Assembly (NCBI GenBank): GCA_009691685.1
Contig: SIAU01000009.1
Coordinates: 1-45,867 of the forward strand
From: Opitutales bacterium
Lineage (GTDB): Bacteria; Verrucomicrobiota; Verrucomicrobiia; Opitutales; UBA953
Direction: 5' to 3'
DNA length: 45,867 bases
The notes under the pieces were generated by a model, which worked only from the letters and a program-made list of their open reading frames with translations, searched no databases and was not told the DNA's origin. A program made the translations under genes and the position numbers. This document shows, in pieces, positions 1-45,867 of this stretch (positions within the stretch are counted from its first letter, which is position 1; every line of letters starts with the position of its first letter).

Positions 1-897
1 CACTACTATGATGAATTGCCGACGCAGGGTAATGAGCACGGTCAGGCTTTTCGTGATATCGCTCTTGAAGCTGAATTACTTAAGGCTGCTCATCAATTAG
101 GGATCGGTGCGCAGTTTGGCGGAAAGTGGTTTGCGTTAGATGTGAGAGTTATTCGTTTACCTCGTCACGGTGCCTCCTGTCCGATTGGCATGGGCGTATC
201 GTGTTCAGCCGATCGCAATGCCAAGGCGCGCATTGATAAAGACGGAATTTGGATTGAGCAGCTCGAAGAGAATCCCGGGAAATTTATTCCTGACGAATCA
301 AGAAAGCATCAAGATTCGTCTAAGGTAGTGGCGATTAATTTAAATCGCCCGATAAAAGAGATTTTAGCCGAACTTTCAAAATATCCAGTCACCACACGTT
401 TAGCATTAACCGGAACTTTGGTGGTGGCGCGGGATATTGCGCATGCCAAATTACGCGAACGTTTAGAACGTGGCGAAGGCTTACCTGAATATTTTAAGAA
501 CCATCCAGTTTATTATGCAGGTCCCGCCAAGACTCCCGTCGGTATGCCCTCGGGTTCGTTTGGACCGACGACGGCCGGACGCATGGACGGCTATGTTGAA
601 CTGTTTCAGAAAAACGGAGGCTCACTGATCATGATTGCCAAGGGTAATCGCACACAAATGGTAACTGACTCGTGTAAGAAGTATGGTGGATTTTATTTAG
701 GATCTATCGGTGGTCCCGCCGCGATTCTTGCCCAAGAGAATATCAAGAAGGTCGAAGTCATTGACTATCCAGAACAAGGTATGGAAGCCGTATGGAAAAT
801 TGAGGTCGTTAACTTCCCAGCGTTTATATTAGTGGATGATAAAGGGGTCGATTTCTTCCAAAATCTCCCCGCTGGTTGCGGAATCTGTGCACCTTAA
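1..897 (+). CDS. class I fumarate hydratase, C-terminal part (5' end outside the window)
   Basis: Interconverts fumarate and malate in the TCA cycle, using a [4Fe-4S] cluster as Lewis acid. The frame is open from base 1 ([14 protein letters not shown]...), so the gene starts upstream; the TTG at 16 is an internal codon. About 298 residues are visible of a family usually near 500-550. Visible class I marks are [17 protein letters not shown], which contains a probable cluster-ligand cysteine, and the C-terminal motifs [25 protein letters not shown] and [16 protein letters not shown]. The C-terminal lobe resembles the beta subunit of two-subunit fumarases and L-tartrate dehydratase, but the fused layout and GASCPIGM motif favour fumarase. 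It is followed 45 bases later by a secreted esterase with no clear terminator between. Confidence 0.93.
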
Positions 898-942
898 TTA
901 TTGAGAGATTGACTAAGCAAAACCGACTAATTCCATTAGTTT

Positions 943-1953
943 ATGATTACTCCTAGTATTCTCTTAGTATCTTTATTGGCAGCGACTGCACCCACGGTAG
1001 AAACCCCCGCAGTAAAGCCCGTTGAACCCGTGGTGGCTAAAGTGGTCGCGAGCAAGACTTCCGAGCCCGCCTCCGAAGATACGCCAGCCGTTCTTAAAAA
1101 GAAGGTGGTTTATCCAACGACCGTTAAAGTGCAAAAAGACGTCGCTTTCTTGGGCGAAGCCCGAAAAGAAAAAGCAGATATTTTTACGCCACTGAATCAT
1201 GACATAAGCAAGCCACTGCCCGGTATCATCGTCATTCACGGCGGTGGATTTAATGACGGTGATAAAGCGCGAGGCCGTGAATTAAATATTTGCGAAAACT
1301 TAACACTCCAAGGTTACGTCTGCATGAGTATTAATTATAAGTTACGTCGAATGAAGAACCAAGTAACCTGGCCGCAAAGTGTTTATGATACGAAGGCGGC
1401 AGTTCGCTACATGCGAAAAGAAGCGAAGAATCTGGGTATCAATCCTGACAAAATTGGAGCGATCGGCTGTTCCGCGGGTATGAACCTATCTATGATGCTG
1501 GCCACCACTGGCCCCGCCGACGGATTCGATGTAGTTAAGGATGAGCCTTACCAAGACATCTCACCGAAGGTTTCATGTGCTATTGGTTTCTACGGTGCGG
1601 TGGATTTGATGAATTATCACGATATGAAGATGTTTGCGAAGACCCGCGCGGAAGCTCCTGAACTCTATAAGCGCGGATCTCCCATCTATTATATTGATGA
1701 TAAAGATCCGCCCATGTTGCTCGTGCATGGTACCGCAGATAAAACAGTGCCACTCAGTCAGAGTGAGACCTTCCTGCGTATCTCTAAGGAAAAAGGAGCT
1801 AATTGTGTACTAGAAGTTATCCCCGATGCTCCCCATACTTTTGATTTACAGCCCAAGCAGCGCGATTTACGTCCATTGGTCACCGCTTTTTTTGATCAAT
1901 ATTTGAAGGGCGAAAATCCAGCCGCTGAAAGCAAAGTACCTGCGACAAAGTAA
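943..1953 (+). CDS. secreted alpha/beta-hydrolase (acetyl-esterase/BD-FAE type)
   Basis: A 336-residue probable carboxyl-ester hydrolase, likely acting on acylated carbohydrates outside the cytoplasm. A hydrophobic N-terminal signal-like segment (about residues 4-16) is followed by a Pro/Val/Lys-rich linker to about residue 55. The hydrolase core shows the oxyanion motif HGGGF (99-103), nucleophile elbow GCSAG (Ser177), and the rest of the triad at Asp266 (TADKTVP) and His298 (PHTFDL). The next gene, an agarase-like glycoside hydrolase, starts 3 bases after the stop, so the two are probably co-transcribed and may act on the same glycan. A paralogue with the same motifs lies at 38455-39525. 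The substrate cannot be read from sequence. Confidence 0.85.
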   Translation: MITPSILLVSLLAATAPTVETPAVKPVEPVVAKVVASKTSEPASEDTPAVLKKKVVYPTTVKVQKDVAFLGEARKEKADIFTPLNHDISKPLPGIIVIHGGGFNDGDKARGRELNICENLTLQGYVCMSINYKLRRMKNQVTWPQSVYDTKAAVRYMRKEAKNLGINPDKIGAIGCSAGMNLSMMLATTGPADGFDVVKDEPYQDISPKVSCAIGFYGAVDLMNYHDMKMFAKTRAEAPELYKRGSPIYYIDDKDPPMLLVHGTADKTVPLSQSETFLRISKEKGANCVLEVIPDAPHTFDLQPKQRDLRPLVTAFFDQYLKGENPAAESKVPATK

Positions 1954-1956
1954 GTC

Positions 1957-3312
1957 ATGATTCGTTTAAGTATTTCTCTCCTCGGTATCGCTCTTGGGAC
2001 GTCGGTATTAAATGCGGAACAGCAAATTGAGGTAGCAAAGAAGCCTGGCGAAAAGTTCACGCTACAAAAGACGATAACCTTGGCGGATATGCCTCTGATT
2101 GAGGTGGATGGCGGCTTAGATCAGTTTGGCGGAATCATTGAGCCGAAGCAAAAGGCAACCGGTTTTTTCCGAACAGAAAAAATCAATGGCCGCTGGTGGA
2201 TTATTAATCCTGCGGGCGGTCGCTTTATTCATCGCGGAATTTCGTCAGTAAAGACAATCCCAACCGACGGTGCCCAAGCAGAACTAACTAAAAATTTTAA
2301 CACCAAGGAAGGTTGGGCCCGAGCCACGGCTACGCAGCTAATAGAATATGGATTTAATGGGACGGGTTCGTGGTCCGATGATGCTTCCTTGGAGTCGGTG
2401 GAGCCTCGGCTGGTTTCAACCAAGCTACTTTCCCTGATGGCGAGTTACGGAAAAACTAAAGGAGCAAAAATGGGTACAGGTAATATGTCTTATCCTGGTG
2501 ATTGTCCTCCCATATTTGATCCAGAGTTTGTCGATCATTGTAAAAAAGCGTCTCAGAAATTAATTAAAGACAAAAATAACCCCTGGCTCTTGGGCTATTT
2601 TACCGACAACGAGATGCCCTGGCGTTTGAATCTCTTGGATAAATTTCTCAAGCTCAGTAGTACTGATAGTGGACGTAAGGCAGCCGAAGCATGGTTAGTG
2701 AAAAATAAAGTCAGCCAGGAAAAGATTACCGACGATAGTCGTTACGCCTTTTTGGAGTATGCGGCTGATTATTATTTTAGAGTTACAACTACCGCGATCC
2801 GCGAGGTAGATCCTAATCATATGATTCTCGGTGCACGCTATCATAGCACTGCCTATAACTTTCCTCCTGTATTTACGGCCGCAGGCCGTTACTGTGATAT
2901 GATTTCCGTAAATTATTATCATGCCTGGACTCCCAGTAAGACCTTGATGGATATGTGGCTGAAGAATGCAAAAAAACCATTTATTATTACAGAATGGTAT
3001 GCCAAGGCAGAAGATAGTGGGATGGCTAACACGGGCGGTGCTGGCTGGCTCGTGCACACGCAAAAAGATCGTGGTCTCTATTATCAGAACTTCACGCTTT
3101 CACTCTTAAAGCATCCGGGTTGTGTCGGTTGGCATTGGTTTAAGTACGCCGATAACGATCCTGATGCTAAAGGAGTCGATCCCTCTAATTTAGATTCTAA
3201 CAAAGGAATCGTAACATCTCGCTATGTACCGTATCCGCCCTTGTTGGAAGCGATGCGTGAAGTCAATCAGCGCACCTACGGGCTGATTGAGGCCATGGAT
3301 AAGACGAAATAA
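1957..3312 (+). CDS. secreted clan GH-A glycoside hydrolase, agarase-like
   Basis: A 451-residue secreted enzyme with signal peptide at about residues 1-20 (cleavage near LNA-EQQ). The opening GFFRTEKINGRWWIINPAGG with a following RGISSVK stretch is typical of agarase-like (GH50-related) barrels. Two acidic residues stand at clan GH-A positions: Glu219 in YFTDNEMPW (acid/base) and Glu346 in IITEWYAK (nucleophile). GWHWFKYADNDP near the C-terminus is the usual late-barrel aromatic motif. At 451 residues it is shorter than many GH50 agarases, so the exact family and substrate (agar, porphyran or another galactan or glucan) are uncertain. It is coupled to the upstream esterase and is convergent with nuoA, the two stops being one base apart. 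Confidence 0.75.
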   Translation: MIRLSISLLGIALGTSVLNAEQQIEVAKKPGEKFTLQKTITLADMPLIEVDGGLDQFGGIIEPKQKATGFFRTEKINGRWWIINPAGGRFIHRGISSVKTIPTDGAQAELTKNFNTKEGWARATATQLIEYGFNGTGSWSDDASLESVEPRLVSTKLLSLMASYGKTKGAKMGTGNMSYPGDCPPIFDPEFVDHCKKASQKLIKDKNNPWLLGYFTDNEMPWRLNLLDKFLKLSSTDSGRKAAEAWLVKNKVSQEKITDDSRYAFLEYAADYYFRVTTTAIREVDPNHMILGARYHSTAYNFPPVFTAAGRYCDMISVNYYHAWTPSKTLMDMWLKNAKKPFIITEWYAKAEDSGMANTGGAGWLVHTQKDRGLYYQNFTLSLLKHPGCVGWHWFKYADNDPDAKGVDPSNLDSNKGIVTSRYVPYPPLLEAMREVNQRTYGLIEAMDKTK

Positions 3313-3313
3313 T

Positions 3314-3706
3314 TTACTTATCCCACTCGAGGGCACCGCGCTTAATTTCATAAGCGAGCCCCAGAACTAGAGTGAAGAGGAAAACGGAGGTGGCAGCGGT
3401 GATGGCAATGCCAGCAGCTAAAAACTCTCGGTAGACCAGAGCCCAAGGGACGAGAAAGACTACTTCGATATCAAAAAGAATGAAGAGCATGGCAGTCACG
3501 TAAAATTTAACCGCGAAACGTGGATGCACTTTGCCTTCAGCGGGCAGACCGCACTCGTAAGCTTTATCTTTAATATAATTTCCTTTAGCGCGTTGACCAA
3601 AGATGTGACTCGCCGCCAAAATGATAGCGGGCAACATGAGACCCAGTCCGGCTTGGATTAAGACCGGAAGGTAGGTTGATAATGTTTGGGCTTCAGCGAT
3701 GACCAT
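3314..3706 (-). CDS. nuoA: NADH-quinone oxidoreductase subunit A
   Basis: Small membrane subunit of respiratory complex I. Visible are three hydrophobic helices and the family motif KDKAYECGLP followed by RFAVKFYVTAMLFILFDIEVVFL. The start is placed at the ATG at 3706 (130 residues). The frame is open up to 3745, but that extension would lie inside the terminator hairpin at 3722-3753, and its sequence (MQLWPRAFSY) is not NuoA-like. No nuoB or other nuo gene follows: downstream is the convergent hydrolase gene. The gene therefore appears monocistronic, with only about 15 bases between the upstream operon's terminator and its start codon. Confidence 0.93.
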   Translation of the reverse strand: MVIAEAQTLSTYLPVLIQAGLGLMLPAIILAASHIFGQRAKGNYIKDKAYECGLPAEGKVHPRFAVKFYVTAMLFILFDIEVVFLVPWALVYREFLAAGIAITAATSVFLFTLVLGLAYEIKRGALEWDK

Positions 3707-3721
3707 TACAGATAGATACGA

Positions 3722-3753
3722 AAAAGCCCTTGGCCAAAGTTGCAAGGGCTTTT
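3722..3753 (-). terminator. rho-independent terminator of the ABC/GldG operon
   Basis: A perfect 11-bp inverted repeat (AAAAGCCCTTG at 3722-3732 and CAAGGGCTTTT at 3743-3753) with a 10-base loop. Read on the minus strand the stem ends in a run of T. It lies just after the DUF4340 stop codon and just before nuoA. Because the stem ends in A/T runs on both sides it could also act in the other direction. Confidence 0.85.
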
Positions 3754-3766
3754 GTAAAACACTTAA

Positions 3767-4732
3767 TTATTTGGTGTTTTCGGTGGGCGGACTTAATCTT
3801 TTATTAAGATCCGCTGTGGATGTCGGAATTTGCTCCATCAACCAGGAGGGGCAGAGGAACTCGGCTTTTTGACCCACTTGGTTGATTTTATTTTTGGGGT
3901 CTGAGTGTTGAACACGCACAAAGTATTTAGGCTCTTTGGATTCGGGATTAGTCTCCTTGGCCCAAGTGGTCGTGATAGATCCACCCTCAAATAAATCAAA
4001 AATGATGGCACTGGATTGTTTAAATGCCAGTTCGGTTGTGGTAATGCCTTTTCCTTGCGCATCCGTGATGCGCAGTGTCGCAAGATTGAGTACAAAGTCC
4101 TCTAACCAGGGATTTTCTTGGTCATTAAATTTTTTATCTTTGGCTGAGCGCACAAAGACAGTTTTTCCGTCCGCAAATTTAAAAGTCACACTTTTAACCT
4201 CTTCGGGTTTAATAGAATATAAAATAGGATTAATCCAAGTGGCGGGGTCTGCCTCGATGTATCCAGTGAAATTCGTGCGAATGGCCGAGGTTTCTCCCTG
4301 GATACGCATCGCATTTCCGAGCGCGTCATCGGTCGGCTTGCCTATTTCAGCGGCAAAGGTCTTTCCATTCTCACCGGTGATTAAAATTAAAGCGTCCGAC
4401 AAATTAAGCTTTTCGAGACGTTTGGGATTACTCGTGAGGAGGCCGAAGTTCTCGGTTTTTTGAAGAGAGGCGATTAAAGGGAGCAGGCGATTTTCGATAT
4501 CCGCAGGCAGATCAAATCGTTCTTTAACTACCCAAAGGCCATGGAGCTGCTCGATGGTCGATGTTTTTCCGCCGCTCTTAATCACAAGGCGGGCTGGGCG
4601 ATTAAGAATCTCGTTATCGATTAAGGGTTTAGTGACAGGTTTAACTTCGTCGCTCGATTTATTAAAATTTAAGACAACGAGGGTAATCAGTCCAAGCACC
4701 AGTGTGCCCACTAAGAGGGTTTTATTTCGCAT
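3767..4732 (-). CDS. DUF4340 domain protein, membrane-anchored
   Basis: A 321-residue protein with one N-terminal transmembrane anchor (about residues 5-23) and an extracytoplasmic region made of repeated beta-rich units of the DUF4340 type; residues 42-60 (NRPARLVIKSGGKTSTIEQ) and 177-197 (EEVKSVTFKFADGKTVFVRS) look like two such repeats. DUF4340 proteins commonly sit beside GldG-like ABC auxiliary proteins, as here, where the start lies 5 bases after the GldG stop. The biochemical role is unknown; the family association suggests a periplasmic part of an ABC-2 type envelope machine. It is the last gene before the terminator. Confidence 0.85.
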   Translation of the reverse strand: MRNKTLLVGTLVLGLITLVVLNFNKSSDEVKPVTKPLIDNEILNRPARLVIKSGGKTSTIEQLHGLWVVKERFDLPADIENRLLPLIASLQKTENFGLLTSNPKRLEKLNLSDALILITGENGKTFAAEIGKPTDDALGNAMRIQGETSAIRTNFTGYIEADPATWINPILYSIKPEEVKSVTFKFADGKTVFVRSAKDKKFNDQENPWLEDFVLNLATLRITDAQGKGITTTELAFKQSSAIIFDLFEGGSITTTWAKETNPESKEPKYFVRVQHSDPKNKINQVGQKAEFLCPSWLMEQIPTSTADLNKRLSPPTENTK

Positions 4733-4737
4733 AGAGA

Positions 4738-6612
4738 TTAGGCGCTTTTACGACGACGGTAGAGTGTGTAAAGTAGACCAAAGAGCGCGGCGATGGCAGG
4801 TCCAATGAGTAGATTGATAATTTGGAGTCGGCGCCCGAGGGAGTTGACGTCTTCGTTTAAGCCTCGGCGAATAATTCTCCGCTCTTCAGATAGTTTTTCT
4901 ATTTCTGTTTGGAATCGCTCGAGTTCTTTTTGTAATTCAGGGGTAATCACCAATCCTTTGGATAGATCTCCGCCTGAACGTTTTGATATTTCAGTAATCT
5001 TGGCACTCGCCACCTCAATACTTTTCTCGATCTGATCGAGTTTCGATTGGTATTTGATTTGGGCTTCGCGTTCTAAATTATTAACAACCTTAAAGGGACG
5101 AAGGGATGTGCCTTTAGCACGCAGGCTGACTAAGTCGTTACTACCACCCAAGCTTTCGAGTGCACTCACCACAAACTTCAGATTATCATTAATTTCCTCA
5201 GCAACGATTTGTCCGTTCATTTGTTTTTGTCGGACAGTAAATGGATCCAAAAGAAAATCGGAGTCGGCAACGACTAGTAATTTTCCAGGTTTGGCTGATT
5301 CTTTTAGATGCACAGTCTTAGAAGGCGCGTCGGGCTTTTTGTTATCGGTCGGTGCACCTAAGGGGAAGGCGGATGGGAAGTTTCCAGTAAACAGTGCGGC
5401 TAAAATTTTCGCTTCTTTATTCACAGCAAAACTAGCGGTAGTTTTTTCGAATGGTCCGGCATTCGCAATATTCGTAGCGACGGAACCCGAGGTGGCATTC
5501 TTTAGTGTAATTAAGGGCTCCATCTTGATCCGTTTTTCCGCCCCGGAAATTAAACTTATTTTGCCGGCTTCCATGAAAGAAATTTCGCGCAAGGAGGATA
5601 CCAATATGGAATCTTTGGCAAAAGATTCTGAGATGACCGAGAACGCGGCAGGATATTGGATGGGCTGTCCGCGCGAACCGCCAATCGCCAAGGAATGTTC
5701 CGCATCACCTGTCAGTGCTTCGATGTCGACGCTAACTCCCCAGGCCTTGAACAAGACGGGATCGCTCGCTGCGCCCATGGCCAGCATGGGAGAAACTTGA
5801 AAGGGCATGCCCCTTTGTTGGTATTTTTGGAAACGCGAGAGTGGGTCGACAGCGGCGAAGATGGAGCCACCGTTGAGAAGGAATTGATCTACCGAGTAGG
5901 CAAGTTTGTCGGAGAGATTATGCGGATGAATTAAAAGAACCACGCTAGTGTCTTTCGGTAATTCTTCGGATTGATTGCTTAAGGCGGTGACTTCGTAGGT
6001 CTGACTTAATTCGGAAATCAGAACATCGGCTGGGCCCGGCTCTTGTTGTCCACCTTGGGGTAGTCCGGTCGTGATGGCTAAAGTGCTAATCAGCGCGAGC
6101 TTGGGTCGATCCAGGCGCATCGCCGCAGTGATTAATTTGGAAAGATCGTACTCCAGGAATTTTTCGCGGCTCGGATCAAAAACATTAATTACCTTAATTG
6201 TGTCGGCCTGTTGAATGGTGAGTCCGAGGTAGGCCGTACCATTGAGTGCACCCATACCACTTAAGGCATAACGCTGGGCCCGTTGTTCTTCTTTGGTGTC
6301 GGGCTTGGGGTCGGTTAAAATTAACTTAATTTTTCCTTTAGAGGCGGCGACGTATTCGCGCAGAAGAACTTCGATCCGACGTGAGTAGCTCTCGAGGTAA
6401 GGACGCAATTTAACATCGGAGCGACTCGCGTAAAGTTCGAGCGTGATAGGCTCTTCGATTTTATTGATAATTTTAAGTGAACCTTCCGAGAGCGTGAAGG
6501 TGCGGTCCTCGGTGAGGTCGGCTCGTGGGCTGAGGGTGCTGACGAGAAGATTAACAAAGATGGCAGCGGCGATTACCGCAAAAATAGCCAAGCAGGTTTG
6601 GAGGCGTGACAT
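4738..6612 (-). CDS. GldG-family ABC transporter auxiliary protein
   Basis: A 624-residue protein with an N-terminal transmembrane helix (about 8-26), the conserved opening PRADLTEDRTFTLSEGS, a large extracytoplasmic ABC_transp_aux-type domain, a coiled-coil stretch at about 515-590, and a C-terminal transmembrane helix at about 598-617 ending in RRRKSA. This is the layout of GldG, which with GldA (ATPase) and GldF (permease) forms an ABC complex linked to gliding in Bacteroidetes. Homologues are widespread in non-gliding bacteria, where the substrate is unknown. The gene lies between the permease (6 bases upstream) and the DUF4340 gene. A long antisense frame over this gene looks like a codon-bias shadow. 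Confidence 0.88.
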   Translation of the reverse strand: MSRLQTCLAIFAVIAAAIFVNLLVSTLSPRADLTEDRTFTLSEGSLKIINKIEEPITLELYASRSDVKLRPYLESYSRRIEVLLREYVAASKGKIKLILTDPKPDTKEEQRAQRYALSGMGALNGTAYLGLTIQQADTIKVINVFDPSREKFLEYDLSKLITAAMRLDRPKLALISTLAITTGLPQGGQQEPGPADVLISELSQTYEVTALSNQSEELPKDTSVVLLIHPHNLSDKLAYSVDQFLLNGGSIFAAVDPLSRFQKYQQRGMPFQVSPMLAMGAASDPVLFKAWGVSVDIEALTGDAEHSLAIGGSRGQPIQYPAAFSVISESFAKDSILVSSLREISFMEAGKISLISGAEKRIKMEPLITLKNATSGSVATNIANAGPFEKTTASFAVNKEAKILAALFTGNFPSAFPLGAPTDNKKPDAPSKTVHLKESAKPGKLLVVADSDFLLDPFTVRQKQMNGQIVAEEINDNLKFVVSALESLGGSNDLVSLRAKGTSLRPFKVVNNLEREAQIKYQSKLDQIEKSIEVASAKITEISKRSGGDLSKGLVITPELQKELERFQTEIEKLSEERRIIRRGLNEDVNSLGRRLQIINLLIGPAIAALFGLLYTLYRRRKSA

Positions 6613-6618
6613 ATTAAA

Positions 6619-7380
6619 TTAGCGACGTTCGATGATGATGGTGCTTAAGCCTAGTCCACCGAAGGAGAGGGTTAAGAAATAAGCAACGGGTCTTAAATCA
6701 ACGAGACCGAGGGTGAATGGTTCGAGGTTACGCCAGAGTCCGAGGCGACGCACTTCTTCGATAATATTGCGGGAGAATAATCCACCAATAAATTCATCGA
6801 ATACACCGTAGCCGATAAGGACGAGAAGGAAGCAGGCCAAGAACCCGGTGACGAAAGCGATGACTTGGTTGCGGGTAAGCGCTGAAGCAATGGATGCGAT
6901 ACCAAGGCAAGCTCCCGCACAAAGTAGTGAGCCAAGGTAACCTGAAACGATTACGCCAACATCGGGGTCGCCGAGATAACCAATGGTAAAGGCAATCGGT
7001 AGGGTAATGAAAAGTGCGGTCGCCAGAAAAAGCCACGCGGCTAAGAATTTCCCCACTGCTACTTGCCAAACGGAAATGGGCCAGGTGAGTAAAAGTTCGA
7101 TGGTTCCTTGGCGACGCTCTTCGGCCCAGAGTCTCGCGCCAGCAGCGGGAGCGAGAAAAGCCCAGAGCCATGGATGATAGAGGAAGAATCGATCGAGATT
7201 AGCGACGCCCGCTTCGTAAATATTACCAACGAAGAACGCTAAAGAAATCGCGAAGGCGTTGAAGACGGATAGGAATACATAAGCCAGCGGCGTGCGGAAA
7301 TAACCGGCGAACTCGCGATTAAAAATTGCCCAGACCGCCGACGGCGCACTAGGGGTGGACGGAGAAGATTCAGAGGACAT
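6619..7380 (-). CDS. ABC-2 type permease (GldF-like)
   Basis: A 253-residue integral membrane protein with about six hydrophobic segments after a short Ser/Pro-rich N-terminus. The stretch LWAEERRQGTIELLLTWPIS is the typical cytoplasmic loop of ABC-2 permeases of the GldF/NosY kind. It follows the ATPase gene by 4 bases (stop TAA, then ATTT, then ATG) and precedes the GldG gene by 6. It should form the membrane channel of the complex with the neighbouring ATPase. The transported substrate is unknown. Confidence 0.9.
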   Translation of the reverse strand: MSSESSPSTPSAPSAVWAIFNREFAGYFRTPLAYVFLSVFNAFAISLAFFVGNIYEAGVANLDRFFLYHPWLWAFLAPAAGARLWAEERRQGTIELLLTWPISVWQVAVGKFLAAWLFLATALFITLPIAFTIGYLGDPDVGVIVSGYLGSLLCAGACLGIASIASALTRNQVIAFVTGFLACFLLVLIGYGVFDEFIGGLFSRNIIEEVRRLGLWRNLEPFTLGLVDLRPVAYFLTLSFGGLGLSTIIIERR

Positions 7381-7384
7381 AAAT

Positions 7385-8089
7385 TTAGGCAGTGAGTTTG
7401 CGGAAGACTTCGTTTAAGTCGGTGCCACGTTGGAGGAATTTTTCTTTAGATTCATCACAGCGTACTTCGCCGTGAGCGATGACAATGACGCGCGTACACA
7501 ACTCATCGATTTCTTCGAGGATATGAGTGGAGACGATGACGGCTTTCCGTGAGGCCATCTCTTTAAGAATGCGCCGCACTTCAAATTTTTGATTCGGGTC
7601 GAGTCCATCCGTCGGTTCATCTAAAATTAATACTTCAGGGTCGTGAATCACGGCTTGGGCGAATCCGAGGCGCATGCGGTAGCCTTTAGAAAGAGTATCG
7701 ACTGTTTGATGAGCGACTTCATTTAATCGGCAGAGCTCGAGGGTTTTCTTAACTCGTTCTGATGGATTGGGGAGATTGCGGAGGTCGGCTGCGAAACGTA
7801 AAAATTCTCTAACGGTCATTTCACCATAAGCAGGAGCACCTTCGGGGGAGTAGCCCAGGTGGGTTTTTGCTTCGATGGGATGAGCGGAAATATCGAAGCC
7901 GGCGACGATGGCCGCGCCGTGGTCGGCGCGCAGATGGCCGGCGATTAATTTCATCGTGGTCGATTTTCCGGCGCCATTGGGCCCGAGAAAGCCGACGACT
8001 TCACCACGTTCGACGGAAAAAGAAATACCGCGGACAGCGTGAATCGATCCGTAAGATTTTTTTAAATTTTTAACTTCGATGAGTGTCAT
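7385..8089 (-). CDS. ABC transporter ATP-binding protein (GldA/NatA-like)
   Basis: A 234-residue ATPase of an ABC-2 exporter. Walker A is GPNGAGKST (36-44), the signature is the variant LSKGYRMRLG (133-142) usual for GldA/CcmA-like subunits, Walker B is VLILDEPTDGLDP (153-165), and the switch histidine is in STH (187-189). It lies 3 bases after the MscS-family gene and 4 bases before the permease, so the five genes from 9154 to 3767 look like one operon. Confidence 0.93.
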   Translation of the reverse strand: MTLIEVKNLKKSYGSIHAVRGISFSVERGEVVGFLGPNGAGKSTTMKLIAGHLRADHGAAIVAGFDISAHPIEAKTHLGYSPEGAPAYGEMTVREFLRFAADLRNLPNPSERVKKTLELCRLNEVAHQTVDTLSKGYRMRLGFAQAVIHDPEVLILDEPTDGLDPNQKFEVRRILKEMASRKAVIVSTHILEEIDELCTRVIVIAHGEVRCDESKEKFLQRGTDLNEVFRKLTA

Positions 8090-8092
8090 AAA

Positions 8093-9154
8093 TTAGCGGA
8101 TTTGTGGAGTGCCTTGGGCAGCTAAGCGAATACCAGATTTCTGAAATCTCTCCGAAATTTGAATCATCAGCTTTTCATTGAAGTCCATTTGCTTCGCGAG
8201 GTTCGGTTTATACCAGTACATAAATCTAATATTAATGGACCATTCCCCAAATTCCATGACGTGAACGAGGGGAGGCAGGCGACGATCGAATTCATCGTGT
8301 TTGGCTAAAAGTTCTCGGATAATTTCGACGGCTTCTTTAACTTTCTCGGAGGGCGTATTCATTTCTAAGTGCACCAAGTCTTGGGCGCGAATGTAGTCAC
8401 GACGGGTGATGTTGACGATGGAACGACTGGCCAAGTCGCCATTCGGAATAGCCACACGTTGACCATCGAGGAGGACGATGACGGTGGAGCGAAGTCCCAG
8501 CGACTCTACTTTGCCTTCGTGCGTTCCGATATTAATATTATCACCCAGAGTGAAAGGCTGATCGATGATGAGCATGACCGCACCAAAGATATTTTTGATA
8601 GTATCTTGCGCGGCGAAACCCACCGCAACAGCTCCCGTCGCTAGTAAGGCGAGGACAGACTTCGCAGCTTCCGCGTCGATAATAGAAACCGCTTTAACTG
8701 TACCCACTAAAACCACCGCTACCCGAATGACGGTGCTGAGCATAGGAACGAGAACATCGTCTAATTTATTATCAGTTCTATCGGCAAATTTTTGAGCCCA
8801 GGCGATGGGAACGAGGACCATGTGATAGACCGTGGTCGTGTGGGCGACCGACAATAAGAGACTTATCCCGATTTTAAAATATTCCTGTTTGCTGACGGAA
8901 ATGTGCACCATGTTATGATCGACTAAAAGCCAGACGGTATAGGCAGGTAGGAGGACTTGGAGGCTTTTACCAGCGGCGGTGATGATTGCTTTGGCAATCG
9001 GGCTGCGGGTTAATTTATTACCCAGCCAGCCGAGGATTTTTTTCACAGCCCAGCCGGAGATAAAGGCCAGGGCAATCAATACTGCCGGATTGAATAGTAT
9101 ATCCTCTAAATTGGCTAAGGCGGCAGTGTTTGTGGGCGTCGGTAACGGATTCAT
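8093..9154 (-). CDS. MscS-family mechanosensitive ion channel
   Basis: A 353-residue channel likely opened by membrane tension. Several transmembrane segments fill about residues 30-190. The pore helix and gate region read LLATGAVAVGFAAQDTIKNIFG, and the following beta-domain carries DQPFTLGDNINIGTHEGKVESLGLRST, the MscS signature. The C-terminal alpha/beta domain follows. It is the first gene of the ABC/GldG operon, with 3 bases to the ATPase, which is unusual company for a channel and may link the ABC complex to envelope stress. Confidence 0.92.
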   Translation of the reverse strand: MNPLPTPTNTAALANLEDILFNPAVLIALAFISGWAVKKILGWLGNKLTRSPIAKAIITAAGKSLQVLLPAYTVWLLVDHNMVHISVSKQEYFKIGISLLLSVAHTTTVYHMVLVPIAWAQKFADRTDNKLDDVLVPMLSTVIRVAVVLVGTVKAVSIIDAEAAKSVLALLATGAVAVGFAAQDTIKNIFGAVMLIIDQPFTLGDNINIGTHEGKVESLGLRSTVIVLLDGQRVAIPNGDLASRSIVNITRRDYIRAQDLVHLEMNTPSEKVKEAVEIIRELLAKHDEFDRRLPPLVHVMEFGEWSINIRFMYWYKPNLAKQMDFNEKLMIQISERFQKSGIRLAAQGTPQIR

Positions 9155-9198
9155 GGTGAAAGTGGATAGGGTAGTCGGACTAAAACAGGTATGCTTAT

Positions 9199-9266
9199 AT
9201 TTTCAAGCGTCACTAATCTCCCAATCCGCTTGAAGATTTGCCCGCCTCTTGCCACTCTTCGGGCAA
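9199..9266 (+). promoter_or_regulatory. two tandem hairpins in the trpS 5' region
   Basis: The divergent gap between the MscS gene and trpS holds two adjacent inverted repeats. The first pairs 9199-9209 (ATTTTCAAGCG) with 9227-9237 (CGCTTGAAGAT), 11 bp with one T.G pair and a 17-base loop. The second pairs TTGCCCG (9238-9244) with CGGGCAA (9260-9266) around a 15-base loop and ends 3 bases before the trpS ATG, partly covering the AAGGA ribosome-binding candidate. They could be a translational control element, or the first could be a DNA operator. I see no T-box consensus and no Trp codons in a short upstream frame. Confidence 0.5.
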
Positions 9267-9269
9267 GGA

Positions 9270-10289
9270 ATGACTGATTCAGCTGATAAAATACCCGCCA
9301 AGCCGGTGGTTCTAACCTGTGCCCAGCCCACTGGGAGGCTTCATCTGGGTAATTATTTAGGCGCCGTGCTCAACTGGGGCCGCATGCAGGACGACTACGA
9401 ATGCTTTTTTGGAATCGTCGATCAGCACGCTATTACGGTGCGCCAGGTTCCCGCCGAGTTGAGAGACAATACTTATTCTTGTTTGGCTCAGTACATGGCG
9501 TGCGGACTCGATCCTACCAAAAGTCATTTGTTCGCGCAGTCTCATGTGATCGGACATACTGAACTCGCTTGGATTTTAGGCTGTCTCTGTCCGCTCGGCC
9601 AATTAGAGCGTATGACTCAGTTTAAAGACAAAGCCCGCAAGCATGAGTCGGTTGACGCCGGATTACTTTTTTATCCCGTGCTCATGGCGGCAGATATTTT
9701 ACTCTATAACGCAGAATTAGTTCCCGTGGGTGATGATCAGAAGCAGCATTTAGAGTTAGCTCGCGATTTGGCGGAAAAATTTAACCATCGTTATTCGGAC
9801 ACCTTTAAAATTCCTGAACCCTTTATCTCAAAAGTGGGTTCACGTATCATGTCGCTACAAGATCCCTCGGTGAAGATGTCGAAGTCTGACCCTAATCAAT
9901 CGTCGACTGTTTATATTACCGACTCCGAGTCCGAGATTCGAAAAAAGATTATGTCGTCGGTCACTGATTCGGGCAGCGAAGTAAAATTTGCCGAAGATAA
10001 GCCAGGGGTTTCTAATCTCTTAACGATTCTTTCCGCTTGTACGGGTGAATCTATTTCTACGTTAGAAAATAAATTCGTCGGTAAAGGTTATGGCGATTTC
10101 AAGAAGGCCGTCACGGACGCCGTGGTCGCTACTTTGAATCCAGTACGTACGCGTTATGAAACGCTGATTAAAGACCGCACGGAGTTAGATAAAATCTTTA
10201 AAACAGGTGCAGAACAGGCCCAAAGTCGCGCTTTTAAGGTTCTCTCAAAAGTTAACCGTAAGGTGGGTTTCGTTGAGAGACCCCGATAA
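9270..10289 (+). CDS. trpS: tryptophanyl-tRNA synthetase
   Basis: A class Ic aminoacyl-tRNA synthetase that charges tRNA-Trp. The HIGH motif is in PTGRLHLGNYLG (HLGN at 25-28) and KMSKS is at 202-206 (VKMSKSDPN). MAADILLYNAELVPVGDDQKQHLELARDLA is the conserved TrpRS core. The start is the ATG at 9270 (339 residues, near the usual length of about 330), which has AAGGA directly in front. An upstream TTG at 9249 would add MPLFGQG, inside the hairpin, and is unlikely. The next gene follows after 20 bases without an obvious terminator. Confidence 0.96.
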   Translation: MTDSADKIPAKPVVLTCAQPTGRLHLGNYLGAVLNWGRMQDDYECFFGIVDQHAITVRQVPAELRDNTYSCLAQYMACGLDPTKSHLFAQSHVIGHTELAWILGCLCPLGQLERMTQFKDKARKHESVDAGLLFYPVLMAADILLYNAELVPVGDDQKQHLELARDLAEKFNHRYSDTFKIPEPFISKVGSRIMSLQDPSVKMSKSDPNQSSTVYITDSESEIRKKIMSSVTDSGSEVKFAEDKPGVSNLLTILSACTGESISTLENKFVGKGYGDFKKAVTDAVVATLNPVRTRYETLIKDRTELDKIFKTGAEQAQSRAFKVLSKVNRKVGFVERPR

Positions 10290-10309
10290 ATTTACCCCAC
10301 AAACTACCT

Positions 10310-11404
10310 ATGAAGAACCGCGAAATCGAAAAAATACTCCAAGAGAAATGGTTTCTAGTCGCCGCAGATTTTCTGGCGGTGCTCGCCATTTTATTTATAT
10401 ATTCCGACGCTCCGAAGCGAGATGGCTGGGACGCTTTTCTGGCCGGTGCGGGCATTTTAATTGCTTCGTTAATTGTCGTCATCCCGGTGATGTCGGAGGG
10501 CGGTGACAAAAAAGAAAGAATGGCCGAGCAGGCTCGTTTACGGGCTGCTCTGAAAGAAGAGCTCGATCGCCAACGCGATGAATTTAGATCAGCGATGGAA
10601 GTCATTTCCCGTCGTCTCACTGAAGTAGAGCAAAATAGTCGCTCCGCCAGTGAAGCGATTGCCCAAAGAGCTTCGACGGAAATCAACCAAATCAAATCCG
10701 CTTTCGCCATTTTAGAGAATAAAGTTAAGTCAGTGGAAAAAGATATGAGTTCAACGGCTTCGGCGGCGAAGAAAGAAGACATGGATGATTTAAATGAAAA
10801 AGTAAGTTCGCTCACGAATACCCTGCGTGGCGTGGTGGCGGATACGGAGGAAGCGGCGGATGATTTTAAGAAAGTGCGCGATGAAATTAAAAAGGTCGGT
10901 CAACAAATAGAGAAAACGAGCGACCGGATTGACGATTTACAGTCTCAGGTGAAATCGATTCAGGAAAACCCCTCTAAGGCCTCCGCTCCTAGTCCAGCTT
11001 CCGTTCAGGAAGAAGAGCCGGAGGCCGAAGCGGTTATTTCTGATGATGAAGAAGATGTAGATGATGAAGAAGTGGAAGAGGCGGAGGTAGAAATTGAAGA
11101 AGTGGCCCAAACCGAAGCCGCGCCTGCTGCAGCCTCTGCCCAGGGCACCGCACTGACGATCAACCTCATGATCGGTATTGGAAATAAGCCCTATGTGCGT
11201 GGTACGGGTCCTGGTTTGAGTATGGAAAAAGGGATTCCGATGACGTTTTTAGGAATCGGTCGCTGGCAGTGGATTTCTCCAGATGCTGAAGCACCGGCGA
11301 CGGTTGAGGTTTGGAAAAATGATCAAACACCTTTGGGTGAGCCTCTGCATCTTTCAGGCGGCGAGCCCGTCGAAGTGAATGAAGATCATTTTGCGGGGTC
11401 TTAA
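10310..11404 (+). CDS. membrane-anchored coiled-coil protein of unknown function
   Basis: I do not recognise this 364-residue protein. It has two predicted membrane segments near the N-terminus (about 14-31 and 41-60), a long Arg/Glu/Lys-rich coiled coil (about 68-220, with EKVSSLTNTLRGVVADTEEA and similar heptads), a strongly acidic linker (about 235-265) and a compact C-terminal domain (about 280-364) including NLMIGIGNKPYVRGTGPGLS and LGIGRWQWISP. The layout suggests a cytoplasmic rod and tail held at the inner membrane, perhaps a scaffold. It is followed after 3 bases by a second unknown protein of the same length, probably its partner. Confidence 0.75.
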   Translation: MKNREIEKILQEKWFLVAADFLAVLAILFIYSDAPKRDGWDAFLAGAGILIASLIVVIPVMSEGGDKKERMAEQARLRAALKEELDRQRDEFRSAMEVISRRLTEVEQNSRSASEAIAQRASTEINQIKSAFAILENKVKSVEKDMSSTASAAKKEDMDDLNEKVSSLTNTLRGVVADTEEAADDFKKVRDEIKKVGQQIEKTSDRIDDLQSQVKSIQENPSKASAPSPASVQEEEPEAEAVISDDEEDVDDEEVEEAEVEIEEVAQTEAAPAAASAQGTALTINLMIGIGNKPYVRGTGPGLSMEKGIPMTFLGIGRWQWISPDAEAPATVEVWKNDQTPLGEPLHLSGGEPVEVNEDHFAGS

Positions 11405-11407
11405 TGT

Positions 11408-12502
11408 ATGTTGAGTTTGTTGGCTGCTTGTATTCTTTTAACGACTCCGCCTGCGACTCCGGAAGTTCCTCCCGCTGAGCCCCATCTTTATATTAACGAG
11501 ACTTCGTTGGGGGTAGTTTTAGGATATAATTTAAACGAGATCAGTTTTGTCGCTTCGCATTGCGAGGCCATCAACCGCTATATGGAGCAGGTATTATTCA
11601 TGCCAGCTTTGCCTCCGCCTAAAGCCCGCATTGAATTAGTAGAAACCCAAAACGCATCTCCTGTTTCTGTACGAAATATGAGCGGAGAAATTCTCACGCA
11701 AATTAATGTTAATACCCAGGAAGACATCACGGGACAGGTCGCCGAGGCCGCTGCGTGTACCTGGTTGGCCCGGGCAGCTTTGGCGGGAGGGCGCCCTTAC
11801 GATAAAAGTCCCCTCTGGTTGCGCCAGGCTTTGAAGTCGGAAATCATTGGGTTATTACGACCTGCGATGGTGGATTGGTGGTATCGCCAAGGCCGCACAA
11901 GTACCCCGTCGTCATTAGACAAAATTATAAAGGGACAGGCCACCGATAGAGAATCTTTTTTGTTTTGGCGTGCCGTTCGAAGTGAAATGGGTTCGAGTGC
12001 TGAACAGGTTAAAGTTTTAATTAATAGTGCGCAGGGTGAAGATATTTTAAAATTAGTAGTTAAAAATAAATCACTCGATGAAAACTGGTGGTTAACAGCG
12101 CGGGCAAATTTATTATTAAGTCGGACACCCGTGAGTTTGGGTATGCGCGAATCGGCTGAGACGCTCGATGATTTATCGCGATTCGTTTTCGATTTAGGTC
12201 AGGGCGATATCATTTTAACTGGTCCCATGGCAGTGAAAAATCGCGACGCCCCAGGGGTAAAATTAGAAATGAAGTCACGCCTCGTTGCTTTGCGTCGAGA
12301 GGTTTTACGGCAAAATCCTGTTTATCATAATGCTTGGCGAACGCTGGGTACATGGTTGGAAAATTTTTCTACCGCCAAGCCCGAAGAATTGGATCAGCAG
12401 TGGGAAGAATTTTTAAAAGAGCGCAGTACGGCTAATGAATTAAGAAAAGAAATCGAGGCGGCACTATCGTCTGGCTTGTCCAAAAAAGAAGGCCAGCAGT
12501 GA
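11408..12502 (+). CDS. secreted or anchored protein of unknown function
   Basis: A 364-residue protein that I do not recognise. The N-terminus (MLSLLAACILLTTPPATPEV) looks like a short signal sequence, so the body is probably periplasmic. The rest is mostly alpha-helical and Trp-rich (SPLWLRQALKSEIIGLL, VDWWYRQGR, DENWWLTARANLLLSR). The PLWLRQALKSE segment loosely recalls degenerate MA-clan peptidase-like proteins, but no HExxH is present and this is weak. ATG 11408 comes 3 bases after the upstream stop. The TGA stop sits in the loop of the terminator hairpin that ends the trpS group. Confidence 0.72.
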   Translation: MLSLLAACILLTTPPATPEVPPAEPHLYINETSLGVVLGYNLNEISFVASHCEAINRYMEQVLFMPALPPPKARIELVETQNASPVSVRNMSGEILTQINVNTQEDITGQVAEAAACTWLARAALAGGRPYDKSPLWLRQALKSEIIGLLRPAMVDWWYRQGRTSTPSSLDKIIKGQATDRESFLFWRAVRSEMGSSAEQVKVLINSAQGEDILKLVVKNKSLDENWWLTARANLLLSRTPVSLGMRESAETLDDLSRFVFDLGQGDIILTGPMAVKNRDAPGVKLEMKSRLVALRREVLRQNPVYHNAWRTLGTWLENFSTAKPEELDQQWEEFLKERSTANELRKEIEAALSSGLSKKEGQQ

Positions 12503-12515
12503 GCTGGCCTTCTTT
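12485..12515 (+). terminator. rho-independent terminator overlapping the stop codon
   Basis: A perfect 13-bp stem (AAAGAAGGCCAGC at 12485-12497, GCTGGCCTTCTTT at 12503-12515) with a 5-base loop, AGTGA, containing the TGA stop of the preceding gene. The 3' arm ends in TTCTTT. It closes the trpS-unknown-unknown group. Confidence 0.85.
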
Positions 12516-12533
12516 CGAAGAAAGAATTTTGAA

Positions 12534-12794
12534 TTAGTTGTTCTTCGGTGATTCTACTTTTTGCAGAACTTGGTCAGCCAGCGTGACGCGGAAGAGTGAG
12601 AGGGCTAACCAGAATACGCCCGAAAGGCAGGCTGAGGCATAGGCGCCGCCGAGTAAGACTGCGAATTCGCCGGATTCGACCCAAGGCACGTGATTCTTGA
12701 GTACGTCTGTCATGGCGACGAAGAAAATGAGTGTCAGGGTGATATCGATGACTGCCCCTTGTTTGGTGACGAGCTTTGGCTTCGAGTTATCCAT
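12534..12794 (-). CDS. small membrane protein of unknown function
   Basis: An 86-residue protein with two likely transmembrane helices (about 14-31, VIDITLTLIFFVAMTDVL, and 45-68, VLLGGAYASACLSGVFWLALSLF). The family is not recognised. It lies alone between the trpS-group terminator and the ileS leader, divergent from ileS. Frames on the opposite strand over this gene look like shadows. The good length, clean hydrophobic pattern and plausible ATG support a real gene. Confidence 0.65.
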   Translation of the reverse strand: MDNSKPKLVTKQGAVIDITLTLIFFVAMTDVLKNHVPWVESGEFAVLLGGAYASACLSGVFWLALSLFRVTLADQVLQKVESPKNN

Positions 12795-12977
12795 GGATTT
12801 AACATTGGTGGCTTTATCTCCATGTCTGTCAATACTACCCGATTTTTACCTTTTATATTTGATGCCGTGTGGTCATTTTTCGCATCTACCCCTTGCCAAT
12901 AGGTGTATCTCCATCATTCTGCCCGCCCGGTGCGGTATTGCCACCCGCTAATAAACACACACTAAACTTTATCAATT

Positions 12978-15803
12978 ATGGCCGTAGAGCTCAAGGACAC
13001 CCTGAATTTACCTGTGACTGACTTCCCGATGCGGGCAGGTTTGGCCGAGCGCGAGCCCGTGCGAATTGCTCACTGGGATCGTCTTAAATTATACGAAAAA
13101 ATCCAGAAGCGTGCCGCAGGGAAGCCAGCGTTTGTTCTGCACGACGGTCCGCCATTCACCAACGGCGACGTTCATATCGGAACGGCACTCAACAAACTTT
13201 TAAAAGATTCTATCCTCCGTTTCAAATCGATGAAAGGTTTGCGTACGCCGTATGTGCCTGGCTGGGATTGTCACGGCTTGCCGATTGAGCATAAGGTAAT
13301 GAAAGAACTGCAGGCGAAGAAACAAACCTTAGAGCCTTTGGGTATTCGTAAAGCGTGTGCGGAATTTTCGGCGAGCTACATCGAAAAACAACGCGGTCAA
13401 TTCCGTCGTTTAGGAGTTCTGGCCGATTGGAAGTCGGAATACCGTACGATGGATCCTGTTTATGAATCTGAAATTCTAAAAGGATTTTCTAATTTCGTTG
13501 AACAAGGTTTAGTCTATCGTTCGAAGAAACCCGTTTACTGGTCGATTCCCTGTCAGACAGCTTTAGCAGAAGCGGAAATCGAATACATCACGAAACGCTC
13601 TTACTCCATTTGGGTAGCGTTCCCGGTCGCTCAACCGGAGAGCAAAGGACTTAAGCCCGCTCATCCTCTTTCCGTAGTGATTTGGACCACGACTCCTTGG
13701 ACGTTGCCTGCGAATCTCGCAATCGCAGTTCATCCTGAGTTCGATTACGTCGAAGTAATCCACGGAGAAAAATCTTATCTCGTAGCCACTGCTCGTCGTG
13801 ATGCTTTTGTTAATGAATGTGGATTAGAAGGCGCCGTTGATGGATTTAAAGTTAAAGGAAAAAATCTTGAAGGCCTGTTACCCCGCCATCCTTTTATTGA
13901 GCGTGATGCTCCCGTAGTTTTAGCTGACTACGTAACGACCGATGCAGGTTCGGGCTGTGTTCACACGGCACCCGGACACGGCTTAGAAGATTTTCAAACT
14001 GGAAATAAATATGGTCTCGAACCTTATTGTCCGGTTCGTGACGATGGCACTTACGCCGATGATGGACGGGTGCCCCCAGAGTTAGTTGGCATCACGGTTT
14101 TAGAAACCGATGGAAAAAATCCTGCAAACATTGCCGTACTCACCATCTTAAAAGCGAAGGGCGCCCTTATCAAATCATCCACGTTTGAGCATCAATACCC
14201 CCATTGCTGGCGTTCGAAATCACCGGTGGTTTTCCGCGCACTTGATCAATGGTTCGTTGGATTGGATCGCGGTGGACTTCGCGCCAAAGCCTTAGCATCG
14301 GTCGGTCAGGTGAAATGGATTCCAGCGAGCGGAGAGAATCGTATTCGCGCGGCGCTCGAAGGCCGTCCTGATTGGTGTATCTCTCGTCAACGTGCTTGGG
14401 GTGTTCCGATTCCTTCATTTTATTCACCCTCCACGGGCGATTCTTATTTGGATGCGGGGGTGGTTCGTCACGTCGCGGCTCAAGTTGCGAAGCAGGGTGG
14501 AGATTGGTGGTGGGCGACGGAGGTGAACGAAGTTCTCAACGGCGCCCCTGTGCCTGCGAATTGGCCGAAGGATTTAAAGAAGGGTAGTGATACACTCGAT
14601 GTCTGGATTGATTCTGGTTCCAGTCACTTAGCGGTCTGCGCACTCCACCCCGACTTACACTGGCCCGCTGATTTATATTTAGAAGGATCCGACCAACATC
14701 GTGGTTGGTTCCAATCATCACTCTGGACCGCGATTGCGGTTAAAGGTGCACCCCCGTATCGCGCGGTACTCACTCACGGATTTGTGGTGAATGAGAAACG
14801 TCAGAAAATTTCCAAGTCAGATAATTCAGGCAAACCACAAACGGCGGATGACTATGTCAAAAAATACGGCGCCGATATTGTTCGTCTGTGGGTGGCTTCA
14901 GAAAATTATCAAAGCGACATCCCCATTTCGGATGCAATCTTCGAGACAATCTCGAATCAATATCGCGGAATGCGTAACTCGCTCCGCTATCAACTAGGAA
15001 ACTTGCACGACTTTAATCCAAGTACCGATACCGTACCGACCGCAAAATTATCTCTGATTGATCGCTGGGTCTTGGTGGAGACAGCAAAATTAGTTCGTGA
15101 GGTTTCTGATGCCTGTGAGCGTTATGAGTTCCATCGTGCCGCGGCTGCGATTGCGGCATTTACGACCGGAACCTTATCCGCGACCTATCATAATATTGTT
15201 AAGGATCGTTTATACACCATGGCGGTGAATCATCCGTTACGTCGCTCCACGCAGACCGCGCTTTATCAAGTTCTACAAGTATACTTAAAACTCATTGCGC
15301 CTTTCGTACCTTTTACAGCAGATGAAGCTTGGTCACATCTGCATCACAAAACCGAGTACAATGATGACACTGCCGTGCACTTGCAGGATTGGCCAGTGGT
15401 CGAAAACGAGTGGGAAGATGCTACCGGCCTGGAGGCTTATGCGGCCTTTATCGCTATCCAAAATTTAGCCGCGCAGGTGAATATCCCTCTCGAGAAGTTA
15501 CGTCAGGAAAAGAAAATCGGACAATCGCTCGAGGCTGCAGTGGATGTTGCAGCCGATCCTCAGAATAAGGATTTTGCCCTATTAAGTCGTTATTCTGAAC
15601 TTTTAAGCGAGTTTTGGATAGTTTCGGCGGTGACTCTGACTCCGACGGTTGGGGCTGACTTGACATTTAAAGTAGACCACGCACTTGGGGTGCGTTGCCC
15701 CCGCTCTTGGCGCTGGGTTCCTGAACTTGTGAATGCTGGAGAATTTGGTATGGTCTCTCCACGTTGCCGCGAAGCCCTCGCTTCTAAATTTTCACTCAGC
15801 TAA
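12978..15803 (+). CDS. ileS: isoleucyl-tRNA synthetase
   Basis: A 941-residue class Ia synthetase charging tRNA-Ile, with an editing CP1 domain. HIGH is HIGT at 66-69 (TNGDVHIGTALN), KISKS is at 610-614, and the editing region contains TTTPWTLPANLAIAVHP and GSGCVHTAPGHG. The C-terminal zinc-finger equivalent (C907-P-R-S910-W ... S927-P-R-C930) keeps only two of the four cysteines found in E. coli IleRS, so it probably no longer binds zinc. The ATG at 12978 fits family N-termini. The gene starts a tight group with the DksA-like and lspA genes, 5 bases before the next ATG. Confidence 0.97.
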   Translation: MAVELKDTLNLPVTDFPMRAGLAEREPVRIAHWDRLKLYEKIQKRAAGKPAFVLHDGPPFTNGDVHIGTALNKLLKDSILRFKSMKGLRTPYVPGWDCHGLPIEHKVMKELQAKKQTLEPLGIRKACAEFSASYIEKQRGQFRRLGVLADWKSEYRTMDPVYESEILKGFSNFVEQGLVYRSKKPVYWSIPCQTALAEAEIEYITKRSYSIWVAFPVAQPESKGLKPAHPLSVVIWTTTPWTLPANLAIAVHPEFDYVEVIHGEKSYLVATARRDAFVNECGLEGAVDGFKVKGKNLEGLLPRHPFIERDAPVVLADYVTTDAGSGCVHTAPGHGLEDFQTGNKYGLEPYCPVRDDGTYADDGRVPPELVGITVLETDGKNPANIAVLTILKAKGALIKSSTFEHQYPHCWRSKSPVVFRALDQWFVGLDRGGLRAKALASVGQVKWIPASGENRIRAALEGRPDWCISRQRAWGVPIPSFYSPSTGDSYLDAGVVRHVAAQVAKQGGDWWWATEVNEVLNGAPVPANWPKDLKKGSDTLDVWIDSGSSHLAVCALHPDLHWPADLYLEGSDQHRGWFQSSLWTAIAVKGAPPYRAVLTHGFVVNEKRQKISKSDNSGKPQTADDYVKKYGADIVRLWVASENYQSDIPISDAIFETISNQYRGMRNSLRYQLGNLHDFNPSTDTVPTAKLSLIDRWVLVETAKLVREVSDACERYEFHRAAAAIAAFTTGTLSATYHNIVKDRLYTMAVNHPLRRSTQTALYQVLQVYLKLIAPFVPFTADEAWSHLHHKTEYNDDTAVHLQDWPVVENEWEDATGLEAYAAFIAIQNLAAQVNIPLEKLRQEKKIGQSLEAAVDVAADPQNKDFALLSRYSELLSEFWIVSAVTLTPTVGADLTFKVDHALGVRCPRSWRWVPELVNAGEFGMVSPRCREALASKFSLS

Positions 15804-15808
15804 TTTTC

Positions 15809-16885
15809 ATGCCTAAGAAAACTCCTCCCAAAAAATCCGCTGCAAAAAAATCTGCAGCTAAATCTTCACCGAAGAAGCCTGTCGTTGTTGCGAAAAAAAC
15901 TACGGCACCCATCAAAGCTAAGCCGCTCGCAAAAAAGAACGTTAAGCCTGCTGCTCCCGTCAAAGGTGCGAAGGCTCCGGTTAAACCTCTTGCTAAAGGT
16001 GTCGCGAAGAAACCTGCGGTGGTCGCCAAAATGCCGGCTGGTAAAAACGCCAAGGGCATAGCCAAAATCGATAACAAGGCTAAACATGATAAACAAAAAG
16101 CTACTTTAGATAATCACCGTAGCGTAAAGAATGTTAAAAAAGAAGATGTGATTATCGCTCCGGTTCGTCCGAAGTTACAATTTTTCACCGTCGAAAACGT
16201 TCATGAGTTTTTAAAGGCTCATAAGAAGGGTGGCGTAAAACTGAATTTATGGGTGCCCGACGAGGAACGTAAGGCGCGCGAGAGAGCGGCCACTTCATCC
16301 CGTGCTCAACCCGTTAAAGTTCTCAATGTTGAATCTGCCTCGATTGCCGATTTATTGGGCGGATCTAATCCTTTCCGTAAGGGCTCTAGCGCGGGTGATG
16401 AAGTTAAAGAAATTCCAGAAAAACTTCGCCGCTATTACCACCTCTTGATGGCAATGCGTGAAGCCATTCAGAAGGGTTTGGCTTTTCACTCCGAAGAAGC
16501 ACTCAAGAAGAATGGTAAAGAGGACGCTGGTGACCTTTCTGGCTACTCACAACACATGGCCGATGCGGGTAGCGATACCGCCGATCGTGACTTTGCGCTC
16601 TCCTTGATTTCCAATGAGCAAGAGGCCCTGAAAGAAATTTCGGACGCTATTGTTCGCATGAAGAAAAACTCTTACGGTGTTTGTGAAATCACGAACAAGC
16701 CTATTCCGCACGCTCGTTTGATGGCTGTTCCGTTCACGCGTTATTCCCTCGAAGGCCAAAAGGAACTCGAACGGACTCGCCGCGCTAGCCGTCGTCGTGG
16801 GGGTAATCCTCTCGGCGAAATCGGTGATGAAGTCGGCTTCGGTTCCGGCGGTGGCGGCGGTGAAGATGACACTCCCGAGACTTGA
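15809..16885 (+). CDS. DksA/TraR-like protein with a histone H1-like N-terminal tail
   Basis: A 358-residue protein in three parts. Residues 1 to about 100 are Lys/Ala/Pro/Val-rich repeats (PKKTPPKKSAAKKSAAK) as in bacterial H1-like tails. The middle is a linker. The C-terminal part (about 210-330) is DksA/TraR-like, with a helical hairpin followed by YGVCEITNKPIPHARLMAVPF. Only one of the usual zinc-finger cysteines is left (Cys292), as in Bacteroidetes-type TraR/DksA proteins. A Gly-rich acidic tail ends it. DksA proteins bind the RNA polymerase secondary channel; the basic tail suggests DNA or RNA tethering. It lies between ileS and lspA, whose TTG start overlaps this stop. Confidence 0.85.
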   Translation: MPKKTPPKKSAAKKSAAKSSPKKPVVVAKKTTAPIKAKPLAKKNVKPAAPVKGAKAPVKPLAKGVAKKPAVVAKMPAGKNAKGIAKIDNKAKHDKQKATLDNHRSVKNVKKEDVIIAPVRPKLQFFTVENVHEFLKAHKKGGVKLNLWVPDEERKARERAATSSRAQPVKVLNVESASIADLLGGSNPFRKGSSAGDEVKEIPEKLRRYYHLLMAMREAIQKGLAFHSEEALKKNGKEDAGDLSGYSQHMADAGSDTADRDFALSLISNEQEALKEISDAIVRMKKNSYGVCEITNKPIPHARLMAVPFTRYSLEGQKELERTRRASRRRGGNPLGEIGDEVGFGSGGGGGEDDTPET

Positions 16886-17451
16886 GCTCAGGCTTAATCC
16901 AGTTTGATCGGTTTCGTCCTTATCGCACATTCTGGTGCGTGATGGGCGTATCCGTTTTGTTGGATTGGCTGACTAAAGTTTGGGTCGTGCAAACGATTCC
17001 CTTTGGTGCCTATTTTCTCGATGATCCCGACCGCCAACCGATTATTATTTTTTCCAGATTTTGGTTAGTGCATGTCGGCAACAAAGGGGCCGCATGGGGC
17101 CTGGGTGCGCAGCAGGATGTTAAGCCGCTCCTCATCTTTTTAGCCCTTGCCGTGCTGGCTTTAATTTGGCGTTGGCGAAAGCCTTTGATGCGTGAGCTGA
17201 GTTACGGACAACTTGCCTTCGGCTTATTTGTCGGCGGCACCCTCGGAAATGTTTTGGACCGATTGTTCGGTGATCACGTCATCGATTTTATTGATATTCA
17301 TTTACCTTATTATCGTTTTCCCGCTTTTAATATCGCCGACTCGTGTATTTGTGTGGGTGTCGGTTTGTATTTATTTATGTCGTACCGCGAAGATAGTTTG
17401 AGACGCGAAGCGATGGCCTCGCACGCGGGAGAAGATAATATTAAAAGATAA
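16882..17451 (+). CDS. lspA: lipoprotein signal peptidase (signal peptidase II)
   Basis: Inner-membrane aspartyl protease that cleaves prolipoprotein signal peptides. Four hydrophobic segments are visible, and the catalytic aspartates are Asp126 in GNVLDRLF and Asp153 in FNIADSC. At 189 residues it is slightly longer than the usual 160-170. The start is taken as TTG at 16882, overlapping the upstream TGA (TTGA), which suggests translational coupling; an internal ATG near residue 21 would cut into the first helix. The ileS-dksA-lspA order is common in Bacteroidetes and Verrucomicrobia. Confidence 0.94.
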   Translation: MSSGLIQFDRFRPYRTFWCVMGVSVLLDWLTKVWVVQTIPFGAYFLDDPDRQPIIIFSRFWLVHVGNKGAAWGLGAQQDVKPLLIFLALAVLALIWRWRKPLMRELSYGQLAFGLFVGGTLGNVLDRLFGDHVIDFIDIHLPYYRFPAFNIADSCICVGVGLYLFMSYREDSLRREAMASHAGEDNIKR

Positions 17452-17460
17452 TTGTGATAC

Positions 17461-17481
17461 GACTCGAGGGTGCCGCGAGTC
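17461..17481. terminator. possible bidirectional hairpin between convergent lspA and RluA-like genes
   Basis: GACTCG (17461-17466) and CGAGTC (17476-17481) form a 6-bp stem with a 9-base loop in the 29-base gap between two convergent genes. There is no T-run on either side, so termination would be weak or factor-dependent. Confidence 0.3.
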
Positions 17482-18278
17482 TAGGCGCCTTTACGTAGTC
17501 GCTTCAACACTGTGGCGAAGTCGGTGGGTAATGGCGCTTCAATTTCAAATGCTTTACCATCCACGACTCCTTCGACTTTTTGTAGATGAAGGAGTAAGCA
17601 GCGATGGAGTGGATGATCTTCGCCTTTATTGATTCTTCCGCGTCTGACGGTGTCGGCTAAAGTAATTCGACCTGTGCGTTCGTAGTTTAACTCACCGGCG
17701 ATTTTTATTCCGCATTCGTGGGCGTGGATGCGTATTTGATCGCGTCGTGGGTAGCGCGTTTTTGCCGTCCACTGTCGCCAGCCATTAAAAACTTCCCCGC
17801 CCGTGAAATCGGTCTCTGCCTGTTTGCCGCGGTGACTCGAGATAAAGGCCCGTCGGCGGGTGTCATCCATGCCAATGGATAAATCGCATACTCCGCCTTC
17901 GTTAGGAGCGTCTTCATTTTTAGCCATGAGCGTGTAGGTGAATTGTAGTTGAAAAGACCCCAGAGCGTCACGCCACGCAGCTAAAGTGCTGGCGCGATCG
18001 GCGACCACGGCCACTCCCGAGACTTCGGGTTCGGGTCCGAAAGCTGAAGCAGGTTCTTGTAAACCTAATCGTACGATTTCGGGTTTACCCATTTCGAGTT
18101 GTGAGCGAATCGCGCCGATCAAATGCGTTTCCCCGTTTTGCCAGGGATGGTCGTCGAAAGGAATTTGACCCGGTTTCGAAATGGCGAACCAACCCTCGCC
18201 CTGTTGCAGAATATCGAGACGCAAGGCTTCCTCGCCAAAGAGTCCGCTAGGAAATCCGATGGAGAGAGGCTTGGTCAT
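17481..18278 (-). CDS. RluA-family pseudouridine synthase-like protein lacking the catalytic Asp
   Basis: A 265-residue protein with the RluA fold signature in order: WFAISKPGQIPFDD (like VVNKPAG), FGPEPEVSGVAVVA (80-93) where active enzymes have HRLDxxTSGLLLxA, then RIHAHECGIKIAGELNY (like RVHLAHLGHPILGDxLYG) and HRCLLLHLQKV. In the ungapped 14-residue alignment the catalytic Asp is Glu83 and the preceding Arg is Gly81. The protein is therefore probably catalytically dead or altered, perhaps an RNA-binding remnant. It is separated from rpsT by a terminator and is convergent with lspA. The rest of the gene is intact, which argues against a decaying pseudogene. Confidence 0.75.
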   Translation of the reverse strand: MTKPLSIGFPSGLFGEEALRLDILQQGEGWFAISKPGQIPFDDHPWQNGETHLIGAIRSQLEMGKPEIVRLGLQEPASAFGPEPEVSGVAVVADRASTLAAWRDALGSFQLQFTYTLMAKNEDAPNEGGVCDLSIGMDDTRRRAFISSHRGKQAETDFTGGEVFNGWRQWTAKTRYPRRDQIRIHAHECGIKIAGELNYERTGRITLADTVRRGRINKGEDHPLHRCLLLHLQKVEGVVDGKAFEIEAPLPTDFATVLKRLRKGA

Positions 18279-18282
18279 AATT

Positions 18283-18320
18283 AAAATAAAAAACCCCGAC
18301 GTCGTGAAGACGGCGGGGTT
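18283..18320 (-). terminator. rho-independent terminator of rpsT
   Basis: A 12-bp stem with one A/G mismatch (18292-18303 with 18309-18320, loop GTGAA), followed on the minus strand by an almost pure T tract (18283-18291). It lies between the rpsT stop and the start of the RluA-like gene. Confidence 0.88.
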
Positions 18321-18341
18321 GTTGGGAAAAACTTTAAATCA

Positions 18342-18587
18342 CTATTTTTTAGCAGCCGCTAATTTCTTCGCGAGGCGAGCCTTGATGCGATTAGCCTTAT
18401 TGCGATGAATCACGCCGGACTTAACTGCTTTGTCAGCAGCTGAGGCAACGAGTGAGGCGACTGCGGCGGGTGCGCCAGCAGTGAAACCTTTAACGAGGGA
18501 TTTCAGACGGGTGCGGACGATCTTATTACGAGCGGCGCGAGCGGCGGTCTGACGGACGCTCTTTTTGTTAGCTTTGATGTTGGCCAT
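18342..18587 (-). CDS. rpsT: 30S ribosomal protein S20
   Basis: An 81-residue, strongly basic small-subunit protein (bS20) that binds 16S rRNA. It shows the family's MANIKANKKSVRQTAARAARN start, a basic helix with KIVRTRLKSLVKGF, and the VIHRNKANRIKARLAKKL end. It is monocistronic: its own terminator follows, and tRNA-Tyr with a terminator lies upstream. No Shine-Dalgarno sequence is visible before the ATG (CTAATACTTCACATG). Confidence 0.97.
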   Translation of the reverse strand: MANIKANKKSVRQTAARAARNKIVRTRLKSLVKGFTAGAPAAVASLVASAADKAVKSGVIHRNKANRIKARLAKKLAAAKK

Positions 18588-18641
18588 GTGAAGTATTAGG
18601 GAAGCCGTGGCTAGCCCTCGGAGTCAACGCGGATTTAATCA

Positions 18642-18663
18642 AAATACCCCCTTTCTTCGGGGG
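18642..18663 (-). terminator. rho-independent terminator after tRNA-Tyr
   Basis: CCCCC (18647-18651) and GGGGG (18659-18663) form a 5-bp G/C stem with a 7-base loop, followed on the minus strand by TATTTTGATT. It lies 16 bases beyond the tRNA-Tyr 3' end. Confidence 0.65.
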
Positions 18664-18678
18664 CTTTGAAATTCCTGC

Positions 18679-18765
18679 TGGTGGAAGGGGTGGGATTCGA
18701 ACCCACGAACAGCGAAGCTGAACGGATTTACAGTCCGCGACCTTTAGCCACTTGGATACCCTTCC
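18679..18765 (-). tRNA. tRNA-Tyr (anticodon GUA)
   Basis: An 87-base class II tRNA with encoded CCA (18679-18681 on the plus strand reads TGG). The acceptor arm is GGAAGGG/CCCTTCC, the anticodon loop is CTGTAAA (GTA), there is a long variable arm (CAGC TTC GCTG), and the T-arm is GTGGG TTCGAAT CCCAC. A possible promoter upstream has TTGTCA about 17-18 bases from an A/T-rich -10. Confidence 0.97.
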
Positions 18766-18898
18766 AGACCAGTAGGAAGGGCTTATTTGGCACTCTGGGA
18801 GTATGATGACAAGCGCTTTTCGACGTTTTGAACTCTTTTCGTAATAATGTCTGAAATGGACTAAAAGGCCTTCACTCTTGGGCTGATTTCTTCACTCT

Positions 18899-19291
18899 AT
18901 GGCTATGTCGATTAGCCCAGCTATTGTCCTCATTGATGGGGATTGCACGCTCTGTAATCGGACGATGATTTGGTTTAGTGCTCGAAACCAGAGTAAGCAT
19001 TTCATTTTTGCCAAGAATGCGGGCGAAGTAGCCCGAATTTTAGGCGAACCTCCCGGGGGTGACAATGACACGGTGGTCGTTTGGGTTGGCTCTCGTCGAT
19101 TGGTGAGATCGGCGGCCGTGATTTATCTTTTAAGCAAATCGGACGGACTTTGGCCTGGGGTGGGTCTGAGCCTGAAAATTATTCCCCGAGTCATCCGCGA
19201 TTTTTTCTACGACTGGGTCGCGCGCTCGCGTCATCGATTAAATTTATCCAAAGTCTGTCCGTGCTTGAGCCACGATGATCTCGCTGAATAG
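18899..19291 (+). CDS. DCC-family (DUF393) thiol-disulfide oxidoreductase-like protein
   Basis: A 130-residue thioredoxin-fold-like protein. The diagnostic motif DGDCTLCN (13-20, Cys16 and Cys19) follows a short beta-strand (AIVLIDGDC), and the later SAAVIYLLSKSDGLWPGVGL stretch is typical of the DCC/DUF393 family. Two ATGs (18899 and 18905) are possible. Two copies of TTCACTCT, 20 bases apart, precede the start. It begins a plus-strand group with a lipoprotein and two permeases. The redox partner is unknown. Confidence 0.87.
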   Translation: MAMSISPAIVLIDGDCTLCNRTMIWFSARNQSKHFIFAKNAGEVARILGEPPGGDNDTVVVWVGSRRLVRSAAVIYLLSKSDGLWPGVGLSLKIIPRVIRDFFYDWVARSRHRLNLSKVCPCLSHDDLAE

Positions 19292-19298
19292 TAAAGCT

Positions 19299-19568
19299 AT
19301 GAGATTTTTAGTAACGAGCATCGTGGCTTCAGGATTATTGATGGGTTGCTCCTCTTATCGCGACCGCACGGATAAAGAATCCATCGAGCAAATGCAGCGC
19401 GATAGTGAAATTCGCCAAACTCGATTAAAGACCAAGAGTTCACTCAATGATAAAGAATATGAAACGGTTTCCGACCGCATGGGTTGGTCGCGCTCCGATG
19501 CTCGCGGTTTACCGCCTCCTCCGACAACTGAAGAATTAGAGAAAAAAGTTAAAGCCGCTAACCCCTAA
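19299..19568 (+). CDS. small lipoprotein of unknown function
   Basis: An 89-residue lipoprotein when started at ATG 19299, 7 bases after the DCC gene stop. The signal peptide ends in the lipobox LLMG-C (Cys17). The mature part is charged and helical (KESIEQMQRDSEIRQTRLK) with a Pro-rich segment GLPPPPTTEELEKK. An upstream in-frame ATG at 19275 would overlap the previous gene and spoil the signal peptide. Its TAA overlaps the ATG of the next permease gene (TAATG), suggesting coupling. I recognise no family. Confidence 0.8.
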   Translation: MRFLVTSIVASGLLMGCSSYRDRTDKESIEQMQRDSEIRQTRLKTKSSLNDKEYETVSDRMGWSRSDARGLPPPPTTEELEKKVKAANP

Positions 19569-20491
19569 TGTTTTTGTATGTGTTAAAAAGACTGGCGGAA
19601 ATGGTTCCGGTTCTATTGCTGGTCGTCATCACCACTTTTTTTCTAGCTCATGCTGTGCCTGGTGGGCCCTTCGATAAGGAACGTCCGCTACCACCCGAAG
19701 TGAAACTGCGTCTCGAAGCTTATTACGGCTTGGATCAACCCTTAGTTATTCAACTTAAAAACTATATTAAAAATTTATTACAGGGAGATTTAGGACCTTC
19801 CCTCAAATACCCCGGATGGACGGTGAATGAAATTATCGGATCAAGAATCCCGGTTTCAGCAACGCTAGGAACCGTCTCCATTATTTTAGCGATTTTGATT
19901 GGTATACCGGTGGGAGTTTTAGCTTCGTCGTACCCTAATTCTTCCTTAGACCGTGTGCCGATGGGCTTTGCCTTATTAGGAATCTGCTTACCGGCATTTG
20001 TTTTAGGTCCGATTCTTTCTTTATTATTTTCAAAAACTTTAGGTTGGCTTCCTCCTTGTGGCTGGGGTTCACCCATTCACTTGATTTTACCTGCGCTGAC
20101 TTTAGGTTTAATTACCGCCGCCCCCTTGGCTCGTCTGACGCGCGGTGAGTTATTGGAAGTGGGCCAATTAGATTATATTCGTACGGCTAAAGCCAAAGGC
20201 ATTTCACCTTTCCGTGTAAGATTCATTCACGTTTTAAGAAATGGTATTCTGCCGGTGGTGACTTACCTGGGTCCAGCGACTGCCGCATTAGTTTCCGGAA
20301 CTTTTGTGGTAGAATCTTTATTCGATGTGCCTGGCTTGGGACGTTTATTTGTGACCGCGATTATTAACCGCGACATCACGCTTATCTTGGGGACCACTTT
20401 AATTTACGCCGTGGCGTTGTTGGTCTTAAACTTAATTGCCGACTTGGTTAAAGCGGCGCTCGATCCGCGCTTATTGCGTAAAAACACATGA
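19568..20491 (+). CDS. oligopeptide/dipeptide ABC permease, OppB/DppB type
   Basis: A 307-residue inner-membrane permease. Six helices are visible. The opening MFLYVLKRLAEMVPVLLLVV and the motif FFLAHAVPGGPFDKE, followed by GLDQPLVIQ, are typical of OppB/DppB. The EAA loop reads LDYIRTAKAKGISPFRVRFIHVLRN. The OppC-type gene overlaps its stop by 4 bases (ATGA). No solute-binding protein or OppD/OppF ATPase lies in the window, so partners must be encoded elsewhere. YejB is a close alternative name for this family. Confidence 0.92.
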   Translation: MFLYVLKRLAEMVPVLLLVVITTFFLAHAVPGGPFDKERPLPPEVKLRLEAYYGLDQPLVIQLKNYIKNLLQGDLGPSLKYPGWTVNEIIGSRIPVSATLGTVSIILAILIGIPVGVLASSYPNSSLDRVPMGFALLGICLPAFVLGPILSLLFSKTLGWLPPCGWGSPIHLILPALTLGLITAAPLARLTRGELLEVGQLDYIRTAKAKGISPFRVRFIHVLRNGILPVVTYLGPATAALVSGTFVVESLFDVPGLGRLFVTAIINRDITLILGTTLIYAVALLVLNLIADLVKAALDPRLLRKNT

Positions 20492-21351
20492 GTGAATTAG
20501 CCCTAGATACGGCGGCACCCGCGACTCTTTGGCAGAGATTCACGCGAAAGTCGTTACCGCTTTTGGCCTTAGGCTTCTTGGTGATTTTAGCGACCGTCTG
20601 TTTTCTTTCTCCGTGGATTTCGCCCTACGATTATAAATCACAAAATTTATTATTAGGCCCGACGAGTCCCTCCGCTGAACATTGGTTCGGGACCGATTTA
20701 TTAGGTCGTGATTTACTCTCCCGCGTTCTCCAAGGTGGCTTAATCTCGATTACCGTTGGTTTGATTGCTACGCTAGTCGCATTATTTGTCGGAGTGATTT
20801 ATGGCATCGTGGCGGCTGAGTTAGGGGGACGCTTCGAAGATCTGTCGATGCGGGTGATTGATATCATCAGCACACTTCCGTTAACCCTCATTGTGGTTTT
20901 ATGTACGGTCGTTTTTGGGCAAAATATTTGGCTAATCTTTTTAGCGGTGGGTGGAGTCTCTTGGCTGACGATGGCGCGCATTATTTGCACGAAGACGCGC
21001 CAGCTGAAGAGCCGGCAATTTGTCGACGCCTCGGTCGCGTTAGGCCAATCGCGCTTTGGAATTATAATACATCACTATTTACCCAACCTAGCGGGCACCA
21101 TTGCCGTTTACGCGACGCTGACGATTCCGAATGTATTAATGCTCGAAGCCTTTGTGAGCTTCTTGGGCCTCGGTGTGAAGGCGCCCATGACATCGTGGGG
21201 TTTATTAATTAAAGAAGGCACGGATGTCATGGAGCAGTGTCCTTGGCTTTTAATTATCCCGGCCACCACTTTTGCTCTATCACTACTTTCATTGAGTTAT
21301 TTAGGTGATGGCTTGCGCGATGCTTTTGATCCGCGTAGTAATAAAAATTAA
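20488..21351 (+). CDS. oligopeptide/dipeptide ABC permease, OppC/DppC type
   Basis: A 287-residue permease, partner of the overlapping upstream OppB-type protein. After an N-terminal helix, HWFGTDLLGRDLLSRVLQGGLISITVGL is the OppC signature. The EAA loop is QFVDASVALGQSRFGIIIHHYLPN, and VSFLGLGVKAPMTSWGLLI is the conserved late motif. Translationally coupled (ATGA). The next small gene starts 2 bases after its stop. Confidence 0.93.
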   Translation: MSELALDTAAPATLWQRFTRKSLPLLALGFLVILATVCFLSPWISPYDYKSQNLLLGPTSPSAEHWFGTDLLGRDLLSRVLQGGLISITVGLIATLVALFVGVIYGIVAAELGGRFEDLSMRVIDIISTLPLTLIVVLCTVVFGQNIWLIFLAVGGVSWLTMARIICTKTRQLKSRQFVDASVALGQSRFGIIIHHYLPNLAGTIAVYATLTIPNVLMLEAFVSFLGLGVKAPMTSWGLLIKEGTDVMEQCPWLLIIPATTFALSLLSLSYLGDGLRDAFDPRSNKN

Positions 21352-21353
21352 TT

Positions 21354-21617
21354 ATGCCGCTGCGACGTTATATCGTGATCAAGTCCGACGGTTCAGAGGG
21401 GCAGGAGTTTGAAGTAGATTTGCCGAAGGATGCGCCTGATTTCACTTTGCATCCCGTAACGAAGGAACCCTGTCGTCGGGTGATTGATTCACCGAGTCTA
21501 ACGATTAAGTACGGCGAGGGGGCGATGAAACAATCCGTCTCTGATGAAAAATTGCGCCAAGCGGGTTTTCAGAAATTAGAAAAAGACGGCGAAGGTGGAT
21601 GGAACAAAATTAATTAA
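21354..21617 (+). CDS. small conserved-looking protein of unknown function
   Basis: An 87-residue protein starting 2 bases after the OppC-type stop. MPLRRYIVIKSDGSEGQEFEVDLPKDAP followed by LHPVTKEPCRRVIDSPSLTIKYG has the outline of FmdB-type regulators (target, PxTGxPCKRVI, end), but the zinc-ribbon cysteines are missing except one (Cys40). That resemblance is weak. It ends before the bidirectional hairpin at 21632. Confidence 0.65.
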   Translation: MPLRRYIVIKSDGSEGQEFEVDLPKDAPDFTLHPVTKEPCRRVIDSPSLTIKYGEGAMKQSVSDEKLRQAGFQKLEKDGEGGWNKIN

Positions 21618-21631
21618 CCCCTAAAACGAAA

Positions 21632-21653
21632 CGCCCCGCGGTTGGGCGGGGCG
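21632..21653. terminator. strong GC hairpin between convergent genes
   Basis: Perfect 8-bp stem CGCCCCGC (21632-21639) and GCGGGGCG (21646-21653) with a 6-base loop, between the OppC-group end and the rpsP end. A run with several T follows on the minus strand (TTTCGTTTT), so it probably serves rpsP and may stop plus-strand transcripts too. Confidence 0.7.
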
Positions 21654-21696
21654 AGACGTCGTCAGGGTGAGGCGTTTCCGCCGTCGAAAAATTTAC

Positions 21697-21951
21697 TTAC
21701 GCTTTGATCGTCGCGCGTGCGCGTTTGACCAGAGACTTAGCGGTGTCGGAAGGTTGCGCTCCGAGCTTGATCCAATGATCAACACGTTCGACGTTGATCA
21801 CGAGAGGGGTGGCTTTACCACGTGCGCTTGGGTTGTAGTGACCCAAGACTTCAACGAAGCGACCGTCGCGACGGATGTGTTGTTCGGCCACAACGAGACG
21901 ATAGGTCGGCTCGTTTTTGGTTCCGAAGCGTTGGAGGCGAATGCGTAACAT
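21697..21951 (-). CDS. rpsP: 30S ribosomal protein S16
   Basis: An 84-residue small-subunit protein (bS16). MLRIRLQRFGTKNEPTYRLVV followed by the RRDGRFVEVLGHYNPSARG motif is diagnostic. In most bacteria rpsP leads an rpsP-rimM-trmD-rplS operon. Here it lies downstream of rplS, behind a terminator, with its own possible promoter (22066-22094) and a leader hairpin (22007-22043), so it is expressed separately. Confidence 0.97.
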   Translation of the reverse strand: MLRIRLQRFGTKNEPTYRLVVAEQHIRRDGRFVEVLGHYNPSARGKATPLVINVERVDHWIKLGAQPSDTAKSLVKRARATIKA

Positions 21952-22006
21952 AAATAAGGAGAAGGTGAGAGAAGGCCTAACTTGGGTTTAGCCAAAAGAG
22001 GAAAGA

Positions 22007-22043
22007 GAAAAAACGCAGGCGGAGGGAGGGGAGTCAAGCCTGC
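22007..22043 (-). promoter_or_regulatory. hairpin plus T-run in the rpsP leader (possible attenuator)
   Basis: On the minus strand GCAGGC (22043-22038) pairs with GCCTGC (22020-22015) around a 17-base C/T-rich loop and is followed by G and six T. This is terminator-like but lies about 64 bases upstream of the rpsP ATG and after the rplS terminator, so it would act within the rpsP transcript. A candidate promoter is TTGGTT (22094-22089), 17 bases, TTAAAT (22071-22066). The rest of the 279-base gap is A/T-rich with no frame I can support. Confidence 0.4.
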
Positions 22044-22183
22044 ACCTGCCAAATTGTGCTAATTTATTTAACGAGTTATTCACGATTTAACCAAAAACAC
22101 GATTTAAGTGCTTTATAATGAACGGCTTCATTCGCTTGAAGTCGCTCATTTAAATTAGTCCATCGGGCAGAATCTGCTGAAAT

Positions 22184-22207
22184 ATAAAAAAACCCGCCGG
22201 AGCGGGT
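22184..22207 (-). terminator. rho-independent terminator after rplS
   Basis: Stem ACCCGC (22192-22197) and GCGGGT (22202-22207) with a CGGA loop, followed on the minus strand by seven T in a row. It lies 24 bases beyond the rplS stop. Confidence 0.88.
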
Positions 22208-22230
22208 CTTTTAAAGCTAATCGAAAACTA

Positions 22231-22620
22231 TTACTTAGCAACGGTTTCAGCCGATGGATCGTAACGCTTTTCTTTAACCTTGGTCGCGGACTTACCTTGG
22301 CGACCGCGGAGATAATAGAGACGAGCCTTCATGACTTGTGATACGCGTTCGACTTCGATTTTTTCGATATTGGGAGAGTGAACTGGGAAAGTACGTTCAA
22401 CACCTTCGCCGAAAGATACGCGGCGAACCGTAAAGGTTTCTTGAACGTTACCACCTTTGCGGGAGATCACGATACCCGAGAAAACCTGGGTGCGTTCTTT
22501 GTCGCCTTCGCGAACTTTGGTGGAGACGCGTACGCCGTCACCGACCTTGAACGTGTCGTGACCGCGGTTAGCTTTAAGTTGCGACTGGGTCGCGAAGTGG
22601 AGGAGGGGATGGTTGCTCAT
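22231..22620 (-). CDS. rplS: 50S ribosomal protein L19
   Basis: A large-subunit protein (bL19) at the 30S-50S interface, 129 residues from the ATG at 22620. The frame extends upstream to 22695, but that would overlap trmD, and [17 protein letters not shown] matches a normal L19 N-terminus better. The core has [40 protein letters not shown] and [15 protein letters not shown]. It follows trmD by 8 bases and ends at a strong terminator. Confidence 0.97.
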
Positions 22621-22628
22621 GGCTAGTT

Positions 22629-23309
22629 TTATTTGTCTTCCAGTAGGTCGGGTCTTCGTTGCTTTGTCTTCTCGATTTGCTTTGTCCGACGCCATTTTTC
22701 GATTTCGGCGTGGTGGCCTCCGAGGAGGACCGGGGGCACTTCGAGACCATCATAAACAGCGGGTCTAGTGTACTGCGGAAAGGCGAGCAACTTGCCGTTG
22801 TAGCTATCCCCAGTCAAGGAGTTTTCCTCACCAAGTACCCCGGGGATCTGCCGACCGACACAATCGACCACAATACAGGCCGGAAGGGTGCCATTGGTTA
22901 ACACGTAGTCCCCCACCGATATTTCACGGGTAACCCGGGCATCCCGGAAGCGCTGGTCGATACCCTCATAGTGGCCAGAAATGAGGATTAAGTGGGACTT
23001 CTTGGCTAATTCGCGGGCTAAATCGTTGGTCAGTTGCTCGCCATCGGGGCATAGGTAGATGACTTCGGCCCCTGGGGTCGCCAGGCCATCCACGGCATCA
23101 AACAGCGGCTGGCAGGTCATTAACATGCCTGGACCCCCGCCATAAGGGACATCGTCCACTTTATGATGTTTATCTTTCGACCAGTCGCGAAGGTTGTGGG
23201 CTTTGAACTGAATCAGACCCGTGTCAATGGCACGACCAATGACCGATTCCTGCAAGAAGCCGTTGGCCATTGCGGGGAAGAGAGTGATGAGATCGATGCG
23301 TACAGCCAT
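22629..23309 (-). CDS. trmD: tRNA (guanine-N1)-methyltransferase
   Basis: SPOUT-class enzyme that makes m1G37 next to tRNA anticodons. From ATG 23309 it has 226 residues: [10 protein letters not shown] at the N-terminus, [12 protein letters not shown], the knot motifs [12 protein letters not shown] and [13 protein letters not shown], and [14 protein letters not shown] at the end. The frame is open to 23330, but [12 protein letters not shown] is the family-like start. It heads a trmD-rplS unit; rimM, usually adjacent, is not here. Confidence 0.96.
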
Positions 23310-23490
23310 ACGATTGAATACACTAACCACGAATAGCCCTCTCAGTGCAAGACGTGGATTTGATTAAATTTTAAAGTGTTTAAATTTAGAGAGAAAGTAG
23401 CCAATTAGTTTGTGGATTTATTAAGATTTAGGAATTTGACCATTCCCCCTTCTCCGCTCCTCCTCTTTATTCGCCCAACGATTTTATTTA

Positions 23491-24981
23491 ATGCCTTCGC
23501 CTTTTGATGATCTTTTACCACGTTACGATGCCGTCGTGATTGGGGCTGGCTTGGGCGGAATGACCGCCGCTAATAATTTAGCGAAATTTGGCCGAAAGGT
23601 TTTACTGGTTGAGCACCACTATCAATTGGGCGGCTTGGCGACATTCTTCAAACGAGCAGGCGGACATATTTTTGATATTTCTTTGCACGGTTTTCCTCAC
23701 GGTATGATTAAGTCGACTCGACGTTATTGGTCGAAGGAGATTTCGGATAAGATTCATCAACTGAAAGATGTTCGGTTTATTAATCCCGATTTCGACGTCC
23801 GGACGACTTTCGATCGCGTGGATTTTACGCGTATCATGATCGAGCAATTTAAAATTTCCGCGGAAACAGTGGAGGCATTTTTTGCTCATTTAAGAGAGAT
23901 GAATTATTACGATAACGACCCGCGCACCACGCGTGAGTTATTTGAACAGTTCTTTCCCGGTCGACCCGATGTGCAACGATTACTGTTGGAGCCGATTGCT
24001 TACGCCAACGGTTCAACTTTAGACGACCCCGCTATTACCTTCGGCATTGTTTTTTCCAATTTCATGTCCAAGGGCGTATTTATTTTTCAAGGCGGCACGG
24101 ATACGATGATTAATATTATGACGGCGGAGATGAAAGCCAACGGCGTAGACATCCGCCGTAATGTCTTAGTCGAAAAAGTGGTTGTCGAAAAAGACTCCGC
24201 CGGCGTGCGCCGCGTGGTGGGAGTCAAATTGCGCGGTACGCGTTTGGGTGAAGAAGCCGAAGTCGCCTGTGCAACGGTGATATCGAATGCTAATATTAAA
24301 GATACGGTTTTAAAACTCAGCGACGCTTCGTCCTTTGATGCGGACTTTTTAGCCCAAGCTAAAGCGGTCCGTGTGAATACCTCTTCTTGTCAGGTCTACA
24401 TGGGTATCCGTGAAGGCGAAAGTATTCCGATGATTGGAGATTTAGTTTTCACGTCGGAAGCCAAACCCTTTTCCAGTCACGAGCTTACGGATTTCCATAC
24501 AACGTCTCGCACTTATTCGGTTTATTATCCCGACACGCGTCCGCACACCAAGACTCCACGCTACGGAGTCGTTACCTCGATTAATCAACGCTGGGAAGAT
24601 TGGGCAGGCTTATCGGAGGCAGATTATCTGACGCATAAAAATCGCGTGATTGAAGAGTCTCTCGTTGGACTCGAAAAATTTATTCCGGATATTCGTCAAA
24701 AAGTTAATCACTTAGAAGCGGCCACGCCTCGTACGGTGAATCGCTACGTCCGACACATCGGTGGAACATCCTTTGGCACCAAATTTGAAGGCCTCAAAGT
24801 GTCGATGGGCCTACCCGAACAAGTGGCTGGTTTATATCACGCCGGCAGCGTGGGCATTATTATGTCGGGCTGGCTCGGCACGATTAATTACGGTGTGATT
24901 GTTTCCGCCAAGGCCGATTCTTATTTACGCGATCCTTTAGCAAAACCCTTAGGCGAAGCCGAAGCGAGCGCTGGAGTTTAA
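23491..24981 (+). CDS. FAD-dependent NAD(P)/amine-oxidase-like oxidoreductase (CrtI/retinol-saturase type)
   Basis: A 496-residue flavoprotein. The N-terminal Rossmann motif is [34 protein letters not shown] (about 15-50), giving GxGxxG and the ribose-binding Glu. [28 protein letters not shown] (about 198-226) is the phytoene-desaturase-like core, and the C-terminal [26 protein letters not shown] supplies the FAD phosphate contact. The family includes carotenoid desaturases and isomerases and retinol saturases; the substrate is unknown. The lactonase-like gene starts 1 base after the stop. A second protein of this superfamily is at 44844. Confidence 0.85.
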
Positions 24982-24982
24982 A

Positions 24983-26086
24983 ATGAATTACCTTACTTTT
25001 ATATTGATTGGCTTAGCCGCAGTATTACCTGCCCGTGAACGGACTTTTTATGTCGGCACTTTAGGTCCCGAAGCCAAAGGCATTTGGAGGGGAACAATCG
25101 ATGAGCAGACCGGAAAAATATCTGCCCCTGTTTTACTTGCGGAAATTAAAAACGCTTCTTTTTTAGCACTTAGACCTGATGGACAGACGCTCTATGCAAC
25201 GACTGAAATGTCTGATGGCTCAGGCGGAGTCGCCGCTTTCAAATTAAATGCTGATGGCACAGTAAAATTATTAAACTCCCAAACGACGGGAGGAAAAAAT
25301 TGCAATCACCTCGCGGTGGATGCGACGGGAAAAAATTGTGCCGCTGCTAATTATGGCTCTGGCTCGGTGGCTTCTTTGCCCATCAAAGTTGATGGATCAC
25401 TCGCCGAGTTGAGTTCATTCATTCAACATGAGGGTAAAAGTGTTCATCCAACCCGTCAGAAAGGCCCTCATGCCCACGGAGTTTATTTTGATGCCACCAA
25501 TCAATTTCTCGCGGTGCCTGATTTAGGACTCGATCAAATTAAAGTGTACCGATTCGACGCGGATGGCGGAAAGCTGAGTTCCGCTGATTCCGTAGGTGCA
25601 ATCCAGAAACCAGGCGACGCTCCGCGCCATTTAGTTTTTCATCCAACTCAACCAAGGGCTTATGCTTGTAACGAGTTAGCGCTCACGGTGACCGCTTTTC
25701 ATTTTGATGTAAAAACGGGTGCGTTAAATCCGTTTCAAGTGATCGACACTTTACCTGCCGCAGCTGAACGTAAAGGTGCTTCAACGGCTGAGATATTTTG
25801 TAGTCCTCATGGCAAGAACCTTTATGTTTCCAATCGGATTCATGATTCCATCGCGGTCTACTCGATCGGCACGGATGGTTCGTTGAAATTGATTCAGCAT
25901 CAGCTGGGGGTGCCTGCGACGCCTCGAGGATTTGGTCTCTCGCCCGACGGACAATGGTTGGTGTGCGCTGGGCAAAAATCGGGCACATTGAACGCCTACC
26001 GGGTTAATCCCGAGTCGGGCATGCTGACCGACACCCAGCAAGCCGTGAAGGTTGGGTCGGCTAGTTGCGTCGTTTTCGCCCAATAA
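24983..26086 (+). CDS. secreted lactonase-family seven-bladed beta-propeller
   Basis: A 367-residue protein with a short signal peptide (about residues 1-17) followed by a beta-propeller of the 6-phosphogluconolactonase (YbhE/Pgl, Lactonase PF10282) family: RTFYVGTLGPEAKGIWRGTIDEQTG, NHLAVDATGKNCAAANYGSGSV, GPHAHGVYFDATNQFLAVPDLGLDQIKVYRF and APRHLVFHPTQPRAY are the recurring blade motifs. Export argues against a cytosolic pentose-phosphate role; exported relatives in Verrucomicrobia and Planctomycetes are of unknown substrate. It is adjacent to the FAD oxidoreductase. Confidence 0.88.
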   Translation: MNYLTFILIGLAAVLPARERTFYVGTLGPEAKGIWRGTIDEQTGKISAPVLLAEIKNASFLALRPDGQTLYATTEMSDGSGGVAAFKLNADGTVKLLNSQTTGGKNCNHLAVDATGKNCAAANYGSGSVASLPIKVDGSLAELSSFIQHEGKSVHPTRQKGPHAHGVYFDATNQFLAVPDLGLDQIKVYRFDADGGKLSSADSVGAIQKPGDAPRHLVFHPTQPRAYACNELALTVTAFHFDVKTGALNPFQVIDTLPAAAERKGASTAEIFCSPHGKNLYVSNRIHDSIAVYSIGTDGSLKLIQHQLGVPATPRGFGLSPDGQWLVCAGQKSGTLNAYRVNPESGMLTDTQQAVKVGSASCVVFAQ

Positions 26087-26192
26087 CCCATTGAATTAGG
26101 CTTATTCAGCCGGGCGTGTTATATATTCACACAATTGAGCAACCTTTCCGTTGGATTAGTGTTATATTAAGTAGCATCATAGCTAATAAATC

Positions 26193-29100
26193 ATGCCCCG
26201 ATTTTTAGTTTATAATTTTATTATTTTTTTACTGGGCGGGGTCGTGCCTATTTACGCCGCGCCCAGTTCGGAATTACCGCTCATCGCGCAAAAGGCTTTA
26301 GAGCAAAGCCAGACTAATTTTAGTGCGAGTGATTTAGAATTTTTTGAAAAAAATATCCGTCCGATTTTAGCCGACCGTTGTTTTAAATGCCACTCGGCCC
26401 AAGAGGGCGTTTCGAAAGGCGGTTTAATCATGGATACTCGGGCGGGGTTGTTGGCCGGTGGTGACACGGGAGCTGCCATTGTGCCGAACGATGTTTCGCA
26501 ATCACTTTTAATTAAAGCGATTCATCAGACGGATCCTGATTTATCGATGCCGCCCAAAAAAGGTGGGGCGAAATTACCAGACGCGCAAATCGCCTTGCTC
26601 GAAAAATGGGTCAAGATGGGAGCCCCAGCCCCGGTGGGTGCGGGGGCCGTTAAATTAACTGGCCTATCCGAAAAGGCGCGCGACCACTGGGCGTTTAAAT
26701 CTTTTACGAAACCTGCTTTACCGAAAGTCAGTAACGAGGCTTGGTGTCAGAATGAAATCGATTATTTTGTTTTAGCTAAATTAGACGAGCAGGGATTAAA
26801 GCCTTCGGCACCGACTGATGGTGAATCTTTGTTGCGACGACTGAACTATGATTTAATTGGCCTACCTCCTTCCAATACGGAAGTTGAAGCCTTCAGTCGC
26901 GATTACACTAATGCCAGCGCGGTGGATTCGTATTTATTACAGAATAATAAACCCGCCCATGCCGTAACAGATTTGGTAGAAAGGACGGTCAATCGATTAT
27001 TGGCATTGCCCCAATATGGTGAACGTTGGGCGCGCCATTGGTTAGATTCAGCTCGGTATGCTGACACTCCTGGTAATGGTATTAAACGCGGCGAGGCTTA
27101 CGCCAATGCTTGGACCTACCGTGATTATGTGATCGATGCATTTAATCAGGATAAGCCTTACGATCAATTTATCGTCGAACAGTTGGCCGCCGATCGCCTG
27201 CCTAATCTCGCCAAAGACGATCCCCGATTAGCCGCCCTCGGTTTCATTACGGTCGGCAAGCGTTTTGAAAATAATGATGATACGATTGACGAAAGAATTG
27301 ATACGACGACGAAAGCCTTTCTCGGTCTCACCGTATCCTGTGCCCGTTGTCACGACCACAAATTCGATCCAATTCCCACCGCTGACTACTATTCATTGCA
27401 CGGTATTTTTGCCTCAACCATGGAGCCCTTAGATGAGCCTACGATTAAGACGATGCGGATACCTAGTGCGACTGAGCGGGTTGATTTTGATAAAAAAATG
27501 AAGGACTTGGTGGAGTCGAACGCCCGTGGTTATTACCGTTACATCCGCGCGCAATTGGCGACCTTACATAAAGATTTTGCCGGCCGAGCTTTATCCGCAA
27601 TGTCTGGATTTAAATCCACGCGTTCCGCAGATTTGCAGAAGACCTATAACTTCGCGCTCGTTCGCGAGGTCGATACTTCAATCATTATCAATAAAATTTC
27701 GCCCATCACGGCGCCCTTGTTTCATTTACAAAGAATTCCCGCCGAGCAATTTGAAGAAAAGGCACCTCAGGTGATTGCTAATGTTTTAGCCGATAAAAAA
27801 GTTTTAATTAATCCGTTCGTGGCCGAGGCTTTAGTAAATTTAAAACCTAAGACGATTGACGATGTCGCTTTAGCCTACCAAGCGATGTTCAAAAAATACA
27901 GTACGCAGATTGATAAACACCTCGATCTGCGGAGTACAGCGGGGCGGGCAGGGGAGAGGGACAATCCAGCTATTATTCAGCTCGCGGCCTGGCCCTGGCC
28001 TTTACCTAGCTATGAGGACATCGAGAGTACGCCCAAGATTCTTTCCTTAATTACGACCCGGAGTTTTTGTTATGCCTGGCAGGATAAGCCCAATTTCCTA
28101 AATAATAAAATACCCGAAAAATATTTTCGGTTTAAGGAAATTAACCAATTGGAACTCACCCACTCGGGTGGACAAGGCAAAGCCATGGCAGTGGCGGATG
28201 TCGTGAGTCCCAAAAACAGTAATATATTTTTAAGGGGCGATCGTAATAAACGTGGGCCAGTCGTCGCCCGACAGTTCCTAGAAATTCTTTCTGGTCCGAC
28301 TCGCGTTCCCTTCACTCAGGGTAGCGGTCGAAGTGAGTTGGCGAAAGCGATTGCCAGTCCGACCAATCCCTTGACGGCACGCGTTCTGGTGAATCGCGTT
28401 TGGATGCAACACTTTGGTGCGGGTATTGTGAGCTCGCTGGATGACTTGGGAAATATGTCCGAAAAGCCGACCCACCCCGAATTGTTAAATTGGCTAGCGG
28501 TGCAGTTTGTGGAGAACAGCTGGTCGATGAAAAATCTCCATCGGAAAATGCTCACGTCGCAAACCTATCGCCAGTCGGCCAATCCTGCGATGAATCCGCT
28601 GGTTGCCAGTCGCGCTCAGAATAATCCGAACAAGATTGATGCGGGAAATAAATACCTCTGGCGCTCTAACTTGCGTCGCCTAGATTTTGAAAGTATTCGC
28701 GACGCACTCATCATGCTCACTGGAAAAATGGATTCCACGGTGGGTGGCCGCCCAGTGAACATCACCGATGAGCCCTTGAGTTATCGACGAAGCATTTACG
28801 GCTATATTGACCGTGAACACCTGAGTGACTTGCAGGCGCAGTTCGATTTCTCGGATCCGGATATGCCGAACTCTCGTCGGAATTCTACAATCGTTCCACA
28901 GCAGGCTTTATTCTTTATGAACAATCCACTGTCGGTTGAAGTAGCGCGAGCCGTGGCCGCACGTCCAGAGGTAGTGGGAGCCATCAATGATGATGCCCGA
29001 ATCACAACCATGTACCGAATCATGTTCCAAAGAACACCGAAGTCTGACGAATCACGTATGGCCAAGGAGTTTATCAAAAAAGTCACGGGTGTTACGGCTG

Positions 29101-29309
29101 AATCAGTCACTGCTCAACCGACTAAAGGTGAGAAAAAAAAGTTAGCTAAAGAGGCCCCTAAGCCGATTGAAAATCCTGCCGTCACCACGAAAATTGAGGG
29201 CGGAGTCATGAAGAATTTAGGGGTCAGAACTTCGCGAGCCAAGGTTTCGCCTTGGGAAATGCTCGCCCAGGCTATGATATGTTCGAACGAATTTGTTTAT
29301 CTCGATTAA
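26193..29309 (+). CDS. PSD1 protein: planctomycete-type cytochrome c, DUF1549 and DUF1553 domains
   Basis: A 1038-residue secreted protein (signal about 1-22). The cytochrome part (about 50-150) has the heme motif C63-FK-C66-H67 and a distal DLSMPPKKG methionine candidate. The DUF1549 part (about 185-410) includes GERWARHWLDSARYADTPG and a second CxxCH (Cys383, Cys386, His387, CARCHDHKFDPIPTADYY). The DUF1553 part includes NPLTARVLVNRVWMQHFG and SRRNSTIVPQQALFFMNNP. These proteins are hallmarks of Planctomycetes and Verrucomicrobia, usually paired with DUF1501 proteins as here. The role is unproven; a redox function in surface carbohydrate breakdown has been suggested. Confidence 0.95.
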   Translation: MPRFLVYNFIIFLLGGVVPIYAAPSSELPLIAQKALEQSQTNFSASDLEFFEKNIRPILADRCFKCHSAQEGVSKGGLIMDTRAGLLAGGDTGAAIVPNDVSQSLLIKAIHQTDPDLSMPPKKGGAKLPDAQIALLEKWVKMGAPAPVGAGAVKLTGLSEKARDHWAFKSFTKPALPKVSNEAWCQNEIDYFVLAKLDEQGLKPSAPTDGESLLRRLNYDLIGLPPSNTEVEAFSRDYTNASAVDSYLLQNNKPAHAVTDLVERTVNRLLALPQYGERWARHWLDSARYADTPGNGIKRGEAYANAWTYRDYVIDAFNQDKPYDQFIVEQLAADRLPNLAKDDPRLAALGFITVGKRFENNDDTIDERIDTTTKAFLGLTVSCARCHDHKFDPIPTADYYSLHGIFASTMEPLDEPTIKTMRIPSATERVDFDKKMKDLVESNARGYYRYIRAQLATLHKDFAGRALSAMSGFKSTRSADLQKTYNFALVREVDTSIIINKISPITAPLFHLQRIPAEQFEEKAPQVIANVLADKKVLINPFVAEALVNLKPKTIDDVALAYQAMFKKYSTQIDKHLDLRSTAGRAGERDNPAIIQLAAWPWPLPSYEDIESTPKILSLITTRSFCYAWQDKPNFLNNKIPEKYFRFKEINQLELTHSGGQGKAMAVADVVSPKNSNIFLRGDRNKRGPVVARQFLEILSGPTRVPFTQGSGRSELAKAIASPTNPLTARVLVNRVWMQHFGAGIVSSLDDLGNMSEKPTHPELLNWLAVQFVENSWSMKNLHRKMLTSQTYRQSANPAMNPLVASRAQNNPNKIDAGNKYLWRSNLRRLDFESIRDALIMLTGKMDSTVGGRPVNITDEPLSYRRSIYGYIDREHLSDLQAQFDFSDPDMPNSRRNSTIVPQQALFFMNNPLSVEVARAVAARPEVVGAINDDARITTMYRIMFQRTPKSDESRMAKEFIKKVTGVTAESVTAQPTKGEKKKLAKEAPKPIENPAVTTKIEGGVMKNLGVRTSRAKVSPWEMLAQAMICSNEFVYLD

Positions 29310-29314
29310 CCTGC

Positions 29315-29320
29315 TATAAT
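29315..29320 (+). promoter_or_regulatory. TATAAT -10 box giving a possibly leaderless DUF1501 mRNA
   Basis: A consensus TATAAT lies six bases before the DUF1501 ATG at 29327, so a transcript from it would start at or next to the start codon. The -35 (TTGTTT, 29293-29298, 16-base spacer) is weak. It could also be chance in an A/T-rich intergenic gap inside an operon. Confidence 0.35.
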
Positions 29321-29326
29321 TAAAAT

Positions 29327-30715
29327 ATGGATACCCCCAATTGCAGTAACCAGATCCCCGAGGCGAATTCTCGCCGGGAGTTTCTTCGTCAAACGGGATT
29401 AAGCATGGGAACCTTAGCATTCGGCACGATGCTCTCACGCGGACTGATTACCGACGCTCGTGCGGAAGGGCCGTTAAATTTAAAAGTACGTGCCGCACCG
29501 TTACCGGCTAAAGCCAAACATATCATCCATATTTTTGCCGGTGGAGCTCCTTCGCACTTGGATACGTTTGATTATAAACCTGGCATGAAAGACTTGGCCG
29601 AAAAATCTAAAGCGGGTCAGGCCGGAGTTATTTTTCCTACGCCCTTTGAATTTAAGCAGTGCGGAAAATCCGGTTTAGCGATCAGCGAAATTTTTCCGAA
29701 GTTACAAGAAGTGGCCGATGACCTTTGTATTATTCGATCCATGCATTCGGATATTCCAGCGCACGGCCCAGCCTCTAAACTTCTGCACACGGGCTCAGCT
29801 ATTTTAACCAAGCCGTCCTTGGGCTCATGGGTTTTATACGGACTCGGAACTGAGAGCCAAGATTTACCCGGGTTCGTCAGTCTGGGTGGTCAGGTCGAGG
29901 CACGTCAGGCGGCCTTTTTACCGAGCATCTACCAAGGTGCGAAAACGACTTTCCGGACCAACGTGGCTGCGAATCGCGTCATCCCTAATTTACAAAGTGA
30001 GTTCACTAATGAGGATGCCCAAAGAAAACAGCTCGATTTAGTGCACCAGCTTAATCAACAACATATACAGACTGTGCAAAAAGATGAACAGTTAGAAGCC
30101 CGCATTGAGTCTTTCGAATTAGCTTTCCGCATGCAGACGGCGGCGACTGATGCTTTTGACATCTCTAAAGAATCACAAAAAACACGCGATGCTTACGGTA
30201 AGACCGAATTAGGGGCTAAACTTTTATGCGCGCGTCGTCTCGTTGAACGCGGCGTTCGCTTTGTACAAATCGACGCGGGTGGTTGGGATCACCATACTAA
30301 CATTCAACTTGCGGCGGCCCGTACGGGAGCGGCGATTGATGGTCCGGCGGCTGCTTTAATTAAAGATTTAAAGGAGCGCGGTCTCTTGAGCTCCACGTTG
30401 GTCATCTGGGGTGGTGAATTTGGTCGCACGCCCACGACGGCGGGTAGAGTCAATCCGAACAGCGGTCGCGATCACTGGTCGAAGGCTTATTGTGCTTGGA
30501 TGGCGGGTGGCGGCGTGAAGGCGGGAATTAATTATGGTGAGACCGATGATATCGGCGGCGAAGTTGTTTCCAATGGCGTCGACGTGCATGACTTACACGC
30601 CACCATTCTGCGCTTGATGGGCTTTGATCACACCAAACTTTCCTATCGATACAATGGACGTGATTTCCGTCTGACGGATAATTACGGTGAGGTTGCTGAA
30701 GGCATTATCGCGTAA
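29327..30715 (+). CDS. DUF1501 protein, Tat-exported, sulfatase-like fold
   Basis: A 462-residue protein with a twin-arginine signal (SRREFLRQTGLSMGTLAFG, Arg16-Arg17; cleavage near ARA-EGP). DUF1501 marks are IIHIFAGGAPSHLDTFDYKPGM, GPASKLLHTGSAILTKPSLGSWVLYGLG, VQIDAGGWDHHTNI and VIWGGEFGRTPTTAG with the closing RDHWSKAYCAWMAGGGVKAG and DVHDLHATILRLMGFDH. The fold resembles alkaline phosphatase and sulfatase metal sites. It lies 17 bases after the PSD1 gene, the usual pairing in this superphylum, and presumably works with it in the periplasm. Confidence 0.94.
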   Translation: MDTPNCSNQIPEANSRREFLRQTGLSMGTLAFGTMLSRGLITDARAEGPLNLKVRAAPLPAKAKHIIHIFAGGAPSHLDTFDYKPGMKDLAEKSKAGQAGVIFPTPFEFKQCGKSGLAISEIFPKLQEVADDLCIIRSMHSDIPAHGPASKLLHTGSAILTKPSLGSWVLYGLGTESQDLPGFVSLGGQVEARQAAFLPSIYQGAKTTFRTNVAANRVIPNLQSEFTNEDAQRKQLDLVHQLNQQHIQTVQKDEQLEARIESFELAFRMQTAATDAFDISKESQKTRDAYGKTELGAKLLCARRLVERGVRFVQIDAGGWDHHTNIQLAAARTGAAIDGPAAALIKDLKERGLLSSTLVIWGGEFGRTPTTAGRVNPNSGRDHWSKAYCAWMAGGGVKAGINYGETDDIGGEVVSNGVDVHDLHATILRLMGFDHTKLSYRYNGRDFRLTDNYGEVAEGIIA

Positions 30716-30716
30716 A

Positions 30717-31559
30717 TTATAAGTCGACGTTGTCGATGAGCCGAGTGTTGCCCAAATAACAGGCAAGGGCCAGTGCGCATTCACCTGGAATAATCTTGGT
30801 GACTTCGCTTAAAGTTTCTCGGTGTACGACTTTTAAATACTGTACGCGAAGAGACGCATCCAACGTAAGTCTTTTAAAAGCAGCTTTCTCAACCAGAATG
30901 GGATTCGTTTCACCTTTCTTTACTAACTCTTGAGCTACTTTGCAGGCGGCTGGTATCGCTGCAGCCTTTTGTAATTCTTCGGGTGTGAGGTATCGGTTTC
31001 TTGAACTGAGGGCGAGTCCGTTGGGCTCCCGCACCGTTTCATCGATGATCACTTTAACGGGCATGTGTAGGTCGTGAACCATTTGTTTAATGACCACACA
31101 CTGTTGTAGGTCTTTTCGACCAAATACGGCGCAGGTTGGCTGAATCACATTGAAGAGCATCGCGACAACCGTGCTCACGCCGCGAAAATGTCCGGGCCGA
31201 AACGCCCCGCAAAGACCCGTGGTTACTTTTTCAACATCCACCCAAGTGGTCGCATTTTTGGGATAAAATTCTTCCACACTCGGAGCAAAAATGAGATCCA
31301 CAGAAGCGTGGCGGCAAGCATCGCAATCCGCTTCGAAGGTTCTTGGATATTTTAAGAAATCTTCGTTCGGGCCAAATTGGGTGGGGTTAACAAAGATGGA
31401 GACGACCGTGAAATCTGATTCACTGCGGGCGCGTTTAACTAACGCTAGATGACCCTCGTGAAGACAACCCATCGTCGGCACGAGACCAATTTTTTTCCCT
31501 GCAGCACGCACTTTATTAAGTACCTGATGGAGTTCTGAAATGGTTTGTATAACTTGCAT
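30717..31559 (-). CDS. panC: pantothenate synthetase
   Basis: A 280-residue cytoplasmic enzyme that joins pantoate and beta-alanine using ATP, in coenzyme A synthesis. Diagnostic motifs are VPTMGCLHEGHLALVKRA (ATP-binding HxGH, His34 and His37), IFVNPTQFGPNEDFLKYPRT, CGAFRPGHFRGVSTVV, FGRKDLQQ and the KMSKS-like LSSRNRYL. It is convergent with the DUF1501 gene, the two stops being one base apart. The upstream promoter candidate at 31600-31627 gives it its own transcript. panB and panD are not in the window. Confidence 0.96.
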   Translation of the reverse strand: MQVIQTISELHQVLNKVRAAGKKIGLVPTMGCLHEGHLALVKRARSESDFTVVSIFVNPTQFGPNEDFLKYPRTFEADCDACRHASVDLIFAPSVEEFYPKNATTWVDVEKVTTGLCGAFRPGHFRGVSTVVAMLFNVIQPTCAVFGRKDLQQCVVIKQMVHDLHMPVKVIIDETVREPNGLALSSRNRYLTPEELQKAAAIPAACKVAQELVKKGETNPILVEKAAFKRLTLDASLRVQYLKVVHRETLSEVTKIIPGECALALACYLGNTRLIDNVDL

Positions 31560-31578
31560 GCAAATAGGTTATCTAGCG

Positions 31579-31627
31579 GATAGTATCGAAGTGACTATCA
31601 TTATAAAAAAACTACGCATTAATACAA
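31579..31627 (-). promoter_or_regulatory. panC promoter with overlapping dyad
   Basis: On the minus strand TTGTAT (31627-31622), 16 bases, then a perfect TATAAT (31605-31600), placing the start near 31593 and a leader of about 34 bases. Just after the -10 is the dyad GATAGT-N9-ACTATC (31579-31599), which covers the predicted start site and could be an operator. The remainder of the 150-base divergent gap holds nothing else I can support. Confidence 0.5.
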
Positions 31628-31709
31628 GATATCTTCCTTTGCATCGATGGAACTTTCTGTAGAGTAGGAATTGTAGATTTAATAATTACTTACCCCTGAC
31701 CTCGCCCCT

Positions 31710-32771
31710 ATGTCACTCCATCCTGTTACTCTCTTTACTGGCCAATGGGCCGATTTACCTATCGCGGAACTTTTACCTAAAGTTAAAGCCATGGGCTACG
31801 ATGGCGTAGAGTTGGCCTGCTGGGGTGATCACTTCGATGTCTATCGCGCGGTACATGAACCTGCTTACGTTGAATCCGTTTGGAAACTTTTAGAAAAAAA
31901 CGGTTTAGGTTGTTGGGCAATTTCCTCTCATCTTGTGGGCCAAGCCACCTGTGATAATATTGATGAACGACACAAAGCGATTCTCCCTGAACGCGTTTGG
32001 GGTGATGGCGTTCCAGAATCTGTCCGTCAGCGCGCCGCCGCAGAAATGATTTTAACTGCTCAAGCGGCCCGAAAGTTTTTTGATGCGGGTAAGGTTACCA
32101 TGGCCAAGTTTCCCAAGGGGACGGGTAAGGCAGTCGTTAATGGTTTTACGGGTTCATCCATCTGGCATGCGCTGTATGCGTTTCCGCCAACGTCTCAGTC
32201 CTATATTCAAAAAGGTTATGACGATTTCGCCAAACGCTGGCTGCCGATTCTCGAAGCTTTTGAAAAACATGACGTATATTTTGCGTTGGAAGTACATCCG
32301 ACCGAAATCGCCTTTGATATCGTATCCGCCCAGCGCGCTCTAGAGGCCGTGGGTAATCATCAGCGCTTTGGTTTTAATTATGACCCCAGTCACTTGGGTT
32401 ACCAGGGCGTGGATTATATTAAATTTATTCATACCTTTGCCTCAAAAATTCACCACGTTCATATGAAGGATGCTTGGTGGGGCCATGGTGACGGTACGGT
32501 CGGCGTCTTCGGCGGACATACCGATTTCTGTGATTCGCGACGCGCCTGGGATTTTCGTTCTGTTGGCCGCGGTGATGTAAAATTTGAGGAGGTGATTGTT
32601 GCACTGAACGATATTCGTTATGCGGGCCCGCTCTCCGTGGAGTGGGAAGATGGCCGGATGGATCGCTTCCACGGAGCGACAGAAAGTTGTGCCTTTGTGA
32701 AACGCCTGTCATTTCCACCGAGTAACATTGCTTTTGATGCGGCCTTTGATCGCCAAAAACAGAAAAAATAA
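31710..32771 (+). CDS. sugar phosphate isomerase/epimerase (xylose-isomerase-like TIM barrel)
   Basis: A 353-residue cytoplasmic TIM-barrel protein. The opening [38 protein letters not shown], the metal-site motifs [36 protein letters not shown] and the closing [13 protein letters not shown] are typical of the AP endonuclease 2/IolE superfamily. It lies 14 bases before a Gfo/Idh/MocA gene. Such pairs usually process sugars or inositols by oxidation at one carbon, but the substrate cannot be inferred. Confidence 0.9.
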
Positions 32772-32785
32772 ATTATAAAATTACT

Positions 32786-33868
32786 ATGACTATCAAAGTG
32801 GGAATTATCGGAGCAGGCGGAATGTTGCAGTACCACGCTGCAGGCTTTCAAAAAGCCGGAGCTAAAATCATGGCAATCGCTGATCGCCACACCGCGGCGG
32901 CTCAAAAGGCTGCCGAAAAGTATAAAGTCGCTCATGTTTTTGAATCAGTTGAAGCGATGCTTGCGGGTTGTCCGGAGCTCGACGCCGTCAGCATCATCGT
33001 CCCCAATAAACTGCACGCCCCACTGGCCATTCAATGTCTCAAGGCGGGTAAGCACGTTTTCTGTGAGAAGCCACCTGCACTCAGTGCACGTGAGGTGAAC
33101 GAGATTATCGCGGCGGCTAAATCTTCGGGAAAGAAAGTGATGTTTAATTTCAATAATCGTGCCCGCCCCGAATCGGCGGCGATGATGAAATTAATTAATA
33201 ATGGTGAAGTTGGAAAAATTAACTCGGCCCAAGCGAAGTGGATTCGCCGTACGGGCATTCCCGGTTTTGGTGGATGGTTTACCACGAAAGAATTATCCGG
33301 CGGTGGCCCGCTGATCGACCTATTACACATGGTTGATTTAGCTATGTATTTTATGGGCTATCCGGAGCCGGCCCATGTCTTGGGTCAGACCTTCAATGAC
33401 TTTATTCAGGACAAATCATTTAAAGGCCCTTGGGGTATCGCTGATGTCGTTGGTGGAGTGACTGACGTAGAAAATGCGGCCCACGGTTTTATTACATTTA
33501 AATCTGGTCAGGTTTTAACGCTCCAAGTTTCTTGGGCCGAGATGGTGAAGCGCGAAGAGGTTTCGGTTGTTTTTCAAGGCACTAAAGCGGGCGGTAAAGT
33601 AGAACGACTTTTTGGCTCTGATGGATTAGACGATACAGCCATCGATACCTGTGAGTTATACGTTCAAGAAAACGGTAAGAGTGTGAACCGGATTATTAAA
33701 ACTCCTGAGTGTCTTGATATGGGCCGATCCGACTCTGCGGCAAATTTTATTGAAGCCATCGAAGGGAAGGCCGCTCCATTAAATACACCCGAGCAAGCGC
33801 TACGCTTAATGCAAGTCATTGACGCGATTTACGCCTCTGCAAAAACCGGCCGCCCTGTATCAATCTAA
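32786..33868 (+). CDS. Gfo/Idh/MocA-family oxidoreductase
   Basis: A 360-residue NAD(P)-dependent sugar dehydrogenase-like enzyme. N-terminal Rossmann fold: VGIIGAGGMLQYHAAGF (5-21). The hallmark EKPP (94-97, KHVFCEKPPALS) carries the conserved lysine. ELSGGGPLIDLLHMVDLAMYFMG is the catalytic-domain motif with the proton-relay Asp and His. Co-transcribed with the upstream isomerase-like gene (14 bases). Its stop overlaps the stop of the convergent tspO by 3-4 bases. Confidence 0.92.
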   Translation: MTIKVGIIGAGGMLQYHAAGFQKAGAKIMAIADRHTAAAQKAAEKYKVAHVFESVEAMLAGCPELDAVSIIVPNKLHAPLAIQCLKAGKHVFCEKPPALSAREVNEIIAAAKSSGKKVMFNFNNRARPESAAMMKLINNGEVGKINSAQAKWIRRTGIPGFGGWFTTKELSGGGPLIDLLHMVDLAMYFMGYPEPAHVLGQTFNDFIQDKSFKGPWGIADVVGGVTDVENAAHGFITFKSGQVLTLQVSWAEMVKREEVSVVFQGTKAGGKVERLFGSDGLDDTAIDTCELYVQENGKSVNRIIKTPECLDMGRSDSAANFIEAIEGKAAPLNTPEQALRLMQVIDAIYASAKTGRPVSI

Positions 33869-34344
33869 CGATTGAGTAAATAGATACTCGCGTTGAGTAC
33901 TGTCGCAAAGCTGGCCCAGAGCACATGGGGGCTTTGCAGATAGGCGGCTGTTTTATTTTCTTGGTAGAGATAACGAATCCAGACTGCTAGGGTGATTAAG
34001 TAGAGTACTAAGACCACGAGTGCCCAGCCGATTAGATGATACTTAAAAAAGACTGGAGACCAGAAAGCGTTACAAATAAGCATTAACCCAAAAAATATTT
34101 TAGTATGTTTATTTTGGGTAGCGTTCCGGACCATCCATTGCGAGATGGCCATGAGAAGATAAAGCATAGTCCAGACTGGTCCAAAAAGATAGTTGGGCGG
34201 CTTGAAGGATGGCTTAATCAGATTCGCGTACCAGCCGGTGATTTCAGGGTGCGTTGACTGTGAGCCTAACCAGCCAATCCCGAGTGTGAGTAAAATTAAA
34301 AGCCCTAAAATACCTAAACTTCCTCGGGTCTGCGGTGTTTTCAT
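33865..34344 (-). CDS. TspO/MBR-family membrane protein
   Basis: A roughly 159-residue membrane protein with five hydrophobic helices. Family motifs are WYANLIKPSFKPPNYLFGPVWTMLYLLMAISQWMV and, at the end, LWASFATVLNASIYLLNR. TspO proteins bind tetrapyrroles and cholesterol-like ligands and regulate stress or porphyrin handling. The start is taken as ATG 34344 (MKTPQTRG); an in-frame ATG at 34368 adds eight non-conserved residues. It is divergent from dapL and overlaps the convergent oxidoreductase gene at the stop codons. Confidence 0.93.
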   Translation of the reverse strand: MKTPQTRGSLGILGLLILLTLGIGWLGSQSTHPEITGWYANLIKPSFKPPNYLFGPVWTMLYLLMAISQWMVRNATQNKHTKIFFGLMLICNAFWSPVFFKYHLIGWALVVLVLYLITLAVWIRYLYQENKTAAYLQSPHVLWASFATVLNASIYLLNR

Positions 34345-34439
34345 AGGTTTAATATGTTCGTTATACACGAGGTAGCAAGGGAAGTATTTTGACCGCTTGC
34401 CATCTGTCGTTTTGTTCTTCTTTTTCGTGTCACTAAGCC

Positions 34440-35684
34440 ATGTCTGACTCTTACATCCAAAATCTCTTCGCTGAACGCATTGGCGGAATTAATTACGGTA
34501 AATCGACTGCGATTTATAAATTTGAAAAAATTAAGCGTGCGAAGGCCGCGGCAAAAAAAGCGAAGCCCGATGTCGCATTGATTGATCTCGGAGTAGGGGA
34601 GCCCGATGAAATGGCTTTTCCTCAAGTGGTGAAAGCTTTGCAGGTTGAAGCCGCGAAAGCCGAGAATCGTGGTTACGCGGATAACGGTGGAGCCGATTTC
34701 CGTTTAGCCGGCGCGCGTTACCTCAAAAATCTTTTTAATGTTACCATCGATCCGGAGACCGAAATTCTCCACTCGATTGGATCCAAAGCCGCCCTCACAC
34801 TTTTACCGGCCTGCTTTATCAATCCTGGTGATGTCGTGTTAATGACTGTTCCTGGCTACCCCGTACTCGGAACCCACGCTAAATATTATGGCGGCGTGGT
34901 TCATAATATGAAATTAACCGCCGAGCATAATTTCCTGCCTGATTTAAAATCAATCCCCGCCGATGTTTTAGCGAAGGCTAAGGTAATGGTATTAAATTAT
35001 CCGAATAACCCCACGGGCGCTTGTGCAACGCTGAAGTTCTACGAAGAGGTCGTCGCTTTTGCAAAGACCCATAATTTGATTGTGGTTCAAGATGCGGCTT
35101 ACGGTTCGCTTCACTTTGGCAGTGAGCAGGTTTCTATTTTACAAGTGCCTGGAGCTAAGGACGTAGCCGTTGAACTTCACACACTTTCCAAGAGTCACAA
35201 TATGACGGGCTGGCGTATTGGTTTCGTCGCGGGCAATTCACACATCGTACGTGCTTATGGTGACGTGAAGGACAATTCCGACTCCGGACAGTTTTTAGGA
35301 ATTCAAAAAGCAGGCGTTGCGGGTCTCGATGACGTTTCGATCCCTCGTGCCATCGCTGCTAAATATTCTCGTCGGATGGATAAACTCGTCGGTGTTCTGG
35401 CAAAGCTCGGTTTCCAAGTGCGTAAACCTGGTGCCGGCTTCTTCTTGTACATGCCCGCTCCTAAGTCGGCCACTGGTCCAAATGGCACCGTTCAATTTGA
35501 TTCGGGCGAAGCTTTTTCTCAGTGGATGATTTCCGAACATTTAATTTCTACCGTGCCCTGGGATGATTGCGGATTCTTCGTCCGCTTCTCGGTGACCTTT
35601 GTTTCGGAAAAAGGTGAGGCGGGTGAAGCCGAGGTCATTGCCGAGGTCGAACGACGTTTAACCCCCTGGAAATTCAATTTCTAA
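34440..35684 (+). CDS. dapL: LL-diaminopimelate aminotransferase
   Basis: A 414-residue PLP enzyme that converts tetrahydrodipicolinate directly to LL-diaminopimelate, the short route to lysine and peptidoglycan used by Chlamydiae, Verrucomicrobia and some others. Motifs: INYGKSTAIYKFEKIKRAK, LGVGEPDEMAFP, GYADNGGADFRLAGARYL, LNYPNNPTGA, DAAYGSLHF and the PLP-lysine in TLSKSHNMTGWRIGF (Lys251). The protein is in one piece with a normal length. Promoter candidates upstream are weak (TTGACC near 34392 has no good -10). Confidence 0.92.
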   Translation: MSDSYIQNLFAERIGGINYGKSTAIYKFEKIKRAKAAAKKAKPDVALIDLGVGEPDEMAFPQVVKALQVEAAKAENRGYADNGGADFRLAGARYLKNLFNVTIDPETEILHSIGSKAALTLLPACFINPGDVVLMTVPGYPVLGTHAKYYGGVVHNMKLTAEHNFLPDLKSIPADVLAKAKVMVLNYPNNPTGACATLKFYEEVVAFAKTHNLIVVQDAAYGSLHFGSEQVSILQVPGAKDVAVELHTLSKSHNMTGWRIGFVAGNSHIVRAYGDVKDNSDSGQFLGIQKAGVAGLDDVSIPRAIAAKYSRRMDKLVGVLAKLGFQVRKPGAGFFLYMPAPKSATGPNGTVQFDSGEAFSQWMISEHLISTVPWDDCGFFVRFSVTFVSEKGEAGEAEVIAEVERRLTPWKFNF

Positions 35685-35709
35685 GAGATTTTAGCTAGTT
35701 TCTGTCGGA

Positions 35710-35738
35710 TTGACAGGGGTGGGGTTAATTGGTCAGAT
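35710..35738 (+). promoter_or_regulatory. tRNA-Phe promoter
   Basis: A perfect TTGACA (35710-35715), a 17-base spacer and a weak TCAGAT (35733-35738) would start transcription about 10 bases before the tRNA. The -35 match is strong and the -10 poor. Confidence 0.5.
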
Positions 35739-35754
35739 TCACTTTCTAGTTTAT

Positions 35755-35830
35755 GGCCTGATAGCTCAGTTGGTAGAGCAGGCGCCTGAAGAGCGCCGTG
35801 TCGTTGGTTCGATTCCGACTCAGGCCACCA
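35755..35830 (+). tRNA. tRNA-Phe (anticodon GAA)
   Basis: A 76-base tRNA with encoded CCA. Acceptor GGCCTGA/TCAGGCC, anticodon stem GGCGC/GCGCC around the loop CTGAAGA, T-loop GGTTCGATTCC. It follows dapL by 70 bases and is followed by a terminator. Confidence 0.97.
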
Positions 35831-35838
35831 CTTTAAGA

Positions 35839-35864
35839 AACCCGTTTGAAACCTCAGACGGGTT
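35839..35864. terminator. terminator after tRNA-Phe, shared with the convergent gene
   Basis: AACCCGTTTGA pairs with TCAGACGGGTT (35854-35864) in an 11-bp stem with one T.G pair and a 4-base loop, followed by ATCTTTT on the plus strand. The minus-strand gene ends at 35863 inside it. Confidence 0.75.
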
Positions 35865-36618
35865 ATCTTTTGAAGAGTAAACGGAGGAGGTGAAATCTTT
35901 CGCCGTGATCGAGCGGCGGCACAAAAGAATTATCCATGCCGTGGTTAATTAAAGTAATCCGTTTCGCTTCCTTGCTTACTTTGTCGCCCTTGGTTGTTTC
36001 TTCTACCCATTCTGCCTTAACGATGCCGAAGGGGATGGATTCAACTCGCCAGACGGTTCCCTCGATTTTGATGACTTGGTTTTTTATGAAGGGTGGATTT
36101 ATATTAGTAGTACAAATCATATGCAATTTTTTGCATTCATAAGTTTTATTTTGGAAATCTAAGCGTTCCGTTTTTTTATCGTCCACTAAAGTATTTTCGG
36201 TAGAGTAACCCGCAGTCTTCGCGAGGAATTTGACATCTTCGGGCAGCAAATGCCATGGGCCGGTTTTAGAATTTGAAAAAAGAATTTCGGCAGAGGACTC
36301 TAGTAATTTATTAGCGCCTTCCCGGTCGAGGTCTTTGGGTACTAAAAATCTTAAAGGGGCTTTTTCGCGCGACCCCAACCAGGCCACCGGTTCAATATTA
36401 AGCCAGACGTACGTTTTGCCATTTACTTCACCGGCCGCCCAAACGGAAAGTTTTATCTCGGGGGCTTTATCGGTCTTTGGAATATCAGTGCGGGCAATTT
36501 CGTAGGTTGCCCAGGAGCCAGCGGGCGGGAGATTTTCTGCGAAAATATTCCACTGGGCTTGGACCTCCGTGCAGAGTCCAAGGGTGAGCCCAAGGCAGAA
36601 AGTTTTAACCCATTTCAC
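35863..36618 (-). CDS. secreted protein of unknown function
   Basis: A 251-residue protein with a clear signal peptide (MKWVKTFCLGLTLGLCTEVQA, cleavage near residue 21). The mature part is beta-rich with many Lys/Glu/Trp. SWATYEIARTD and VWLNIEPVAWLG suggest an assayable surface or periplasmic domain, but I recognise no family. It is convergent with tRNA-Phe and divergent from the cimA leader. It may be an ordinary accessory lipoprotein-like gene, but there is no lipobox. Confidence 0.75.
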   Translation of the reverse strand: MKWVKTFCLGLTLGLCTEVQAQWNIFAENLPPAGSWATYEIARTDIPKTDKAPEIKLSVWAAGEVNGKTYVWLNIEPVAWLGSREKAPLRFLVPKDLDREGANKLLESSAEILFSNSKTGPWHLLPEDVKFLAKTAGYSTENTLVDDKKTERLDFQNKTYECKKLHMICTTNINPPFIKNQVIKIEGTVWRVESIPFGIVKAEWVEETTKGDKVSKEAKRITLINHGMDNSFVPPLDHGERFHLLRLLFKR

Positions 36619-36676
36619 GTTTCGACCCTAAATTGCTGATTTTGGCCTGTCGAGTGCCTATCTTTTGCCTTTGTCT

Positions 36677-36705
36677 TTGACTCAATGTAAGGGCTTAATT
36701 TTAGT
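36677..36705 (+). promoter_or_regulatory. candidate promoter of the cimA leader
   Basis: TTGACT (36677-36682), a 17-base spacer, TTTAGT (36700-36705). It is a moderate match, and transcription would begin only a few bases before the ATG of the leader peptide. The alternative -10 TTAAAT (36705-36710) has a 22-base spacer. Confidence 0.35.
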
Positions 36706-36717
36706 TAAATCTCTCCT

Positions 36718-36801
36718 ATGGAATGCACGATACAGTCATCGACAAATCAGCCCTTGAGTGGTTGTGCCTTAATTCCTGCGATTATTATTATCGGGTTATA
36801 A
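36718..36801 (+). CDS. putative isoleucine-rich leader peptide of cimA
   Basis: A 27-codon frame, ATG at 36718 to TAA at 36799, ending in Ala, four successive Ile codons (ATT ATT ATT ATC, 36781-36792), Gly, Leu and stop. Six of 27 codons are Ile (ATA, ATT, ATT, ATT, ATT, ATC). It lies directly before two mutually exclusive hairpins and before cimA, the first enzyme of a branch that leads to isoleucine. There is no visible Shine-Dalgarno sequence, as for most genes here. A second frame starting at ATG 36723 runs through the same codons as Asp-Tyr-Tyr-Tyr-Arg and does not stop before the hairpins; it is the less sensible reading. Confidence 0.55.
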   Translation: MECTIQSSTNQPLSGCALIPAIIIIGL

Positions 36802-36803
36802 TT

Positions 36804-36867
36804 CCGCGAACGGATCGCTTTAGCGAATTCCCGTTCCGCGGCAAATCGGAGCGGCGGTCTATCTTTT
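36804..36867 (+). promoter_or_regulatory. candidate transcription attenuator of cimA (competing hairpins)
   Basis: Segment A, CCGCGAACGG (36804-36813), pairs with segment B, CCGTTCCGCGG (36831-36841): ten pairs with one bulge, enclosing a small TCGC-TTTA-GCGA hairpin (36815-36826). B (CCGTTCCG, 36831-36838) can instead pair with C, CGGAGCGG (36847-36854): eight pairs with one T.G and an 8-base loop, followed by CGGTCTATCTTTT. A:B would be the antiterminator and B:C the terminator. A ribosome at the leader stop would cover A and favour B:C; one stalled on the Ile codons would leave A free. The T-run starts about nine bases after the stem, so termination efficiency is uncertain. Confidence 0.5.
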
Positions 36868-36894
36868 AAAACAACCCAACATTTACAAACTAAC

Positions 36895-38451
36895 ATGGCT
36901 CGAAAAATCGAAATCTACGACACCACTCTCCGCGACGGATCGCAGGGGCTGGGGATTCATTTCTCGGTAGCCGACAAATTGCGCGTGGCGCAGGAGCTGG
37001 AACGTTTTGGCGTAACTTACATCGAGGGCGGCTGGCCCGGTTCCAACCCTCGCGATATCGAATTTTTCGCGGAAGCCCGCAAATTAAAATTTAAGAAAGC
37101 GAAACTCGCGGCGTTTGGATCTACTCGCAAGAAAGGGGTCCGTGCCGCTGAGGATAGTCAGGTTAGAGGCCTCCTTGAGGTACATACTCCGGTGGTCACC
37201 ATTTACGGTAAGACATCGGCCTTACACGTTCGTGAAGTTCTTCGCTGCACACCCGAAGAAAATTTAGCGATGATTGCGGATACCGTGGCTTATTTAAAGT
37301 CGCACGGCCGTGAAGTCGTTTACGATTGTGAACACGCCATCGACGGCTGGAAGGATGATCCGCAATACGCACTGGCTTGCTTTAAGGCGGCGGCGGATGC
37401 GGGAGCTTCCCGCATTGTTTTATGTGATACTAACGGTGGATCGTTGCCTGATGAAGTTGCGGCCTGCACACGCGCGGCGATGTCGGCTGTGAAAGCAGCC
37501 ATCGGCATCCACACCCACGACGACTCGGGATTAGCTTTAGCGAACGCATTAGCCTCGCTCGACGCAGGTGCCATGCATGTGCAAGGCACGATGAATGGCA
37601 TCGGCGAACGGACGGGCAATTGTGATTTAACGGCGGTCATACCTGTGGCTCAAATCAAACGCGGATGGAGTTGTGTTCCCGCAAGTTCACTCCGCCGCCT
37701 CACCGAACTTTCTCGTTTTATCGATGGTGTGACTAATCAAGCACCCGATCCTCGTCGCCCATGGGTAGGTGCTGCTGCGTTTGCGCATAAAGGTGGAACG
37801 CACGTGGATGCGGTACGAAAATTTTCGGCCGCTTATGAACACATCGACCCCGCAACCGTAGGTAATGCCCGAGATGTTTTAGTGAGCGATCAGTCGGGTC
37901 GCAGTAATTTATTAATGAAGGCGGCCGAGTTAGGAATCGAATTAGACAAAGATGCACCATCAACCAAAGCGGCTTTAGAAGAGTTGAAGAAACTCGAACA
38001 CCAAGGTTGGAGTTTTGAAGATGCGGATGCGTCGCTGGTTTTATTACTTCGACGTCATTTAGGTAAGACTGCGGTAGTGCCCTTTGAAGTCGTGAATTAT
38101 AATGTATCGATCCAAGGTGGCAGTAAGTCGGCTTCGTGTGAGGCGACCATCCGTATGCGCGTTGATGGTAAAGAGTCTTTGACTGTCGCGGATGGAGAGG
38201 GTCCTGTTCATGCATTAGACCAAGCTCTACGTAAGGCTTTAGTTAAAGCATTTCCCAAACTTAAAAAAGTTCATCTCGCCGATTACAAAGTTCGCGTCCT
38301 GGCGGGCCAAGATGGCACTTCGGCGAAGACGCGCGTAGTCGTGCGCTCAACCGATGGCAAAAAATCCTGGGGCACCGTCGGCGTTAGTGCTAATTTAGTT
38401 GAAGCTTCCCTGCGAGCGATTGTCGAAGGCTACGCACACGCTTTGGTTTAA
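36895..38451 (+). CDS. cimA: (R)-citramalate synthase
   Basis: A 518-residue cytoplasmic enzyme that condenses pyruvate and acetyl-CoA to citramalate, an isoleucine route that bypasses threonine. The catalytic-domain start is IYDTTLRDGSQGLG (Asp9, Arg13, Asp14), with YIEGGWPGSNPRD, metal-binding IHTHDDSGLALANA, and GTMNGIGERTGNCDL. The C-terminal half carries a LeuA-type allosteric dimer domain (about 400-515). The GGWPGSNPRD motif and overall length of about 520 match citramalate synthases (TIGR00977-like) rather than isopropylmalate synthase. The leader before it suggests isoleucine-responsive attenuation. No leuCD genes follow; the next gene is an esterase 3 bases on. Confidence 0.92.
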   Translation: MARKIEIYDTTLRDGSQGLGIHFSVADKLRVAQELERFGVTYIEGGWPGSNPRDIEFFAEARKLKFKKAKLAAFGSTRKKGVRAAEDSQVRGLLEVHTPVVTIYGKTSALHVREVLRCTPEENLAMIADTVAYLKSHGREVVYDCEHAIDGWKDDPQYALACFKAAADAGASRIVLCDTNGGSLPDEVAACTRAAMSAVKAAIGIHTHDDSGLALANALASLDAGAMHVQGTMNGIGERTGNCDLTAVIPVAQIKRGWSCVPASSLRRLTELSRFIDGVTNQAPDPRRPWVGAAAFAHKGGTHVDAVRKFSAAYEHIDPATVGNARDVLVSDQSGRSNLLMKAAELGIELDKDAPSTKAALEELKKLEHQGWSFEDADASLVLLLRRHLGKTAVVPFEVVNYNVSIQGGSKSASCEATIRMRVDGKESLTVADGEGPVHALDQALRKALVKAFPKLKKVHLADYKVRVLAGQDGTSAKTRVVVRSTDGKKSWGTVGVSANLVEASLRAIVEGYAHALV

Positions 38452-38454
38452 GCC

Positions 38455-39525
38455 GTGAAGACTCTACCGATTATTTTTCTGATGGTTTTAACTACCTGTC
38501 TGCAGGCAGCTAATTCAGCGGAATCTGCTCGAGTGGTTTCGCCGCGCCTTCAATTAGCGACCAAGTTGCAGATTCGGGATGTGAATCTCGATAAAATCAT
38601 CGAGCCGAAATTAATTAATCGATTAAAAGAACAAGATGCGCGAGCGGATCATCCAGTAGGCACCAAAAATTTTATTCAACGATTCAGCGATTTTTCTTTT
38701 CTGGGAGTAGGTCGAAACGAAAAATGTGATGTCTATATGCCCAGCGGTGAATGGAAAAATAATCGTCCTGCCGTATTATTCATACACGGGGGTGGTTTTA
38801 AAGGAGGCGACAAGGCTGAGCTGCGGAGTGCGAGTGTTTGTGCAGATTTAGCACGGGCAGGCTATGTTGCCGTCAGTTGTAATTATATTTTATCGACCAA
38901 GGAGAAGCCCGGAGCTTGGCCGCAGAATATTGCCGACTGTCGCGAGGCGGTGAGGTGGATGCGACAAAATGCTAGAGACTTGGGTATTAATCCACAACGC
39001 ATCGCTGTCGCTGGTGGTTCGGCGGGAGGCTACTTAGCGCTGATGGTTGGGTTGACGGATGAAAAACCCGAACTCGGTGGTAACCCTAAGGCCACAATCT
39101 CCTCCAAGGTTTCTGCCGTCATTGATATGTATGGTGTAACCAGCAGTGGAAAATACGCGAAAGATATGCTCGTTAATTTAGGTGCCGACACCGACAAGGT
39201 CTTTAGTCCAATAAGCTATGTTACTAGTAAGAGTGTCCCTATTTTAATCTTACACGGTAACGCGGATAAAACGGTGGATATCAAGCAATCTAGAAATTTG
39301 GAAGAAGCGCTGATTAAAAATAAAGTAGATTACAATTTTATAGAGGTTGAAGAAGGTGAGCACACTTTTGATCTTCAAGGCCGTGTGGGTTTACTTAACC
39401 CTCCTAGCGGTAGGGGATGGAAGCTCTCAGGAACTTTTAAAGGTCAGACTGAATCTCGTAAAAGCAATGAGGCTGATGTTAAGGCAGTGGTTGTTGATTT
39501 TCTAGAGCGTACCATTGGAAAGTAA
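38455..39525 (+). CDS. secreted alpha/beta-hydrolase (acetyl-esterase/BD-FAE type)
   Basis: A 356-residue secreted esterase, starting with GTG 3 bases after the cimA stop; the signal peptide is about residues 1-19. The oxyanion motif HGGGF is at 111-115, the nucleophile elbow GGSAG puts Ser189 in place, and Asp271 (NADKTVD) and His303 (EHTFDL) complete the triad. It shares motif order and NPQRIAVAGGSAGGYLALM-type spacing with the protein at 943-1953, so they are paralogues. Why it sits in a tight unit with an amino-acid enzyme is unclear; it may be simple genomic packing. Confidence 0.87.
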   Translation: MKTLPIIFLMVLTTCLQAANSAESARVVSPRLQLATKLQIRDVNLDKIIEPKLINRLKEQDARADHPVGTKNFIQRFSDFSFLGVGRNEKCDVYMPSGEWKNNRPAVLFIHGGGFKGGDKAELRSASVCADLARAGYVAVSCNYILSTKEKPGAWPQNIADCREAVRWMRQNARDLGINPQRIAVAGGSAGGYLALMVGLTDEKPELGGNPKATISSKVSAVIDMYGVTSSGKYAKDMLVNLGADTDKVFSPISYVTSKSVPILILHGNADKTVDIKQSRNLEEALIKNKVDYNFIEVEEGEHTFDLQGRVGLLNPPSGRGWKLSGTFKGQTESRKSNEADVKAVVVDFLERTIGK

Positions 39526-39583
39526 TTTTAAAGAATCTTTACAATTCTGAGAATTAAGCGAAGGCTGGGGGTTCAATTATCGT

Positions 39584-40726
39584 ATGAAGTCACTGGTTTG
39601 TTTGATTCTTATTAATTTTCTCTGGGTAGCACCCTCGTTTGGGTATACCAGACAGGGAAATCCTGGCCCATGGGGTGAATTGGTTGTCTCTAATATTTAT
39701 TTAGAAGCGCCGGACGCGGTTATTGATATAGCGGGTAAACCAGACCCAGTGCCACGTTGGACTTTCCCTAATTCTTCAGCGACTCTGGTTAAAGATCTTT
39801 TAATAAAATCAGGTGTCGATCTCGCTTTAGTGGAGCGTCTCACTTCATCGACTCAGTTAAAGATTAGTGGTGCCGAGATTGTTATTTATCCGAAGCTAGA
39901 AGACTTGTTGCAGATTAAGGGAGTCGTCCGAGATAAACTTTACACCGAAATTTCTAAATATCCGCAGAACGACTATTACACTGACCCCGTATTTATTTTA
40001 TCAGGTGATGTTGAAGAATGGTTACTGGACACTACTCTTAATGCTAACCAGAAAGATTTAGTGAGGAAACTTGTTTGGCGTCGCGGTGACGCTTTGGTAT
40101 TTAGTAATGTAGGAGTTTTACTCGGTTATGCCCAAAATAATGAAGAAATTAAAAATACACTGCGGGCTATTACCCGTTGCATGTCCTTGGTGGTCAGTAA
40201 AAAATTCCCAATTAAAAAAGAGCAACGCGAAACCTTCTTGGGTTATTGGATTGGCAATCAGCCGGAGTCTCCACGGATGACTTTTATTAAGGCTATCAGT
40301 CGAGAGACTGATATTAACGACACCGTAGATATCATGCATTTTCTTCCGGCAATCATGCGAGAGAGACTTTATACATTCCCTTCGATTAAGGATGGGGCTA
40401 AAGGTCGCATGCCCGATTGTCATTGGACCTCGCTCAACTTTTTTAATCTCACCCCGCGTGATTATTATCGGAACACCTCAATGGCCGCCATTCAGCTCAC
40501 CCAAGCTTATAATCAAGTCTCAGCACCCTATCAGTTTGGTGATGTCTTGTGCTTCACTGATAATGGCGAAGGATTGCATACCTGCGTTTATATTGCCGAT
40601 AATATCGTCCTCACTAAGAATGGGGAAAATATTTTAGCTCCTTGGGTCTTACTGACCTTAGAGGATGTTTCTAAGATTTATAAGCGCAGCCCGACCACTC
40701 AAATTCAGGCTTATCGCTTAAAGTAA
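39584..40726 (+). CDS. secreted protein with NlpC/P60-like C-terminal region
   Basis: A 380-residue protein with a signal peptide (cleavage near residue 20, FGY-TRQ). The C-terminal part reads MPDCHWTSLNFF (Cys279), FGDVLCFTDNGEG and LHTCVYIADNIVLTKNG (His332). The order Cys, GDxxxF, H-x-x-V-Y-I matches cysteine peptidases of the NlpC/P60 type that cut peptidoglycan stem peptides. The third catalytic residue is not obvious and the N-terminal 250 residues are not recognised. It lies 58 bases after the esterase and 6 bases before tRNA-Arg on the other strand. Confidence 0.6.
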   Translation: MKSLVCLILINFLWVAPSFGYTRQGNPGPWGELVVSNIYLEAPDAVIDIAGKPDPVPRWTFPNSSATLVKDLLIKSGVDLALVERLTSSTQLKISGAEIVIYPKLEDLLQIKGVVRDKLYTEISKYPQNDYYTDPVFILSGDVEEWLLDTTLNANQKDLVRKLVWRRGDALVFSNVGVLLGYAQNNEEIKNTLRAITRCMSLVVSKKFPIKKEQRETFLGYWIGNQPESPRMTFIKAISRETDINDTVDIMHFLPAIMRERLYTFPSIKDGAKGRMPDCHWTSLNFFNLTPRDYYRNTSMAAIQLTQAYNQVSAPYQFGDVLCFTDNGEGLHTCVYIADNIVLTKNGENILAPWVLLTLEDVSKIYKRSPTTQIQAYRLK

Positions 40727-40732
40727 GTCCGC

Positions 40733-40804
40733 TGTCCCCGACAGGAATCGAACCTGTATCCTCGGTTTAGGAAACCAATGTTCTATCCGTTGAACTACGG
40801 GAAC
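40733..40804 (-). tRNA. tRNA-Arg (anticodon CCU)
   Basis: A 72-base tRNA without encoded CCA. Acceptor GTTCCCG/CGGGGAC (one T.G pair), anticodon loop TTCCTAA (CCT, reading AGG), T-loop GGTTCGATTCC. It is flanked outside both ends by GTCCGC (40727-40732) and GCGGAC (40805-40810), which extend the acceptor stem by 6 bp in the precursor. A promoter candidate upstream on the minus strand is TTGCTC, 17 bases, TAAAAA. Confidence 0.95.
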
Positions 40805-40889
40805 GCGGACTAGGTTTTTAGGAGGTTTATACCCCTCGAGCAAGCCCTCATCATTTGACATTTACGGAGAATTTTCTTCTTCTGTCTTT

Positions 40890-41936
40890 ATGCCCTTATA
40901 TTTATCCGTCGTTAGCACCCCTTTGTTGATTCCCGCTTGGGCTTGGGTGGGGTTCGTCCTCTTTATCTGCGCCATGTTGGCCGTGGACTTGGGTGTCTTC
41001 AGCCATAAAAAAGAAGAAGCCCCCACATTTAAGAAGGCGGTTGCATGGAGTATCGTTTGGATTTCTTTGGCCGTCGCCTTTTCTTTTTTACTTTCCTTCT
41101 GGCATGGATCCGAGACCGCTGAATTATTTGTCGCCGGATACATCCTAGAGTTGGCCCTCTCCGTGGATAATTTATTTATCTTTGTGCTGGTTTTTGCCCA
41201 CTTTAAAATCCCCGCTCAATATCAGCACCGCGTTCTCTTTTGGGGAATTTTAGGGGCCGTCATCATGCGTGCTCTTTTTATTACGGTCGGCGTAGCTGCG
41301 GTGGATCGTTTCACGATACTCTTACCCCTGTTCGGTTTATTTTTAGTGTTCACTGGATTTAAATTGATTTTCACCAAGGACCAAGGGGACAGCAAAGGGG
41401 TGGCCGAGGGATTCGTGGTCCGGATGATCAAAAAATTCGTCCCCCTCACTCCGGAGCTCCATGGTAAGGCTTTTTATATTACCCAAAACGGCCGGAGATA
41501 CTTTACGCCACTGTTTGTTGCTCTGATCATCGTGGAGTGTACGGATTTAATTTTTGCCATAGATTCAATTCCTGCGGTGCTGGGCATCCTGCCTCCTGAT
41601 ATGTCCGTGGAGGAACGTCGCTTTATTGCCTTCACGTCCAATATTTTCGCTATCATGGGTCTACGATCCCTGTATTTTGCGATCTCGGGCTTCATGGAGT
41701 ATTTCCGTTTTCTCAAACCAGCCCTCGCCTTTATTTTAGTCTTTATTGGGGTAAAAATGATACTTCCTTGGGCCGCTACTTTAAGCATGACGGAGGGCAT
41801 GGTCACCAGCTGGATGCCTGCTTCCTTTATTAGCGGTGGCAAGGTGCATATCCCGACCCAAGTTTCGCTAATGATTATTAGTATCGCCCTCATTTTGGGT
41901 GTGGTGGCCTCGATCATTTTCCCCAAACGTAAATAA
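40890..41936 (+). CDS. TerC-family integral membrane protein
   Basis: A 348-residue membrane protein with about nine helices. The family motifs are LAVDLGVFSHKKEE, the acidic helix GYILELALSVDNLFIFVLVF, and VECTDLIFAIDSIPAVLGI with SNIFAIMGLRSLYFAI. TerC/Alx proteins are linked to manganese export, alkaline pH and tellurite resistance, and the two acidic membrane motifs are thought to bind metal. I saw no yybP-ykoY-type manganese riboswitch in the 79 bases before it; a TTGACA there lacks a good -10. It is followed after 47 bases by the MsbA-like gene. Confidence 0.93.
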   Translation: MPLYLSVVSTPLLIPAWAWVGFVLFICAMLAVDLGVFSHKKEEAPTFKKAVAWSIVWISLAVAFSFLLSFWHGSETAELFVAGYILELALSVDNLFIFVLVFAHFKIPAQYQHRVLFWGILGAVIMRALFITVGVAAVDRFTILLPLFGLFLVFTGFKLIFTKDQGDSKGVAEGFVVRMIKKFVPLTPELHGKAFYITQNGRRYFTPLFVALIIVECTDLIFAIDSIPAVLGILPPDMSVEERRFIAFTSNIFAIMGLRSLYFAISGFMEYFRFLKPALAFILVFIGVKMILPWAATLSMTEGMVTSWMPASFISGGKVHIPTQVSLMIISIALILGVVASIIFPKRK

Positions 41937-41983
41937 GTGAGTTTGGTATTTCCTCCGGCGGGCCACTGGCTCAGTCTATTCTG

Positions 41984-43786
41984 GTGTTTAGTGCCCGCTA
42001 CAAAACTTATTTTCCACACCTCAAGGGAAGCCGTACCCTATTAGTTTTAGCTTTATTGTTTGGTGCCGTTTACGCTTCAGCTAATGCCATTGGATTGCCT
42101 TTTCTGGTCGGTAAAGTTCTCCCCACGGTTTTTGGTGATGAAGTTCAACGCGCGGCTCCACTCTTGTCGCTGCCTGCGTGGTTAGGTGGGGCATCCTATT
42201 ATTTGCCCAAAGATTATGCGGTGACCTTCGCCGTCGCCTTTCTTCCGGGGATTTTCATGATTCGCGGTACCGCTGAATTTTGCTCAAGTTTTTTTCTAAA
42301 CTTAGCGGGACTGCGCGTGGTCGAATCGGTGCGCCGGACGGTTTTCGAGAAATTGCAAAAAATGCATCTCGGCTTTTTCGGAAAAATCCCCGTGGGCGAT
42401 TTACTCCAAAGAGTAATCAATGACGCCAACTCGGTACGGTTGGTGCTGGTCGATGTTTCTAACGATATTTTAATTCAACCGCTGACGATGCTCTTCGCCT
42501 TGGCTTATGTGGTCTGGCTTTGTTTATCGAAGCCCAATGGGGAGATGTTTTTAGCCTGCTTGGTGGTGGTACCGTTTGCCGTCTTTGCGGTTCGCGCAAT
42601 CGGCCGGGCGATTCAGAAGCGAGCCCGCAGTGGACTTACTTCGGCATCAGATCTAAATTCTATCGCCGTCGAAAATCTTCAAGCCGCTCGTGACGTTCGA
42701 GCCTACGGTCTGCAGGAGCGGGAGGCTTCTCGTTTTGCTAAATCCAGTCAGGAGGGTTTGCGAATCCAGGCTAAGTTAGTGCGCTATGAAAAAGCTCTCT
42801 CACCTTTAATCGAAATCTCCGCCGCCTGTGGAATCGCCATCGCGATCGGCGTGGGTGCCTCGGTCGGTTTCAAATTTGAAGAACTTCTTTCACTGATTAC
42901 GGCCTTTTACATGGCCTATGGTCCGATCAAAAAAATCGGATTTGTCAGTAATCGTCTGCACATGGCCGAACCTGGTTTAGTGCGCCTCGAAGAAATTATT
43001 CATGCTCCCATCGAGGTTGCCGATTCACCGCAGGCGCAGTCACTGGGTCGGGTGCGTGGTGAAATCGCCATGCAGAATTTATCTTTTGCTTACGGCAACG
43101 AAACGGTTCTCAGCAATGTTACCCTCACTATTCCCGCCGGACAGTCGGTGGCCTTGGTCGGACCGAGCGGCGCTGGGAAAAGTACGTTTGTGAATCTCGT
43201 TCCACGGTTTTTCGATCCACGTGAGGGCCGCTTATTGGTCGATGGAGTCGATGTTCGCCAAGTAAAACAGGTCGATTTAAGGGCCAATATCGCACTGGTT
43301 TCACAAGAGCCGATTTTATTTAACGAGACGATTGCGGAAAATATTCGAATCGGAAAAGCGGGCTCCACCGATGCCGAGATTCGCGAAGCGGCACACCTTG
43401 CGGGAGCTCTCGATTTTATCAATGCCCAGCCTCAGGGCTTTAACACGATGGTAGGGGAGCGTGGAGGTAAGCTATCGGGCGGACAGCGCCAACGTATTGC
43501 GATTGCCCGTGCTTTCTTGAAAGACGCTCCGATTTTAATTTTAGATGAAGCGACGTCGGCGCTCGATACCGAAACGGAGCGTAGCATCCAGAATTCACTT
43601 TCTCGCTTAATGACTGGGCGCACCACACTCATCGTCGCTCACCGCTTCAGTACCATTCGCGACGTGGACCGAATTTTAGTTTTTGACGGCGGACGTATCG
43701 TTGCGGATGGCACACGCGAAGAAATTTATAAAACCAGTGAACTTTTCCGCCGGCTCTGGGATAATCAGTCGCAAGGTTTAACTTAA
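41984..43786 (+). CDS. MsbA-like ABC exporter (fused membrane and ATPase domains)
   Basis: A 600-residue half-transporter probably flipping lipid A or lipids across the inner membrane. The membrane domain (about 20-330) has six helices, with the coupling segment QKMHLGFFGKIPVGDLLQRVINDANSVR. The nucleotide domain has Walker A GPSGAGKST (about 388-396), Q-loop ALVSQEPILFNETIAENI, signature LSGGQRQRIAIARA, Walker B ILILDEATSALD and H-loop AHRFS. The start is GTG 41984. It is directly followed by a GT9 glycosyltransferase (2 bases), consistent with a lipopolysaccharide role. Confidence 0.93.
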   Translation: MFSARYKTYFPHLKGSRTLLVLALLFGAVYASANAIGLPFLVGKVLPTVFGDEVQRAAPLLSLPAWLGGASYYLPKDYAVTFAVAFLPGIFMIRGTAEFCSSFFLNLAGLRVVESVRRTVFEKLQKMHLGFFGKIPVGDLLQRVINDANSVRLVLVDVSNDILIQPLTMLFALAYVVWLCLSKPNGEMFLACLVVVPFAVFAVRAIGRAIQKRARSGLTSASDLNSIAVENLQAARDVRAYGLQEREASRFAKSSQEGLRIQAKLVRYEKALSPLIEISAACGIAIAIGVGASVGFKFEELLSLITAFYMAYGPIKKIGFVSNRLHMAEPGLVRLEEIIHAPIEVADSPQAQSLGRVRGEIAMQNLSFAYGNETVLSNVTLTIPAGQSVALVGPSGAGKSTFVNLVPRFFDPREGRLLVDGVDVRQVKQVDLRANIALVSQEPILFNETIAENIRIGKAGSTDAEIREAAHLAGALDFINAQPQGFNTMVGERGGKLSGGQRQRIAIARAFLKDAPILILDEATSALDTETERSIQNSLSRLMTGRTTLIVAHRFSTIRDVDRILVFDGGRIVADGTREEIYKTSELFRRLWDNQSQGLT

Positions 43787-43788
43787 CG

Positions 43789-44796
43789 ATGCGCATTCTG
43801 ATTTGTAAGTTTGCCGGCTTACGGGGCGCCCTCGCTGTTTCCGCATCTCTCCGCGCTATTAAAGAAGTACATCCGGGAGCCAATGTTACCTATATCACCT
43901 TGCCTGGGGTAGAAATGGCGACCCGGGGTTGCCCGGTGATTACCGAAACCGTTACTTATAATTTAAATAGTACAGTCTCGCAGTTTGCCGCTCTCATCTC
44001 GCATCTTCGTCGGCAGGATTTTGACTACGCCATTGCATTATCTGCTCATCGTACGGCCCGGACTTTAGTGGCATTCAGTGGGGCCACGCGGAGAATTTGT
44101 GCGGGCAAGGCGCCGTTTTATTTAGCACCTTTTTTTCATCAACAAGTCCGAGGATTATTAGTCGATCCCCATGAAGCCGCCCGCGATCACGCAATCTTTT
44201 CCGAGATTTTTAATATCTCCGCCGAAGTACCGCCGATGTGGTATGCTTCCTCGCGGATGGAATCACATGGCTTGCTCGTTGAACCGCAAAAATATTTAGT
44301 GATTCATCCGGGAGCTTCCCAGCCGTCGCAAATTTTAGAAATCGATAAATGGGCGCAAGCCACCCGTGAATTATTATCGGCAGGTTTAATCGAACGTGTG
44401 GTAGTATCCGCTGGCCCCGCCTCCGAAGAACGCATTATGGCCGATGCGTTATGTGGATTAATCGGGCCCGCAGCTTCTTCTACCCGCGGCCAACTCACCT
44501 TAGCCCAACTCGCACTATTGCTCAAAGAGGCTCGATTATTCATGGGTACGGATTCAGCGATTTTACAATTAGCCTCGGCGGTGAAAGTGCCTGTTTTAGG
44601 AGTTTATGGCCCCTCTCACTATAATCGTTCGCGACCTTGGGGCACCTTAAGTCGTTCGGTGCGAATTGATACTACCATGTTCGAGGGCGAAGACTTAAAT
44701 GATTATAATGCACGTATGAATCGTGCGATGGGGCGGATCACTGCTCAGCAAATTTCTCGGGCAGCCGAGGATTTATTAAGAATTAGTAAGGCTTAA
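43789..44796 (+). CDS. glycosyltransferase family 9 (heptosyltransferase-like)
   Basis: A 335-residue GT-B glycosyltransferase, probably adding heptose to an LPS core. The N-terminal RILICKFAGLRGALAVSASLRAIKEVHPGANVTYIT contains the GT9 start (normally IGDxLxTTP), with the usual Gly-Asp replaced by Gly-Leu-Arg-Gly. YLVIHPGAS and the donor-site stretch ARLFMGTDSAILQLASAVKVPVLGVYGPS are clear. It starts 2 bases after the MsbA-like gene and is followed 47 bases later by an FAD oxidoreductase. Confidence 0.88.
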   Translation: MRILICKFAGLRGALAVSASLRAIKEVHPGANVTYITLPGVEMATRGCPVITETVTYNLNSTVSQFAALISHLRRQDFDYAIALSAHRTARTLVAFSGATRRICAGKAPFYLAPFFHQQVRGLLVDPHEAARDHAIFSEIFNISAEVPPMWYASSRMESHGLLVEPQKYLVIHPGASQPSQILEIDKWAQATRELLSAGLIERVVVSAGPASEERIMADALCGLIGPAASSTRGQLTLAQLALLLKEARLFMGTDSAILQLASAVKVPVLGVYGPSHYNRSRPWGTLSRSVRIDTTMFEGEDLNDYNARMNRAMGRITAQQISRAAEDLLRISKA

Positions 44797-44843
44797 GCAA
44801 AGGTGTCGCTTGACCCTTGGCTGGGCTTTTCAAATGTAAAAGC

Positions 44844-45867
44844 GTGGATTCCACCCCCGTTCATTACGACGCTGTTATTATTGGTGCAGGAATGTCGGGC
44901 CTCGCCGCTGCGGTACGCCTAAGCATGTTCGGTCAAAAGGTTCTATTATTAGAAAAACATAATTCCGCGGGCGGACTGAACTCCTTTTATGCACGCGGTA
45001 ATCGCAAGTATGATGTGGGCTTGCACGCGCTCACTAATTGGGTACCCGAAGGGGCCAAGGGTACGCCACTCACTAAGTTAATGCGTCAGCTCAGAATTAA
45101 ACGCGAAGAACTAGATCTTTGTCCACAGCTGGGTTCGCTCATCAAAATGGGCGGGAAACAGTTGCGGGTGAATAATCATTTTCCGGATTTAATGGACGAC
45201 GTGGCCCAGGCTTTTCCTCGAGCCATCGACCAATTTCGGGAATTAGATAATTTTATTTCTAATATCGATGAAGCCGCGTTAGACGCCAACGGCGGCTCGG
45301 CCCGCGCGTTGTTGAACGAAAAGATTTCGGATCCGCTGTTACGAGACATGCTTCTTCTGCCCACTTGTTTTTATGGGAGTGCTTTGGAAAACGATATCGA
45401 AGTCTCCCAGTTCGCTATCATGTGGCGCTCGCTTTTTAAAGAAGGTTTTGCCCGACCTTTTATTGGCGTAAGACAAGTCATCCGCCTACTCTTGGATCGC
45501 TGTCGGGAACACCAAGTGGACCGTCGGATGAAATGCGGAGTGAAACAGATTGTGGTTCGTGGCTCCCGCGCCACCGCTTTGATACTTGATGATGGCACCG
45601 AAGTTACCACGAACAAAATTTATTCATCCGCTGGGGCGGTTGAAACGCAGCGCTTAAGATCCGATTGTTCTCCGCAAGTGGCGCAAGGTGAGATTGGTCT
45701 GTTGGGCTATCTCGAAACTATTTCGACTTATCAGCCAGAAGAGTTTTCTCAATTTAATTGGAAAGAGACGATTATCTTTTTCTGTGACGAAGAGCGTTTT
45801 AATTATCAATCACCCAAGGGTTTAGTCGATCCGAAGTCGGGTGTTATCTGCATTCCCAATAATTATA
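44844..45867 (+). CDS. FAD-dependent oxidoreductase (CrtI/amine-oxidase superfamily), 3' end outside the window
   Basis: The frame opens at GTG 44844 and runs off the window end with about 341 residues visible. The N-terminal YDAVIIGAGMSGLAAAVRLSMFGQKVLLLEKHNSAGGLNSFYAR gives the FAD-binding Rossmann fold. GFARPFIGVRQVIRLLLDRCREHQVDRRMKCGVKQIVV is the second FAD-superfamily segment. It is a distant paralogue of the protein at 23491-24981. Starting 47 bases after the GT9 gene, it may belong to the envelope group. GTG is chosen because it opens the family-like sequence and no ATG lies in frame just upstream. Confidence 0.85.
   Translation, partial: MDSTPVHYDAVIIGAGMSGLAAAVRLSMFGQKVLLLEKHNSAGGLNSFYARGNRKYDVGLHALTNWVPEGAKGTPLTKLMRQLRIKREELDLCPQLGSLIKMGGKQLRVNNHFPDLMDDVAQAFPRAIDQFRELDNFISNIDEAALDANGGSARALLNEKISDPLLRDMLLLPTCFYGSALENDIEVSQFAIMWRSLFKEGFARPFIGVRQVIRLLLDRCREHQVDRRMKCGVKQIVVRGSRATALILDDGTEVTTNKIYSSAGAVETQRLRSDCSPQVAQGEIGLLGYLETISTYQPEEFSQFNWKETIIFFCDEERFNYQSPKGLVDPKSGVICIPNNY

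Follow-up and report, generated by a model that had tools for sequence, protein, structure and literature searches.

A conserved isoleucine-codon leader and competing hairpins, a probable attenuator, precede the citramalate synthase gene in a genus of Opitutales

Citramalate synthase catalyzes the first step of a route to isoleucine, and its gene, cimA, is preceded in an Opitutales genome by a short stretch that a preliminary description had read as a probable transcription attenuator. Does this stretch act as a switch that reads isoleucine, and if so, how would it stop expression of the gene? The window analyzed here is a stretch of 45,867 nucleotides from an assembly of 1.33 Mb that is 88% complete, and all features described below lie on its + strand. 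The proposed identity of the gene (36895-38451) holds, as its product matches TIGR00977 with 652.9 bits against a cut-off of 450. Copies of cimA that are 98% identical to that of the window are present in Opitutales bacterium and uncultured Opitutae bacterium sequences.

Taken alone, the stretch in the window is unremarkable. Its fold (36677-36894) is no better than those of dinucleotide shuffles (z -0.43; 70 of 200 shuffles equally good), and a consensus scan passed neither a sigma-70-type promoter nor a U-tract terminator. An Rfam covariance-model search of positions 35600-37000 up to an E value of 1 returned nothing at the leader, its output being confined to one tRNA and a match below threshold (E 0.53) that overlies it. 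A gathering-score search of 18 related loci likewise found tRNAs only, and hence no riboswitch, T-box or described leader. A known Rfam RNA family was rejected as the identity of the cimA leader, for want of any covariance-model match. A tRNA-Phe gene (anticodon gaa) lies at 35755-35830, also on the + strand, between an aminotransferase gene and a gene divergent from cimA. The element stands above chance because it is conserved in relatives.

We found cimA in 47 of 57 relatives. Within the window's genus, 49 genomes have a cimA match, and 44 of them gave an upstream region; the other five (G008, G270, G333, G357, and G348) were unused, their cimA being partial or its place unlisted. Further copies from the same genomes were not counted (L105-L117, L119, L120, L140, and L144, together with L083 and L084, which are the same as L122 and L126). 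Locus L021 is included among the 44 loci scored for Ile frames and left out of the 43 that underlie the leader, promoter, and spacer counts.

The leader frame (36718-36801) opens with an ATG at 36718, runs for 27 codons (MECTIQSSTNQPLSGCALIPAIIIIGL), and closes with a TAA at 36799-36801, its end reading Ile-Ile-Ile-Ile-Gly-Leu-stop, exactly where it had been placed before. Its four consecutive Ile codons, ATT ATT ATT ATC (36781-36792), would be the regulatory codons, and Ile is kept in the relatives. A frame with at least 3 Ile codons in 8 precedes cimA in 43 of the 44 same-genus loci, with at least 4 in 38 and at least 5 in 26, counts that come from related rather than independent sequences; shuffles lead one to expect 0.8, 0.05, and 0 of 44, respectively. 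The sole miss is L021, whose contig begins inside the leader. A typical leader peptide of the genus is MESLAQSSTSLRSAAGRAIIPAIITIIGL, and 33 of the 38 distinct leaders carry 3 to 5 Ile among their last nine residues, with only 2 in the other five. The leader alignment holds two gaps of three bases each. Compared pairwise, the 38 distinct leaders show 1113 third-position changes in the last nine columns against 415 and 473 at the other two positions, whereas over the whole leader the third position is hardly in excess (5614 against 5111 and 5046). Because this excess is strong at the end and slight overall, selection on the peptide appears to be visible mainly at the Ile-rich end. The region therefore holds a short leader that contains consecutive codons for the product amino acid; its frame and Ile codons are conserved, its third positions are biased over the last nine columns, and its translation is predicted.

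Across 400 kb of one same-genus genome (G016), 3 of 314 predicted genes have a frame with at least 4 Ile codons in 8 upstream; gene starts there are longest-ORF guesses, and in our reading this is why cimA's own leader is missing from the three. An Ile leader before other branched-chain genes was considered and rejected, as no frame of this kind lies upstream of any of 25 ilvB and 24 leuA genes. These sets exclude 5 of 30 ilvB and 2 of 26 leuA loci as paralogues or truncated, and one leuA has only 183 nt upstream.

The preliminary description had also placed two mutually exclusive pairings, A:B and B:C, between the leader and cimA. Both are present at those positions and nearly invariant in the genus, and we refer to A, B, and C as segments 2, 3, and 4. 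Segment 2 (CCGCGAACGG, 36804-36813) pairs with segment 3 (CCGTTCCGCGG, 36831-36841) through 10 pairs with one bulged base in the window, and segment 3, common to both structures, pairs alternatively with segment 4 (CGGAGCGG, 36847-36854) through 8 pairs, one of them G-U. The latter pairing, 3:4, is the presumed stop structure. Two hairpins had been missed. One is a 1:2 hairpin over Gly-Leu-stop (36792-36806), which completes a four-segment layout of the trp type; the other is a variable apical hairpin, TCGC/GCGA (36815-36826), between segments 2 and 3. The window's 1:2 hairpin consists only of CGGG (36792-36795) with TCCG (36803-36806), in place of the CGGGCT/AGCCCG of most relatives.

We assessed these pairings in a same-genus alignment, A1, which retains 39 distinct sequences of 44 rows, L073 being without the anchor motif and four further rows identical to others. 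Its segments are CGGGCU over the last codons (1), AGCCCGCUGAACGG (2), CCGUUCCGCGGC (3), and CGGAACGG (4). Pairing is found in 99.0% of cells for 2:3, where 6 of the 10 pairs never vary, in 96.2% for both 1:2 and 3:4, and in 89.0% for the apical hairpin; sliding the partners by 1-3 columns lowers it to 14-56%. The core columns of segments 2-4 have a mean identity of 0.977, with 19 of 29 invariant. The corresponding mean is 0.867 in the apical hairpin and 0.690 in the remaining columns after the leader stop, of which 1 of 39 is invariant. The comparison with close relatives, on which the first reading had been made to stand or fall, therefore finds both the Ile codons and the pairing conserved. 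Covariation, proposed as a further check, is present in part: both sides change in 3 of the 5 pairs of the apical hairpin and in one pair of 1:2, but covariation looks thin in the core. For 2:3 together with the apical hairpin, the 3 double-change pairs are reached by 4 of 500 shuffles, and slid versions show 0-2. For 1:2 with 3:4, the one double-change pair lies in 1:2, where two sequences (L122 and L126) swap C-G for G-C; one such pair arises in 71 of 500 shuffles, and two such cells in 2 of 500. Little covariation may be expected here because segment 3 has two partners, and invariance is what a switch would impose. A larger terminator, built from the apical arm and the bases after segment 4, is possible in the window and, by eye, in few relatives, and it was dropped as not conserved.

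We folded the 44 copies with a ribosome whose leading edge was set 13 nt beyond the first A-site base. Placed at the leader stop, it gives 3:4 in 38 copies, 2:3 in 1, and neither in 5. With the ribosome 3, 4, 5, and 6 codons before the stop, 2:3 forms in 36, 37, 40, and 41 copies, respectively; with no ribosome, 2:3 forms in 22, 3:4 in 21, and neither in 1. The codons 3-6 before the stop encode Ile in 27-residue leaders such as the window's (with one Met or Val in some), and in most of the 29-residue leaders the fifth codon before the stop encodes Thr, Gly or Asn. In most of the genus, a ribosome at the Ile codons and one at the stop thus select opposite folds, which supports the sense of regulation originally suggested. 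Folding the two alternatives was less favorable for the window's own sequence, which does not switch at equilibrium. In the window, L003, and L073, the fold with a stalled ribosome remains 3:4, and in the window and L003, the fold with the ribosome at the stop is neither 3:4 nor 2:3. By these predictions, the window's copy is among the weaker ones.

A promoter-like pair (36677-36705) lies upstream of the leader and consists of TTGACT (36677-36682), a 17-nt spacer, and TTTAGT (36700-36705), a weak match on which the consensus scan was silent. Of 43 same-genus loci, 42 have TTGACT 37-42 nt 5' of the leader ATG, and because of this position, transcription probably starts some 5-7 nt before the ATG. 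The lack of a Shine-Dalgarno sequence before the leader had been named as a weak point of the proposal. The sequence is indeed absent, but this seems a weak objection, since SD-like 4-mers precede only 54 of the 314 predicted G016 genes, near chance by a hand estimate, and the leader would begin only about 5-7 nt after the expected transcription start.

We consider it probable that the region is an isoleucine-sensing, leader-peptide-controlled, four-segment attenuator of cimA. Transcription would start a short way upstream of the leader ATG, and translation of the leader would follow at once. With ample charged Ile-tRNA, the ribosome would reach the stop at 36799 and cover segment 2, 3:4 would pair, and cimA expression would be stopped. 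With isoleucine in short supply, the ribosome would wait on the Ile codons and cover segment 1, which would leave segment 2 free; 2:3 would then form, 3:4 could not, and cimA would be expressed. When no ribosome is present, 1:2 would be made first and should favor 3:4, a point on which the equilibrium folds are undecided. As far as sequence can indicate, the region before cimA is very probably a switch that confines isoleucine synthesis to shortage. The sensing half of this switch is strongly supported. From the features above, we infer its other half, namely that 3:4 acts by stopping transcription, as well as that isoleucine is the cellular signal and that the window's weaker copy remains functional.

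How 3:4 would stop transcription is less obvious, and here one part of the preliminary description was not borne out. B:C had been taken for a terminator, and a U-tract terminator is predicted in none of the 44 same-genus cimA leader copies. The T-run reported nine bases beyond segment 4 in the window is there, as the TTTT of TATCTTTT (36860-36867), at a distance at which 3:4 is not directly followed by a U-tract. TATCTTTT opens a spacer to cimA (36860-36894) that has 0 G in 35 bases. Across 43 same-genus loci, the spacer measures 21-49 nt to the cimA start and, after its first 8 nt, consists of 49.6% C, 27.6% T, 22.1% A, and 0.7% G, with no G at all in 35 of the 43. Ordinary U-tract terminators do occur elsewhere in the genus, for example upstream of leuA. 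At convergent gene ends in G016, a hairpin of at least 7 pairs is present on 27 of 58 sides, and on 8 of 58 such a hairpin is followed by 8 bases of which at least 5 are T.

Rho-dependent leader attenuators are known from the tna/mgt type, and the C-rich, nearly G-free spacer has the composition of a Rho landing site that leader translation or 3:4 could gate. However, a search with the Rho profile TIGR00767 (E <= 1e-20) found no Rho in 31 of 31 same-genus genomes (G000-G024, G057, G151, G163, G172, G209, and G218), which are incomplete assemblies with a completeness of at least 90% in 15 cases. Nor did it find Rho in 3 of 3 genomes of genus g23 (G128, G278, and G341). The same search succeeds elsewhere: all 7 of 7 genomes taken from three other genera of the family carry two copies, and 12 of 13 other families give matches with E <= 1e-137. 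Rho seems to have been lost in the clade of the window's genus and g23. Since it was not found in any of the 31 same-genus genomes, Rho is unlikely to supply the missing stop step, and we regard Rho-dependent attenuation as nearly refuted and exceedingly improbable.

The choice between 2:3 and 3:4 could also alter the translation of cimA or the stability of its mRNA rather than termination. The missing U-tract terminators and the missing Rho would both fit such post-transcriptional control, as would a short and almost G-free spacer, which suits an unstructured ribosome landing site. Yet the cimA start region lies outside both hairpins, and its predicted accessibility from -20 to +12 is alike in the two states (mean 0.71 with a stalled ribosome and 0.73 with the ribosome at the stop; a difference above 0.1 in 1 of 44 loci), which leaves masking of the start by the hairpins unsupported. 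Family f14, moreover, has U-tract terminators between its leaders and cimA. We thus view post-transcriptional control as rather unlikely and, given the terminators that f14 has at the corresponding position, favor transcriptional arrest at 3:4 as the most likely mode of action.

Another reading is that the element is functional in most members of the genus and that the version in the window's species is weakened, perhaps inactive. The window's 1:2 hairpin has 4 pairs instead of 6, its segment 2 is short of a base, its fold does not switch at equilibrium, and the covariance model R1 scores it at 94 bits against up to 138.2 in relatives. One base of segment 2 and part of 1:2 are also absent from L003 and L073. 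Still, the branch of L001, L003, and L073 keeps the frame, the four Ile codons, the promoter-like box, and segments 2, 3, and 4, and 3 of the 8 bases following segment 4 in the window are T, a count that 3 of 43 loci attain. Equilibrium folds also ignore the order of synthesis, which should favor 2:3. Decay of the window's copy therefore strikes us as improbable. That a random Ile-rich frame happens to lie beside random complementarity would agree with a single-sequence fold no better than shuffles, but this is refuted by the conservation of the frame and the segments and by the distribution of R1, and we give it practically no credence.

R1 matches 44 of 53 same-genus genomes and no other genus in a 372-genome survey of the order. 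The main matches lie directly upstream of the listed place of cimA in 43 of the 44, the place of cimA in the remaining genome (G348) being unlisted. Nine same-genus genomes lack an R1 match; cimA itself goes unmatched in five of them and is matched only partially in the other four. An apparent second copy in G355 (28 bits) was rejected as a chance match at a gene end with an ordinary U-tract terminator; the gene that follows is, by eye, presumably aroC. In the neighboring genus g23, no such leader is found at 5 of 5 cimA loci, and cimA is 80-82% identical where full. A frame with 3 Ile at -262 of one g23 locus (L072) was taken as lying inside a neighboring gene. On the cimA tree, g23 falls beside part of the window's genus with weak support (80/65).

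Outside the genus, we examined 119 of 225 cimA-bearing genomes, a non-random set drawn from listed places and chosen families, in which cimA is preceded by a frame with at least 3 Ile in 8 in 34, at least 4 in 19, and at least 5 in 7, against shuffle expectations of 6.9, 0.97, and 0.05 of 119. A U-tract terminator is predicted between leader and cimA in 10 of the 19 loci with at least 4 Ile, all 10 of them in family f14, in 3 of 15 with 3 Ile, and in 1 of 85 without a leader. Because the scan allows A-T pairing to continue the stem into the U-run, these counts are underestimates, and similar terminators are visible by eye at L085, L173, and L198. We folded the 10 f14 loci with a predicted terminator as they would be before its 3' arm is made. 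A ribosome on the first Ile codon then leaves more of the 5' arm paired upstream than one at the stop does, in all 10 loci. Compared with the stop again, a ribosome on the last Ile codon leaves more of it paired in 7, as much in 1, and less in 2. The three 3-Ile loci with a terminator, compared between the first Ile codon and the stop, give one case each of more, equal, and less. The f14 leaders (e.g., L178, L185, L190, and L229), found in this analysis, resemble those of the window's genus in target gene, Ile-run leader, and a terminator arm that competes with the leader region. They also share a T(T/C)GAC box 36-43 nt upstream of an in-frame start of the leader; across the order, 11 of 19 strong leader loci have such a box, as do 5.3% of random positions in the same upstream regions. 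They differ in ending PG....A, in showing no sequence likeness to the genus version, and in having a full intrinsic terminator with a U-tract.

Other cimA leaders of the order are of further designs. Those of family f21 (L045, L048, L049, L050, L053, L057, L061, and L062) end IS-stop, some being Ile-rich and others recognizable only by eye, and GGGG(C/T)CGG-like bases right after the stop can pair with a later CCGG(C/T)(C/T)CC-like stretch. Several families (L035, L098, L101, L212, and L227) have possible leaders ending RIR-stop or RIS-stop that are accompanied by similar bases, CGAATT, which hints at common descent. At a further group of loci outside the genus (L121, L123-L125, L127-L139, L141-L143, L145-L152, L154-L167, and L169-L171), no frame has 4 Ile in 8, and only five have 3 (L121, L147, L155, L163, and L171). 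Upstream regions of 24 such loci, inspected by eye, show nothing resembling a leader with hairpins. Among the 25 ilvB upstream regions, three from three other families (L237, L240, and L258) have Val-run frames, VVVVTVDVVS, VVVVSVDVG, and VVVVVAVTKAPRGS, which are possible Val leaders. Two of the 24 leuA regions, from two other families (L280 and L281), have short frames ending LLRLLP and LRLLLP, possible Leu leaders. Short Leu-rich frames that resemble one another (..PLLF and ..AHLF) upstream of ilvB in the window's genus (L238, L239, L244, L246, and L255) were not counted as leaders because they overlap a conserved promoter-looking stretch, TTGCCC..TTTTCTAAC.

A bolder and more tentative picture would join these observations. 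In a genus without Rho, isoleucine might control cimA through a leader switch whose GC-rich stop hairpin has no U-tract, with RNA polymerase ending there or undergoing hairpin-stabilized pausing. Across the order, each committing enzyme of the branched-chain pathways (cimA by Ile, ilvB by Val, and leuA by Leu) might read its own product via its own leader peptide. We regard this combination as possible but doubtful.

In the trp, his, leu, and ilv attenuators of enterobacteria, a product-rich leader peptide precedes segments that form 1:2, 2:3, and 3:4 pairings, and the position of the ribosome decides among them. The element described here shares the product-rich leader, the three pairings, and, as predicted, the role of ribosome position; it differs in its target, cimA, in a 3:4 hairpin without a U-tract, in the absence of a Shine-Dalgarno sequence, and in a leader that is itself nearly leaderless. 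Judged on sequence, we take it to be a real, conserved, isoleucine-reading leader switch before cimA, and a variant of leader-peptide attenuation, because the U-tract terminator that defines the class was sought and not found in the genus.

The preliminary description knew of no such attenuator for cimA in Verrucomicrobiota, and in agreement with this, a search of open-licence full-text literature, mostly at the level of titles and abstract starts, returned no cimA or isoleucine leader attenuator from this phylum. According to the available parts of PMC2965389, knowledge of amino-acid leader peptides came mainly from Proteobacteria and Actinobacteria, to which 2010 added cases in Firmicutes; those parts make no mention of Verrucomicrob, Opitut, isoleucine or cimA, and the available part of PMC8632094 makes none of Opitut, verrucomicrob, cimA or citramalate. 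In Actinobacteria, leader peptides of ilvB come with terminators, and those of cys genes have no obvious ones; for the cys leaders, Rho-dependent termination was named as one possibility and, in the sections available, no conserved hairpins were reported (PMC1262725). Both resemble the element described here in having runs of regulatory codons before amino-acid genes, and the cys leaders likewise lack a clear terminator; in contrast to the cys leaders as described in those sections, Rho was not found here and the hairpins are conserved. The leucine-rich attenuator peptide of the Staphylococcus aureus ilv operon (PMC5794164) and the ilvBNC attenuator of Corynebacterium glutamicum (PMC11857589) are also branched-chain leader attenuators, of other phyla and other genes. 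As for stopping without a U-tract, the accessible portion of a 2026 study of Rho-less cyanobacteria describes many transcript ends without U-tracts (PMC13289151), and a heading in PMC8355165 states that poly A/U trails are not necessary.

The presence of leader peptides on cimA in an order of Verrucomicrobiota, in several unlike designs, suggests repeated invention or fast turnover of control. The version in the window's genus, with no U-tract and no Rho found, offers a testable case of stopping expression without either canonical signal.
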